Source of the DNA: Alternaria dauci
Lineage: Eukaryota; Ascomycota; Dothideomycetes; Pleosporales; Pleosporaceae
Reading direction: 5' to 3'
DNA length: 64,000 nucleotides
Assembly (NCBI RefSeq): GCF_042100115.1
Contig: NC_091274.1
Location: 1,364,001 to 1,428,000, forward strand
The translations under genes were made by a program, and so were the position numbers. Positions 1 through 64,000 of the stretch are shown one piece after another (positions within the stretch are counted from its first letter, which is position 1; every line of letters starts with the position of its first letter). The notes under the pieces were generated by a model. The model searched no databases, was not told the origin of the DNA, and worked only from the letters and a program-made list of their open reading frames with translations.

Positions 1-122
1 CGTCAGTGCGCGTGATTTGTGTTTGATTCGAAAGCCATCTGTTCCAAGGTCGTGGTCGTGTTTGGAACGATGGCCTATAGATGTGCTCAATTGGAAAGCG
101 AGTACTGTATACCGACGCTATA

Positions 123-1038
123 CTACTTCCTCACCCGTGTACTTTTGCGGGTACCTTCAGTAGGCTGCTTTTCGTCAGAAGCTTTGCGCTTGGTGCGCTT
201 GTTTGCCGCAGACTTCTTTGCCTTTTCCTCATCGACATGCTCTTCTTCCTTCTCATCTTCCTGCTCATACTCCTTGTCCTTCTTACCCGTTTCTACCACA
301 GCATCTCCGCTATCCTCTTCCTGTATCGTGACATCTACACCTTCATTTCCTAAGACCCAAGCTACTCTCTCGATATCTATTGCGCTCGCAGTAGTATCTC
401 TCTTCCCGAGTTCTTTACCCAGTGTTAGTCTCAACACGTTTACGCGCTCGAGCAGCATCTCATATTCTTTGAGATTATACTTGATCTTCCTTTGCCAACC
501 CTTCCCTTCCTTTCCGCTCCCTACTTGCTCGTCCCACATGCACCACCTAAACAGTTCATCCGAAAAGAACGGAATCTCCGCAGGCCGAAGCACCGAGAGA
601 AGCAGAGATGCGGTTGCTGGACCTACACCTCTCAGCTCCACAAGAATCTTCAGAGCAGAAATGGCGTCTGAATGAGCCGATTTGCCCCTCCATAACGCTG
701 CGTAAGCTCTTTTGGTCGTATTCTCAACTGCCTCGGGTTTGTTGCTTTGTACCAGACCCAATAAGGCGGGACGAAACGTTCCGTGTTTCCTGTCTTGCTA
801 TTAGTTTAATCAATCTCACACGAACTTGGTATGTGTACAGTTTCCATTCAACAATCTTCTCAACTTGATCTTTGGTCAAATGTTTCTCGCTTTCGTTCAT
901 TGCAGCTACCGCCGCGGGGATGATGTCGTAGCGTTGCGCGTCTAGGTCGCGTAGCTTGTCAGGTACCATTGCGGGATATCGCGACAAAACATCCTTAAAG
1001 GTATTGAGAGTGATCCTCTTGATGTGGAGTGGCGACAT
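123..1038 (-). CDS. Helix-hairpin-helix domain protein, conserved fungal unknown
   Basis: Two exons, 1038-839 and 789-123, give 288 residues. The 49-bp intron 790-838 has a GTACAC donor and an ACAG acceptor; joining restores continuous reading (..EWKL-KHGTFRPALL..). The middle holds a helix-hairpin-helix signature, LRGVGPATASLLLSVL, like that of DNA glycosylases and other DNA-binding proteins. The C-terminal third is acidic and then strongly basic, which suggests a nuclear protein. No catalytic glycosylase residues are evident, so enzyme activity cannot be claimed. Family assignment rests on the HhH motif alone; the exact role is unknown. The gene lies downstream of the JmjC gene on the same strand. 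Confidence 0.8.
790..838 (-). other. Intron of the HhH protein gene
   Basis: 49 bp, GT..AG on the minus strand; removal joins two open frames in phase and gives a continuous conserved-looking sequence. Confidence 0.8.
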
Positions 1039-1475
1039 TGCGGATGATGCGGTGAGATTGGCTGCAGATGGAGGCGGAACCGTGATACCTAGGTGAGGTT
1101 GGCCAGACGCGTTTATAATGCTGAAACGGAATCACGTGAAATTACGATGAGCGAGATGACAAACGCACCCATGGTAAATACGTTTGTATGTGGTTGAAAT
1201 GCTTGTCTTATTGTCCATATGCTTTTGGAGATGCTTTTGGGCCGTATGGCACACTGCAGCTATTCTACAATTTTCAACTTCAGATCTAGTATCTGAAGTC
1301 TCGTCTCTTAACATGGAAAAACGAATCATCGGGAATATCCATCCCACCGGGTAACTCCAGGAAAATGCGTATAGAATTGCCAATAACGCCTTGCTAAGGA
1401 GAAAACATTGGTAAATAGGCAAACAAACAGATAGCATCACATAATGCGCGGTACAAACGCCTCGCTAATCGACAT
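1039..1475. other. Intergenic region
   Basis: About 440 bp between the 5' end of the HhH gene and the 3' end of the JmjC gene. No convincing coding frame, RNA gene or repeat seen; it must hold the HhH promoter and the JmjC terminator. Confidence 0.5.
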
Positions 1476-4400
1476 TTACATCGTTTTTCTCGGCCGTCCA
1501 CGACCACGCTTCCCAGAACTAGAGCCTCGTGTAGGGACCATCGAAGGGCGGCCTGATGGTCTACCGAGAGGCTGCTTTGAGGCTGGTGCACTTGCTGGAA
1601 TTTCATCCTCGCTCTCGGTGTCTGAGACATCTATGGTTTGAGGCTTTTTATTGACGCCAGAAACATTCGGCGCTAGTGCAGTGAGGGTTGTCGTAGTTGC
1701 GACCTTGCTTGGTCTGTTGCCGTTCTTCCGAGAGGCTGGTCCGACGATCTTGATCTTCTTTCCGTTGAGCCCACTCAAGATGGAATTGGTCGGTGGAGGT
1801 GGTCCTGTACGAACAGCCTCTGGTGTCTTGTTCACAGATCCCAACTCATCTTCAGATGGCTCATCATCAGCAGGCAAATCACCGAGGAAATTATCCATCA
1901 GCTGGTCATCATCTGACTCGGGGAACAGCGCCATCTTCGCTCGCAGGTTCTCCTCGGCTTCCCTGGCTTCAGCTTCAGCACGAGCCTTTGCCTCCTCCTC
2001 TCGACGTTGAGCTTCTAGAGCAGCGGCAGCGGCTTGCTGTGCGAGGATAAACGCTTCACTGGAATGGTCTTCCTCTTCATGAACATCATCTTTCTCAGAA
2101 ACATGTTCAGAAACATCGCCAGTGCTGTTTGACTCCGGATCCTTTGATGATGACCCCGTAGGCCTAATACCAGCTTTCGGTTTTGCTGGCATAGATTTTC
2201 GACGTTCGTTGTACATGCGGCTTCGCTCTCGGTCTTTCTCCCGGTTAGGCCTTATGGCTCCATCTCTGAAGTCGGATGGCAGTTCAGTGGGCAGGTCCTC
2301 CTCAAGTTCATTCCTCCGTGCCAACCAGTTTGATGTGCGACCACGCGGGCGACCGGTGTGTTCGGGCTCGTCGTCCTCGCCACCAAATTCATCGTCTGAG
2401 TCGAGTGTAATTTCTTCGAAACGTCTAGAGCCACGAGGCCTTCCAGGCTTCGCAGAGCCACCGATTTCTGGATTGCGCCTACGTGTGGAGTACGCCTCGT
2501 CCTCTTCTACACGAACACGATATGTTTTCGCGTCCTTTTCTTTCTCGGCCACACTTTTCAGGGCGTTTGGCTTCGGTACAACATCGGATTGTAAAATGGA
2601 CCGCATGTCGCTAAACACATCGGCTTCTTCTGGAGTACCTTGTCGTACGACTGCTGCGCGCTCAGGAACTGGCCTTTGACGGATTCGGTCAAGAAGGCCA
2701 GTAGCCAAAGACAGCTTCACCACTTTCGATTTGCCTTTCATCTTTGCGGCTACCAAGTTGAACCTGTCTTCGCGTTTAGCATCCTCGAGCAATTTCCTCT
2801 GGACCTCTTTCTGATATTGCTTGCCCGATGCGTTCTTTGGTTGCAAGGACGAAGCATCGTCGTCCTTCTTCTTCTTTTGCTTCTTTGCCTTTGCCTTTTT
2901 CCGACGGCTACCCTCTACTTCTTCATCTTCTTCACAGCCACGTTTCTGACTCAAACGGGGAATTTCCCTATCTATGTCGGGATCGTGATAGTATGGAGCA
3001 CCGTTCACACCCTCGTCGCCGTTTTCATCAGTAACGCCGTTCGCGTCCTCCAGGGGAGAGTACGTGATGCCGTATCGTGTGTAGTTGTGGTCCTCGTCTT
3101 CGACAAATCTCGCATCGAGGGAAGGATCCGCCATCTTGTCTATCTCCGCCTGCTGCATTCGTCGTTGCATTGCATTCTGTGCCATGCCGTCCTCTTCTCG
3201 TAGCCAGTTCAGATTAGACACACTAAAGTCGACGAGACATTCTACTGAGCGCGGGTCTGCCACTTTCTTGGTATCGTGACCTAGCAACGTTCCTTTAGGC
3301 TCGTATGGATGTTGTCGGGGATCACGCCGGCAAGCACCTGTGTTGCAAACTCTCATACAATGTGGACACTTCCAGTTGAAAGCTTCCATGATGTTTATTG
3401 GCATCGTGTCGTGAGCTCGGAACAGCGTGCCGTAGCAATAGGCCAGATCGCAGCTTGAGCAGAATGCCATCTTCCATTTCGGATGTCGATGGAGACAGAA
3501 ATGGCAGGACTTGTGCTTTGAAAGCCACTGCTTCGACTTCTTGTTCGCACTCTTCTTGACGTTACCGTATTCATCAACAACGGGTTCCTCGTCTTCAGAT
3601 AAAGTCTCGGGCTGCGGGTTCTTTATATCTACGAATGGCCGAACTCGCAACTGTTCTTGACAGACCTGGGCCAATGTTTTCTTGCCGAGATATCTTCGCT
3701 CTTCTTGTAACGGAAGCGGGGTTCTCTCATGGACATAGCCATCGATGTCGATAATCTGGGCGCGCCACTCCTCGTATTTATGAACAAGATCCTTCCACTT
3801 CCACTGCTCAACCCATGTGTACCCCGATTGGCATCCACAACTTCGACCCATGCAGTAGCAGTCCATGCAAACGTCGTATGGTTCCTCGATCTCGGAACTG
3901 AATAGGTTCTTGCACGATTTGCAGCTAAGGAAGCGATTGAAGATGTTACATCTACAATACGCGCAAGTTACGTTGCTGTCGTAGGGGAGGAATTCAGGAT
4001 GTTCTCGTGAATCTTGTGCGAACATTTCGGACAGTAGCACGACTTTATAGAGGTCGAAGAGCTTCTTGAAGTCTTTCTGGACTTGCTTTATTCTGACAGA
4101 GGATTGGATCGCAGCTGCTTGTTCGCCTCCTGCTTCGGCTTGCGCGCGAGCAGACTTGATGAGACTGGAGTACTTTAAGAGGGTATAGTAGACAATGGCC
4201 TTGTTCTTGTATTGCTCGTCTCTGCAGACAACCCGGGAGTTGGGCAATGCTTCGTTCAGCGCAAGCTCCAGCGTCTCGACGGTTGTGCGGTTCCAGGCGA
4301 TCTTCATAGTACGGGTGCCTCGATTCCATACTTGATGAGGCGCCAGTGGTGGAATCAGGATGAAGTCGCCCGGCCGTTGCTCTACGACATAAGTCTTGAA

Positions 4401-5333
4401 CGGAGCCTTCTTCCAGGCGATGAGCTGTGCGAAGTGGTTTTCCACTTCTATGTCATGGCCCAGCACCGAAAGCCAATACTCGGAAACCACATGGCGGTCT
4501 TTGCTTTCTGTCATGAACCATATAGATGACCCGGGACGCTCCTGCTTGCCGTCTTCACTGAGGGTGCCTGAAGCGTTGACCATGATGTTCTGACCAAGAG
4601 AAGCGCACATTTCTCGGTGAGAAGGCGTGTAGGTGCCTTCGTGGCCGATGTAGCACATGAGGTTCTCGGCGCGCATGTCCGGTGGTAGGCTGCTCATGAG
4701 ATCTCCAGCACGCCCAATGCCTCGACCTTTGCGACTGCCAAACTCGTCCATGGCACCAGGACCACCAGGTTCACCCGTGCTCTCGTTGAGGTAGAAAAGG
4801 CCCGAAGGAATATGCTCCTTCAGCTTATCATGCCATACTTGGGGGCAGTCGATGTCTTTGAGATAGATTCGCTGCCTGGCTTTATCGCGGTATACGTCTG
4901 GGGCGTCGAAGAATTGCTCGGTGAGCTTCGTCATGTGCTTGAGGTAGTGCTTTATGGTAAGTGGGATATTCTCCTTGGTCGATAGATTTCGCGCATTCTC
5001 GACTACCCGTGTATTAGCTGTGCGTGTCGTTTGTTGCGCTGAAGCGCACTCACCCTTGTCGCCATGGTTGTCGCGCAGCCACGAAGGCGTGAAGGTCCAG
5101 GGATCCAGCACCTCCTCGAATCCGTCGATTACCAGAGGTTTGCCGCCTATGACTACGTGTAGCAGGACAAGCTTCTCAAAGGCTTCGATGCCGTTGTTGG
5201 CGATCATCTCATACGAGATGCGGTCAACATATTGGAAATTGACCGCGTTCTCCACAAAGGTGCGCACATCAAAGTCTGGCGGTATTGGCTCGAACGAGGC
5301 CCTCGGGCGTGCGGCCGGCATCGTGTGCACCAC
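1476..5333 (-). CDS. JmjC domain protein with cysteine-rich zinc fingers and AT-hook
   Basis: An open frame of 1285 codons that probably contains a 51-bp in-frame intron (5003-5053: GTGAGT donor, GCTAAT branch, GTAG end). Without it the protein has 1268 residues and reads ..NHGDK-VENARN... The N-terminal third is a JmjC fold: likely Fe(II) ligands are His and Glu of HREM near residue 223 and the His of PHQVW near residue 315. Two cysteine clusters follow at about 437-500 and 590-670; the second (CHFC..CSSC..CPHC) resembles the 4CXXC_R1 zinc finger linked to JmjC histone demethylases. The tail is disordered, K/E-rich, and ends in an AT-hook (GRGRPRK). Likely a nuclear chromatin regulator or histone lysine demethylase; the substrate is unknown. 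HxE instead of HxD is tolerated in the family. Confidence 0.9.
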   Translation of the reverse strand: MVHTMPAARPRASFEPIPPDFDVRTFVENAVNFQYVDRISYEMIANNGIEAFEKLVLLHVVIGGKPLVIDGFEEVLDPWTFTPSWLRDNHGDKGECASAQQTTRTANTRVVENARNLSTKENIPLTIKHYLKHMTKLTEQFFDAPDVYRDKARQRIYLKDIDCPQVWHDKLKEHIPSGLFYLNESTGEPGGPGAMDEFGSRKGRGIGRAGDLMSSLPPDMRAENLMCYIGHEGTYTPSHREMCASLGQNIMVNASGTLSEDGKQERPGSSIWFMTESKDRHVVSEYWLSVLGHDIEVENHFAQLIAWKKAPFKTYVVEQRPGDFILIPPLAPHQVWNRGTRTMKIAWNRTTVETLELALNEALPNSRVVCRDEQYKNKAIVYYTLLKYSSLIKSARAQAEAGGEQAAAIQSSVRIKQVQKDFKKLFDLYKVVLLSEMFAQDSREHPEFLPYDSNVTCAYCRCNIFNRFLSCKSCKNLFSSEIEEPYDVCMDCYCMGRSCGCQSGYTWVEQWKWKDLVHKYEEWRAQIIDIDGYVHERTPLPLQEERRYLGKKTLAQVCQEQLRVRPFVDIKNPQPETLSEDEEPVVDEYGNVKKSANKKSKQWLSKHKSCHFCLHRHPKWKMAFCSSCDLAYCYGTLFRAHDTMPINIMEAFNWKCPHCMRVCNTGACRRDPRQHPYEPKGTLLGHDTKKVADPRSVECLVDFSVSNLNWLREEDGMAQNAMQRRMQQAEIDKMADPSLDARFVEDEDHNYTRYGITYSPLEDANGVTDENGDEGVNGAPYYHDPDIDREIPRLSQKRGCEEDEEVEGSRRKKAKAKKQKKKKDDDASSLQPKNASGKQYQKEVQRKLLEDAKREDRFNLVAAKMKGKSKVVKLSLATGLLDRIRQRPVPERAAVVRQGTPEEADVFSDMRSILQSDVVPKPNALKSVAEKEKDAKTYRVRVEEDEAYSTRRRNPEIGGSAKPGRPRGSRRFEEITLDSDDEFGGEDDEPEHTGRPRGRTSNWLARRNELEEDLPTELPSDFRDGAIRPNREKDRERSRMYNERRKSMPAKPKAGIRPTGSSSKDPESNSTGDVSEHVSEKDDVHEEEDHSSEAFILAQQAAAAALEAQRREEEAKARAEAEAREAEENLRAKMALFPESDDDQLMDNFLGDLPADDEPSEDELGSVNKTPEAVRTGPPPPTNSILSGLNGKKIKIVGPASRKNGNRPSKVATTTTLTALAPNVSGVNKKPQTIDVSDTESEDEIPASAPASKQPLGRPSGRPSMVPTRGSSSGKRGRGRPRKTM
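5003..5053 (-). other. Probable 51-bp in-frame intron in the JmjC gene
   Basis: Perfect GTGAGT donor, GCTAAT branch-like motif and TAG acceptor. The length is a multiple of three with no stop, so retention would add 17 residues (ECASAQQTTRTANTRVV) of low-complexity character. Confidence 0.75.
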
Positions 5334-5856
5334 CAGCTACCATCTGGAGTCGCGCGTATGGGGTATGGGGTCGCGACTGCAGGAAACACCTCCGCGGCGC
5401 CGTCGGAGTTGCAAATGACTGATGTTGCGACAAGCAAGTTCGGGCGCGTGGTCGCGATCGCTACAGGAGTGAGTGTCGCAAAGAAGGAAAAGGTGAGTCG
5501 TAAGCGATCTGGCGACGGCATGGTGAGAGCTGTCGGGATGTGGACGCGACCGCGGGAACCATGTTCGAAGCGGAAGCTGTCACGTGCTGTCGAGAGTTAG
5601 CGCGAATGCTGCAACTTTCACTTTCCCCACTCACTCTCACCAGTCCGAATGATCTGAACCAACATCCGGCAGTGGCCAAACTGACTTTCCCAGTTGGGCG
5701 CCCAAGTGCTACCTGTATGCATGTCGTCACCCCCAAGCCAGCACCTCCAACATTGGGATCCTGAAAGATACTACAGCAGACGGGAAACAACAAGTGACTG
5801 ACTTGCGTGTCTTAAATGCGAAATCACATACACTTTTAACCGCCGAAACACCAAGA
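5334..5856. other. Divergent promoter region JmjC / COQ2
   Basis: About 520 bp between two divergent start codons. No convincing ORF; it presumably carries both promoters. CT-rich stretches around 5610-5650 face COQ2. Confidence 0.5.
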
Positions 5857-7092
5857 ATGGCGTTGCCACGTCATGCAGCGCGGCCCCTGGCTGTGTGTCG
5901 GCAGTTCGTTAGGGATCATTCCGCTTTTCACTCTGCTCGCAGACAAAGACAGTTGTCAACATGTCTATCACTTGCAAGCTATCGTCCACAACCTATTCAG
6001 CTTATCAAGCCGTTTCCGCCAAATCAAGCATCTTTGCAATTAAGACTAGCGACGGCGGTAGCACAACACAATGGGCCATCAAAATCACTTGCCGAGTACA
6101 AGCCACCGACTACAGGCTTCCTATCTTACCTGCCTCAAAAAGCTGTTCCATATGGTGAGCTGATGAGGCTGGACAAACCGGCTGGCACATATTACCTCTT
6201 CTTTCCTTGCATGTTCAGCACACTTCTCGCTGCAACTATGGCAACCCCCCTTGCTGCACCATCCGCAGTCATCAGCACAATTGCCCTTTTCTTCACAGGA
6301 GCTCTCATTATGAGAGGTGCTGGTTGTACTATCAATGATCTTTGGGACCGAAACCTCGATCCACATGTCGAACGAACACGGCTACGTCCAATTGCTAGAC
6401 GAGCAATTACACCTCAGCAGGCTATTGTCTTTCTCGGGGGGCAGCTCACCACTGGTCTGGCCGTTCTCCTGTCGCTACCCTTTGAATGCTTCTGGTACGC
6501 GACACCATCCCTTGTGCTGGTCACCCTTTACCCTCTAGCGAAAAGAGTGACGTACTACCCTCAATTCGTTCTCGGACTCACCTTCTCCTGGGGCGCGATG
6601 ATGGGTTTCCCAGCTCTTGGAGTCGACCTACTGGCCAACTCAGCAGCGCTTACAGCGGCAGCTTGCCTCTACGCTAGTAACGTCGCATGGACCGTTCTGT
6701 ACGACATGATTTACGCACACATGGACATAAAGGATGATGTCAAAGCTGGCATCAAGAGCATCGCGCTCAAGCACGAAAAGGAAACCAAGGTGGTCTTGTC
6801 GGGTCTCGCTGCTGCCCAGCTGTGTTTACTCTCCGCTACAGGAGTTTCGGCAGGGCTGGGGCCCGTCTTCTTTGTCGGATCTGTTGGGGGAGCTGCGGTC
6901 ACGCTGGGCACCATGATTCGACGGGTGAAGCTGAAGGAGGTCAAGAACTGTTGGTGGTGGTTCGTCAATGGTGCATGGTTCACTGGTGGTGCCATCAGCC
7001 TGGGCCTGGCTGGGGAGTACGCTGCGCATCTCCTTGGCTGGTACGGCGATGTGGAAGAGGGCAAACACGACTTGAGGTCTGTTGCTGCTTGA
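5857..7092 (+). CDS. COQ2: 4-hydroxybenzoate polyprenyltransferase, mitochondrial
   Basis: Intronless gene of 411 codons starting at the first ATG (MALPRHAARPLAV). UbiA family enzyme that attaches the polyprenyl tail to 4-hydroxybenzoate in ubiquinone synthesis at the inner mitochondrial membrane. Both Asp-rich prenyl-diphosphate/Mg motifs are visible: NDLWDRNLD near residue 160 and YAHMDIKDD near residue 286. Several hydrophobic segments surround them. The N-terminus is rich in Arg, Ser and Ala with few acids, a mitochondrial presequence. The open frame extends upstream to a GTG at 5794 but no ATG is there. Length fits fungal COQ2. Confidence 0.95.
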   Translation: MALPRHAARPLAVCRQFVRDHSAFHSARRQRQLSTCLSLASYRPQPIQLIKPFPPNQASLQLRLATAVAQHNGPSKSLAEYKPPTTGFLSYLPQKAVPYGELMRLDKPAGTYYLFFPCMFSTLLAATMATPLAAPSAVISTIALFFTGALIMRGAGCTINDLWDRNLDPHVERTRLRPIARRAITPQQAIVFLGGQLTTGLAVLLSLPFECFWYATPSLVLVTLYPLAKRVTYYPQFVLGLTFSWGAMMGFPALGVDLLANSAALTAAACLYASNVAWTVLYDMIYAHMDIKDDVKAGIKSIALKHEKETKVVLSGLAAAQLCLLSATGVSAGLGPVFFVGSVGGAAVTLGTMIRRVKLKEVKNCWWWFVNGAWFTGGAISLGLAGEYAAHLLGWYGDVEEGKHDLRSVAA

Positions 7093-7487
7093 AGTTTTAC
7101 ATGTATATTGACAATATTATGCAGATTGTCATGTACTGTGACTAGGCACAACACGGTAATGAAGGCCCATGACAGCGCAACGTGTGCATGAAAGTCCTGC
7201 AGGAATGGCAAAGTGATAGTCCCATATCGTGGCGGTAGAGAAACATTTGGATGTCCAGGCCCTGGTGTTTAGGCGTTCCTGCCAAGGCTGTGGTTCTGCC
7301 ACTCAAGCCCGCCCAGTGACAGCATAGCTAACATCCCCAACACGCAGCTCCAGCTTGCGCGCAACATCCCCGCAGGCCTCCGCTCTATCCCCGTCGTACT
7401 TTGGGCGTCGCTCTGCCCTGTTCTGCCTACGCCTGAGCTATCCTGTAGCGCACATTGCGCACGCAAAGACACGACTGCGCCGCTGCA
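7093..7487. other. Intergenic region COQ2 / VPS29
   Basis: About 395 bp. Carries the COQ2 3' end and the VPS29 promoter; nothing else recognised. Confidence 0.5.
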
Positions 7488-8336
7488 ATGGCTTCGCGAC
7501 TGGTGCTGGTCCTAGGCGACCTCTTCATACCAGACCGAGCTTCCGTATGTTTCGATACCACACGTGCACGACGCCAGACCTCACAAACTTACAGGCTACA
7601 TAGGATATACCGGCAAAGGTACGCTTTGCCCTAGCCCAGCCACGCATTCCCCACCGTCAAGACGTGCTACAACCGCACCTTTTTGTCTTGTAGACTCTGC
7701 GCATGCGCTTACACGGCCCTCTAGTTCAAGAAACTGCTCGCGCCCGGCAAAATTGGCCAAATCCTTTGCCTGGGCAACATTACCGACCGCGAAACCTACG
7801 AGTTCCTGCGCGCCATTGCGCCAGACCTACAAATCGTCAAGGGCGACTTTGACGTCGAAGCACCCAACCTCGCCTTGTCAAAGGTAGTCACGCACGGCAG
7901 TCTACGCATAGGCTTCACACATGGCCATACCATCATACCACCCGGCGATGGCGACAGTCTGCTGATAGCCGCCCGGCAGATGGATGTCGATGTCCTGCTA
8001 TGGGGCGGCACACACAAGTTTGAGGCGTATGAGATGGAGGGCAAGTTCTTTGTCAACCCAGGAAGTGCGACAGGGGCCATGTGTACGGGATGGTGGACTG
8101 AGGATGAGGATCCTACGCCGAGTTTCGTGTTGATGGATGTAAGTATACCCACAACTCGTCACACAAGGAACAGCGGGCAGCAGAAGAGTCATGAGGCCGT
8201 CAGGCTAACAAGAAACTAGGTTCAGGGCGATGTTCTCGTACTTTACGTGTACCAGCTACGCAAAGATGCCGAAGGCAACGAAAACGTCGCAGTGGAGAAA
8301 GTGTCATTTCGGAAGAACGGCGGCGGCGCATCATAG
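7488..8336 (+). CDS. VPS29: Vacuolar protein sorting-associated protein 29 (retromer)
   Basis: Four exons: 7488-7544, 7604-7618, 7725-8138 and 8220-8336, coding 200 residues. Exon 2 is only 15 nt and encodes DIPAK, completing the conserved N-terminus [30 protein letters not shown]. The rest (GNITDRETYEFLR, KGDFDVE, GFTHGHTIIPPGD, DVLLWGGTHKFEAYE, FVNPGSATGAM) is the metallophosphoesterase-like fold of Vps29, a core subunit of the retromer that recycles cargo from endosomes to the Golgi. In Vps29 this fold is a scaffold rather than a strong phosphatase. Length matches filamentous fungal homologues. No single reading frame shows the whole protein because the small exon hides the start. Confidence 0.93.
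7604..7618 (+). other. 15-nt micro-exon of VPS29
   Basis: Flanked by TAG acceptor and GTACGC donor; encodes DIPAK in phase 0. Flanking introns are 7545-7603 (59 bp) and 7619-7724 (106 bp). Confidence 0.88.
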
Positions 8337-9107
8337 ACTAAGCTTGTTACGAACGGCGGCTGGAGACGGCCTGCGAGCGGGCGAATGCATCAACAGAGTG
8401 GTTATACAAGCACAGCATGCGGGTGCATGCATTCACTATGACGCTAGATGTGGGTGCACCAAGTCAGTACATGGGTGCAAGTAATACACGACATGAATAA
8501 TGAACATGGATTCCTGCTCGCAATCGAGCTGATTCAGTTGGCTTCGGACTTGATTCCGCTGTAGTACAACCACCTATACCAAGGATGTTTATGTGATGAA
8601 CCGCATTCTGTACATGTTGTCCGTTACGACTAGACACACCATCTTAGTCTCGCAGGTCTCGTAAACCCCCCAAAAAAACATGCGGTCATGCATAATGCGT
8701 TCAGGCATGTTCTCGTATTCCCTATTTTATACTGTGCAGCCCCTTAAAAGAGCGTGCAGCAGATGATGAACACCCGAACTCATTTCCGCTCGGCTGATCC
8801 TCATGTCATCATGTCGTCGCTTCTTACTCCGCTTTTTCTTTCTGGGAGGGTCTTTGTGCCTTACCCCACCTTTCTGTGAACCCAGGCGTGTTATTGTCCG
8901 GTGAGGCTACTTGAGTCTTTTGTGTATCATTACACTACGCGATCAAGGTTTCCTGTCCGACACCGGGTCAGACTGTCATGTTGTTCCCGAACGACATGTC
9001 GACTGATCGACCGACATGATCGCGCCGACATGATACTGTCCGAGTACCTACGCAACCGGTGTGTCAATGTCCAAGTCGTCACCCCACACTTTGTGCACGA
9101 CCTTGGC
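8337..9107. other. Intergenic region VPS29 / HAL2 (convergent)
   Basis: About 770 bp between two 3' ends. A short run near 8990-9030 repeats the word CGACATG three times. No coding or RNA gene recognised. Confidence 0.5.
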
Positions 9108-10250
9108 TTAATTGTCCCTTTTCTTCAGTACTTCCATTACCGCCTTTCCAACCTCCTCGAACAACCCAGGCATACAGGCAATCATACCCCAGTTCCGCTC
9201 TCCCGTGATCTTCCGTCCATTTGCAAAGTCAATTTGTTCACCCTTGAAGTCGCTGATAACCCCGCCTGCTTCTTGGAAAAGAAGATGGCCACCGGCATGA
9301 TCCCAAATATAAGTAAAGCGGTCCAGGGTCTTAGGGATGCGCACCATGACGTCGGCAGCACCGAGGGCAAGAGCTACGTATTTCATTTGCTGGGACCAGA
9401 GAATCGTGCCTGGCCATTGAGCATCGAGCGATGTAGCGACGGCGTTGTGCTCAGGTTGCGATAGTGATGTTTTGCCTAGTGTTGCTTCGACAAAATTTAG
9501 CTCAGAGGGCTTCTTCTGTGGTAAAGTAGTCAAGTCTACGTGTCGGGGTTCTCCTAGTCCAGCAGAAACAGATGCATTCATAGAGCGGATAAAGGTTCCT
9601 TGTCCTTTGACGGCGGACAGTACCACGCCAAAGCCATCTGTGTCGACGCGGTCCTCGTGGATGGAAGTTTGGCCGAGAGTCCCTTGAATAGGAAATGCGA
9701 GGTTGGGGCAAGCAATTACTCCAACTTGTTGTACACCATCAACGAGCAGGCAAAGGCAAACGGCGTACTGCTGGCCCTGCATGAACGTCGCTGTGCCATC
9801 CACAGGATCCATGACCCATACTCGGCCTCTTCTGGTGATTTCTCCTTTACCTCCCCGATCAATGAGATCAAACATCTCCTCTTTACTCTTTGGGGAAGCC
9901 AGCTCCTCACCCTGCACCGAGTCTCCGTCTCCTTTACCACCTTCGACACCACCTACATGAGATTCGCTCCCCGCCTGTTGCACAAGCTGCCAAACACGAT
10001 CAGCGAGTGCCTCGTTCTGACGCAATGCATCAGCGCTCTCCTCCCCCAAAAACGCATCTGTGGGGTAGGCAGCATGCAAAGCGGAGATCAGGAGAGCTTG
10101 GGCGGCAAAATCCGCGATCGTAACAGGACTGTCGTCTGCCTTGGTCTCCGCAGACACGTTGTTGGAGAGACTGCGGAGAACAGACTTGGTGAGCAGAGAC
10201 GCCCGGTGTACGGCGCGCAAGGCGAGGCGCAGTTCGGCGGAGTAGGCCAT
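9108..10250 (-). CDS. HAL2/MET22: 3'(2'),5'-bisphosphate nucleotidase
   Basis: Intronless gene of 380 codons. Member of the inositol monophosphatase superfamily that hydrolyses 3'-phosphoadenosine 5'-phosphate (PAP) to AMP. In yeasts this clears the by-product of sulfate assimilation and is the target of Li+/Na+ toxicity. Metal-binding motifs are present in order: GEES (about residue 68), DPVDGTATF (about 148) and WDHAGGHLLFQEAGG near residue 325. The N-terminal SPVTIADFAAQALL segment is also characteristic. Length is that of fungal homologues. No presequence, so cytosolic. Confidence 0.94.
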   Translation of the reverse strand: MAYSAELRLALRAVHRASLLTKSVLRSLSNNVSAETKADDSPVTIADFAAQALLISALHAAYPTDAFLGEESADALRQNEALADRVWQLVQQAGSESHVGGVEGGKGDGDSVQGEELASPKSKEEMFDLIDRGGKGEITRRGRVWVMDPVDGTATFMQGQQYAVCLCLLVDGVQQVGVIACPNLAFPIQGTLGQTSIHEDRVDTDGFGVVLSAVKGQGTFIRSMNASVSAGLGEPRHVDLTTLPQKKPSELNFVEATLGKTSLSQPEHNAVATSLDAQWPGTILWSQQMKYVALALGAADVMVRIPKTLDRFTYIWDHAGGHLLFQEAGGVISDFKGEQIDFANGRKITGERNWGMIACMPGLFEEVGKAVMEVLKKRDN

Positions 10251-13200
10251 GACGGATGGCGTGCGATTTACGGTTACGATTGCGTGATGTACAGCGTATT
10301 GTCGCGCTCTGGTGATGATTATTGCAGAGAATTAGTCTAGATGAGGTGATTAAGTATCTGACAAGCTACTAGCAAGTGCATAGTAAGCGAGACTAGAGAA
10401 GCGCTCAACGCGCGTGTGCGTGCGCAGTACCATGGCTACAAAAACATGAAGCTCGACGATGTCAACAACACCACCATGCCACAGAGATGCCTGCAGTCTT
10501 CCACGGAGGCGCAGATTATGCAAGAGTCATTCGTGGCTGATTGTGAACGAGATACACGACGGCGTTCGAGTCAGGCGACTAGTCCGGTTCCGCTTGATTT
10601 GAGATGCTCGGAGATCTGACGGTCCGATCCAAACCTTGGTAAGACTCGTGTCTCCTGGGTTGTACCTATGGGAATCATAACCCCAGAGGCATTTACTGTG
10701 TTCAAGGCTATCGTGCTAACAGAATAGGAGATAGCGCATATCTCTGAAGTTGGCTTAAAACCTGGAAAGAATGAGCTTTTTTCGCGCCCGAGTGTCACCG
10801 GACACATGGAAAGCTTTGTAGGTTCGACGGCGCCTCTCCGACTCCTCCCGCAAAGGTTCTCCCGCGAAGGGAGGCCCTTCCAGTGCCGATTACGGGAAAT
10901 CGACGGGAAACATAATTATTGGGAAAAGCCCACTTGCAGTCCACCCGCCAACAAAATCGGGCCGATGTCTCGGGAGGGTGCCAAACTCGGGAGATAACCA
11001 CCAGGTTCAAGCGAGCAAAGAGGCGAGGCTGCTCGTTGTTGTCTTTTGAGACGGTTGGCGCTCCGTGCCACGTTCACGATAGATTAATGGCGCCTGTTTT
11101 CGAGTTACACGGCATTTCTTCGTCTGCTACTTGGGGCCCGGGGCTCTACATCCTAAAGTTCCCCATAGTGCTGCAGATGTTGGCAATCATGAGGGACAGG
11201 TACGTGAGACGCACAAATATCGAACAGCCTGCGTCCTGCATCATCTTGCAGTGGAGCGTGTAGGCAACTTGCTGCACTGCCTTTATGGAATCAAGTGGTG
11301 CCCTGCTCTAGCATAGATGAAGCCTGGATGCCTTTAATGCATTGCATTGTGTTATATCCATGATCAGAGCTGCCGTTACATAGATGGTGCATCCTGGATG
11401 CACATTTGTTGAGGATTGTTTGTACCAATGTATTGTTGATTGTGGCTGACAGCCGTTTCGAAAGCATTGGCGATGCAGCGCATGGCCCGCTCTCTGGCAA
11501 TGTCGCCATCTTTCGCAATTAGAAAGTGTCCGCATCTTTTGTGGGGAAGGTAATCTTTCACGGGCCACATCTGTTTTTGGATATCGCATTGGACGCGCTG
11601 CCGTGATAGCACCCGTGATTGCATTATCATGAATCGCGCGACATGGTGAAGGAGTCAGGCTAGAGAGGTAGAATTTCAAGGGACCTCGTTAACCGCGAGG
11701 ATCTCGCGATAAGACCAAACCGTTCCTGCAGATAGCCTGTACGCATCAGATGGTTCGCTTGGTGGCTTGTCTAGGGCCATGTCGTACAGGAACCTTGGAA
11801 AAAGCACCGTGGGGGCTGTCTCTCCGTCAGGTCATGCAGGCTGTTCGTGTTGGAGCACGCCGACCAGGTGACTTGCAGCTGGGGGCGGCTCGATCATTCG
11901 TCAGCCTGGACATGGCCTCCATGAAGCCTTGAGCCAGTTGCAGGACGTATGCTCTGTAGGAACGCGGTCACCTGAACCGAGCGTCTTATCTCGCTTGCTG
12001 GGAGGCAGAGTACTCGAACTGGAGGAAAGTGCTCCTCTGCACAGATTGCGCAAGCCATGGACAGGTGGATGGACAAGCGAACATGCGTTCTTACCACCGT
12101 TCGATACTTGTTTCGCCCTCGCCGACCCCCGTTGGGGGCAGCGAGCCATGACCAAGAGTCCAGGTCGGTCTGCTCCTGACTGTTTAGGGAAAAGAGGCTT
12201 AAAGCACTCAGCGAGAAGCGAAGCACTGAGGTCCTCCAGGCGCGAGTCTGGACACCGGAATATGCATGGAGCCGCGCGGAGATTATTGAGAAAAAAAAAT
12301 GTGTTGAGGAGTCGTGAAAGGGCTCAGGAGGCGGCAGTTCAGACCATGGTGTGTGCTGCACACTGTGTTGAAGATCGTCGCTGCAGCGCAGAGCCGGAAT
12401 CCTACGAGTGGAAGACAGCATGCTGGGTGGGAAAGATAACATCTTGCAAAGTTGCCATTCGCGATCAGGTATGTGTCTCTAGAGTGTATGGAGACAGAAT
12501 GTAAACCAAGAGAGTTGGATCTTGTCGATTGCGCGATCAAGACTAATTGTGCCTGCATTGCAGGCACTCGCTACGAAGCTCAATACCATGGCTCAGCATT
12601 CAGTGTGGGCAGATGGTCGGCTTACGGAAGACGGCTGGCGTGAGAGAATGGGGCTGGCTTAGGTGCAGGGCTGAGAGTGAGACAGAAGGCTAGCGCGTGC
12701 AAAATGATGCCTCTGCGGAGCAGTCCGTTATCACCGAAGATAGCGAAAACCGGGCCTAACGCTGGGGCAAGCGGTTCGTTCGGTTATTGAAAGGTGGAAC
12801 TGGACGGAAGGCAGCATGGGATTGGAGAGCGAGGAGACGAGCAGGGTTGCGTGGGAGGGTGCTCATGACTGCTGAAACCGATAACTGCTATTCCGCTTCT
12901 TTGCGCCATCAAGCTGGATTGGGAAGCCTTGTACCTAGATTTGCACGTCAGTCATCTGCCCGTCCGGCGCAGGGCCACGCAGATGACTAGCGAGAGAATT
13001 CGTCATGGAGGGACGTTGTCGCGTCGCGCTGCTATCACGCAACTCTCGGACGGTGGTGTCACCAGATAGAGCGTCGCCCATCACTACGCAAATGGGCCGT
13101 GACTGCACGCCCCCCCCCTCCCCCCTCTCCCGCGGCCGAAAATTCTACGCTCTGCTGGCTGCAGCATCGACAAACGTGCTGCAAAGTCGTTCGCTGCAAG

Positions 13201-13769
13201 AGAGGGAAAATCTCTGTCGACGAGCGAATGGCAAGGGCAGAGGGCGAGGGCATGTTGGCAGCACCGCACCCTGGTGGCCAAAACGCAGCCTGCTGGGTTG
13301 GGCCGGCGCATGGAGCGAATGGACAGGCGCCCGCTCTGCACCTGTTCGCCGGAACGCACACTGGACGAAGCTAGAGCTGGATTAGTGTGGTGGTGGTGAG
13401 GGGTGCGGGCTTACAGCGCTTGTTCGAAATTCAATTGCCTTGGCTGCATCTCAGTGCATGGTCAGCCATGCGGAGACTACGGCGTGGACCCTGCTCACCC
13501 ACCCCTGTCGGCCGTAGTGCCTGAGCGCGACTTAAGTATACTATGTGTGCCCCATCATCCTCCCGTAGCTCCACACGGTCCCTCCGCTCACGAACTCATG
13601 ACTACCTCATGACTCCTACCTGAGAGATCTTCATAAGAGCCCCTTCGTCCCTCTTCAGTCCAACTACCACCCACCCACCCATACCAACACTACTACTGCC
13701 CCTTCCGGCATCATCTCGTCGGCGGCTACATAACCATCACCACCACCACTCCCACACATCACATTCACA
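10251..13769. other. Long gene-free region upstream of the ECL1-like gene
   Basis: About 3.5 kb with only short overlapping frames on both strands, none resembling a known protein. The last 130 bp (from about 13640) are CT/CACC-rich and look like a 5' leader. The size suggests extended regulatory sequence or long untranslated transcripts; this is inference. Confidence 0.5.
13640..13769 (+). promoter_or_regulatory. CT/CACC-rich leader of the ECL1-like gene
   Basis: Runs of CCACCCACCCACCC and CACCATCACCACCACCAC lie directly upstream of the ATG at 13770, the pyrimidine-rich composition typical of core promoter/5' UTR in filamentous fungi. Confidence 0.5.
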
Positions 13770-14252
13770 ATGGCTTCCCAGATGGAGTGCTTCAACGACT
13801 TTTGCCTGTCCTGCGACCGCCAGATTGCCGAAAACGGCGTCTACTGCTCGCAATCGTGCCGGTTAGCCGACCTCGAGAAGGCTGGCAGCACAGCACAAGC
13901 GCCCTCGCAACTGTCATCGTCCGCTTCGTCGTCGTCATCATCCAACAGCGGCTTCTACCTCGCCCCTGCAATCAACTTTTCGGCATACAAGGGAGCCTCG
14001 AGTTCACAAGCACCACCCTCGAGCCCGTACCACTACTACCCAACCGCAAATGGCAGCTACTTCGCACCACCAACCGCAACAAGGCAATCCCCACAACGCA
14101 GCCTCACGCCCTCGTCGTCACGCTCATCCCTAGCCTCGCAGTCTTCGCAGACGCAGTCGGGCATCTCACAGCAAGCAGCAAGCCAGCTCAACAGCTACAT
14201 GCGATCTTTTGACCAGACGCGGGACGTAAAGAGGCGGTACACGCAGTACTAG
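13770..14252 (+). CDS. ECL1-family zinc-binding protein (life-span regulatory factor type)
   Basis: Intronless, 160 residues. The N-terminus carries a compact cysteine cluster: CFNDFCLSCDRQI, then YCSQSCRLADLEKAG, residues about 8-40. This is the pattern of the Ecl1 family (extender of chronological lifespan), small zinc-binding stress and starvation proteins of ascomycetes. The remainder is Ser/Gln/Tyr-rich and disordered and ends DQTRDVKRRYTQY. Function is inferred from family membership; no enzymatic motif is present. The gene stands alone, with more than 3 kb of non-coding DNA on each side. Confidence 0.85.
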   Translation: MASQMECFNDFCLSCDRQIAENGVYCSQSCRLADLEKAGSTAQAPSQLSSSASSSSSSNSGFYLAPAINFSAYKGASSSQAPPSSPYHYYPTANGSYFAPPTATRQSPQRSLTPSSSRSSLASQSSQTQSGISQQAASQLNSYMRSFDQTRDVKRRYTQY

Positions 14253-17200
14253 GCTTGCCCTCGAATCCGTTGCTTTTGGAGTTTGGTTTTACGACAATCA
14301 CGACAACCGACCAAGACGCTGCGTCTCTGTGTTGGGTTCTCATCCTTCTCTTGTGTTTTTGCATCCGTCTCTGGCCTTGGACGGCTGAGGCTGTGGCATG
14401 GGTCCACGGAGTACACCTGCATATCCATCACCGCTGCTCTGCGTTCTAGTTCTGTACCATTTCCTTTGTTGAGATACGTGGACGCGGTGTACGATTAAAA
14501 GTATTTATATATATCCCCTAGGTGCATATGGGATCTTTGTTTCGCGCTGCCCCGGCGAGGGCTGGTGACTGGGGTTGCCCAGCACATGGGTTTGCATGGC
14601 GACCACTGCGGTCAGGACGGTTGGGTATTCCTCTCACTCGGGCGACGGTGCATGTCGCTTTAGCTATAGTTTAGTAGTAGCTGTCTCAAATGGAATGGAC
14701 ACGACAGTCATGGGCATAGACTCATGGCGACAAGACACACAACACGACAAAACGTTTTCGTCTGCTCTGCTCTGCTCTACTTTGGTCATGTCAGGGTCAG
14801 AGAACAGCCTCGCGCAACCGCCCGTCCAACGCGGCCATGTCTCACTACGGCTGCAGATCACACCAACACAAGGCCTCACAGGTGAGCACAGATGAGACAG
14901 GCCCAGGTGCAATGCGCCGTGTGTCGTGGTATTCCCGTGGCGCTCTAGAGTTTGCATGCTGCACAGTGCGTGGGCAGAGTGGTAAGACGAGGCACGGCTG
15001 GTCTCTCCACGGGAATTCCTTCTGCCTGTGTTGCATTCGCCAGGAAGAAATTTTTGCGCAATCGGGCATGATCCAGAAGCCAGCCACGCCCAACAGCGTT
15101 CGCAGCAGGGCATGGCGCGGTGGCGACAGGCAGACACACTTGGACGTTGTTGAGGGGTTCCAGCAAGCAGGACACACCCACTTAGTCGCAGCCTCCCCTT
15201 GCCCTTGGGAATGGGCAGTGTGCCCTCGGAGAGACACGACACCAACCTCGGGGGCCTGCGCCTGCGCCTGCATGCCCTCCACACATTGGCCCGCGCGTCG
15301 TCGCACGCCCTGGTCCGCGGCGCTGCCATTGGCCGTGGCTGCTGCAGGCGGGCGTCTTCGCCTTGGCTTCTCCGCACTTTTGTACGAACGGCCCGTCGAT
15401 TGTCTGGCTGCCCGCGACAGGCCTCATCCCACCAGTCGCCATGCACGGCGAGCTGCGAGCAAGAAAAAGGCACCTCGATCCCACGCTTCGTCATGCGGCA
15501 TTTGCTCTCTCATGAGGGGAAGTCGCCATGGCGCAACGCTGCCAGCCGTCGTCGAGTTGCCCTTTTTGTCATGCTCGCCAGACCGCGCGCTTTCGTCATT
15601 GCCAGGGGCCGACATTCCTCCCCACTGTTGTTGTTGTTGCTGCTACTCACCAGCGCCTTGACTCTCCATATCCCTCTCCCTCTCCTTCTCTCTCCCTCCC
15701 CTACACACGGTCCTCTTCCGCAGTGCCAGCTCATCCGGCTCCACTTCGCAAGCGAGCCCCAGGATTAGCTGGCAGTGTTTTGCCCACTTTCGCCTTTCGG
15801 CATGCGTCCCAGCCATGGCGAGACGGCGGCTTCCTGCTACTCTCCCATCATTAGGTCATCAGTGCATGTGCGACGCTTGCCAGTCCTCGTCTGACATGTA
15901 TCAACGCGGCCGTGTCGTGCTCACACCACTCACAGCCCACCTCGCTTGCAGCCCGGGCTGGGTGAACTGTTCCGAGATCCGATCCCCTCCCAGGATCGAT
16001 ATGCTATTAACCGCCACGGGCCGCCTCAAGTATTCCAGAGTCAATCATGCTCCCGTAAAGGACCGACACAGAACACAGTTTGCATCCATACAGACTTGCT
16101 GGGTCCTGGTTTCGGTTGCGATGCCAGCCAAGGGTGCAGCCCGCCGCTACAGTGAGATTAGGTCCGGAACTTCAGGCATCCTGCGAGGCTCGGAGAGTAC
16201 CAGCAACTCCCCGACGCAGAACTAAGAGTCACACAGGCTGTGTTGAGCCTCATCGAGGCCCCCTGAACCTGCTTCGGTACCAGAGTGTGACGAAAAGCAA
16301 ACTATGCTTCGCCAACCACAGCGACTGGTTCTCCCCGTTTAGCTTGCATAATGCTCGCCATTCCCGAGGATCGTCGCGGAAAAGCGTCGCGATGCACTCA
16401 ATATTGTACCGTCTCTCGCTTCCGACGATACTTCGCTTAAATCTTATCGATTTCATCTCGCCATTGCGCAAGCTTGTACAAGCTCTTCGCCCGGCTCTGC
16501 AACCGATGAGATTCTTGTGGTGGTGCGCTAATCTCCAACAACTTGCCGAAAGCTTATTGTGTAGCTAATTGATGGACCACAATCGCTTTGCAGACAGGAG
16601 CGCATGTTTGCCCATCAGCCGCTGCGTGCAAAGAGCATCTAGAATCTGGTCGCTTGGTGTAAAAGACCAGTCACTCACAATGCAGGCACCCGTCAACGCA
16701 CATGTTGCCCAGAACGGCAGACACACGGGAAAGCGCGTGCAATCTGTCAGTGCTAGGCGTCATCAAATAATGTCAAGATCTTGCGGAACTCTATTCCAAC
16801 CTATCATGTATTTTCGCTTATCGAAATATCGCTGATCGGCGCCGTCAAGATTCAGGAACACAGATCCTTCATGACCCTTCAGATCGTGTGCTAGATTTGG
16901 CGTTGGATTCGGCCCTCATCTGCTGCAGGTATATTCTGGCCAAGCCTGGCCAAGTCAAGTTACTGACTCAACGTTGGGCATTCGTAACGCGCACCATGGC
17001 GTCACACGAAAATTCACAAAGGACCGTGGACGATACTCAGTGAGGAACATGCTTGACCCGTACCTACAAGATCCCGCGCCGGCGTCTAGCTTACCTTCGC
17101 GGGATTGCTCGGTACGCGCCGGCACGATCAGATCTCAACATGTCAAGGTTTGCCTTGTGGTATCAGTGTAATTGGCAAGTGCCAATCATTCAGAGGCCTC

Positions 17201-18279
17201 TCCTATCTCACAGAGCTGCGTTGGCAAGAGCTAGGAACTTCGTTGGGTTGCAATGTCTGCCTTGTTCTCTCTTGCTTCCCAGGTACGCTGGATGGTAACG
17301 GTGCGGCTGAAAGAGCCGTCTCAACTCGCGTGGATGTCAGGACGAGGAGAGCGCACAACACCACCTCACTGTCGGATAAGCCGATCCCCTGGTCACTATC
17401 GCTCATCTGTGATGTGCCCAATTACCCTGCATGGAGCAGGACTACACGAGGAGCGTGCCGAGCCAGCTCGTGTCGCGGCAATTATTCCCGCAACGAATCC
17501 TCTTTTTCTTTCGACAATCCCGCGTTGTGGAGAATATAGGTATCTAATCTCCCTGGTAATCGATTCGATGACGCTAAAGAAGACATACTCGTTGCGACAC
17601 CTTAGAGCGGTATACACCCAAGGACGGAAGGAGGCTCCACCTCATACCAGAGCATCGGGCACCACGCGTGGCAACGACCCAAGCCCAATGTTAATATTTA
17701 TGGGACGCACGCATCATCATGTAGCGATGATGCATCGACGCCAAACCCGAATCACAAGACACTTGAAAGTAATTTTCCTGCTAATACCGCGTGGGATGGT
17801 AAGGCCCGACTCGCTGCCGCTAAGACCAAAACCTAAAGAGAAAGACGCAGATGCGAATTTCCAAGTGCCGAACCAAGCGCTGCAACGGAGTGGGATGTTC
17901 TCGAGGCTCTGCAAGAGCTTTGTAATCAACTGAGAATTGTTTGCGCTTCCACCGGAAACAGGTTGAGTAATCAAAGTGAGGACTTGAAGTTGGATGGGAC
18001 GATCCAGAAGATCAACGGTGATGCGTTTTCAGATACCCAGACACAGAGCCTAACTGTAAGAAGAGGTCAAACAAATCGCCGTACCAACCACCGAAAGAAA
18101 CCTCGAGTCGACCATGGGAAGACGAGGTAGTGACAGTGTAACACCAAACACAAGACCAACCCTAGTAGAAGTAAGAAGAGACCTGATGGGCACATCAGTA
18201 ACCAAAAGCCCAAGACACCAAACACAATCCTTTGAAAAGAAGCCCTTTGCGCAAAAACAAAACGCATCTCGCAAAATAC
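14253..18279. other. Long gene-free region
   Basis: About 4.0 kb between the 3' end of the ECL1-like gene and the 3' end of the basic repeat protein. Long frames on both strands at 14.7-15.7 kb overlap each other and follow GC-rich composition; neither resembles a protein family. A CT-rich tract at about 15645-15720 looks like a promoter, but no gene is recognised after it. An AT-rich stretch at about 14495-14515 may belong to the ECL1-like 3' end. A perfect 8-bp hairpin lies at 17711-17733. Confidence 0.5.
15645..15720 (+). promoter_or_regulatory. CT-rich tract, possible orphan promoter
   Basis: Dense CCCTCTCCCTCTCC-type pyrimidine tract like those upstream of fungal genes. No convincing coding sequence follows within about 2 kb, so it may drive a non-coding transcript or be without function. 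Confidence 0.3.
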
Positions 18280-20630
18280 TCAAGCACCCATCATCTTCTT
18301 CCTTTGTCGCTCGGCCCACTCCCGACTGGCAATCCTCCCACGCTCAGCTGCTTCTGCTCGTGCTCGTTTGGCAGCTTCTTCTTTCTCTCTCCTCTCGCGT
18401 TCCCGCGCTTCCGTCTCCATGCGATCACGGTTGAAGACCTCCCTGCCCTTTACCTTCTGTTGCGCAGCATCAACGGGTGTGACAACGGCCTTGGGAACGA
18501 TGATACTGTTTCGGTTGGACGAAGACGTCGACGTAGAACGTGGTTGAGACGGTGGTTGCGAGAGAGACATGCTACTGCGCTTGCTAGCCAAAGAAGACGA
18601 GCGTTGAGCCTCTTGCGGCGGTTGCGGCGGCGCAATGGTGACGCCTGGTTGAGAGAGAGACATGCTGCTGTGCTTGCTTGCAAGTGAAGATACACGTTGA
18701 GTCTGCGGTTGTGGTGGCGCAATGGTGTTGCCTGGCTGCTGTCTGATAGGGACCGTCACTGGCCTCCGGACTGGTGCCTGTCGTGCCTTGATGGCGGCTT
18801 CTTTCTTCGCTGCTTCCGCTTCTTCCATACGTTTCAAGCGCTCTTCCCTTTTGATTCTCAGTTTTTCTGCAACAGCTGAGCCGGGGAGCTCGAAGGTGGC
18901 CTTTGTCGGTGCTTTGGTTGACTTGGCGTGAGGAGCCATGCTGATGCTGACGGGACGCTGCTTTGGTGCTGGTTGTTGCGGCACTTGAGCTTCTCTCTTT
19001 AGTCGCTCCTCCCTCTGTGCCTTGAGCTTCTCAGCAATTCTTTCGCCAGGGAGTTGGAAAGCAGGCTTGGTAAGAGGCTTGGTGGATTTTGGTGGAGGAG
19101 GCATGCTGACTGGCCGTACTTTAGGAACTGCGCCCTCTGCCTCCCTCTTTTGTCTTTCCTCCCTTTGGGCCTTCAATTTGGCGACCGTGTCGTTGCTCGA
19201 CAGCTGGAAAGTAGGCTTTGTAGGTGCGCGACCCTTTGGCGGTGGCGCAGGTGTAGGAAATGACATACTGATTGGTCGGCGTTTGGAGGCAAGGTAATCT
19301 ACCGTCTCAGAACCTGCTCTACCATCTTTGCCAGGTGCTGTCCGGACACTAGACGCGCGAGCTACCGAAGACTTGACTGGCTTCATGCTCTTGGGCGCCG
19401 CAACACTTGGTGTCCTGGATATCTTTGCGGCAGGAGCCTGTATAGGCACCTGCGCTTTCATGGGTGTCTTGGACCGCATGATCTGTGTGGTAGCTGCTTT
19501 GGGGAACTCTGCTTTCTGAGGCGACATGACTTCATTCGCATGGTCGAATCGAGCGACAGATGTGACATTCTCGAGCGCCTCCTCAAGCGCATCAATGGCT
19601 TCGAAAGATTCTTCCAAGCGCATTGGTGATTTTGACGGGCTGCGTGATGTCCGTCGACTTGAGGTATGGCTTTTGAGTGGTGTCACAGCGTCTTCACTGG
19701 GCCTCTCGGCAGCGAGCGTCTTGGGTTCAGGTTCTGAACTTATCTGGACCAAAGGTGCGGGAAGTTCAGCTTCAGACACAGGCGGTTGATTCTCGGACAG
19801 TGCGTCGGTCACTACTGCTTCGACGACGGACCCGCCGCTTTGAGGCTCCTCAATCTGCAGCACCGGCGCAGCATGCGTTGATTCTACCGTCTCAGTCATC
19901 TCCTGAGGTGTTTCTTCTTCTACGCGCAAATGCTGTGCTTCTTCTTCTTCCGCAGGCTCTGCCGCCGCCGGCAACGGAGCTTCTTGTATCGGCTCTTCTG
20001 GCGAGCGCTCAGCTTGGACCTGTTCAGCGTCCGCCAATGCGTCTTCAGAAGACGGTCGCGCAGCCTTTTGTTCGTCTACAGTCTCTTCTGTGGTTGCAAA
20101 CACTTCTTCTGCTACGGGCTCTGGCTCTTGTGATTGGACACTGAGCTGCGCTTGTTTTGCTTCCTCTTGCAGCATAGCTAGTTGTCGGCGTGTCCGCCGC
20201 ACTGTGGGTGGTGGAGTCACGGGTCGTGGATCGTCTGCGGGGACTTGTGTGGCTCCTATACACCGTTAGCCTGCGTTTGCTGGCATGCAGCGGCTGCGCA
20301 CTCACCCTCGGGAGCGTCGCTGGGAGCTTCATGTGCGGCTTGTTCCTCTCCATGTGCGGCTCCGATCTGCTCCTCTGCCTCCTCTTCAGCCGCTCTGCCC
20401 TTCTTTCCCTTTTGGGCGCGGCCTTTTGCTTTGGCCTTTCGTCCTGGAGTCTTCGCCGGGGTTTTCGCGGGTGTTTTCGGAGGCAGCTGCTCTTCGTCGT
20501 GGTGCGTGTGTTTGGGCGACGCATTGGACGAGATTTGTTCCAAGGGCGCACGCTCGGTCGCGTCGGGCGCATCATCGTTGCCCTGCTGGGCGCGGGCGCG
20601 TGTGAGACGCATTGTCGTCGTCAGTGCCAA
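18280..20630 (-). CDS. Basic repeat and coiled-coil protein, conserved fungal unknown
   Basis: Two exons, 20630-20306 and 20255-18280, coding 766 residues. The 50-bp intron has GTGAGT donor, GCTAAC branch and TATAG acceptor, and joins ..DAPEG-ATQVPADDP... The N-terminus is K/P-rich (three KTPAKTP-like units) and acidic stretches follow. The centre holds three copies of a roughly 50-residue unit around (F)xLPG..VAEKLKxxREERLKR preceded by RPVSM. Further on are two copies of a unit with SSLASK.SSMSLSQP. The C-terminus is a charged helix rich in ERERREKEEAAKRARAEA. The KLK..REERxKR units recall TPX2-type microtubule-binding motifs, but that is resemblance only. No enzymatic domain is seen; a cytoskeletal or nuclear scaffold role is possible. 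Confidence 0.8.
18830..19290 (-). repeat. Three-unit coding repeat (about 50 residues each)
   Basis: Units centred on FQLSSNDTVAKLKAQREER, FQLPGERIAEKLKAQREER and FELPGSAVAEKLRIKREER, each preceded by an RP(V/I)S-type proline-rich linker. Confidence 0.75.
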
Positions 20631-21135
20631 CTAGGCCGAGTCGTGTGATTGTGTCGAATTGCGTGTGCGCGGCTCAGATGCATTCGATAGCCGACTGGTG
20701 TGGTGGTGGTGTTGACTCGAATGTTACCATCTCCACTCTCGTGCAGCATCAACAAACATCCTTGCCGGGTAAAGCTCGCGCCAGGCGTTTCTCGTGCGCA
20801 CGTGACGTGCCCAACTTCACCAGCTCGCGCCCCGTGTCGCGGAACCGTAGCACCCCACGATTCAGGAACCCGGGTCCGCAACCGTGCGTGTAGAAGTGTC
20901 TTTTTCGTTCCGTAATTTTGGAGCGGCCATTGATAGACCCCTTATTTCGCCAGCCGCGTCTCCAAACTCGATCAGGTCTTTCGTTACTACAAATAGCCCG
21001 TTTCTTTTTCTCTGGCGCACCGTTGCCTCTTAGATACAAGCAAATCCACTGCACATCTTCGCAATTGGCACACGGTAACACGGCTTGTGTCTGTCAGAGC
21101 TATATTGGTCCATCGCGTTCGCCTCCGAAGACCGG
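20631..21135. other. Divergent promoter region, repeat protein / AGX1
   Basis: About 505 bp between divergent genes. No ORF or RNA gene recognised; presumably holds both promoters. Confidence 0.5.
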
Positions 21136-22712
21136 ATGTTTACAGCCCCGCGGTTGCGTCTCCTTGCCGTGAACAGCCGCCTTCAACCCCGCCCAAGCAT
21201 GTCGTCACCTCGCTCCCGGGCTGGCTCCCGCCTGAAGCAGATCTCCAAGCATATAGACTCCAAGCCCTTTCTCGAGTTGAACACTCCCTTCTCCACCGAA
21301 CGCAGCGCCCGCATCGAAGACGAACAAGGCAACCGCATACTCCCCGACAAAGGCGAACAAGCCAAGCTCAAGGAAGCCAAGCAAGAATTCAAGAAGGAAA
21401 TAGAGGAGGTCAAGAAGCTTGCGCCGGAACCACCCAAGAATATGTCGAGCCAAGCACCTCACCCTGCGCTGCTCATTCCTGGGCCCATTGAGTTTGATGA
21501 TGCCGTCCTTTCGTCCATGAGCCATTACAGGTAAGATGCCCAGAGTGCTGTTTGCATCGTCTTCATCAGTATTGACCGCCTCCAGTGAATCGCATGTCGG
21601 TCAACCCTTTGTAAACACTTTCAGCCAAGTCCTTGGAAACCTACGCAAGCTGTTCCTCTCCACCGACCCTGCCGCCCAACCCTTCGTCATCTCCGGCTCT
21701 GGCACACTCGGCTGGGATCAAGTAGCGGCCAACTTAGTAGAGCCGGGCGACGAGGTGCTCGTCCTACATACTGGCTACTTCGCTGACTCCTTCGCCGACT
21801 GCTTCGAAACCTACGGTGTCAAGGCCACACAGCTCAAGGCACCTATTGGCGACCGACCACAACTCGATCAAGTCGAGGAGGCACTCAAGGAAAAGGACTA
21901 CAAGATCCTCACCGTTACACACGTCGACACTTCAACTGGTGTGCTCAGTGAGATCAAGGCACTGAGCGAGCTAGTTCACAGAGTCAGTCCTGAAACACTG
22001 GTCGTCGTCGACGGTGTCTGCAGTGTTGGCTCCGAAGAGATCCGCTTTGACGAGTGGAAGCTCGATGCTGTACTTACAGCTTCACAAAAGGGCATTGGCT
22101 GCCCAGCTGGTCTGAGCATTATGATGGTATCTGGCCGTGCGATTGAGAGGTTCAAGGCGAGGAAGACGCGTCCAACCTCCTACTTTGGCTCATGGAAGAA
22201 CTGGCTACCAAGTAAGACACCTCCATCTTCAGTGCAAACGCATGCAGAAACCTAACACAATCACAGTCATGCAAAACTACGAAGCCAAGAAGGCTTCCTA
22301 CTTTGCTACACCCTCCCCACAATTGATACACGCGCTCGACACGGCGCTCAAGCAGATCCTCTCCCGGCCTGTTGAAGATTACTGGGCCGCACACAAGGCT
22401 GCATCACAAAAGGTCAAGAAGGCTGTGGCAGACCTCGGTCTGAAGCAGCTTGCTTCCAAGCCGGAGAACCAGGCCACTGGTATGACTGCTATCTACTTAC
22501 CTGAGGGTATGACACCCCCGGATGTTCTGCCCAGCCTGTTGAAGAAGGGCGTCATCTTTGCTGGTGGTCTGCATAAGGAGATCGCAACCAAGTACATTCG
22601 GTTCGGACACATGGGTGTCAGTGTAACCGACCCGAACCGACCAGACATCACCAAGGCCATTGAAAGTTTGAAAGAAGGTCTGGTAGAAGCTGGCTACAAG
22701 GCGCCTGCGTAG
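21136..22712 (+). CDS. AGX1: Alanine-glyoxylate aminotransferase (class V, PLP)
   Basis: Three exons: 21136-21530, 21586-22211 and 22267-22712, with 55-bp introns. PLP enzyme making glycine and pyruvate from alanine and glyoxylate. Landmarks: LLIPGPIEFDDAVLSSMSHY-SESHVGQPF (split by intron 1), STDPAAQPFVISGSGTLGWD, TVTHVDTSTGVLSE, VDGVCSVGSEE and the PLP lysine in TASQKGIGCPAG. Three in-frame ATGs compete. That at 21442 gives 386 residues, the usual size. Those at 21199 and 21136 add 81 and 102 residues. The longest form begins MFTAPRLRLLAVNSRLQPRPS, a good mitochondrial presequence, so two forms with different targeting are possible. No C-terminal peroxisome signal (ends KAPA). Confidence 0.92.
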
Positions 22713-23355
22713 TTGGTGGGTTCATTCTCGGATGAGAAGGAATTTACCTAGGATACAATCTACCAAACTATCTAGTGGAAACAAGCCTTTTGCATCTACC
22801 GGTTGTAGAGCGAATTCCAATAATAGTATACAAATCCACTACCATGTCGCTGATGCAGCATGATGATGATGAGTACCGTGGCTATGCTGAATCCTTCACA
22901 TCCCACCAACAGCAACGACGCAACCTCTACATGCCCAAGGCAAGTATCAAACACTAGATCAATTAGATCAGCAAATCTAGCCTACGCAAGGCTAGGTTGC
23001 CAAGGATGCCTAGAAACGACGACCTATTATACGAATTGCCGGCCCGTTGCCACCGAATGAAATCATTCAAGTCTCTCCACATCTTCGATAACCTAGGACG
23101 CGGTAAGTGGGTCCGGCAAGGCTGTGTGCCTGATGATGCATTCCGATGATGGGCTTTGACATTGCTGTACTTAATTCCACCGATGGACGGCGATTCTTCG
23201 GGAGTTTTCCTGAAATTGCTGTGGTACCCATTGTGCCTCGCAGAATTCTCGCGTTTCTGTTCTCTTATCAATCACCAGCTTCAGTGTCATAGGTAGCGAC
23301 ATTGCTTGCGCAGCATACGCGCAGAGTTGGAGATTGCCCAGGTGCTCTTCCCGAA
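22713..23355. other. Intergenic region
   Basis: About 640 bp between AGX1 and the membrane protein gene. A perfect 6-bp hairpin CTAGCC-N7-GGCTAG sits near 22976-22994. No gene recognised. Confidence 0.45.
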
Positions 23356-24510
23356 ATGACGACCACATCACGAAGTTTGCAACACGCTTGGGACACAGCA
23401 TGGACGACCGCACCACCTCACGCATGCGAAACACTCCGCAACCTCAACGGCGTCGTCGCGTGGGGCGCAACATGTGTCTTCACCGAAGAAGATGACGCCC
23501 CAATACCATTTAGCATAAATACCGCTTGCATGCCCTGGGTGACATCGAACATCTACCCATCTCCATCCGCTTTTTACTCGCCTGCTACCGAATGCCCGAG
23601 GAAGTGGACGGCAGTCGCCACACAAACAGCGGAAAACGGAGAGGGCAGTGACAACAGGTGGATAGATGGGGAAATTGGGCTGCAGTGCTGTCCCGATGGG
23701 TTCCAGGCAGACGGAAGAGATGGGTGTAGACCAGAAGGTAGTGGCAAATTCCCGGTTATTGAATGCGGCGAGGCGGATGCAGAAGAGAATGAAGAGGTCA
23801 CGTACGACGGAGCTGTCTGGCCAATAACTGCAACGCCGAGTATCACAGCATTGCACCTGAGATATCAGCCCAGTGATACTGGGGACACAAGTAATCCAAC
23901 GGCTTCGACCACAGGGGCTACTAGTACCGGAGCTACTAGCAGCGAGGGTCCAGGAGGAGGTAGTGGTGGCGGTGGTGGCGACAGTGGTAATGGTATCTCG
24001 ACTGGTGCCATAGCAGCAATAGCCACAATCATTCCTCTGCTCGTCATCATCGGAGCTTTTGCAATGTTCTTTTTGTGGAGGAGAAAGAAAAAGAACGACA
24101 AAGCAACAATTGCGTTGAAGAACCTGGGAGATGAGAAAGACGACTATCCATTACGACACGGCGACGACACGGCCAACGAAGCGGCACCCACTCACCACAA
24201 CATGCCCAATGGCACTGCTGCTGGCACTGCTGCTGCAGCATCTTATAACGGCTCATCCCAATACCCACACGAAAGACCCGAATGGAATGTGGAAATGGAT
24301 GCTGTAGAGGCCGAGCGTCTGAAAGTCGCCGGAGCGCCTGCACATCAATTTTGTAGTCCAGTGAGTTCAGATGGTGGAGGTGAAGCAGCAGAACTTGCTG
24401 GATTACTAAGGGTACCGAGAAAACCCATTGCGCCTGTTGAGCTTGACAGTAGCCCTGTGATACCAGAGGTTGGGGATGCGTATATACCGTATCGGCCTGG
24501 TAGAGAGTAG
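23356..24510 (+). CDS. Single-pass membrane protein with cysteine-rich ectodomain
   Basis: Intronless, 384 residues from the first ATG; the frame is open further upstream only to a TTG. Residues about 1-180 are cysteine-containing (CETLRNLNGVVAWGATC, ATECPRKW, LQCCPDGF, GRDGC, IECGEAD), as in fungal surface proteins. A Ser/Thr/Gly linker follows, then one strongly hydrophobic helix (IATIIPLLVIIGAFAMFFLW, about 219-242) closed by RRKKKN. The remaining 140 residues are a charged, disordered cytoplasmic tail. No classic N-terminal signal peptide is seen, so either an upstream exon is missing or the helix acts as signal-anchor. Ligand unknown; layout resembles wall-sensor-like proteins of ascomycetes. 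Confidence 0.8.
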   Translation: MTTTSRSLQHAWDTAWTTAPPHACETLRNLNGVVAWGATCVFTEEDDAPIPFSINTACMPWVTSNIYPSPSAFYSPATECPRKWTAVATQTAENGEGSDNRWIDGEIGLQCCPDGFQADGRDGCRPEGSGKFPVIECGEADAEENEEVTYDGAVWPITATPSITALHLRYQPSDTGDTSNPTASTTGATSTGATSSEGPGGGSGGGGGDSGNGISTGAIAAIATIIPLLVIIGAFAMFFLWRRKKKNDKATIALKNLGDEKDDYPLRHGDDTANEAAPTHHNMPNGTAAGTAAAASYNGSSQYPHERPEWNVEMDAVEAERLKVAGAPAHQFCSPVSSDGGGEAAELAGLLRVPRKPIAPVELDSSPVIPEVGDAYIPYRPGRE

Positions 24511-24992
24511 AGTTTGTACTTTGATACCCAATATTCAATTGATCATTGTTGCTTAGTTGAAGTCATGCACTGTAAGCAGTAGAAAATTTGACCATCCTCG
24601 CTCAGAAGCTGGACAGCACATGTTTCTTTGGCTCGTGACCCTCTGGTTCTCACCATCAGTAGGTGTAGGTGTCTTTCGGACAGCAGGACTTTTGATGGAT
24701 GTGGGAAATTAGCCATGCATGGTTTTGTATGTGCATGGTTATGATAGAGAGCAGACAAGACAGGCAGAGTGACAGACTTCGGTCCCCCTACCTTCTCTTC
24801 GGAGGTATGTGATCTACGTACGCCATGTTAGCAGGTAGCTGGACGTTTGAACAATAGTCAACATGTATCAAAACCTGGAAATGTATTCGATGTAGCTGTA
24901 CCAAACGCTTTTCCCGAGCTCTCAAGACGCCAACTCCGCGATAGTGACGGAGAAAAGATTTGCGTGCCGAGTACACTTTTGCAGCACCCTTA
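24511..24992. other. Intergenic region (convergent)
   Basis: About 480 bp between two 3' ends; nothing recognised. Confidence 0.45.
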
Positions 24993-25870
24993 TCAAGCCT
25001 CGTTGCTGTCCACCTTGGCCGCACTATCAGCGACCTCATCTGCCGTCTCGGCCATCTCATGGTCTTCCTTCTTCTCGGCCTCCTCGGCGTCTTGTTTACT
25101 CGGCACGCCCTCCTTGTTGGCCACAAGGTCCCTTACGACATCAACCGTGGCTGCTGGACCACCAGGCTCGGCGGCAAGTACCTTGCCTTCTTTATCAACA
25201 ACAAAGACACCACGCGTGGTGCTCTTCGGCGGCTTCTTGAAGCCAATAGCTGAGATGAGGCTCTGCGAGGGATCGCAAAGCAGGGTGTAGGGGAGTTTCT
25301 GCTTGGTCTTGAAGGTTGTATTGGCCTTTGGGCTATCGGCGGAGAGACCGTAGATGGAGTATCCGGTTGCGGTGAGGGGATCATAGGAGTCACGGAAGAG
25401 GCAAGCCTGTTTTGTGCCTGGGGCCGTACGCATCAGAACCACTCTGCGAACGTGAGGGGGCTGTCAGGGTTGTGCGACTTACATCCTGGTGTCGAAGCCT
25501 TGGGGTAGGTGAAGAGCACAACGCCGCCCTTGCTGTCCTTGACAAGCTTCGCAAGTGTCGTCTTGTCCCCGTCGTTCGTCTCGATCTCTCCACCAAAGGA
25601 CGCGAGGTCAATCTTGTCGCCGACTTTGGGTGGGCCGCTCTTCGCAGGCGCCGCCGCCGCCGGTGCAGCAGCAGCAGCGGCAGACTCGCCGTTGCTCTTA
25701 CCGACAACAGCTTCCTTGACAGCTTCGACCTGCTCTGTAACGGCTTCCTGGACCTTCTCGACGACAGTCTTTTCCTCGTCAGGCTTCTTGTCCTTGACAG
25801 GCGCCTTCTTCTTGGTCGCGCGTACTGGCGCTGGAGGCGCTTCCTTGCGCTTACGGAGCTCGACTGGCAT
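24993..25870 (-). CDS. DOT5: Peroxiredoxin, PrxQ/Dot5 type (nuclear thiol peroxidase-like)
   Basis: Two exons, 25870-25483 and 25417-24993, with a 65-bp intron that falls inside the peroxidatic cysteine codon; 270 residues. Thiol peroxidase of the AhpC/TSA fold. The joined motif YPKASTPGCTKQACLFRDSY has the peroxidatic Cys and, five residues later, the resolving Cys, as in atypical two-Cys PrxQ/BCP enzymes. The N-terminal 85 residues (ELRKRKEAPPAP, KKKAPVKDKK, then Ala/Pro-rich) are basic and disordered, fitting the nuclear Dot5 branch. The C-terminal tail is acidic. It presumably removes organic hydroperoxides in the nucleus. Confidence 0.92.
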
Positions 25871-26584
25871 GTTGAGATTGGAGTCGCGAGAGAATATCGC
25901 AGCCGGTGTTGGTGTTGCGAGCGAGTCTCAAACTCGATCAGGGGGGGAATTGGGCAGCGAAGAGGTCAGGGTCGGACGCTTGAACGCTCGTGGGAATCGG
26001 GGTAGGACGGTTGGCTAAGGGTAAGAGCACGAAACCAGCAAGCAGTGGTACAAGCTCGCAGGATCAACAACAACGAATTCGCGACAAGAAGTCCTCAGCC
26101 CGAATCAGTGAGTACTTTGAACGCGTCGTCTAGTCAACGGAAACAGGGTAAGCATGGTGGTGAGGCCGAGCGGAGCCAGGTCGTCCAGCCTCCTCATTTG
26201 GCGTTTCCGTCCATATCCTTATTAGCCAGATTACCTGAGCCTGCGTCTGTTCTTCGGGAACAGCTTGTTTCGGACGGGCACTGGGGCAGGTAGGCTTGTT
26301 ATTGGCTGATCAAGTGAGGAGTCGTGAGATGCGCAACGCTCGGTTGTGCGTGTCCCGGGCGCGTCATAGCTTCCGTTCCGCACTCCTACAGCCTCCCCGT
26401 GGGTTTGCATCTCATATCGGTTGCGCTCAGCATCACTCGTCCATACGATGCTCAAGTCTGCTTGTGACGTTTACGGCTTGACCATTCAGCTCTGCCCTTG
26501 CGCCCCATCAATGTGCCTACCTACAATAGCACGCCCTCGACAACTTTACCAGCAACCCTTGCGCTACGTCCATCGCGTCATAAT
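25871..26584. other. Intergenic region
   Basis: About 710 bp; promoter of the peroxiredoxin gene and 3' end of the amino-acid transporter. No other feature recognised. Confidence 0.45.
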
Positions 26585-28341
26585 CTATGCATCTTCTGTA
26601 CCTCCTGCTACCCAACTAACAGGACGCCAGTTGTTCTCACAAGAGAATACCTTGCCGTCCGATCCGTGGTTCAACGCCCATCCAGAAGACCACATACCAA
26701 GCCCAAACTGTCACGGAGAGTTAGTAATCATCTGGGGACAATCAAGGAATGCGACCTACGATAATCACGCCTAGGATCACGACGGAAAGGTTCAACACCG
26801 TAAAAGCCGTTTGCGACTTTGACGAGAAGAGCTTGCGGTGCTTCCTGTTGTACCACAGCCACATCAACGGAGGAAGCGCATCTACACGTGTCAGCCAATG
26901 CCCCTGTCTTCCCTTTCCCGGGTCGTGTCGGTGATAACTCACAGCCAAACCAGCTTCCAAACAATGCACCTATCAGGCCCAACAGCAGGTTGAAGTTTGG
27001 CACTGCTTCTGCCAAGATCCAACTTATCAGCCACGCACCCGTGCAAATAGCACCCCAGCTTCCCAAACTGAGCCAGCTGTTGGTGTGAGCTACATTCGTG
27101 CCCTTCCATACACGAAAGTAGATGTATTTAGTTGCCACTGACCCATTCACACCGCCTGCCACAATGATTGTAGGCAGCGCAATACCGAAGCATATCTTGC
27201 TGACCAGCGGGGATGCGGAGCCGAGGGCAGGCGAGGCGACTAAAGGTCCAGCGTAGTAGTATACAATGACGGAGATGAGCATGTAGAATGTAACTGCGAT
27301 ACCTTGTTCAAAAATGAGGGCTTTGCGGAAGTCACGAGGATCCTCGAGTTCAGACTGGAAGGAAAAGAAAGCGACATGGCCGGCTATGCGAGATCAGCAT
27401 CAGCTTGTGCGAGGATAGGCATAGGGAAGAACTTACTGTAAGCCAAGACAATGTTCATGACTGGAGCCAGACCTTTCACCAGTGGTACATCGGGCCGTAC
27501 GGCAACCATGTTGCCCATGTCTGGCTTCTGAATACTGATGGCGATCATAGTCGTTGTAACTGCTATGATGATGGAACCACAAGCTGTAGTCATTAGCTAA
27601 CGATGCCAAGTCTAGTGACCGAATTCCCAACTCACAGAAGTAGCCGAAGTAACTGATATTTTTAAATGTCCTTGGTAACCCAAGTAGAAAAGAGAGGATC
27701 AAGCCGGCAACACTGAAGATGATCGTGCAAACACCATGATCTGTCATTGCGTTCATCGCGACACCAAATGTCAAGATATGCGCACCCATGATAAAGATCA
27801 GGACCAGTTCCTGTCCAACAGCAAGCACCTCGCGACCTATGGGCCCACCAATCAACATGCCACAGTCAGCGTAACAGGCTACGGACGGATGGGTCAGCTT
27901 GAATTCACCAATCAGATAGCCAGTGTATGTAGCAACGATGCCTAGAAAGCATATACAAAAGAGGCCGGGGACGAGACCGAGAATCGCGAGGGCTTGTGGA
28001 AGGGCAAGGACGCCTAGGGAGACGTTCTCTGCGAGCATGACTAGACTACGTCAGTGCAGTGCTGGAACGAGGGAGTGCGAGGCTTACGAGTACCAGCATT
28101 CCTAGTAGGGTAAAGTCAGTGGTAACTCACAGATAGAGCTGGCACACACACCAAGCGAAAGCATGGCTTTTGTGTGAAAGTAGCGACAACTTGACAGCTT
28201 CGTTCCACAGCACTGGGAGCAATAGGAACGCAAAACTTGACACTTACCACCATTTGCAGGTTTTATACTGTATCTCAGCGCTTTGTTCGTTATTATAGGC
28301 GTCATCTCCTACTGCTGGTGCGACTTGGCCCTCAAGGTCTA
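26585..28341 (-). CDS. Neutral amino-acid transporter (Aa_trans family, MTR type)
   Basis: Seven supported exons: 28341(uncertain)-28248, 28101-28088, 28040-27636, 27583-27437, 27383-26943, 26881-26760 and 26707-26585; all phases agree. The second exon is only 14 nt. The spliced protein reads ..EIQYKTCKWW-NAGT-LMLAENVSLGVLALPQAL.., then about ten hydrophobic helices including LAYTGHVAFFSFQSELEDPRDF and ASPALGSASPLV. It ends ..GLGMWSSGWALNHG..FSCENNW..., the usual tail of fungal MTR-like permeases. It should import neutral or aromatic amino acids at the plasma membrane. The 5' end is unresolved: no ATG lies in the first exon frame. A 13-nt exon at 28471-28459 (ATGTCATATCTTG) joined to 28341 would supply one, but this is speculative. 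Confidence 0.85.
28088..28101 (-). other. 14-nt micro-exon of the amino-acid transporter
   Basis: Lies between introns 28102-28247 (146 bp, GTAAGT..CTAG) and 28041-28087 (47 bp, GTAAGC..CTAG). It restores the WW-NAGT-LMLAEN junction in phase. Confidence 0.8.
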
Positions 28342-28471
28342 CTGAGGTCTACGACTAATCCCTCGCAAGTCGTAATTGTATGAGCAAGTGGAGGACTGTT
28401 ATGCGGAAAAGATATTATAGATCGACGGGAAACACACATTCATGTTCGCTAGCGGTACCAAGATATGACAT

Positions 28472-29233
28472 CAAGTTGGACCGCTGCAGATGTGAGAAAA
28501 CGTGGGCTTCGGGGAGCTGGGAAACATGGGGAGAGCCTGTTTGTTTCCAAGGTTGGGACGAAAGTGGACCGTAGGCGTGTTCCCAAATGCATAGCATATT
28601 ACCAGGTATAGTGAGAACCTCCAATATACCACCGATTTTCCAAGATAGAAGACACCAAACGAATGTCTGGAGACAAGAAGGAGTGCCAGACAGATGCTGC
28701 TGTACACCTGGTTCATAACTGCACGAGTGATATGTATAAATTCTGCCATTGATTGTATAGGCTTAATACTCGGTAGCAGGGAGTGAACGACGCAGTTCAG
28801 GGCACAATTTGTCGCCATTTGAAATGTCGCCTAGGAAGGCGGGTTCTCTTGGAGAATATGAAAGAAAGAAAGATGGCGATATAATGGAGATACAACGACG
28901 AAACCGTCCTGGCCTACGATCCGTGACTAGCTAGATGCGAGACATGTTGCATAGCACGTACCATGTTGATATGCCGCTGGATCGTGTGATGCGACAGCAT
29001 CATTGTTGGGCATATAGGTATAATGCAGCGGATGAGATGGGGAGAAGTCTCTCCAATGGAATGACCCTGCAGGAATAACCTACGTCATCACGTGCGCTCG
29101 CGGGCACAGCGCGAGTTATCGCTTTCCCCCATTGCTCCCCGCATTCCCTTATCCCCACACAACTGCACCCAACTGCACCCAACTGCCAAACCTCTCATTC
29201 GCCCTGCGACGCTATTCCCACTCCTCACCCGCC
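28472..29233. other. Divergent promoter region
   Basis: About 760 bp between the transporter and the SWIM-RING gene. It may include the first exon of the transporter. No other gene recognised. Confidence 0.45.
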
Positions 29234-30241
29234 ATGAACTCCAACCCGGGCCTTCCGCCGGCGCAAGCGAGACGCAAGCGCAGGAGTACCGCATATGCCG
29301 ACGATGACAGCGACGACTATAATGATGCGTCATTCGTATACCAGTCTACGCCGCGAAAGACCAAAAAGACCAAACATGCCCCTGAAGTGATCGACCTTAC
29401 CGGAGACTCTCCGAAGAAGACTGTCCCTAAGAGGGGAGGCAAGCGCGATGCTGATGCGCCTACCGAAGAGAAGCGTGTGAGAGTCTTTCGCAAGAAGGCG
29501 CCACAAAGCTACATTGTCATAAAGGAAAGAGCTCTTACCCAGCGTCTGACAGTCCTTTCGCGCGAACGCTGCGGCAGCGATGATGTGCCTGAGGAGAAGG
29601 TTATTGTGGCAGGTTCAACTGGAAACGTCTACACAGTCTCGATTGGCCTCGTCCCAAGCTGTAATTGCCCATACGCGAAGAAGGGCAACCAATGCAAGCA
29701 CATCATCTACGTCATGCTACGTGTGTTGAAAGCACGCGAAGAGGTCGCATACCAGCTGGCCCTCGTCAGTTCCGAGCTGCGTGAGGTCATCAAAAACGCG
29801 CCACCCATTCCAGGTGTTGAGACTGACGGCAAGGATGGCACCGAACAAGAAGGCCAGGACGGCAATCGCAAGCCCATCGAGGGTGAATGCCCCATTTGTT
29901 ATGATGAACTCGGCCGGAATGAAGCCATTGTATACTGCAAGTCCAGTTGTGGGAACAACGTGCACAAGGCCTGCATGCAGAATTGGGTCGCTGCATCAAA
30001 GGGCAAAGCGACCTGTCCGTACTGTCGCGCCAAGTGGGAGGGCGATACAAGCCTCGAAGGCAAGCTGGGTGATGTCGATACTAGGAATTTGGAGAGAAAC
30101 GAGGACGGTTACGTCAATGTCGCAGCCCAACTCGGCCTCAGTGGCGAACGAGACTACTCAACCTACCACCAATACTGGGTGCGGCAACACCTGGGTCAAG
30201 GTAGAAGGAGAGGCTACTACGACTACGAGGATGACTACTAA
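29234..30241 (+). CDS. SWIM and RING zinc-finger protein, probable E3 ubiquitin ligase
   Basis: Intronless, 335 residues from the ATG in CGCCATGA. N-terminal basic region with EVIDLTGDSP near residue 55, a classic SUMO-interacting motif. A SWIM zinc finger follows (CNCPYAKKGNQCKH, about 135-150: CxC..CxH). Next is a RING finger (CPICYDELG, CKSSCGNNVHKACMQNW, CPYCR, about 218-265). The SWIM plus RING order is that of ZSWIM2/MEX-type ubiquitin ligases. With the SUMO motif it could be a SUMO-targeted ligase; that is inference. The C-terminus is rich in Tyr, Arg and Asp. Confidence 0.88.
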   Translation: MNSNPGLPPAQARRKRRSTAYADDDSDDYNDASFVYQSTPRKTKKTKHAPEVIDLTGDSPKKTVPKRGGKRDADAPTEEKRVRVFRKKAPQSYIVIKERALTQRLTVLSRERCGSDDVPEEKVIVAGSTGNVYTVSIGLVPSCNCPYAKKGNQCKHIIYVMLRVLKAREEVAYQLALVSSELREVIKNAPPIPGVETDGKDGTEQEGQDGNRKPIEGECPICYDELGRNEAIVYCKSSCGNNVHKACMQNWVAASKGKATCPYCRAKWEGDTSLEGKLGDVDTRNLERNEDGYVNVAAQLGLSGERDYSTYHQYWVRQHLGQGRRRGYYDYEDDY

Positions 30242-31690
30242 TCTGGGAGACTTTGTGACATAAGTAGGGGAGCGGGCTAGTGCATTCGGCGGTTAGGACA
30301 CTGACACCCGGTAGTACCAGACGCAAGGTATAGCTCGGCACTGGCTCGGCACCATGCATTACATACCACCTATTTTGCGTGTTTCGATAGATATATTCTC
30401 TCGCTTTTTGTTGCTTTTCTCACTGATGCCCATGCCCCAGCTTCGGCATCTCTCAACCTTCCTGAGTTGGGCCATCTTGGAAATTACCAACCCTCAGAAA
30501 TAGCGCAAATGGTGATCGACCACCACTGACGCGGCGAAGCTCCCCCAACCAATCCCACTCCTCTGGTCATCACATGATCAGCAAACCCCTCACGTTGACC
30601 TGAACACGTACCTGCATCCGCTCGTCTCGTAATCGAGTCGCTGCAGCTCCACATCTGTCCCAATTACGTCAACACAATCACGACATACGGACGTCCTCGG
30701 CAAGACTGCTCCTGCCCACCGGGTCAGTAGCTACTTGCATCCCGTCCAAAGTCAAAAATGAGATGAATGACGCGTCCGTGGATACAACAATTGTCAGGGA
30801 TTGAACATCCTAGATCGCAAGTATTGATATTAAGAATGCAGTATAGATCCACAGGACTGAAATCTGCTCGAGCCACCAATAACCAACAATAACAACGCAC
30901 GTCCTTTATCCAAGAAATGTCGGACATGTATGCAGGAGATCTGCTAATGTCGAAGTAGATTGGCAGTAGTAATTTGGCCTGTGCAGCGGTAAGTTCGAGC
31001 CGTTCTAAAAAGGTGGCAAGGCTGGAAGCGTGAGGCCGTTCGTTTCTCATGCATGATTGCGTGACACGGGCATAAGGTTGTGCTACTGCAACCATGGCGC
31101 GACAAGCCGCAAGCTTTGGTGCGATAATGTACAAGGATGGCATTTGCGCGATGTGCAGGTACGGTCACGGAGCCTGGAGATTATGTTTGTGTCACAGTGA
31201 AGCTTTCTTCCCTGCTAGCGGAGACTCGGGCTTTGCCTCGAGTGGAGGGCTGATTGTCGAAAGTGGTCCAGAAGACATCACGACGAAGACGAGACAAGAC
31301 ATGGATAAGTCGCAAGGAATTGATTTGAAAGAATATTTAACGCCTGGTCATTTGATAACCACAACAAAGGAAAGGTCTATGGAAAAAGCCGAGTATCATC
31401 AAACGTTGCACCGTCTGTATCCACGTACCAGTCCGACAAGCATGAGGATTGCGAAGAGAGGTTTGGAGAGTAGACAGTCAATATATTGTCCAATGTACAT
31501 ATCAACTGCCTAAACCCCAGACTTTACGTGAACAATCCATCACAAAGGAAACCACCCGACACTCTGCCCCTGCCTGAGGGAACCTGATACAGTAGACAGA
31601 CAAGACATGCGAGAATGCGGATCAAGCGACCCTACAAAACATTGACAAACAGAAACGCGAAGCTTATCTACAAGACATACACTTCAGCGC
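30242..31690. other. Intergenic region (convergent)
   Basis: About 1.45 kb between two 3' ends. Two frames of about 139 codons on opposite strands overlap but resemble nothing known and lack gene context. Confidence 0.45.
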
Positions 31691-33877
31691 TTAGTAGGTG
31701 CCGTAGCCGGAACCGTAACCAGAGCCGTAGCTGTTGTCAGGGGTGGGGGTGGCAGCAGGAGGAGTGTAAGCCTCGGTGGAGGAAGAGACGGCAGCCTCAG
31801 GGGTCTTGGAGGAGGCACCGCCGTAGCCACCACCGACAGGGTAGGCAGCGCTGGACTCGGCACCAGCAGGGACAGTGGAAGAGGGGATAGCAGTCTCGCC
31901 AGTAGGGGTGGCTACCTCAGAGACGAAGGAGAAGCTGGGGAGATCGGAGGTGACGCTGCTGGGAACGGGAACGGCACCGGTACCAGTGGGGTAAGCAGGC
32001 TTGGTGGAGGTCTGGAAGCCAGTTGGGCCAACGGGGTAGGGGTTGGTGCCGTTACCGGGGATGGGGTACAAGGCAGTGGGGACTGAGGGGATAACGGAGG
32101 AAGCAGTCTCATCAGAAGGAACCTCGGGGGTAGCAGCGGGGTACTCAGCGCCCTTGGTGACAGTGACGGTCTCCTTGGCAGTTACGGTGACAGTAACGGG
32201 AGCAGCGCAGTCCTCACCACCCTCGCTTCCAGCAGGAACGGAAGGAGTGGCGTTTCCACCAGCAGGGCCAGTGGGGTAAGCGTTCTCACCACCCTCGCTT
32301 CCAGCAGGAACGGAAGGGGTGGCGTTTCCACCAGCAGGGCCAGTGGGGTAAGCGTTCTCACCACCAGCAGGGCCAGTGGGGTAGGAGTTCTCACCGCCGG
32401 CGGGTCCAGAGGGGAAGGACTCGGAATCGGCGGGAACATCGCTCTCGCCAGTGGGAGTAGGCTTGACGGTGACGTACTTGGTCGAGGTGGAGGTCGACTT
32501 GATGGTGGAAGTGACATCCTCACCGCCCTCGGGGTAGGCAGAGGGGCCACCGGCAGGGCCAGTGGGGTAAGAGTTCTCGCCACCAGCGGGGACGGTGGGA
32601 GTGGGCTTGCCGACAGTAACGACGACAGTCGAGTACTGGGTGGAGGTGGAGGTAGAGGTGATCTCAGTGGTGACTGGGTGAGCAGTCGAGCCAACACCGA
32701 TAGTGTAGACGAGGGTCTCGGTGTAGGTCTGGACGACCTCAGAGACGGGGTGGGTGCTGGTTACACCGGCGGTGGGAGTGGCCTCAGGGAGCTCAGACTC
32801 GGGGCAGACGGTGGTACCGACGGGGATGACACTGGTGACAAGCTCGGTGGAATGGGCCGGGCAGTCAGTGACAGTAGGAGGGCAAGCAGTCTTGGTGAAG
32901 ATCTGGGTGCTGTAGATGGTGGAGGTCACCATGTCGCTGACAGGGGTGGAGGAGACACCAGCGGGGCGGGATCCAGTGCCAGTGGGGTACAGAGGGTAGC
33001 CGGTTCCGGCCAAGCTGCTGGTGGCAGCCTCAGGGACGACGGAAGAGGGAACACCACCGTAGCCGCCACCGACTGGGTAAGAACCGGAGGGAATAGCGGA
33101 GCTCAGGCTGACGCCAGGAACGACAGAGCTGCTGGTGGCAGCCTCGGGGACAACGGAAGATGGGACACCTCCGTAGCCACCACCGTTGTAGGCAGAGCTG
33201 GTAGCAGCCTCAGGGACGGAAGAGCTGGAGCTGACACCCGATGGGACAACAGAGGACATGCTGACACCAGGGGCATAGCTGGAGGCACTGCCGGATGGGA
33301 CAACAGCAGAGTAGCCAGTTCCGTAGGCTGAGCTGACAGCAGCAGTAGAGCTGATGGTGGGGATCACAGCAGAGCTGGAGGTAGCAGCCTCAGGGACGGA
33401 AGAAGAGGGGACACCTCCGTAGCCGCCGCCGTTGTAGGCAGAGCTGGCAGCAGAGCTAGTAGCAGCCTCAGGGACGAGAGAGCTGGAGCTAGCACCGCCG
33501 GCAGGGGGGACGGCTCCGTAGCCGCCACCGTTGTAGGCAGAGCTGGAGACAGCAGCAACAGGGGAAGACGACGGGACGTAGGGGACCGCAGGCGAGGAGA
33601 CAATGGGAGTTGCAGAGGTGGAGGCCTCTGGGGTCTGGACGGGAGTAGCAGAGCTAACGACCGGGACAGCAGAGCTGACAACGGGCACGGCAGAGCTGGA
33701 CCCAGCAGGGGGCTGGGCGCCATATCCGCCGTTGGAGCCGTAGCTGTTACCACCATAGCTGTTTCCTCCGTAGGAGTCGGCGGCACCGTATTGGCGACGA
33801 GCCTGGCGGTGACTGCGAGCCTCAGCGGCATCGGCGGCGGCGAGAGCGGCCAAGAAGGCGACGGTAAGCTTCATCAT
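31691..33877 (-). CDS. Secreted Ser/Thr/Gly/Tyr-rich repeat protein, probable wall protein
   Basis: Intronless, 728 residues. Signal peptide MMKLTVAFLAALAAADAAEA, then a Kex2-type ARR site. The mature part has almost no charge. It holds YGGNSYGGNSYG units, many VPEAATSSxxYNGGGYGGVPSS units, three blocks of T/V repeats of the type STSTxYxTVxVT, and tandem YPTGPAGGEN / NATPSVPAGSEGG units. It ends in YGSGYGSGYGTY, not a GPI signal. The composition predicts heavy O-glycosylation and an extended structure, as in fungal wall or extracellular-matrix proteins. Long internal repeats make length variation between strains likely. No catalytic domain is present. Confidence 0.85.
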   Translation of the reverse strand: MMKLTVAFLAALAAADAAEARSHRQARRQYGAADSYGGNSYGGNSYGSNGGYGAQPPAGSSSAVPVVSSAVPVVSSATPVQTPEASTSATPIVSSPAVPYVPSSSPVAAVSSSAYNGGGYGAVPPAGGASSSSLVPEAATSSAASSAYNGGGYGGVPSSSVPEAATSSSAVIPTISSTAAVSSAYGTGYSAVVPSGSASSYAPGVSMSSVVPSGVSSSSSVPEAATSSAYNGGGYGGVPSSVVPEAATSSSVVPGVSLSSAIPSGSYPVGGGYGGVPSSVVPEAATSSLAGTGYPLYPTGTGSRPAGVSSTPVSDMVTSTIYSTQIFTKTACPPTVTDCPAHSTELVTSVIPVGTTVCPESELPEATPTAGVTSTHPVSEVVQTYTETLVYTIGVGSTAHPVTTEITSTSTSTQYSTVVVTVGKPTPTVPAGGENSYPTGPAGGPSAYPEGGEDVTSTIKSTSTSTKYVTVKPTPTGESDVPADSESFPSGPAGGENSYPTGPAGGENAYPTGPAGGNATPSVPAGSEGGENAYPTGPAGGNATPSVPAGSEGGEDCAAPVTVTVTAKETVTVTKGAEYPAATPEVPSDETASSVIPSVPTALYPIPGNGTNPYPVGPTGFQTSTKPAYPTGTGAVPVPSSVTSDLPSFSFVSEVATPTGETAIPSSTVPAGAESSAAYPVGGGYGGASSKTPEAAVSSSTEAYTPPAATPTPDNSYGSGYGSGYGTY
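32218..32390 (-). repeat. Tandem coding repeat (72-bp unit) in the secreted repeat protein
   Basis: Two nearly identical 72-bp copies encode ENAYPTGPAGGNATPSVPAG followed by SEGG. Partial YPTGPAGGEN copies extend to about 32390. Confidence 0.8.
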
Positions 33878-36800
33878 GATGAAAGTTCAAAGAATTCCTA
33901 GCTCTTAAAAACTGAATGGGTATTGACGAGTGAATTCAAAGGTCCAGGCAAAACGTTGATGATCCAGGAAAGAGTGACTGGATGTTCAGGGAATGTGATG
34001 TCCGAAGACAGTGTATAGCGAGTGTGGTAAGGAAAAGGTGCCTTGAGTGAGGAGAAAAAACACAGCGAGGGAGGGCGGTATATGAAGGCTCTGGCTGACA
34101 GTTGCAGGAAGCGGTCTAAGCACCTGGGTGGCTGCTAACGGCAACACAGATGCGCCCAAGATGGTCAGCCCCCTGGCGGGTGTTAATTTCGTTCAGGAAC
34201 AACCGGCGGCAGGGGCCAGTCAGCGGCGTCGCTAGCCAGGAACAACTTCAGGGGAATGCATGGAGCTAGCCAGTCAGGAGTGCCGACGAGGACGCTCGAT
34301 GCATGGCAGCCGCTGGGGAATGTGCCGGTCGCGAGCTGTCGTCTTTGAGAGGTGAGGCTTTATTTTTCCGTCGTTTTCACAGCCGACGAAGCCGCGGAGA
34401 GATGTCACGATGGTTTACCTGCTCGCCCCCCCGTTGCGCTAGACGTGTGCGCTGGGATGGTCCTCGCATGGCGTCGTATATCCATCTGTCTGCTTGCCGG
34501 CCGTCCCCATAGATTGCGTTTCATGGCGCTTGGCCAAAATAGAAAGCGACCATGCCGCAGATCCTCCCTGCTAGAAGCATCGACAGGAGCGGGTACCTGG
34601 CAGATGCGTGCGGTCGGTGAGCACAACAATCGTGCCGAGATTCAGCGCAGACGACGCTGCCGGACGAGACAGAAATGAACTTGCGTGAGCATGAGTGAGA
34701 TTCGGCCCATGCCCCACTGCCAGCAAAACGGCGCGACCGGAGTGACACTGTGCCACCGACGACAAGAGCCTGTGTTGAGGGCGTTCTCGTGTTTGCGGAG
34801 ACGCTTGTCGATAGGCATGGGCAAGAGAGCGGTGGACGGCTCCATGGTGTATTGGCCGTCTTTGTCCAAGCGTGGGCCATGGTGAGACGCGCGACTTGAG
34901 CCTGCCGCTTCCCATGTCTGCACAAAGAGCCCCAAAGTGACTTCATCGCCGTCGAGCCTGAATCGTCGACGCGCAATCTAGACTATCGCATCCTGAAGCT
35001 TCTAGTCGACGTCGCCGTCGTTGGTGAAGTCGTATCGCCTTCAACGGTCCGCCAAACGTCAAGCCACTGTGCCACACATTCTTTCTTCGACGGGCCGCAC
35101 TCGTATGTCCTGCCTGGGCGTATAGCAAGGCCACGCCCATACCATGTGCACTTGAGACACGGTACCGCTGTCAGTGCATTTGCGCATAATACACAGCCAC
35201 AACCACGTTCGATTCAGTCCATCGCGACTACTTGCGCCGTCTCAGTCTGTCGCAAGTCTTCCATTTGCCTGCATGCTCCAACACAAGGGCTTGGGTCTTT
35301 CGCTGCCGGGATTCCAGTACCGTGTCCGCAGCATGTACTATGTACGATGCTGGGCCGGCGTGCAAACTGGCGACCGGCTCGTAAGATTGATGAGCTTCCC
35401 CGCCTAGTCCCTGTAAAAGCTTGTACCCTCGCAAGGAGCGACATGGGCATGTTCTCGACTCCCAACGAACGTCGACTGCTCTTTCGGAAATGAGGTCGAT
35501 CGTCCAACTATCCCCGCTTCGTTTCTCTCATCTGTTTCGATGCTGCGTGTGGCTGGCCACCCGTCCGCAACGCCGCAATGTCATTGTTGAGGCTTGTCTG
35601 GTGCCGAGGCGTGGGAAGTAAATGAAGCAATATTGCTCAAGCTGAACACGAAAGTAGTCAAACACCGGGCGGGGGACACAATGCCCCAGTGCGAAATGCG
35701 CGAGAGCGATGACGTGCTAAAAGAAATTACCGACGAGGAAGCAACAATCGTAGTCTCACAACTGCCCAGCTGACACGTCTCGCACCATCACCACAAAGCG
35801 CTCTCTTCCACACCCCGTCCTCGGTCAGGGCAGGCACCACTGGTCGCGCCCACATGTCATTGCGACTTCCACACACAATCTCAGAACAAAGGCCACACGT
35901 CATCCCCATCTACCCGCATCAACCGTCCATACTAAGCCTTTCCTTCCTATCAAACTTCTGACATGGCCTGCCTTTATCAATCTGCATTAGCGGATCGTGC
36001 CGTGATTCGAAACCATCGCTTGCTTTGAAACAAAACGTCAGCCCTACCAGGCTATCCCAACGGCTACCTGGGCACATCTCTGGTATGCGGCTCAGCACAT
36101 GCGACTCCAACGTCGCCTATGCTTTTCGTGCCTCAGGCTGTTCAAGGCATTAAAGTGCCAAGGTGTAGGGGTATCCACCATGTTACAACTTCGACTGCCT
36201 CTGGTAAATGGCGTCTGGGTCTACCACAAGCACTTTGGCCAATGGATCGGGCTAGCGACGAGCTCAACATTGCGAGGCATGTTTCGAGGTGGAATTCTAC
36301 ATTGCCATCTTGAAGTCGTGATACAAGCCGATTGTTTCGCTAAAAGATTGCTTCATCAAGCCAACTTGTTCACCGGAGCATTAACGGCAAGCCACGCAGT
36401 CGCCGAGCTTATGATGCTGACAACGAGGTGCTCAATTGAGTAGTCCGCAAACACACTCTGCTTAATTACGCTTTGCAAGGCTCACCATCTCTTCATACCA
36501 TCTTTTTTTCCACTGCAAGACACTAGCACTGATGTCTCGGCAGTCGCCTCGACCAGTATCACACAAAGGGACGGACCAAGGTTTATACACACGCCATCTC
36601 CATCCGGTGGTAGATGGACGTAAATGTATCCATTACAACCTTGTTCTTGATGCTACCTTTTCCATTCAGATACCTCCGCTGCTCTGTCTTTGCCCGTGCA
36701 TGCGCGCTATCCTTGTCCAAGTTTTCCTTTTTCCAAAGAAACTTCAATCTATCCTGATTGAGAATAAAACATCAGAGAAGAGTACCTAGCACTAAAGTTT

Positions 36801-37261
36801 GATTATCGGATATTGCTACGACGATGTTAGTTGCATCGTTGATCTGGTCAATGATTGCTACTGTGTAGTCGGTGCTTGTGATCCAAGACGAAGACTCTTG
36901 CCCGTCATCTTCTACACGCGCACCGTGGAATGTCTTATTGCCATCATATTCCTCAACGCCGCTGCGTTATGGCATATGCTCAACATACCACAAACTTGGA
37001 TACATCACACACACACATCAGGTTTGCAGTCATACATCGTTGCAATCTTGAACACAATTAGATGCAGCGCAGCGGTTTTATTTATTCGAGTACTTTATTG
37101 TGGAGCGAATGTCATGGTATTTGATCCAACAGCAGAGGTAATCGCACCAAGGAGAAGGTACAACCAAACGAAAGGTCAGTGTAAAGACTGTATCCGCCAT
37201 AGCCGGTAGCAACCATTGACCAGTAAGGTGTCCAACTAGCCTTCAGACGTCCGGCTTACGC
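33878..37261. other. Long gene-free region
   Basis: About 3.4 kb upstream of the secreted repeat protein, to the 3' end of the small secreted protein. A TATATG-like element sits near 34079 facing the repeat protein. Frames present are short and overlapping; none recognised. Confidence 0.45.
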
Positions 37262-37703
37262 TCAGCACTTCCACGTGAGTTGAACGCCGCAATCCGTGCT
37301 GAAGGGAGGGCTAATGCGAGCGCACTGATGATTGAACGATCCATCACCATTGTCAATCCATTGTGTGTCTGTTCCGCAACCCCTGACTACATCTACGATA
37401 GTGATTCCGTTAGCAAAAGTGCACTGCGTGTCTTTGACTAACGTTGTAAGTAGAAAGGCTGCACTTGCAACTGAGCCCGTTCCGGAGTTTGACAGGTGTG
37501 TCACAGCTGGGGATGACCACGCCACTGCACGAGTTGTCTCCGTAGATCCACATCACTGTTGATTGTCAGGACGTACGTCGAGGAAAGTCTGCCAAGGCTG
37601 TTGTGTTACAGTTGTTGTTGGCATTGTTGCCCAAGGCGATTGTGGCTTTGGCTTGCGAGGCGAAGAGCCCAAAGGCTACGACGATGATAGAGGTGGAGTG
37701 CAT
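37262..37703 (-). CDS. Small secreted cysteine-rich protein
   Basis: Two exons, 37703-37577 and 37524-37262, 129 residues with the 52-bp intron GTACGT..GTGCAG. An alternative acceptor CCCCAG a little further downstream is also in phase. The N-terminus MHSTSIIVVAFGLFASQAKA is a signal peptide. The mature chain is small and has six cysteines (NNC, TQC, RGC, HQC, TDC, WKC) and acidic/Gly-rich loops; no family is recognised. Size, secretion and cysteine content fit effector-like or defence-related secreted proteins of plant-associated fungi. A TATAAA lies about 95 bp upstream of the ATG. The branch site of the intron is weak, so the splice is less certain than others here. Confidence 0.65.
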
Positions 37704-38044
37704 GTTCGCAATCGAGTCGAGAAGAGCTTGGTTTGCGTTGAAGCTGAGATGAGTTGAAATGACGAGACTGAGTTGAGTCCGCAACTGGGCGTGTTTTTAT
37801 ACTGCCTCTCATCATCGGATAGCACATGCAGATGCCATACTGCGTAGGTGGGTATTAATATGACCGTTTGCATATTTCTGACATTGACTGCAGAGGTAGG
37901 AAGGTTTCTACTCTCGTTCGTCTAAGGATTTTGAGTTGTGAAACAAATGAAGCAAGAAATCAATCTACGCAGAGCCCAACGGATCAACTTCTTCCTCAAG
38001 CAACTGGACTGAGCCAGAAGTCTCAATGAAAAAGGTAGGTTCGC

Positions 38045-38286
38045 GTCTGCCAGATGTAGTGCAATACTGGCGACACTATGCCAGCAAGTATGAGCAAGCC
38101 CAGTGACTTGCCGGCTGGTTTCAAAAATAAGAATAATCTTGAATTTTCCCGTAGGAAAGTTTCAGAGATTAAACTGAAAAGAACAGACTGTAAACCGTTA
38201 GCGCACGGACGGATTGTGACTTAGATTAAGTGGGGCGGGCCAGGCTTACTACTACACTTGATCTAAGCCAAAAGGCAAAGAGAGCT
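38045..38286 (-). ncRNA. U2: U2 spliceosomal snRNA, interrupted by an intron
   Basis: On the minus strand the sequence runs CTCTTTGCCTTTTGGCTTAG, ATCAAGTGTAGTA, then 62 bp of insert, then TCTGTTCTTTTCAGTTTAAT. The ungapped version is the universal U2 5' domain (U6-pairing segment, branch-site-recognition GUAGUA, stem IIa). Downstream come stem IIb (TTTCC-TAC-GGGAA), an Sm site (ATTTTTG in TTATTTTTGAA), stem III (CCAGC..GCTGG) and stem IV with the conserved UAUUGCA loop (GCCAG-TATTGCACTACAT-CTGGC). The mature RNA would be about 180 nt, normal for U2. The 5' and 3' ends are set by comparison and are good to a few bases. A TATATAAA element lies 33-40 bp upstream. U2 base-pairs with intron branch sites in splicing. 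Confidence 0.93.
38188..38249 (-). other. 62-bp spliceosomal intron inside the U2 snRNA gene
   Basis: Starts GTAAGC, has GCTAAC (38197-38201 for CTAAC) shortly before the end, and ends TTTACAG. Removing it joins GTGTAGTA to TCTGTTC exactly as in U2 of other eukaryotes. It sits directly after the branch-site-recognition sequence. Confidence 0.9.
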
Positions 38287-38318
38287 GCCGAAGAAACGAA
38301 GGGCGGGAGGAAGGCGGG

Positions 38319-38326
38319 TTTATATA
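38319..38326 (-). promoter_or_regulatory. TATA box of the U2 gene
   Basis: TATATAAA on the minus strand, 33-40 bp upstream of the inferred U2 5' end. Confidence 0.65.
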
Positions 38327-38577
38327 GACTTTGGAAAGCTCTGAAAGACGCTAGTGTCCTAGCCTCGCACCACGCGTTGCCGGGTCAATGGTGACGTAAA
38401 GAGACGTACAGAGTGGAGAAAAGTGGTCTGGATGATGTCGGAAGGTAGGCGGTAACGGCGAAATTATGCGTGGTGCGGGTCTGGGAAAGGCATAATGGCT
38501 CTGATTCGATACCTTGTGAGGGGCCGCAAACAGCCGATATTCCGGTGTGCACTGAGCCGTGTTGCATAAGGTGTGCA

Positions 38578-38724
38578 TAATCATGTCACGCCATAGAAGG
38601 GAAAAATCGAACGCCACTCTTGTAGTCGCCTAGGTAGAGTATCGCTACGTAAGGAAACTAACTGCTCTCCCTGTAGTCGCCTAGTGGGGTGTTCGATTTT
38701 TCCCTAGTATGGCGTGATGTTATT
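38578..38724. mobile_element. Short inverted-repeat element, MITE-like
   Basis: Two arms of about 42 bp face each other: left 38578-38619 and right 38683-38724. They share TCACGCCATA and AGGGAAAAATCGAAC with few mismatches. The inner part carries a 13-bp direct repeat TGTAGTCGCCTAG at 38621 and 38672. No coding capacity. Size and layout fit a non-autonomous DNA transposon of Tc1/mariner type, but no clear target-site duplication is visible. Confidence 0.6.
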
Positions 38725-40078
38725 CCAGGCTATTCTATTCTAGTGACGGACGGGTAACGTGTGACTGGGATAGTACCAAAGCACCTCGTATGGATCTTGC
38801 CGGCTGAGTGAGCTTATCGTTGCTCTGCGGTGTCGCTGCTGTGAGATGACCCTCTCGTTGATACCGCTTGCGTGTCTTCAACAGTTTCGCACATTGTTCG
38901 GCAAGTCTTCGGCTGAAATGACATTGGCGCGCAATGTGACGCAGCCTGCGGACGGAGAAAACAATCTTCACCACTACTGCTGTGTGCCACCACTCGCATG
39001 TTCAAGCTGAAAGAACAGGTAATATACCGGATCGGGGACGTAACACAGTCTGTGTAGTTGTCTGCCTCCCTAAGTATGCATGCAGCACAGTGGAGCTTAT
39101 CATGGTAGACTGGCTGTCGCTCTACTGAAAGGCAGATACTTTCACATGACGCCAAGCATGGCACATACCTGGTATAGATGGAGCCGTCCCATCTTAGTTA
39201 GCTAGATACCTTGGTAGACTTATACCTCATTCATGATCCCACATATCACAGGTACGACCAGACGAAGCGTTGACCCCATCTATCCGTCATTTGAGGGACA
39301 TGCGGGAGTATCCATATCATTTTTGTGCAGAAGAGTTGATCATAACAGGGTAATTAACAAGTGACGCTGTGAGAATAAGGTTGCTGCAGATCAATGCAGC
39401 CTCGGGCAAACGCCGCAAGGCCGCAGAGGTGGTCGCGTCGCATGTACCGTACTTGAACTAGTTCTCCTTTTAGCTTTCTACTCAGATCAGGTGCAGTAGT
39501 TTTACTGTTTCGTATTGGCGTCCCTGCACTAACGATCGCAACATAAATCAAGCCCAAGAGCATACATCGCGGTTCACCAGTCGTCAAGGCGACACTTACA
39601 GTAAGCCTTGAATGTGTGTATACCGAGGTATTCAGGCAATCTGTTCAAAGCCGCTCTCACTACTGTGTAGCTATCTGCCTTCTCCAGTGCTACGTCAAAG
39701 CATCAGCCAATTAACCAACGCAATATAGCCCTTCGTAATAATCACAGTGTGAAAAGAGTTGAAGGCAGGAAGCGGCCGCATTACCTTGAGAGTAGCTAGC
39801 GCCTCAATGTACCCACTGATGCATGCACGAAGGAATAGATGTCAGTCGAGATGATTCGTAATCTATTGCATTGCCATGATGCTGCGTGCCAACATCTAAA
39901 CATTCCAGCATCTCAGAGCATCGCTCACGCCAATATCGCTATGCATAATCTCATACCTCGATGCAAACGCCGTACCAATGCTACCATCGATAATTACATA
40001 TTACAGGTACCATGTACTCCCGAGGAGGCAGGACCTGCTGGTTCATACGCTCCTTCATGAAGACGTAGAGCACGCTGC

Positions 40079-40714
40079 TCACGATCTTCCCAATAACCCT
40101 GAAAACCAATTCGCAAGATTCTTCCCGCCCATACTGGGGGTAAACGAGAGTACACTATCTGTATCTCTATCTCTATCGCTGCCACTCTCCTGGAGACTGT
40201 CTGTACTGCTGGTTTCGGGCGTATGCGGTTTGGCGTCTAACGTGTTGTGCGAGCTAGATTTGACCACCCTGGAGGAGACTTGTGGGAAGGCCACGCCGCG
40301 AGGACGAACCGGCGATGTGTCCGGGCTGGGCTTTCCTCGATCACGAAAGCTGTAAGAATGTTTAGGTGTTCGGTGCGAGTGAAAAATTCTGGGTGTTCCA
40401 CCTCGTGAAATTGAGGGTCGTGGACCATAGACCAAAGAGGGAACAGGGGAGGGCGCATCCATATCACAAGATACGGATGATGGTGTAATAGATGCTGGTA
40501 TGTTGCGATGCGTCCTAGACGTATTGCTTGGTAATGTAGACGTCGAGACATGGTCCGCCTCTGATACTGATGACGTCTCATCGGTTCGTGCATGGTTATT
40601 GACGACTCTAATGGTTGGAGTAAGAGGTCTATCACTCGCCATAAAAGTAGATGTAGGCGTCGTTGTCGCTGCTACTAGGTCCAACCCCGTTAACGCTGCA
40701 AATTTCGTTTGCAT
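40079..40714 (-). CDS. Ser/Thr-rich protein of unknown function
   Basis: Open frame of 211 residues without introns. Largely disordered: rich in Ser, Thr, Pro and Arg, with SVLSFTPSMGG and a hydrophobic C-terminus NLANWFSGLLGRS that looks like a short conserved interaction helix. No known domain. It lies only 120 bp downstream of the BUD6 stop on the same strand, so the promoter is short or the real start lies in an unrecognised upstream exon. Coding status is judged from amino-acid composition only. Confidence 0.5.
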   Translation of the reverse strand: MQTKFAALTGLDLVAATTTPTSTFMASDRPLTPTIRVVNNHARTDETSSVSEADHVSTSTLPSNTSRTHRNIPASITPSSVSCDMDAPSPVPSLVYGPRPSISRGGTPRIFHSHRTPKHSYSFRDRGKPSPDTSPVRPRGVAFPQVSSRVVKSSSHNTLDAKPHTPETSSTDSLQESGSDRDRDTDSVLSFTPSMGGKNLANWFSGLLGRS

Positions 40715-40834
40715 TGATAGGGGAACACTGCCAGTCTTAACCCAAGGACGGACGGTGAATTGTCTGTTCGGAAGATCTAAGACAAAAGATCAGCTCAAAC
40801 ACAGATGGGAAGGCTAGGAATAGATGGCAGGTGT

Positions 40835-43819
40835 CTAGGCAGCACCACCTTCATCTCCCTTGGCCTCCTCTGGGTTCTCTGCTGGGGCTTCGGCCTCTCC
40901 GTTTTGCCCCTCAGCACCATCGCCGTTGGTTGCAGCCGCTGCTGCGGCAGCGGCCGCGGCCTCAGCTTCTCTCTGTTGTTTCTCTGCTTTGGCTCGTTGT
41001 CTTGCAGCTTCCCGTTCAAAGTTTTCCTTTCGCGCGCGCTCGTCTTTCGCTTTACGGAGACGCTCTGCTTCCTCGACGCCACCACTCTTCTTGAGCTTGC
41101 CTTCCTCGACAAAGTTGCCAAGCTCGCGCTTGAACTCGTCATCGTTCCTAGTCTCAAGATCACGTTGTCGCGCCTTCTCAGCTCGCTCAATGGCCTCCAG
41201 CCTGCCTTCGTGGTTTGGCTGCAGGGCTTTGACTTCTCCAAGCACACCATCTCGAGCCTGACGTGGATCCACGGCTTTATCCAGAGCGACCGCATTGAGC
41301 ATGTTGCGGCCACTAGCGGAGCGCATCCCCTTGCCAGCCTCCTTCTCGCTTTCAAGGTTCTGCTGTTTGGTCGCCTGCTCCACCAACTCAAGTGTTTGTG
41401 CTGCTTTTTCAAGATCATCCTGCAAATCCGCCGCCAGTTCTTCCTGCATGGTAAGCATGTCTCGCTCTTCGCATACAGTCTGCAACTCCTGTTCCCAGAT
41501 CTTGGTCCAGAGAGGCTTCTCTTTAGCGAGGAGATCCTGCAATTTCTTGAGCTCTGCGGTAGCAGTCGAAAGATCCTTGGCAGTGGTCTCAAGCTGGCGG
41601 GGAAGAGGCCGGACACCACGTAAGACGACGTCCTTTCTGAGATCCTCAACAAGATCCTGTAGGTCGTCCACCCTGTTGACAATCTTCTCTGAGTCGTCTT
41701 GCAGGGCCTTCTTGCCGGTGTTGATGTAAGCACGACCGCTATCTCCATCAAGTGAGGGCAGGGCAGCCTTTATAGCCGTGGACTTGACAGCACTGGCTTT
41801 TGTGCGTATCGTCGACATGCTAGCTTGTATGTCCGACACGAACGACGAGTAGGTCTGTCGGACGACTGCCAAATCACGACGCAGCGACTGGACCTCGCTG
41901 AGTTGGGTGGCTGAAGTAACGTTGTCGGCGGAAGGCGCGCCTATCGCAATAGGGCGAGAAGGTAGCAGTGCGGAGTTGCGAGTTGAAGAGAGAGGGGCAG
42001 CCGAAATCCCAGCGATCTCCTTGGTTGTTTGCTGTTGGCGTTCGGCCACTCGTTGTATGGTTGCTTGTTGATCCTCGACTACCGTTTTTATGCTCTCGAC
42101 AAGTTTGCTAAGTCCGCCAAACTTGTCGTCGATGTGACTTTTCACTTCGTCGAGTTGTTCCACATTTAGGACGAGCACAGCTCGGTCTTTGATATCGTGG
42201 ATATCCTCGAGCTCGTACCGTACGCCAGAAACAGGATCCTGGATGTGGATCTCGGGCAGATCGCCGTAACGGTGGGTATCCCATGCAAATTTCTCGATGA
42301 ACGCAAGTTGTAGGCGAGCGGAGGAGAGCTCAGCGCCATCTGTGAAGACGTATTTTTTTATCTTGCTTTTGTACTGGAGGAACAAGGTGAGCTCTTTTCC
42401 TTGCTGAGGCGATTGTTCTGGGATGAATTGTGAAGGTTGTGGAGAAGGTGTCTTAGTCCTGTAGGAGCTGTTGCGGCTGGCTACAGGCCTGGATGGTTCT
42501 TCTTTTACTGGCGATGCAGATCCAAGCTCAGCCGGCTCTGATAGTGGGCCGTTCAAAGTAGCACCTAGTGAAAGCTGGTCGCCTTCTGGGAATCGTGGCT
42601 GTGCGAGCTTATCGTCTGGCGTTTTTTGTACGGGACTGTCTTCGGGTCCGTTCTCCTTAGGTGGTAGAATGCTCGGCGCAGTGCTTTGAGAACTTTCTTC
42701 GGATATGCGTCTTTCGTTGGGCTGATCGAAAGAAAACTTGGTTTCCACGGCGGGTCTCTGTTGCGTTAGACTCTGATTCGACCGCTGGCGGTTGTGCATC
42801 ATGGACGCCCTCGTTCGTACTGCATTCATGGATTCGCGCACATCCCGTCCCCTATTTGGTATGGGCGAATTCTGCACCGGTGGAAGTGGAATGCCATTTG
42901 TCCCAAGATGCTTCTGGATCTGGTACGCTGAGAATCGGCGCGAAGCCCTGCGCTCAAGCTCACCACCTCTTTGCAATGCTGCCAGCGCATCTTCCTGCTT
43001 CGGTGGGGGTGGAGGTGGAGGAAAGTCGACGGGGTAGTTTGGTCGCGGGGGGTCTGGTGTTTTGGGCATGGCATCGTCTGCGGGGTACGGGGCCACGACA
43101 GGCATTTGCTGGGCAGTGCCGTTCGACAGGGACGAGTCTGTGGAGAGCTGGCTCGCGGCGGTTGAGCGGTTCGCTTTCGGGTTCGAGGGGATAGCATCGT
43201 ACTTGCTTGGAGAGGCCCGCCCCCCAGCTACCGAAGATGAACGCGGAGGAAGATCGGGGCCCCCAAACGCTGGGCTGTCACCTCTCGAAGGTAGCCTCTG
43301 GCTCGCCGATCTTGGCTGTTGGTGTTCCTCGACCTCACCACTGCTCCCAACGCTGCCCTGGCGCGGACTACCACCGCCGTTGAGTGAGCCATCTCTTCCT
43401 GTGCGCTGCCGTAACCGCTGTTGCTTCTTCTTCAGGCCGTGGAGCAGGTTTATTATAATGTCTCGTATGCGCGGGAGGAAGTTGTCGAGGCTGGCTTGCG
43501 AGGCTTCCTGGCTCAGCGTCTCCTCTAGTATGCCACGCAGCAACTCGGGCACGTTTCCGAGATCGTTGGTGTCGACGCCGATTGCGTTGAAGGCGCGTGA
43601 CGCGATGTTGAACTCATAGCCCAGACGCACGTAGACGTCCGAGACCTCGCTCTCGGTGGCGGTCCCGCGCGACCATAGTGTCAACGTCTCTGCAGCGTGT
43701 TAGTAGGGTGGTGTATGCGGGGCTGCATGCGCCGTGGACGGACCGAGGAGCTGCTTTGTGGCGACGAGCAGGTGCGTGACGGACTTTTCTATCTGCGAGA
43801 GCTGCTGCTGGGGCTGCAT
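40835..43819 (-). CDS. BUD6: Actin-interacting polarity protein Bud6/Aip3
   Basis: Two exons, 43819-43744 and 43689-40835, 976 residues. The 54-bp intron has a weak donor (GTCCGT), a perfect CTACTAAC branch site and a TGCAG acceptor; it joins SVTHLLVATKQLL-ETLTLWSRG. Bud6 binds actin and formins and organises actin cables at sites of polarised growth. The N-terminal segment (SQIEKSVTHLLVATKQLLE.., VYVRLGYEFNIASRAFNAIG) and the AIP3 domain from about residue 440 (GKELTLFLQYKSKIKK, RLQLAFIEKFAWD, RYELEDIHDIKDRAVLVLN) are clear, followed by long coiled coils. The tail is Lys/Glu/Ala-rich. An upstream in-frame ATG would add N-terminal low-complexity residues; the chosen start gives MQPQQQLSQIEKS. 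Confidence 0.93.
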
Positions 43820-45206
43820 TTCATCTGGCGTCAGTGGCTGTTGTTTGGTGTTGGGCGCGGAATGCGGAGAGAGAGAGCGGGAGAGAGGGAGGGAGGGAGA
43901 ACCCATGCTGCTGCACGTACATTCTTGGGCGCACGGCGTGATGACCCCTGAGACGAGCGGACAGAAGACGACTCCTCTGTCATATTGCCGGCTTGGTGTG
44001 GCGCAGGTGTGCGGCGTCAACAGCAGAGTGAAGGGCCGGGCTGGGAGCGCGAGAGGCACGACGCTCTCTTGTTGGCGACCACGTTGGGTGCACCGACGTC
44101 GGAGATGCCTGGGGGCGAGCTAACACGAGAGTGGCTGGGCGGCACGTGGAGCAGTCTCACCTCCAACCTCGTAGAATTGTTTCTTCCATGTGCCAAACGT
44201 CTCTCTACGTCATTTGCGGCGAAAAGAAGTTTGTTGAGGGTAAATGGCAAAGGGCGGCTTTGGCCTTGGTCGGGTGCGCCTTGGTCGGGTGCGTCTTGGG
44301 CATGTGCGGGCTGACCTGACGGCAAGCAAACGTACCATGCAACATGCCCGGCTCCATCCATCGTCGCCCAGCATACGCTTCTGACTTGAGATCTGCCATG
44401 TACGTGGCCACAGCAGCTGCAGACGAGCGCAGACTACGGGCAGCGTCCGGCCTATGTTCGCGCTACTCCATCAAGCTGCCGCTGGGTGCGTGGTTGACTG
44501 GGGTAACCATTGTGTGCATGCCCCTCTAGCATGCTTTGGAACGCAGCGAACAGGTGTTGCCCCGTAATTGTAGATGGCCTCTCTGCACACGTATCTTGTT
44601 TGATGGGGGCGCCTCTGACGCCCAAAAGCATGTGCAGAGCGCAAAGAGCAGAGAGCACACACAGAGAGAGAGAGTGAGGCGTGAGGTGTAGCTGACGACA
44701 ATAAACGCTCTTGGCAGCGCAGAGGGCAGCCCTGAACAGGTCACCGACGATTGTCTCGGCTTGTCGTCAACTTACCGTCTCCTCTCTATTCCATATCTCG
44801 CGCCGCCATCCTGCGGCCTGCCTGCCTGCCTGACCGTTGCGCTCTCGTGCCGTCAACCGAGCATTCACGGCTACTGCCTGAGCCTGGCCTAGTTCCCGCA
44901 CCTTGCACTTGTGTTTCATCCAGGCGATCCGCTTGGCGTTGCACCTCACTCTCAACCTCTGGCTACCGTTCGGGCACAGCCTCCTATACCATCGCAACTC
45001 CGCCGTCCGGCTGCCCCCCGCCCTCTCCCCCTCGCCCTTCCAAAGCTCGTCGACTCTGCGCCTGCTGCCGCATTGAGCGTCGTGCGCTACTCTCACCCTA
45101 GAGTTGGAGCTCCTTCCTCCCCCGCCCGTCGCTCCTTCTCCCGCAACCACAAACCGAACCTCAGACGCACGCTACTGAGCTCGCCCGCGCTTTCCTCTCC
45201 CCATCC
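43820..45206. other. Divergent promoter region BUD6 / PBP1
   Basis: About 1.4 kb between divergent genes. Purine-rich runs (GAGAGAGAGCGGGAGAGAGG near 43870), a 15-bp tandem CCTTGGTCGGGTGCG repeat near 44268-44297, GA repeats near 44660 and a CT-rich leader for PBP1 from about 44860. No gene recognised. Confidence 0.5.
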
Positions 45207-48200
45207 ATGTCCACTGCCGCCGCGACTCCCAATACCTCCTCCAATGCTCTAAACCCCGCCTCCAATCCCGCCAGGCAACTGAAGATGAGCACTGCGGCCA
45301 AAGGCATCGACGCACAGCGAAAGCCCGGAAGCCCCATCGACGGCGGCCACAAGTAAGCTCATGCTCCTTGCACACTCTCTACACCTCAACACTTCCCCTG
45401 CCGCCTTGCCCCGCCTGCCTTGCTCTCCCTCCAAGAGCCTGCCTGCGTGCCTCGACTGCTCCCCACAATGCGGCACATTCTCGTGTGAAGTGCCGTCGGT
45501 CACATGGGGCCACAGTGCGACTGCCCTGTCCACTAGACGACTCCCTCCTCGTGCATTGTGCCCAATTGCCTTACATGGCGATGCTCCTTCTTCCACACCA
45601 CCCTGCTCACCTGCACCTGGCGCAATGCTGACTTGGCGACTTGCAGAAAACCTCCGGCCAAATCGGCATGGACCCAGGGCACCAATCCCATCACCCAGCG
45701 CCCGACTCACTCTCCCACCCCAAACGGTGCCGTCAACTCGCCCAAGCCCCCACAGAGCTCGACGGCTGCCTCCGCCGACAACGCTTCCGCCATGAGGCAC
45801 CTTAGCGACCGCATGATGTATCTGTTGGCCAACCTGACGGTAAGTGCCAGCTGGCTCTCAGTGCAGCACGAGTCAGCGAAACTGACCATACCAAACAGGG
45901 GCTCCCGGGTATCATTACACTCAAGAACGGCGACAAGTACTCTGGTGTCCTCTCGGGCACCTCCCTAGATCCTAGCGAGTTACGCTATGTCTTCAAGATG
46001 GTCAAGAAGCTCTTGCCCGCCAGTAACGCTCAGACCAACGGTGCCAGTCAGTCGTCCGACGACTACGTTGGCTCAGGGGACTACCACGTCATGTCATTCG
46101 ACATGAGCGATGTGGCTGATTTCAACGTCAACAACGTGGTCCTCGACAAGTCCCAGCTCAAAGGCCAAAATGGTAAGTACCAAAATACCAAGCTGATTCG
46201 CATGCCACGACTAACAAGCAAGGTACTTCTGGCTTCCGCACCGATACCGACATTTCTGGCAAGCTCGAGCTCCGCGAGCGCAACCTCCAAAAGTGGGAGC
46301 CGTCCGAGGTAGATCCCAACATGACTCTCGAATCCACTGGACGTACGGGCGACTGGGATCAGTTCGCCACCAATGAGCGCATGTTCGGCGTGAAGAGCAA
46401 CTACGACGAAAACATATACACGACTACAATCAACAAGAACGACCCACAGTATGCGGAACGGGCCGCCCGCGCTGAGAAGATCGCTCGAGAGATTGAGGGC
46501 AGTAGCGCAACCAACTCACATGTTCGCGAAGAGCGAGGAGGATATACTGCGGCCGACGACAATGGCGACGAAGAGGACAAATACAGCGGAGTACGACGAG
46601 ACCTCCCAAATTTGTCAAGCGGCCAATCCAACCGATACACTCCGCCCGCACGACGAGCTCCCGCCCCGGAAGCGACAGTGCCTGGTGCGCCAGTGGACCC
46701 CGCGATCATCTCATCCTCTGTTGCACGACCTGCCTCGCAGTCGACACAACGTGCTGCAAGTCCCGCAAAGCCAGCTGCTGGTGCACCCGAGCCTACGAAA
46801 GCCCCAGAGGTCCCCAGTGATGCTTCCAAGACAGCACCAAAACCCACTGATGCGCACAAGGCCATTACAGAGCAACTGCAGAAGCCAACCAGCACGATCA
46901 AGTCGGGCGTCGCTGCCATCCCCCCCAGGAAATCTGGACGGCCACATGATGCCACTACAAACGTCGAACATGATCTTCTTGATTCCTTCAAGCAATTCTC
47001 GGCCGCTGAGAAACTACGCATTTCCGACCGTCAGAGGCAGTTTGCTCGAGAGAACAAGGCTGTAAAGCTCAACGATCTCAAAAAGTTCGCGCTCAACTTC
47101 AAGTTGAGCACGCCTGTACCGTCAGATCTTGTTCCCATACTCGCTAAGGACGAGACGAAGCAGCAAGCCATTGTTGACAAGGCCAACCGACAAGCTCAAG
47201 AGATGAAGACCACGTCTTCGAAAGCATCAAGCAGTGTTGCAGACCCAAAAGCTGCCGCGCGCTCTGCTGCGAAGCCCGAGTCCACTCAAGCCTCTCCTAG
47301 CGCCAACGTAGACCGTCAACAAAACCAGCGTCCCCGACCAGGGCAGCCAGCCTATGCATCTGCTAGTATGCGGGGTTCTCACCAGAACATGAACCAGATA
47401 CCTCCCCGTAACCAAGGACTCCTCAGCACTCGTTTGCAGATGAACCACCAGCAGCATAAGCAGCAAGGTGCTATGCCCTACAACGGCGTTCCTCAACCGA
47501 TACCCGCTCAGGATATGCGTATGCCGCCCACTGGTCCTTCGCAGCCTTCGAGCGGTGCCCAGACACCTTCTTCCAGCGTATCTACGAGGTTCAACGTCCG
47601 CGCTCATGAATTCAAGCCAAACCCGGCTGCTAGTACCTTCCAGCCTGGCGGAACTCCCAGTGCGACCTCTAGCCCTCGACCAAACTCTTCAAGACAGGAA
47701 GTACGCAAGCCTCCTGTCACCAACTTCTTCACTGGCCAACGGCCCACTGTGAAAGCGCTGGATGGACCGACAACCTTCAATGCTATTGGACGCCTCGAGA
47801 AAGAAGCCCAGTCGAGCGACAAGCCCCATCACTCTGATATTGCGCCTCCGTACAAGACACCCCCTACCTGGGACTTCCCTTCTTCGAACACACACAAGGG
47901 ATACGAGCAGCTGTTCGACCATGCCCCTCCGCCCGCACCGTTGTCGGTACCGCAACACGTCATGGCTAATGGCCCTATTCCTCATCAGCATCAACTACCA
48001 CCTCATCTTCAGGGTGCCCAAGGCATGGCACAAGGGCCGGCAGCTCAACACACGCCTCGCGGACCACCGATACAGCCGCATCTTGGCCAGGACCAGCATC
48101 ATTTCGGCGGTCAACACATGCAGTATTCGCATTCGACATCATCGGTCCAACCTTCTCCACGGCCTATGGCGCCCTATATGTATGGCGCGCAGCCGCAACC

Positions 48201-48852
48201 AATGCCAGGCTATCCTCAGCAAATCCCACAGTATGGCATGAGCCCCGGCATTCAGCACGCCACCATGCGGAACCCACAAGGCGGCCAGTTCATGAGTGGC
48301 CCGGGGCCGGCGATGGGTGGCCAAATGATGACACAACAGCCTTCAAATGGACCCTTTATGGGAATGCCTGGTAACCCGCAGATGCAGATGTACTCTCCCG
48401 GTCCCACCCCCGCATACCCCCAATACGGTGCTCATATGCCTGGCCCTGGTGCCAACGGGTTTCCTAGCCCTAGGCCAGGTGCGCCTATGATGAGCCACCA
48501 AGGATCCCAACAAGGACACCACCAACAGCCGCCTATGATGTATATGCAACCTGGTGCTCCAGCTCCTCAGATGTATCAAATGCAGCCGGCAAACAGTAGG
48601 TAGCACGTCAGTGACTGATGCAACACGGCTAACATCACTTCAGTGGCTCCAATGCGAGGACCTTTCCCACAGCCATACCAAGGCGGTCATTATGGCTCGC
48701 CACAGCAGCATCACCAGTTTCCCCAGCAACACCGGGGTACACCCAGTGGCAGCTACTCGCAGCCTATGATGCAACAGCACTCGACGGGTCCCCAGGCTCC
48801 GCCCACTGGTCCCGCTAATCATGCACCAGACGGCAGCAACGAACCCAAATGA
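45207..48852 (+). CDS. PBP1: Ataxin-2 homologue, poly(A)-binding-protein-binding protein
   Basis: Five exons: 45207-45352, 45647-45839, 45899-46172, 46223-48595 and 48644-48852; 1064 residues with all phases consistent. Order of domains: a short disordered start; an Lsm-like fold (MMYLLANLTGLPGIITLKNGDKYSGVLSG..); the LsmAD domain (TGDWDQFATNERMFGVKSNYDENIYTT, about residue 215-260); then a long Gln/Pro/Met/Gly-rich tail. Ataxin-2/Pbp1 binds Pab1, tunes poly(A) length and translation, joins stress granules and in yeast restrains TORC1. The low-complexity tail fits phase-separating behaviour. LST8, a TORC1 subunit, lies about 4 kb away, which may be chance. Intron 1 is long (294 bp). Confidence 0.94.
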
Positions 48853-49558
48853 GAGCCTTCCGAGTAGCTTGGCCGCAGATGAGCGATGTCCGCAGCGGCC
48901 TGCTTCTTAAGTTCCGCGACATGCTCTCCGTGCCTGTTTTACCAGATTTTGCTATGCGCTTAGCGTGGATGGGTTGGTGTGCGCCACTGTGATGGGTGGC
49001 TTGAGGCATAGCGACAGGCGTTGACTGGGCATGATAGGTGCATAAGGGATCACGGTATGGATCAAAATCTTGAGGGTCATGGACATGCAAGACACGACGA
49101 TAAGGAAGGGAAGGAGCTGCCACGTTCGCTACGCTACACGCGATGGCAACGTGCCATGGAGGAGCAAGTTACGAGGATTGCTTTGGCGTTCTCTGACCGC
49201 GAGCGAGCGTTGGAGAGGGGCAAGCGGACAACTACAAGCAAGAAGAGCACGTTCATGTGAGCGCATGCTTTTCGACCACTATCAATACTACCAAATTCAA
49301 AATCCACGTTCATGTGCTCGTGCTCGTGCCTGTGAAGACCCCTGTTTATCATGCAGGTGGCATGGATCACCAGGCACAAATCTGACCCACCCGCTAGCGT
49401 GCTGCCAGCATTCCGCCTTCCCGCAGCCATTCCGACACTACCCCAGAGAACAGCTACTACCAGCTTTCCCTTCTGTACACACTTCTTTTCCTGTACACTC
49501 TTCTTATGTCTGTGTGCATTATATGCCGATTTCAGATGAAGACTTGTAACTACACAGC
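48853..49558. other. Intergenic region
   Basis: About 700 bp between PBP1 and the MFS transporter. The word CACGTTCATGTG occurs twice (about 49248 and 49307). No gene recognised. Confidence 0.45.
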
Positions 49559-51382
49559 ATGAGTGACACTGCTGCAGAACCCCTGATTTCTACTGACCGC
49601 GGTGTTCCGAACAATGCACGCGACCGCTACGACGAAGACGACGATGAGAGTATCGGAGAGGACGAGGTGGACGAGAGCGCTCTGCTATCTCCAGGGCTAT
49701 TTATATGGTGTCTGACAATATGCGCCGGCGTTTCTGGGCTGCTCTTTGGATACGAGTGAGTACATCTCGTTACATGGTTGTGATTCTTTGCGCCATGTTT
49801 CAGCACATCTATGCTTGTGGAAGCAAACACATACTGACAGGTTTGCAGCACTGGTGTAATATCTTCCACGCTCATATCCATAAACACCGACCTCTCCTCC
49901 CGACCCCTTACCACCCTCGACAAGAGCTTGATCACGTCTTGCACCTCGTTCTTCGCGCTTCTGGCATCACCTTTGACGGGTATTCTCGCCGATACATACG
50001 GCCGTAAAACTGTCATACTCGTTGCGGATATACTCTTCATACTTGGCGCACTGTTGCAGGCATGGACAAGCACTGTTGGGGGTATGATCGTAGGTCGGTC
50101 TATCGTCGGCGCGGCAGTCGGAAGCGCGTCGTTCGTTGTACCGTTGTACATCTCTGAGCTGAGTCCCAGTCCTTTCAGGGGGCGACTAGTGGTGGTCAGC
50201 AGCCTCTTTATTACAGGAGGTCAGGTTGTCGCATATATTGTTGGGTGGCTTTTCTCGGAGAAATTGCATGGCTGGAGATGGATGGTTGGTCTGGGAGCTT
50301 TGCCAGCTGCCTTGCAATTCGTCATGCTGTTCCTTCTTCCGGAGACACCGCGATATCTTGTCAAGGCCGGACGGATTCAACAGGCGAGGAAGGTGCTAGG
50401 CAGAGTGTACAAAACCGACGAAAGTGGGACAAAGTTGGTTAATGCCGTACTGAGGCGTGTAGAGAAGGAGATCGAGGAGGAAGAGGACGCTGCGGGATTG
50501 CGAGGTGCTCATGACGTGGCTAAGAGCGGTTGGAGAGCCAAGATAGAGAGGGTGCAAGACAACTTCTCCCAACTAGTTGCGATTGGAGGCAATCGTAGAG
50601 CGCTGATTATTGCATGCATGTTACAGGGCTTGCAGCAACTGTGTGGATTTGTAAGTTTCTTTTCCCGACTCCTCCAACGATGTACATGTGTACTCTCGCA
50701 AACACATCGTCCTCTAAATTCACAGCTAACATGGCATCAGAACTCTTTAATGTATTTCTCCGCTACCATCTTCCGGCTCGTCGGTTTCGAATCTCCAACG
50801 CTTACCTCGCTCTCCATCGCCATAACAAACTTCCTCTTCACACTGGTGGCATTCCATTACATCGACCGCATTGGGCGCCGTCGTATCCTCCTCTGGTCCA
50901 TACCCATTATGGTCGTTGGCCTCGCCCTCTGCGCCATCGCATTCCTCTTCATCGACCTTCCCACCGACGAAGCATCTGCCACGGCCAATGCCGGAAACAA
51001 CAAGATTTGGCCTCTTATCATCCTTTTCTCAATGGTAACCTACGTCGCTGGCTATGCTGTAGGTATGGGAAACGTCCCCTGGCAACAATCGGAACTCTTC
51101 CCTCTCTCGGTTCGATCTCTGGGTTCTGCAATGTCCACGGCTACAAATTGGGGATCTAACACTTTGATTGGGATCACATTTCTGCCCATGATGAACGTCT
51201 TCACCCCGGTTGGTACATTTGCATTGTATGCAGGAGTTTGTATGCTTGCTGAACTTGTGATTTGGAGGATTTATCCTGAGACAGCGGGACTCGGATTAGA
51301 GGATGTGGGTGGGTTGTTGAAGGATGGATTTGGTGTTGAAGATAGTGTAAGAAAATTTAGGGAGAGGAACAAGAAGAGGTGA
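49559..51382 (+). CDS. MFS sugar transporter, myo-inositol type
   Basis: Three exons: 49559-49755, 49849-50650 and 50741-51382; 546 residues. The second intron (50651-50740) is 90 bp and in frame, so an unspliced reading looks open. Sugar-porter signatures: FGYDTGVIS at the first helix, GILADTYGRKT, PLYISELSPSPFRGRLV, PETPRYLVKAGR, IDRIGRRRILL and PETAGLGLEDV. QQLCGFNSLMYFSATIF, formed across intron 2, is typical of yeast Itr-type inositol/H+ symporters. Twelve membrane helices are expected with an acidic cytoplasmic N-terminus. Substrate assignment is by this motif and is probable, not proven. Confidence 0.9.
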
Positions 51383-51623
51383 TGGAGCAGAGTGCTTGAC
51401 AGACACGTACACGAGAAGAGGGTTTGTGTGTATGCGAATAGAAGCTGATGTGACGTCCAAGTCGTCAAAGAGTTTTGAACATGACAGCTACTCGTGTGAA
51501 TAATAAGAGCCGACATCTGAGCATAAATATCGCCCTATCCACTTCTCATTCTCTTCCCTCGATCTCCAGACTCGTAGCCACATCTACATACTTACACTAA
51601 ACTACGTCGACACACTCACAGCC

Positions 51624-52229
51624 ATGAAGTTCACAACCCTTCTAGCCACCACCCTCAGCGCTCTAGTAGCATCTGCTCCAGTCCATGCTTCTTCTTCGCT
51701 TCTTCCCCTCCCTTCAACCCCGGCACCCGGATCTGGCATGATGATAGATAACATGCCCCCCAACAACAACCTCCCCGGCGGCGGTATTGCCTCTTCGTCC
51801 CCCCAAGCCATACACAACAAGCGTGCCCTCGCAAACGAGGTCTCGGATACACACGACTCCTCTACGTACTACGACGCAGCCGCTGAGAAAGAAGCAGAAG
51901 AATTGGCTCTTGTGTTGGATGCCGCGAGTGGGAATGTAGCAGAGATTGAAGGTGCAGGCGCCGACGACAATGTCAAGGTGAAGAGGAGACAGGGAGTTCG
52001 AGGAAGGAGGGATACAGGAGGATGTAAGTCTTACATTCCGGCTAAATGTGAGAAATGCCAGAAGATTTCGGAGATGTATCAAGCGTGCTTGTGCGAGAAG
52101 AAAGCTCTAGACGAGTGTGTGCAGGGCAAGCGTCAGAACTATGTAAGTGAAGATGATCTCTGCAGATGTAAAGTGACGGCACTAACATGTCAATAGGACG
52201 TATGCGCAAAGAAGGAGTGCCCGGCTTAG
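51624..52229 (+). CDS. Secreted pro-protein with Kex2 sites and eight-cysteine C-terminal domain
   Basis: Two exons, 51624-52142 and 52197-52229, 183 residues; the 54-bp intron (GTAAGT..CTAACA..AATAG) holds the stop that an unspliced reading would use. Signal peptide MKFTTLLATTLSALVASAPVHA. A long acidic pro-region contains KR sites (HNKRALA, KVKRRQGVRGRRDTGG) for Kex2-type cleavage. The last 52 residues form a compact domain with eight cysteines: GCKSYIPAKCEKCQK, YQACLCEKKALDEC, DVCAKKECPA. No known family is recognised. Size and processing resemble small secreted proteins of plant-associated fungi. A TATA-like TAAATATC lies about 100 bp upstream. Confidence 0.82.
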
Positions 52230-52668
52230 GGTACGTCGTACTACGACAAACACCCTCTTCACAAGCTAGCTTGTGCTTGAATCTAGTGTACCATGGAGGA
52301 GATAGCAAGCTTTGTTCCAGTAACCTTTTAACAAATCCTCATTGTGTATGCTTTTAGTGCACACCATGGACACAATAGTCATATTAGTTCAGTACATGCT
52401 ACTCTTGAATGTAAATTTTTGTTTTCAGATTCTCGGCCTGATTGCTAGACGTGCTTTGCACATGGCGCTTATTGCGTTGATGCGAGACTAGAAGCTAACT
52501 CAATCACCGTAAACACCCACTGTCATGAACTCATTACCCTTTCCATCCTATGCCAGAACGCCGACGCTGATGCAAATACCGGAAACCATTTTTCTCTTGT
52601 TCCCCAGACGCTACCAATGACTGCGGATACCGTCTTATGACCATTGATGGTGCGTGAAGAGCGAAGCT
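52230..52668. other. Intergenic region (convergent)
   Basis: About 440 bp between two 3' ends; nothing recognised. Confidence 0.45.
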
Positions 52669-53823
52669 CTAGTTCCCAACGGCCGTGTCGTTGAGCGCAA
52701 CACATACAGCACCACGATGGTGTCCGTTGTACTGCCGAATGATGCTCTGGCTACCAAGCTCCCATAGCCTCGCATAATGGTCTGAGCAGCTGGTAACTAG
52801 GTAGGCGCTATCTGCTGAGAAGGCGCAGTCCCATACCCAACGCTGATGGCCGTGTAGTGTGGTCTCCAACGGGAAGGCAGCAGGGTCGCGCTCGCTAGCT
52901 GATGGCAAATTGTCGTTGGGCGTGACGTTGTGAGGAGCAGTAGGATCGACGGACCATATGCGTGCGGTGTGGTCGGCGGAACAGGTGGCTAGGTGACGGA
53001 CGTCGGGGGACAGAAGGACGCGGGTTATGTAGGTCGTGTGTGCGACAAACTTGCAGATGGGAAGGATGGACGTGGTATCGCTGCGCTGGATCATGCGCCA
53101 GACGTAGACATTGCCCTGAAACTCGGTGTTAGCAGACATTGGCGGGACCTTCATCTGACAAGACTCACGGCGTTGTTGCCAGCGCATACCATGCTACCAT
53201 CACTAGCAACTGTAACACTAGCCACGCTCACATCGTCCTCGGGAATGAGCTGATGAGAACACTTGTTCTCTCCCAAGTCCCAAATCCTCACGTTGCCACC
53301 ACGGTCGCAGCTGATGAGTTCGCCCTGGTTTGGATGAATCACGACATCGTTGACAGGAACACCGTGGGTGTAGTTACGCTGGACGTTGCCTGATCGCGTG
53401 TCCCAGATCTTGACAGTACCGTCTTCGGACGAGGTGACGAGCCACTTGGACTCGCAGTGGAAGGCGACACCAGTGATATTTGACGTGTGGCCGTCGAAGG
53501 TGAGGATCGCGTTCGGATTAGTCGACTTGATATCGTAAAGCTTGACCGTATGGTGACCAGCGGCGGCGAGATATCGCTTGTCGGGCGAGATGCATAGACG
53601 GTTGACTTGGGAGTCTGGGTGCGGGATAGTTCGGGAGCATATACCAGAGAGTGCTTCCCAGAATCTGGAGTCCTGGGTGTCAGCACGCGCTACTACCAAT
53701 TGGGAGTGGGAAGCTTGCGAACCTAATTGTATGGTCATAACCGGCTGTGATTCTATGTTAGTTGTTTGTCTGTCAAATGTGGGGTAGACAGCTCCACGTA
53801 CCAGTGCACAGAATGACCGACAT
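52669..53823 (-). CDS. LST8: WD40 subunit of TOR complexes
   Basis: Four exons: 53823-53802 (22 nt), 53744-53723 (22 nt), 53664-53169 and 53115-52669; 328 residues. Splicing yields MSVILCTAGYDHTIRFWEAL, then SGICSRTIPHPDSQVNRL, the diagnostic Lst8 start. Seven WD repeats follow (e.g. TSSEDGTVKIWD, SCDRGGNVRIWD, TCSADHTARIWS, TSCSDHYARLWE). Lst8 binds the kinase domain of Tor and is shared by TORC1 and TORC2. Length is normal. The two tiny first exons hide the start in any single frame. Confidence 0.94.
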
Positions 53824-54437
53824 CTTGATTGTACAGTGTCTCTCAAAGTGCGAATTAGGAAGGAACTTTTGTGTATACCACAGGCCCTTTTAGTACAATC
53901 GATGCGACAACGTTATCAGGCGCGAAAAATCTGGATCATGACGCGTGCGAGGTTGCGATTACAATTGGAAAAGCGTGTCGCGTTGAGGAGGAGGAGTTGG
54001 TCTTGTTCGGGAGTGCTTGGACCACTCTCAGCCCTATGGCGGTCAGCCTATAGCGGACTAGTGCTATATAAGCTCCTCATCAGCCAACGAGCATGCCCAG
54101 GTGATGACGGCGATGGTGAAAGTGACTCCTGCTGACGTGTAGATCCCGTGAGTGTTCGTGAGAAAACCCGAAAATTATATGCTTCTGGGAGTTATTGGGA
54201 GATGCGACATGCTCGCTGAAGTCTCAGAACATCCCCCAACACTCAAACAGAAGAGCTACTACACTTGTTCAACACTACGTTAACAATCTGCCAAGGTAAG
54301 CAGTGGTCACTACGATCAGCTATCTCAATAGACTTTGCTTATCTGAGAGAAACTTCTAGGTATGTACAAGAGAAGTCTCTGGAGCGCAACGGTTCGGTAG
54401 GGAAAAGAGACATGGGCCATGCCGAAACTCCAAGGGC
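53824..54437. other. Intergenic region
   Basis: About 610 bp between LST8 and the FMN oxidoreductase; nothing recognised beyond promoter space. Confidence 0.45.
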
Positions 54438-55866
54438 CTACAGTTTACTAGCCGTATGCATGAGCGGGTAACTCTTCGGCCCAATTTCCAGTGCATCTCT
54501 CGTGATCTCCCCAATGTTTCTGAACCCTCCAACATTCATCAGAATATCGAGATCAGCCAGCAGCCCGCGCATAACATGGTCTACTCCCGTCTCGCCCATG
54601 ATCGAGAGACCCCAGATCCACAGGCGGCCGACGAATACGAACTTCGCACCCAGAGCAAGCGCTTTGAAAACGTCAGATGCGGAGCGGATGCCCGAGTCGA
54701 ACATGATGTATATTTTGTCACCAACAGCTAGAGACTCATTAGTGATGCATGGCCAAAGAAGAGGCAGACGTGAAACATACCATCGACAATCTTCTCCAGC
54801 GAATCAAGACTGGCGACCGCGCCGTCGACCTGCCTTCCTGCATGGTTGCTGACTACAATCCCGTCAAAACCCAGCTCAGCAGCCTTCTTCGCATCTTCTA
54901 CACTCTGAATACCCTTCAGAGAGAATGGCTTGCCCCCACTGAGCTCCTTCCATAGATTCATCGCCCACTCAGCCTTCTCCCAGGTGTGCGCACGTCCGTG
55001 CCATACATTGTCGATCCACAGCGCACCAGCTTCGTTGGGTTGCATCTTGGGGTCAATGCCCTGTTCCTTGAGCCTCTTCTGGAAGACGGGGTCGGTCAAT
55101 CCCAGGTCTGCACCGAGTCCATGGTAGAACGCGTAGTTTGAATTTGCGACATCGTCATGTCGCCATCCCAGTTGCCAAGTGTCAAGTGTCAGGATGCAAG
55201 CTGTGAAGCCGCTGTCCACGGCACGTTGAAGAAGCGAGCGAGTAAGTTCGTCATCGTGCGGCATGTAGAGCTGGAAGAATCTCACACCCTTCTCTCCACC
55301 GCCAGCAGCGGTCCCAACATCTCCCCTCTCTTTCTTCACACCCTCATCATTGGCCTGACCAACATCTTCTATGCTTTGTGACCCCGCCGTCGAGAGACAG
55401 TATGGTAGTCCTAACGCGCCGGCGGCTCTTGCAACGGGAAGCTCGCCTTGTGGGTTGTAAATTTTGTTGATGCCGACAGGAGCGAATCCAATCGGCGCAG
55501 GAACCTTGTGTCCAAAGATCTCGGTCGCAGTGTCGCGCAGGTTGGTGTCTACTAGCATGCGCGGGATGATTCGATGCCGGTAAAAGGCTTGTCTGTTTAC
55601 GGTGTGGGTGTGCGATTGACCGGCATTGGACGAGGCGTAGAACCAGCCACCCTGGCTGAGTTTCTCCTTCGCTAACTCTTCGAGTTTACCAGGCTCTGTT
55701 CTGGACTTTAGCCATGTGTAATGAAAGCTCGCACCAAGCGTGTATCATGCCTACCAGTATTGAACACTGGCACCTCGCCCTCATTGGATTTCCAGAAATT
55801 TCTACGCTGGTACAGCGCATACTGTGGCGTAGATCGGACCTTCCGATTAGGGTTTTCAGGGTCCAT
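54438..55866 (-). CDS. FMN-dependent 2-hydroxyacid oxidoreductase, lactate 2-monooxygenase-like
   Basis: Three exons: 55866-55755, 55695-54781 and 54727-54438; 438 residues with introns of 59 and 53 bp. Member of the FMN_dh family (lactate oxidase / flavocytochrome b2 / glycolate oxidase). Visible landmarks: NAGQSHTHTVNRQAFYRHRI, LRDTATEIFGHKVPAPIGFAP, CLSTAGSQSIEDV, FFQLYMPHDDELTRSLLQRA, GIVVSNHAGRQVDGA with the catalytic His and Arg, and FDSGIRSASDVFKALALGA. The N-terminal form with no presequence and the NAGQSHT segment resemble lactate 2-monooxygenases of fungi and bacteria more than mitochondrial b2. Substrate probably L-lactate or another 2-hydroxyacid. Confidence 0.9.
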
Positions 55867-56774
55867 GATGGCAACAGTCAGTCAGGCGCAACCTCGGAGC
55901 AATTACTAGCAGAGAATTGGGACGTGGGTTTGCTACAGGAATCCGCTGGTGGTTTTTATATGGGACGATGAATATTGAAATCGCTGTCAGCCAGATGCCG
56001 CCGGTACCCCCAGATCCACACTATAATTGTGACGCTTGCACGACCAGTGCAAGTTATGACGAAAGGTGATGATGCTCGGGAATGGAATGGACCCTGAACA
56101 CTAACCCTTATCTCCGGCCTCATTCATGGTAGTTGGTGCAGGGTGGTTGAATACAGCAGACAATGTGATTGGAGCAGATGCTCCGCTATCGATCGACATA
56201 TTTGATGATGTGTTACTTTTCCCAAATCTTGAGGTTGATGTGTAGTCACTGACGCTAGACTGGTCAAGATGACATCTCAAGTCTAGGCGTGACTCGAAGA
56301 TCGTCCGAGGAGCGGAAGGGTGGGGCACATGGAAAGCTTGTTTGCATACTTGGGTATGGCTTTGCATGAGAAACAGCACTCATATGGGGGGCTGGGATTC
56401 GACAGAGTACGCGATTTCAGTGCGAGGCTGGACAACATGACGTCACCAAGTAGTCGCACGCTTCTCCAGCTCAGCATTAGGAACACAGATGGACAGGTCA
56501 AAACAAACGCCCTTTTTGATAGGACCACGATATCATGAACAAAGTGATAGTTTATAGAGTAGGCGACGATTGAGTCCACCAGGTATCATTTCGTGATTCT
56601 GCCCGCTTGCGATCAACCGGGCTCGTTCTATGACCCATTTGGTCCTGCAGGAAACAAAGACATCCATCATCGCTTGCAAGACATCCATAAGAGAGACATT
56701 GCATATCATCATGCATCGAATTCACCCCTTCCAGCCAAATTTCCTTGGTTGCGACCAAGTCAAGTGAGGACAAG
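55867..56774. other. Intergenic region
   Basis: About 910 bp: promoter of the FMN oxidoreductase and 3' region of the PP2C gene. No gene recognised. Confidence 0.45.
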
Positions 56775-58557
56775 CTATTTCTCGCTCGTCTTGATTGTGT
56801 TTGCCTCAGGCTTCTTGTCAGCCTGGGTCGCTTCAGGAGCGTCGGACTTTTCCGTCTGTACAGATGAGGGCGACTCGGTCACTTGGACTTTGCTATCGTG
56901 CTGAGGACCAGGAGTGCCCTCGCGGTCTTGGCGGGACTTGTTGTTGGCTTCCTGGTTGTACTTGTTGACTTGTGAATCCAGATCCCTGTCTTCGTCCTCA
57001 TTGTCGAACATCTCGCCGTCATGGTCTCCAGTCGAAACTTCGGTACCGTCGCCGAGAAGGATGATGCGGCCGCCGTTGCCGTTGTTCGGTCGGAATCGAC
57101 TGTCCAGGTCCATGTCGATGTCATCAGGAGAATCGTCAATGCGATGGTGAACGCCGGGGCCGCGGAACTCGGCTACACGATTGTATTAGAACTGAACTAC
57201 TCGCCCTCTGAGGCAGACTTGGCTGGATCTTCTGACTTGCCGTACTCTGGCGGCGCACATGGACCCTCTCCATTCGCAACCCGCTTTGCGATATCCTCGT
57301 ACCACTGCTCCTTTGTCCTTCCCTGCAGAAGACCAATGACAATCATCGTCATGTTGTCGCAGCCAACACCTCCTGTGTCGCTGTTCGAAGCCAGACAGTT
57401 GTCCATCATGTTCTCGCAAATAGAGGCGAGATCCTGCTTTGCGACAATCCCGCGCCTAACGAACTCGACGACGGCTTGAGAAGACTGGCAATCCCAAATT
57501 CCTGTAACTGGTCAGTGGCAGCGCAGAGTTGTAGCGAATCAAGCCATCTCACCATCGCAGGCGACGATCAAGAACTCGTCGTCTTGGTTGATGTCATGTA
57601 TCTCAACGTCCGGGAAGGCAGTTACGATCTGCTGTTCGGGAGGAAGGTCGGCGCTTTTTTTGAACTCGAAATCACCAATCGCGCGCGATAGAGCCAGGTT
57701 ACCGTTGACGCGGCCAAAGTCGACAAAACCACCTGCTGCTTGAATACGTGCCTTCTCGGCTAGTACATGTCAGCGCAGTTTGTAGGAGGGGTTCATGTGT
57801 CTTACCCTCGTTCTGCGGCTTGTGGTCGAAAGAGAGCGGCTTTGCCCTGCCCTTGACACCTAGGACGGTACGCGAGTCACCTGCGTTGGCCTGTTTCCGT
57901 AAGCGTCCGTTATGCGATATTGTAGAGAGTTAGCGTACGACGTAGATTTTGTCTTTTGACAAGACACCGACTGATGCAGTGCAGCCCGAAACCTCCTCTT
58001 CGTACTTGGGGTCTGTTCGCGTGAGTCAGCAACTGTTCGACTGCCGGGTGCTAGGGCTCCAAGGAGCTCACCACTCAATATCGCGCGGTCTGTGGCGAGG
58101 AAGCCGTCTTGTAGAGCCTTCTTGATGTCTCCTTGCTTGAAAGCCTCTTGTTTCGCGACAATGTGATGTAGCTGCTCGCCGGCATATAGGGCCACCTTGT
58201 CACCGCCGTGTCCGTCGTATACGCCGAAAAAGGCGAGTCGCTTGTCGTTGCCCGTGGGCTTGCCTTCTTCACCGGCAAAGTCTAGTACGGCGGCATGCGC
58301 GTCCTCCATGCTGATCCGCCAGCCCTGCATCGACGACACACCGTAGATGAGTGACTCGCCATCGCCGTTTTCGGATTTCTGTGCGAGTCATGTGTCAGCA
58401 TTGCAGACTCTCAGCAAACCAAAGGCGTGGCCTTGGGGGACAAAGCAGGCGACGGTTACCATGGGAGAGGATGCAGGTAGCGCAGGTGCGGGGGCGGGGG
58501 CCAGTATTGGGAGGCAATTACCTTGTCGACGACGGGCTCTGAGAGTGTCTGACCCAT
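56775..58557 (-). CDS. PTC2: Type 2C protein phosphatase, Ptc2/Ptc3-like
   Basis: Seven exons: 58557-58522, 58378-58072, 58012-57939, 57890-57806, 57759-57553, 57501-57241 and 57172-56775; 455 residues. The last intron (57173-57240) is GC-AG with GCAAGT donor, and splicing gives [14 protein letters not shown] as in homologues. Mg/Mn-dependent Ser/Thr phosphatase. Motifs: [12 protein letters not shown] start, [64 protein letters not shown] and [14 protein letters not shown]. The C-terminal tail of about 120 residues is disordered and acidic. The yeast homologues act in stress MAPK and DNA-damage recovery. Confidence 0.94.
57173..57240 (-). other. GC-AG intron of the PP2C gene
   Basis: 68 bp; donor G|GCAAGT, branch TTCTAAT, acceptor GTAG. 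No GT donor at the needed position gives the conserved junction EY-AEFRGPG. Confidence 0.85.
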
Positions 58558-59025
58558 GTTGTCCGGTTCCTAGGAGGACCTGTGGGAGAAGGGGAGAGGA
58601 AGTTTGAGGCTGATCGCGAGTCTCCCTAGGGGCATAGAATTCCAAACTGCGATGTTGGCGTGTGTGTGGGGGGGAACGGGGGGTGAGTATTACAGATTTG
58701 GATGGGCAAAGGGGCGGCCGTGTAGAGGGCCAGTCGCGTGTGTAAGTATGGTCTAGGTCCGAGGGAAGAGGACAGATGAAGAGAATTGCGTGCTCTAGCT
58801 CGCGGGGGGGAGACAGGCCGATGGTGTTGTAGGCAAAGAGTGACGCTGCTCTACCTGTCAGGTTCAAGGCCCGTGCTGATTGCTAGTGGGTTGTGGCTAG
58901 GTCGAGGCCAGAAGCGACGTGATGACGGCACGCATTTTCTGCAGTCCCGTTTGTTTCCCCCCCCACCAGCTCCTGTCTCCGAAATCTCCGCTGGGTTGAT
59001 TCATGGCTTCCTGCTGCGAATACGC

Positions 59026-59031
59026 CCTCGG
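59026..59031 (+). promoter_or_regulatory. CCTCGG site, distal, upstream of acyl-CoA oxidase
   Basis: CCTCGG is the reported core site of the fatty-acid regulators FarA/FarB in Aspergillus. This copy is about 955 bp upstream of the ATG and is the least certain. Confidence 0.3.
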
Positions 59032-59542
59032 CTTACCCGGCGAGCCCCTTCTCGTGCACCGAGTGAGGCGGTGCACTGCCATGGCACCAAGAGCTGCTTT
59101 CCTTCTGCACGAGCTCGCGTGCCACGCACCACACACGAGAAGAGCGAGCACCCCCTTATCGTCCCGGCCTCTCCACAGCAGGTGCCTGCTCTCAGTGGCG
59201 CAGCCTGATCCACCACTTCATCATGACCAGCAGCAAAGCACCTGCCCTGTCTTGTCCTGCCCTGCCGTGTTTTTGTGCAAGATGTTCCAGGGTCCAGATT
59301 CCCTCTCCGGGGTCCGTTTGAAGCTTGTGTTTCGGCTGACAATGCAGTACGACAAATCAGTGCTATCCGAGAGATTTCCTTACAAACGCGTCGCGTGCTC
59401 TTCTTATGCAGTACTTGAAGTGCGAAAGAACAAAAAAAAACTCGAGTAGACGTTGTGTTGTCGTTGAATGTTGATTGTGTCGTCACGCTATCCTGCCTCT
59501 GTACAGACGGGTGCATTGCTAACTTCACATACACACAACACA

Positions 59543-59548
59543 CCTCGG
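59543..59548 (+). promoter_or_regulatory. CCTCGG site upstream of acyl-CoA oxidase
   Basis: FarA/FarB-type word about 440 bp upstream of the start codon. Confidence 0.45.
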
Positions 59549-59797
59549 CTGAGTGAACTGGACACAATCCATATCTGATATCTGAAAAGCCCTGGTTCGA
59601 CCTCGCGTGTTGAGCGGCCGACGCTGCCTAGGTCATCGCAACTCATCTGTAGACATCCATGTTCAGCTTTGTACTACTTCCAAAGTCATATCGCAGTCTT
59701 AGGATTCAGGACACAGTTGCGATAAAAGCACAGTCAGTGCGACTGCATCTCTGGCTTCGGCACTTTCATGAGATTATCTATCAGAAGCTCACATGGC

Positions 59798-59803
59798 CCT
59801 CGG
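59798..59803 (+). promoter_or_regulatory. CCTCGG site upstream of acyl-CoA oxidase
   Basis: FarA/FarB-type word about 185 bp upstream of the start codon. Confidence 0.5.
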
Positions 59804-59867
59804 AAGGTTATGGCATGGTGGCCAATGCGAGCCCCAGACTAACGCGTCTCACTGTTTTGGCCGTGGA

Positions 59868-59873
59868 CCTCGG
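59868..59873 (+). promoter_or_regulatory. CCTCGG site upstream of acyl-CoA oxidase
   Basis: FarA/FarB-type word about 115 bp upstream of the start codon, 70 bp from the previous copy. Confidence 0.5.
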
Positions 59874-59985
59874 CTCCAAGCTCTTAGTGCATCTAATCAT
59901 TCGACAACCTACCGTGCCTACTTAACCATCATCCCAATCAACCCTCACTCTCCCCCATCATCCCAATCACCAACTCACTATCACA

Positions 59986-62174
59986 ATGAAGCCAACACCG
60001 GACTGGGTCAAGCAGCTGAAGCCTTCAGGCGTTCAAGGCCATGAATTGCTCAAGGCTGAACGCGCAAACTCCAATGTCCCTGTCAAGGAGCTTGAAGTGC
60101 TTCTACACACTCAAGATGTTATCGACAGAAGGAATAAGATCCTTGACATACTCAAATCCGAGAAAGTCTTCGATAAATCACAGAACTACTTCATGGGAAG
60201 GATCGACAGGTTCGAACGCGCGCTTGCAAGGGAGAAGAAGTTGAGGTTGTTGAAGATGCAGCACAACTGGTCTTATGATGAGTTCTACACTGCTACAGAC
60301 CTCGTTGGAGAACCAGGGCCATACGCACTTCACGACACAATGTTCATGGTACCTACCCGTCAATGTCCGCATTCGCGTCATTTTTACTAACAATCTAGGT
60401 TACACTTGAGGGCCAGGCTACACCGGAACAGCAGGAAAAGTGGCTTACCAAAGCCAGAAACTACAAGATCATCGGATGCTATGCGCAAACTGAACTTGGC
60501 CATGGTTCCAATGTTCGTGGACTTGAAACAACAGCAACCTGGAACAAGGAAGATAAGACATTTGTCCTCCACTCGCCACATCTGACTGCCAGTAAATGGT
60601 GGATCGGATCCCTGGGAAGGACAGCCAACCATGCTGTCGTCATGGCTCAGCTCATCATTGACGGCAAGTCTTATGGGCCAACACCTTTCTGCATCCAGAT
60701 CCGTGATATGAAGACACACGAGCCTCTTGAGAACATCCACATCGGAGACATTGGTCCTAAATTCGGTTACAACACCATGGACAACGGTTTCCTCCTGTTC
60801 AATCACGTCAAAGTTCCGCACATCAGTATGCTGGCCAGGTACACATATGTGGACCCAAACACAAACAAATTTAGTCGCCGTGGTTCTCCATCTCTCGTCT
60901 ACGGCACCTTGACGTGGGTCCGATCTGGCATCGTTATGCAAGCCGGTAGTGTGCTTGCTCGAGGTGTTACCATCGCAACCCGTTACTGCGCTGTGCGTCG
61001 TCAATTCCAGGACCGAGATGCTCCCGCCGGTGGAGATGAGACCGCTGTTCTCAACTACACCATGGTACAAATCCGGCTGCTCCCTCTTCTTGCGGCCACC
61101 TTTGCTCTTCATTTCACTGGAAAGTCGATGATGGACATGTACCGGGAGAACCAGAAGAAGATTGCTGAAGGTACTGCCACCAACGCACCAAGCAATCGTG
61201 CCCCTGGACCGGAGGAAGTCCAGTCCAGCAGTGACATGTTGGCAGACTTGCACGCTTCCTCATGTGCGTTGAAGTCGCTCAGCAGTACGATCGCAGCAGA
61301 GGGTCTGGAGGCCTGCCGAAGAGCTTGCGGTGGTCATGGCTACTCGAACTTCAGCGGTATCGGATCCTGGTACGCCGATTACCTCCCTAATATAACATGG
61401 GAGGGAGACAATTACATGCTGACCCAGCAAGTTGCACGATACGTAAGTCAAACAGTTCAACGAATTCTATTCGATGCTTACTAACATCTACTGCAGATGC
61501 TCAAGTCAGCCCGCTCCGTGCTAAAGGGCGATAAGCCAACAAACGACACCACCCAGATTCTCTCGGAATTCCATTCGCGTCGTGAAATTGGCTGCGCATT
61601 TGACGTGATTGGCTCAGATGATGATCTCGTGGCTGCCTTCGCTTGGCGTGTATCGTTCCTCACTTTCGAGGCCAGCAAGCACCGTGATGAGCAGAAGAAG
61701 TCCTGGAACGACCTGCTGGTTGACTTCTACCGCCTCAGCAAGGCCCATGCGCAGTACATGGTCGTTAAGAACAATCTCTCTGCGCTCAAGAACATTGAAA
61801 AGGAGGGCAAGGCGGACAAGGCCATCCTCGACGTGCTGTTGAAGTTGTTCCGCCTTTTCGCTCTAAACACACTTGAGCAGGAAGGTTCAGAGTTTTATGC
61901 TTCCGGTGCTTGCAACAAGAACCAAATTTCGCTTGCAAGGACCACTACCGTCATGAACTTGCTCAAGGAAATCCGACCACACGCTGTCAGACTTGTGGAC
62001 GCTTGGGGCTTTGACGACTGGCTCCTTGACAGCAGTCTAGGTCGCGCCGACGGAAAGGTCTACGAGGACATGTTCTACAGAGCGAGCGAACTCAACCCGC
62101 TCAACAACTATACGGTGGACCCATATCCAGAGAACGATGTTTTGTTCAAGCGCATTGAGAAGAGCAAGCTGTAA
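59986..62174 (+). CDS. POX1: Peroxisomal acyl-CoA oxidase
   Basis: Three exons: 59986-60348, 60399-61442 and 61497-62174; 694 residues. Flavoenzyme for the first step of peroxisomal beta-oxidation, giving trans-2-enoyl-CoA and H2O2. Seen: N-terminal ACOX_N domain (ERANSNVPVKELEVLLH), the FAD/acyl domain (GCYAQTELGHGSNVRGLETTATWN, KWWIGSLGRTANHAVVMAQL), RYCAVRRQFQ, and the region with the catalytic glutamate ACGGHGYSNFSGIGSWYADY..TWEGDNYMLTQQVARY. The protein ends in SKL, a canonical PTS1 peroxisome signal. Both introns have CTAAC-like branch sites. Upstream CCTCGG words suggest induction by fatty acids. Confidence 0.96.
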
Positions 62175-62532
62175 GAATATCTTTTTGTAGACATGTAATT
62201 GTATTTGAGTAGAACCATAGACGAGAGAGTAATACATAGAGTCTATAACTACCAAAACTTGTTCCGTTACAATAGAGAGGAGTTCTCATGCAGGTCACCA
62301 CTTGGGTATATATGTAGCCTACGGGTAATTTGATCCGAGAAAGTGGGGGCGTCGGTACACTGCATATGACGCCTACCCTCTATAGTCGACTTAGTGACCG
62401 CGCATCAGTACACCCTCTCGTGAGGATAACACCTTCTCCCAAATCTTAGCAAATTCCCGGATTTTCTCTGCTTCGTAATCCTTTTCCGGATAATTCTACT
62501 AGTAATTCAAGGCTGCCCCAGTCTACACCAAG
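62175..62532. other. Intergenic region
   Basis: About 360 bp between acyl-CoA oxidase and the EthD-like gene; nothing recognised. Confidence 0.45.
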
Positions 62533-63276
62533 ATGTCCTCCTCATCACCCACTGCAAGCGCTGGGGTCCTACTGGCCTTTCTCCAACCCATCTCAACCGA
62601 AAGTGACGAAGCACCCGCAAACGAAAAATTCGACCTCCTGCCCACGGCCATAACAGCCAATGTACTAGGCATCAAGACCGCAAGGCAGTACAGGACGGCA
62701 GATGTAGAGTACCAAAAACGGTATCTTGTCATTTGCGAGACGGAAGATTTGGCACGTGTCAATGTGAAGCAAATGCTAAAATTCCTGAAAGGAGAGAACA
62801 TGAGCGGAGAGTGGGATATCAGGGCATACAGGGAGGTTGAGATCTTCGATCTAGAGAAGAGCGGTGGTACGTATCCCTTGCGTCATAGCCAACTAGAAGA
62901 TGATAGGGCTGTGGAGTATCCCTCCTTGTTGACTTCATATGTAGAAGTTGCAAAGACGATTATGGTAGCGCTCATGCAACCATCATCCACCGGTGCTGCA
63001 GATCTGGACGCTTGGTATCGCAAAGAGCATAATCAATAGATGTCTGAGCAACCAAGCTGGCTACGGACATGTCGTTATTCACTCGTATCACAACAATGCA
63101 GTACTTCCGGCGGAGGCGGAGGGAATCAAGAGCTGTCATTCCTGGCTATCCATGAGTTTGGGGAAGGAGAACAGTTGGGCAATTCGGTCAAAGCGCTGGA
63201 ATCAATCAGCGACTGGACGATGAAGGTCATGAAAGATGCTATAGGAATCGACGCGGCGATTTATCGGAGAATATGA
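62533..63276 (+). pseudogene. EthD-like protein gene interrupted by one in-frame TAG
   Basis: One reading frame of 248 codons with a single internal stop at 63037-63039. The upstream part (168 residues) ends DAWYRKEHNQ and the downstream part starts MSEQPSWLRTCRYSLVSQ. Together they form the pattern of fungal EthD-like (dimeric alpha-beta barrel) proteins, where WYxxEHxxxMS is continuous; the stop stands where such proteins usually have Gln or Glu. No intron can remove it: the only candidate would be 25 bp. Either a recent nonsense mutation, read-through, or a sequencing error. Function of the family here is unknown; EthD domains occur in enzymes for polyketide or hydrocarbon metabolism. Confidence 0.7.
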
Positions 63277-63545
63277 GGAGGTTGGAGGAACTACTGTGAT
63301 GTCCTGAAGAAAGCATACTTGCATGTTTTGTTGCGAAGCTCAGCCGAGAACACGAATAAGTGAAGCGTTGTCTTGATCATCTTCGTTGACCTGTTCGAGC
63401 GAAAGTCATGATCGTAGACTGATACACGCATCTTGCTTTGGTGAAATTGTTGGGGATCAGATTTTGGCATCAGCTTTGAGTGAAATGGAGCTAAACAAAG
63501 CGGTGAGCAACCGTTCCCGTTGTTCAGGGTCCAGCGAAGAAGAGT

Positions 63546-64000
63546 CTACATTGTCCTACTGAAAATAACCTCAAGATCGCTGTGTCCAAAGTATAATCGT
63601 AATCCTCTCACAGCCATATCAGGGCTTATCATAAGTAGCCCAAACATAGAAGTCTGTTGCATGTATACGCGTTGTAAGGAAGGCAACAGATGCCTGTAGT
63701 TAGTGTCGGGTGGCGCACCTTGTTGCAGTCCTACAGCTAATCTTTTTGCAAGCCTTGATTCTACTTTGATTGCTTTAATTTTATGGCACATCTCGGGTCC
63801 GAGTTCGTATGCGGCTGCCATACAGTTATAGTAGAGTGTCAAATCAAATATGACCAAGTCGTTGAAACTAGACGTCGCTTCTTCTCTGATTTGTCTACAT
63901 GTTATCAGAAGAGAAATAGATGGCTGGTATTTCGGTAATCCGTGGCGTCGGACGAGACACGAGCCTCCAAATGGATCAATAGACTTTGGCTGCACTTGTA
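63546..64000 (-). CDS. 2EXR/F-box-like fungal protein, partial (5' end outside window)
   Basis: Open frame running off the right edge on the minus strand; the last 150 or so residues are visible. LLITCRQIREEATSSFNDLVIFDLT matches the common fungal pattern (LLLTCRQIxxEA) of 2EXR or F-box-like proteins. The remainder is not diagnostic. Such genes form large, poorly conserved families in Dothideomycetes. The real start must lie beyond the window because only a GTG is available inside. Confidence 0.6.
   Translation of the reverse strand, partial: QVQPKSIDPFGGSCLVRRHGLPKYQPSISLLITCRQIREEATSSFNDLVIFDLTLYYNCMAAAYELGPEMCHKIKAIKVESRLAKRLAVGLQQGAPPDTNYRHLLPSLQRVYMQQTSMFGLLMISPDMAVRGLRLYFGHSDLEVIFSRTM

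Follow-up and report, generated by a model that had tools for sequence, protein, structure and literature searches.

A U2 snRNA gene interrupted by an mRNA-type intron beside its branch-binding segment, and its paralogs, in Alternaria dauci

Direct reading of the 64-kb stretch of Alternaria dauci DNA analysed here (henceforth the window) revealed a U2 snRNA gene on the minus strand, at about 38286-38032, that is interrupted by 62 bp at 38249-38188. The minus-strand order across the interruption is GATCAAGTGTAGTA / GTAAGC...GCTAACGGTTTACAG / TCTGTTCTTTTCAG: positions 38286-38250 read AGCTCTCTTTGCC...GATCAAGTGTAGTA, while TCTGTTCTTTTCAG runs from 38187 onward. The features of the locus, in the direction of the gene, are as follows (C3b denotes a second U2 gene on the same contig, C3):

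38317..38329, minus strand: TATA element (GTCTATATAAACC); a TATA-like element lies 42-44 nt before AGCU in all four U2 copies of the genome
38250..38286, minus strand: U2 exon 1, AGCTCTC...GTGTAGTA, 37 nt identical in C3b
38255..38273, minus strand: exon-1 partner of the antisense segment listed below, comprising the end of stem-loop I, the U6-pairing GAUC and the start of the branch-binding region
38188..38249, minus strand: 62-nt mRNA-type intron, GTAAGC...CAG, identical to the C3b intron in 52 of 64 alignment columns
38214..38232, minus strand: intron segment antisense to U2 exon 1 at 16 of 19 positions
38197..38202, minus strand: branch-site consensus GCTAAC, with the branch A 10 nt before the intron end
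38032..38187 (3' end approximate), minus strand: U2 exon 2, with UCUGUUC, stems IIa and IIb, the Sm site and stems III and IV
38118..38130, minus strand: Sm site (TTATTTTTGAAAC)
37991..38031, minus strand: 3' element, TTTCATTGA-hairpin-TTGAGGAAG, also found downstream of U1, U3 and U4 genes in this genome; no second match on either strand within the window

The true 5' end of exon 1 probably lies 1-2 nt further upstream. The gene matches the Rfam U2 model with 96.6 bits against a cut-off of 46 and is the sole Rfam match at gathering score in the window; cmscan places the 5' part of its alignment wrongly, within the insert. Both the GUAGUA branch-binding segment and an Sm site are there, as are stems I, IIa, IIb, III and IV, with covariation, and an upstream TATA element, and the Rfam match together with the sequence bears out an earlier, sequence-only reading of this DNA, which had described everything in the gene other than the interruption as intact. 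The insert sits exactly between two conserved U2 segments: in the Rfam U2 consensus, GAUCAAGUGUAGUAUCUGUUCU is a single strongly conserved run, and the window gene splits it by 62 nt. Excision of the 62 nt rejoins GUGUAGUA-UCUGUUC and restores GUGUAGUAUCUGUUC exactly.

The insert has the signals of a major-class intron, namely GT-AG ends, starting with GTAAGC and closing with CAG, and a GCTAAC branch site whose A lies 10 nt ahead of the 3' end; it is absent from the same site in two uninterrupted relatives (the U2 genes on contigs C5 and C10, see below). Nine ORF-supported introns of the window, hand-picked from 22 listed rows, served as the reference for mRNA introns; they measure 48-59 nt, with the branch A 9-13 nt from the end, compared with 55-62 nt for the U2 introns of this genome, so that the window intron is slightly long at 62 nt. 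All four U2 introns start with GTA[AC]G, contain CTAA[CT] with the A 10-14 nt from the end and close with CAG. A strict pattern combining these signals with a length of 55-62 nt, written after the four U2 introns had been seen, matches only three of 1,023,080 combinations of start and length over the two window strands: the U2 insert, the ORF-supported intron at 22212-22266 and one other place. The agreement with ORF-supported mRNA introns of the window supports an ordinary intron in U2.

Among the 120 best of 1742 matches to the Bud6/Aip3 ORF of the window, the top named one is Alternaria panax (98% identity across the full query), followed by Alternaria conjuncta, Stemphylium, Decorospora and Pyrenophora; on this one protein, the DNA most likely belongs to a Pleosporaceae fungus in or near Alternaria. 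An Rfam search of the whole genome (34.9 Mb in 10 contigs) returned four U2 matches above the cut-off, on C10 (109.8 bits), in the window on C3 (96.6), at C3b (92.4) and on C5 (85). The C3b gene bears a homologous intron of 60 nt at the same place as the window intron (C3:2827148-2827207), the C10 gene is uninterrupted throughout, and the C5 gene is uninterrupted at GUAGUA-UCUG but has two other introns. C5 intron 1 (55 nt, C5:528776-528830) lies near the 5' end, between AGCUCUC and UUUGCC, and C5 intron 2 (62 nt, C5:528656-528717) separates CUAAA from ACUGG in the 3' strand of stem IIa. The family thus has four introns at three positions, in three of its four genes. Both C5 and C10 read AAGTGTAGTATCTGTTCT without interruption, and in a pattern search of the genome AAGTGTAGTA and TCTGTTCT occur within 30 nt of each other at exactly two places, these same two genes, directly joined in both. 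Excising C5 intron 1 restores AGCTCTCTTTGCC as in the window gene and C3b and puts the TATA-like element 42 nt before AGCU, compared with 43, 43 and 44 nt in the other copies; excising C5 intron 2 gives a IIa-IIb spacing equal to that of C10. The C5 copy has a weaker Sm site (GUUUUUG versus AUUUUUG) and an extra A before GUGUAGUA, from which it may be in decay.

With the sequence itself and the uninterrupted paralogs on C5 and C10 in hand, we confirm a U2 gene split by an mRNA-type intron; the sequence-only reading, which had placed such an intron right after GUGUAGUA in a dothideomycete, was right in this and in its coordinates, and had not foreseen a family of four genes in which one further copy shares the intron, one has two others and one has none. 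A search with the 3' exon for further U2 copies recovered the window gene, C3b, C5 and a fragment on C2 and missed C10, and a 5'-exon pattern had three exact matches in the genome and three with three mismatches. Beyond this genome, which was the fungal part of the comparison, the collections comprised prokaryote, virus and plasmid genomes, in which six viral and three prokaryote contigs match ATCAAGTGTAGTAGTRNG. Since TCTGTTC follows within 150 nt of the match start in none of these nine, we took them as chance matches and not as split U2 genes; a second scan for split U2 among viruses found none.

Are the intron-bearing copies alive? When the four U2 copies are spliced and laid on a structure of 41 pairs, 97.6% of 164 cells are paired, a figure that favours the window copy somewhat, as the structure was written from it; the unpaired cells are two in C10 and two in C5, with none in the window copy. 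Both sides have changed in 19 of the 41 pairs; 0 of 500 shuffles reach these values, and pairing falls to 31-48% when the partners are slid by 1-3 columns. Between the window gene and C3b, five pairs have changed on both sides and none is broken. The same two genes are identical in exon 1 (37/37) and nearly so from UCUG to the Sm site (69/70), with identities of 0.81 for the intron, 0.69 for the 3' domain, 0.70 for the TATA-to-start stretch and 0.71 for the 3' element, while their flanks (0.47-0.48) are at the level of shuffled sequence and cannot be aligned. Because the core exons are near-identical between unalignable flanks, both genes are probably live. Retained exon identity beside dissolving flanks is unlike what dead genes display, and exons split at an essential point are useful only if the intron is removed. 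Gene conversion over the 5' half, rather than selection, could lie behind part of the exon and intron similarity of this pair.

These comparisons bear directly on the rival reading that survives best, that the intron-bearing copies are silent relics and the cell draws its U2 from C10, which is intronless. In favour of this reading, the C10 gene scores highest against the Rfam model (109.8 bits), is free of inserts and has both a TATA-like element and the 3' element, and its predicted U2/U6 helix II pairing is about equal to that of the other copies (-13.0 versus -13.3 kcal/mol). The GAUC of U2 takes part in U2/U6 helix I. Here C10 departs from the conserved core, reading GACCAAGUG with GACC for GAUC, whereas the window gene, C3b and C5 read GAUCAAG (C5 as GAUCAAAGUG, with its extra A), and helix I is predicted to be weaker in C10 (-3.4 versus -5.3 kcal/mol). 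The copies with a fully canonical core are the two that bear the GUAGUA intron, the window gene and C3b. Set beside the exon identity and the five compensatory changes of that pair, this leaves silent relics distinctly unlikely. The sequence-only reading had named an intact, expressed U2 elsewhere, with the window locus silent, as what would speak against it; C10 supplies the intact copy, and with it only half of what was named.

A second rival, that the 62 nt are an expansion segment kept in the mature RNA, is highly improbable. The insert folds with the exon, and a retained hairpin is conceivable, but the splice signals at the insert are precise, the site lies inside a strongly conserved segment of the Rfam consensus, two copies lack the insert, and C5 has different inserts with the same signals. 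The faintest chance falls to an intron belonging to a mobile introner-like family spread through the genome: introner-like elements are reported as a recent intron gain in Dothideomycetes (PMC4457414), the group to which this fungus also belongs, but a search of the genome with three of the four introns (the window intron and both C5 introns; it skips very common words) found only U2 loci, no flanking target duplication was seen by eye, and the lack of multiplied copies outside U2 speaks against such multiplication for these three.

We then compared the other small RNA genes of the genome. Among its Rfam matches to U1, U3, U4, U5 and U6, none has an intron-sized insert, so that introns are confined to U2 among the snRNAs here as far as these searches go. 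The matches comprise three U1 copies (59.9, 58.4 and 39.4 bits, all below the Rfam cut-off), one U4, one U5, two U3 and, for U6, two full copies that score equally, a 3' fragment and a degenerate copy. U1c, U3 and the degenerate U6 were judged by their spans and raw sequence, the remaining copies (U1a, U1b, U4, U5, both full U6 genes and the U6 fragment) by their alignments. The U6 3' fragment is in inverted orientation at about 230 bp from one of the full copies (C1 5437718-5438105, locus L010), and the degenerate copy is on C4 (L011).

The 3' element of the window gene follows all four U2 genes, U1a, U1b, U4, both U3 genes and two snRNA-like genes on C2; it was not matched after U1c, U5 or U6. 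Its presence at all four U2 genes is a further sign that the intron-bearing copies are live. The element folds as one composite hairpin with a stem of variable sequence, and this common element is probably a signal for 3'-end formation. An upstream element resembling GTCACATGACC..TAGCGTGCCAAG precedes the TATA element of U1b, U1c, C3b, C5 and a U2-like chimera on C2, is visible by eye at another distance in U4, and also matches one unrelated place in the window. It was not matched before the window U2 gene, C10, U1a, U3, U5 or U6, so that it supports C3b and C5 more than the window gene. The C2 chimera (near 1300365-1300446, minus strand, L035) was found by DNA similarity and is not seen by Rfam as U2; its snRNA-type upstream element and TATA are followed by a 5' part unlike U2, an Sm-like site, stems III/IV resembling those of U2 and the shared 3' element. 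Divergent from it lies a U4-like stretch (L035:1947-2097, plus strand; 13.9 bits, E 5.5, far below the cut-off) with an Sm-like site and a 3' element of its own. A repeat with AGGC(G/A)ACTACAG lies near two U2 genes and one U1 gene: in the window at about 38631-38716, in L003 near 1251-1310 and downstream of U1b (L006).

Taken together, we consider it likely, with a probability of roughly 0.86, that the U2 gene of the window works and is split by an ordinary intron of the major-spliceosome kind between GUGUAGUA and UCUG, as one of a dispersed family of four genes, three of them with introns (four in all, at three positions) and one without. RNA polymerase II would transcribe the gene from its TATA/upstream element, spliceosomes already holding mature U2 from any copy would splice the pre-U2, and the 3' end would be made via the shared downstream hairpin element. 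The supply of U2 would then depend partly on splicing capacity, with the intronless C10 gene as a source independent of splicing. The sequence-only reading had proposed a self-dependent loop, in which U2 is needed to mature U2. Three of the four U2 genes have introns, but a strict loop is not established, since C10 needs no splicing and can in principle supply U2. That unspliced U2 RNA is defective, as had also been suggested, is plausible; GUGUAGUA stays intact in the window precursor, and unspliced C5 RNA is predicted to lose part of its helix II pairing (-8.2 versus -13.3 kcal/mol).

The intron itself holds a stretch antisense to its own upstream exon, for which the evidence is moderate. 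Reverse-complemented exon 1 agrees with this stretch (CACTTAATCTAAGTCACAA in the window) at 16 of 19 positions, and with its C3b counterpart in 19 of 23 alignment columns; as these introns are homologues, the match counts once, and the region was chosen after the match had been seen. In the folded precursors of both genes, the exon from the end of stem-loop I to GUG hairpins with the intron at probabilities of 0.7-1.0, except for the C before AAGUG, and the splice donor is predicted to lie in the apical region of this exon-intron hairpin. Measured against exon 1 only, 6 (window) and 1 (C3b) of 10000 intron shuffles score as high, and the scores of 26 and 28 exceed the maximum of 21 among 44 intron-like controls against exon 1 and of 18 among 29 candidates against their own upstream 37 nt. 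With all of U2 as the target, the match does not stand out (40 and 52 of 5000 shuffles score as high), and unrelated intron-like candidates reach 26 and 28. By duplex energy, the window intron gives -21.0 (30 of 2000 shuffles as low) and the C3b intron -27.4 (1 of 2000), compared with -22.5 for one of the 44 controls with exon 1 and -27.3 for one of the 29 with its own upstream stretch. No antisense segment was seen in the C5 introns.

The antisense stretch may have been left by an inverted duplication from which the intron arose, may serve to keep unspliced U2 out of spliceosomes, or may be down to luck. A bolder proposal, which we hold to be unlikely, makes the transcript a self-masked 'pro-U2': the intron would pair with the end of stem-loop I, the U6-pairing GAUC and the start of the branch-binding region, unspliced U2 would be barred from spliceosomes, and only mature U2 would unmask new U2, while the repeated gain of introns in U2 only, at places that pair with U6 or flank the branch contact, would reflect reverse splicing in the active spliceosome. 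Of the three intron positions, one falls in the segment that pairs with U6 in helix II, one beside the branch-binding segment and one in stem IIa; insertion into U2 by reverse splicing inside the spliceosome would favour the U6-pairing and branch-adjacent positions. The C5 introns are similar to one another, with CCAGGTCC, CTAA and CTA..CCAG in common. Their global score of 45.5 is reached by 0 of 500 shuffles and by 2 of 990 pairs of intron-like candidates, for a pair chosen afterwards from six; a pair that we hold to be unrelated, the C3b intron and C5 intron 1, reached 7 of 500, which indicates that shared splice signals inflate such scores. The resemblance hints, suggestively only, that one C5 intron gave rise to the other.

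Three of the four genes for the splicing RNA U2 thus appear to bear introns, and the splicing machine seems to need splicing for a core part of its own. If the window gene and C3b are the main sources of U2 with a canonical core, that machine relies on its own operation to obtain an essential RNA. The genome has members without introns, with one and with two, which makes the family a natural experiment that allows tests of entry by reverse splicing, of U2 dose versus splicing capacity and of the role of unspliced U2.

Introns in structured RNA genes have precedents. For fungal U6 snRNA genes they are reportedly on record from Tani and Ohshima in 1989 and 1991 and from Canzler and colleagues in 2016, likewise as spliceosomal introns inside a spliceosomal RNA. 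U6 is a Pol III gene; here it is uninterrupted in two full copies, while the U2 gene has a TATA element and the shared 3' element. Ascomycete rDNA is said to harbour spliceosomal introns too (Bhattacharya and colleagues and Cubero and colleagues, both in 2000), again in conserved parts of a structured RNA gene, but ribosomal RNA entails no dependence on its own product, unlike U2 here. A study of fungal U3 snoRNA genes describes short introns, with intron-bearing and intronless paralogs together in eight genomes, and names U3 and U6 as the sole small structured RNAs in which interruption by an intron is known to be frequent (PMC5832005). The genome analysed here likewise mixes such paralogs, but for U2 rather than U3. 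The closest parallel comes from the yeast Rhodotorula hasegawae, whose U2 gene has an mRNA-type intron, reportedly described by Takahashi and colleagues in 1993; this intron is said to be 60 bp long and to lie immediately downstream of the branch-site recognition domain, and the U6 gene of this yeast is said to have several introns. The window intron likewise follows the branch-site recognition segment immediately and, if the R. hasegawae intron lies as reported, occupies the same place, so that a U2 intron there would not be new as such. R. hasegawae provides the only report of a U2 intron in the literature examined, and we do not claim that others are absent from print. What is new relative to what we found is that the U2 intron is in an ascomycete, that four genes with and without introns, at three positions, form one family, and that the intron has a stretch antisense to its exon. 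R. hasegawae is a basidiomycete with several reported U6 introns, whereas we deal with an ascomycete, with four U2 genes, three intron positions, one gene with two introns and one without, and none seen in the other snRNAs. A U2 intron in a second fungal phylum, at what is reported to be the same place, suggests either a recurrent target or a single intron of great age.
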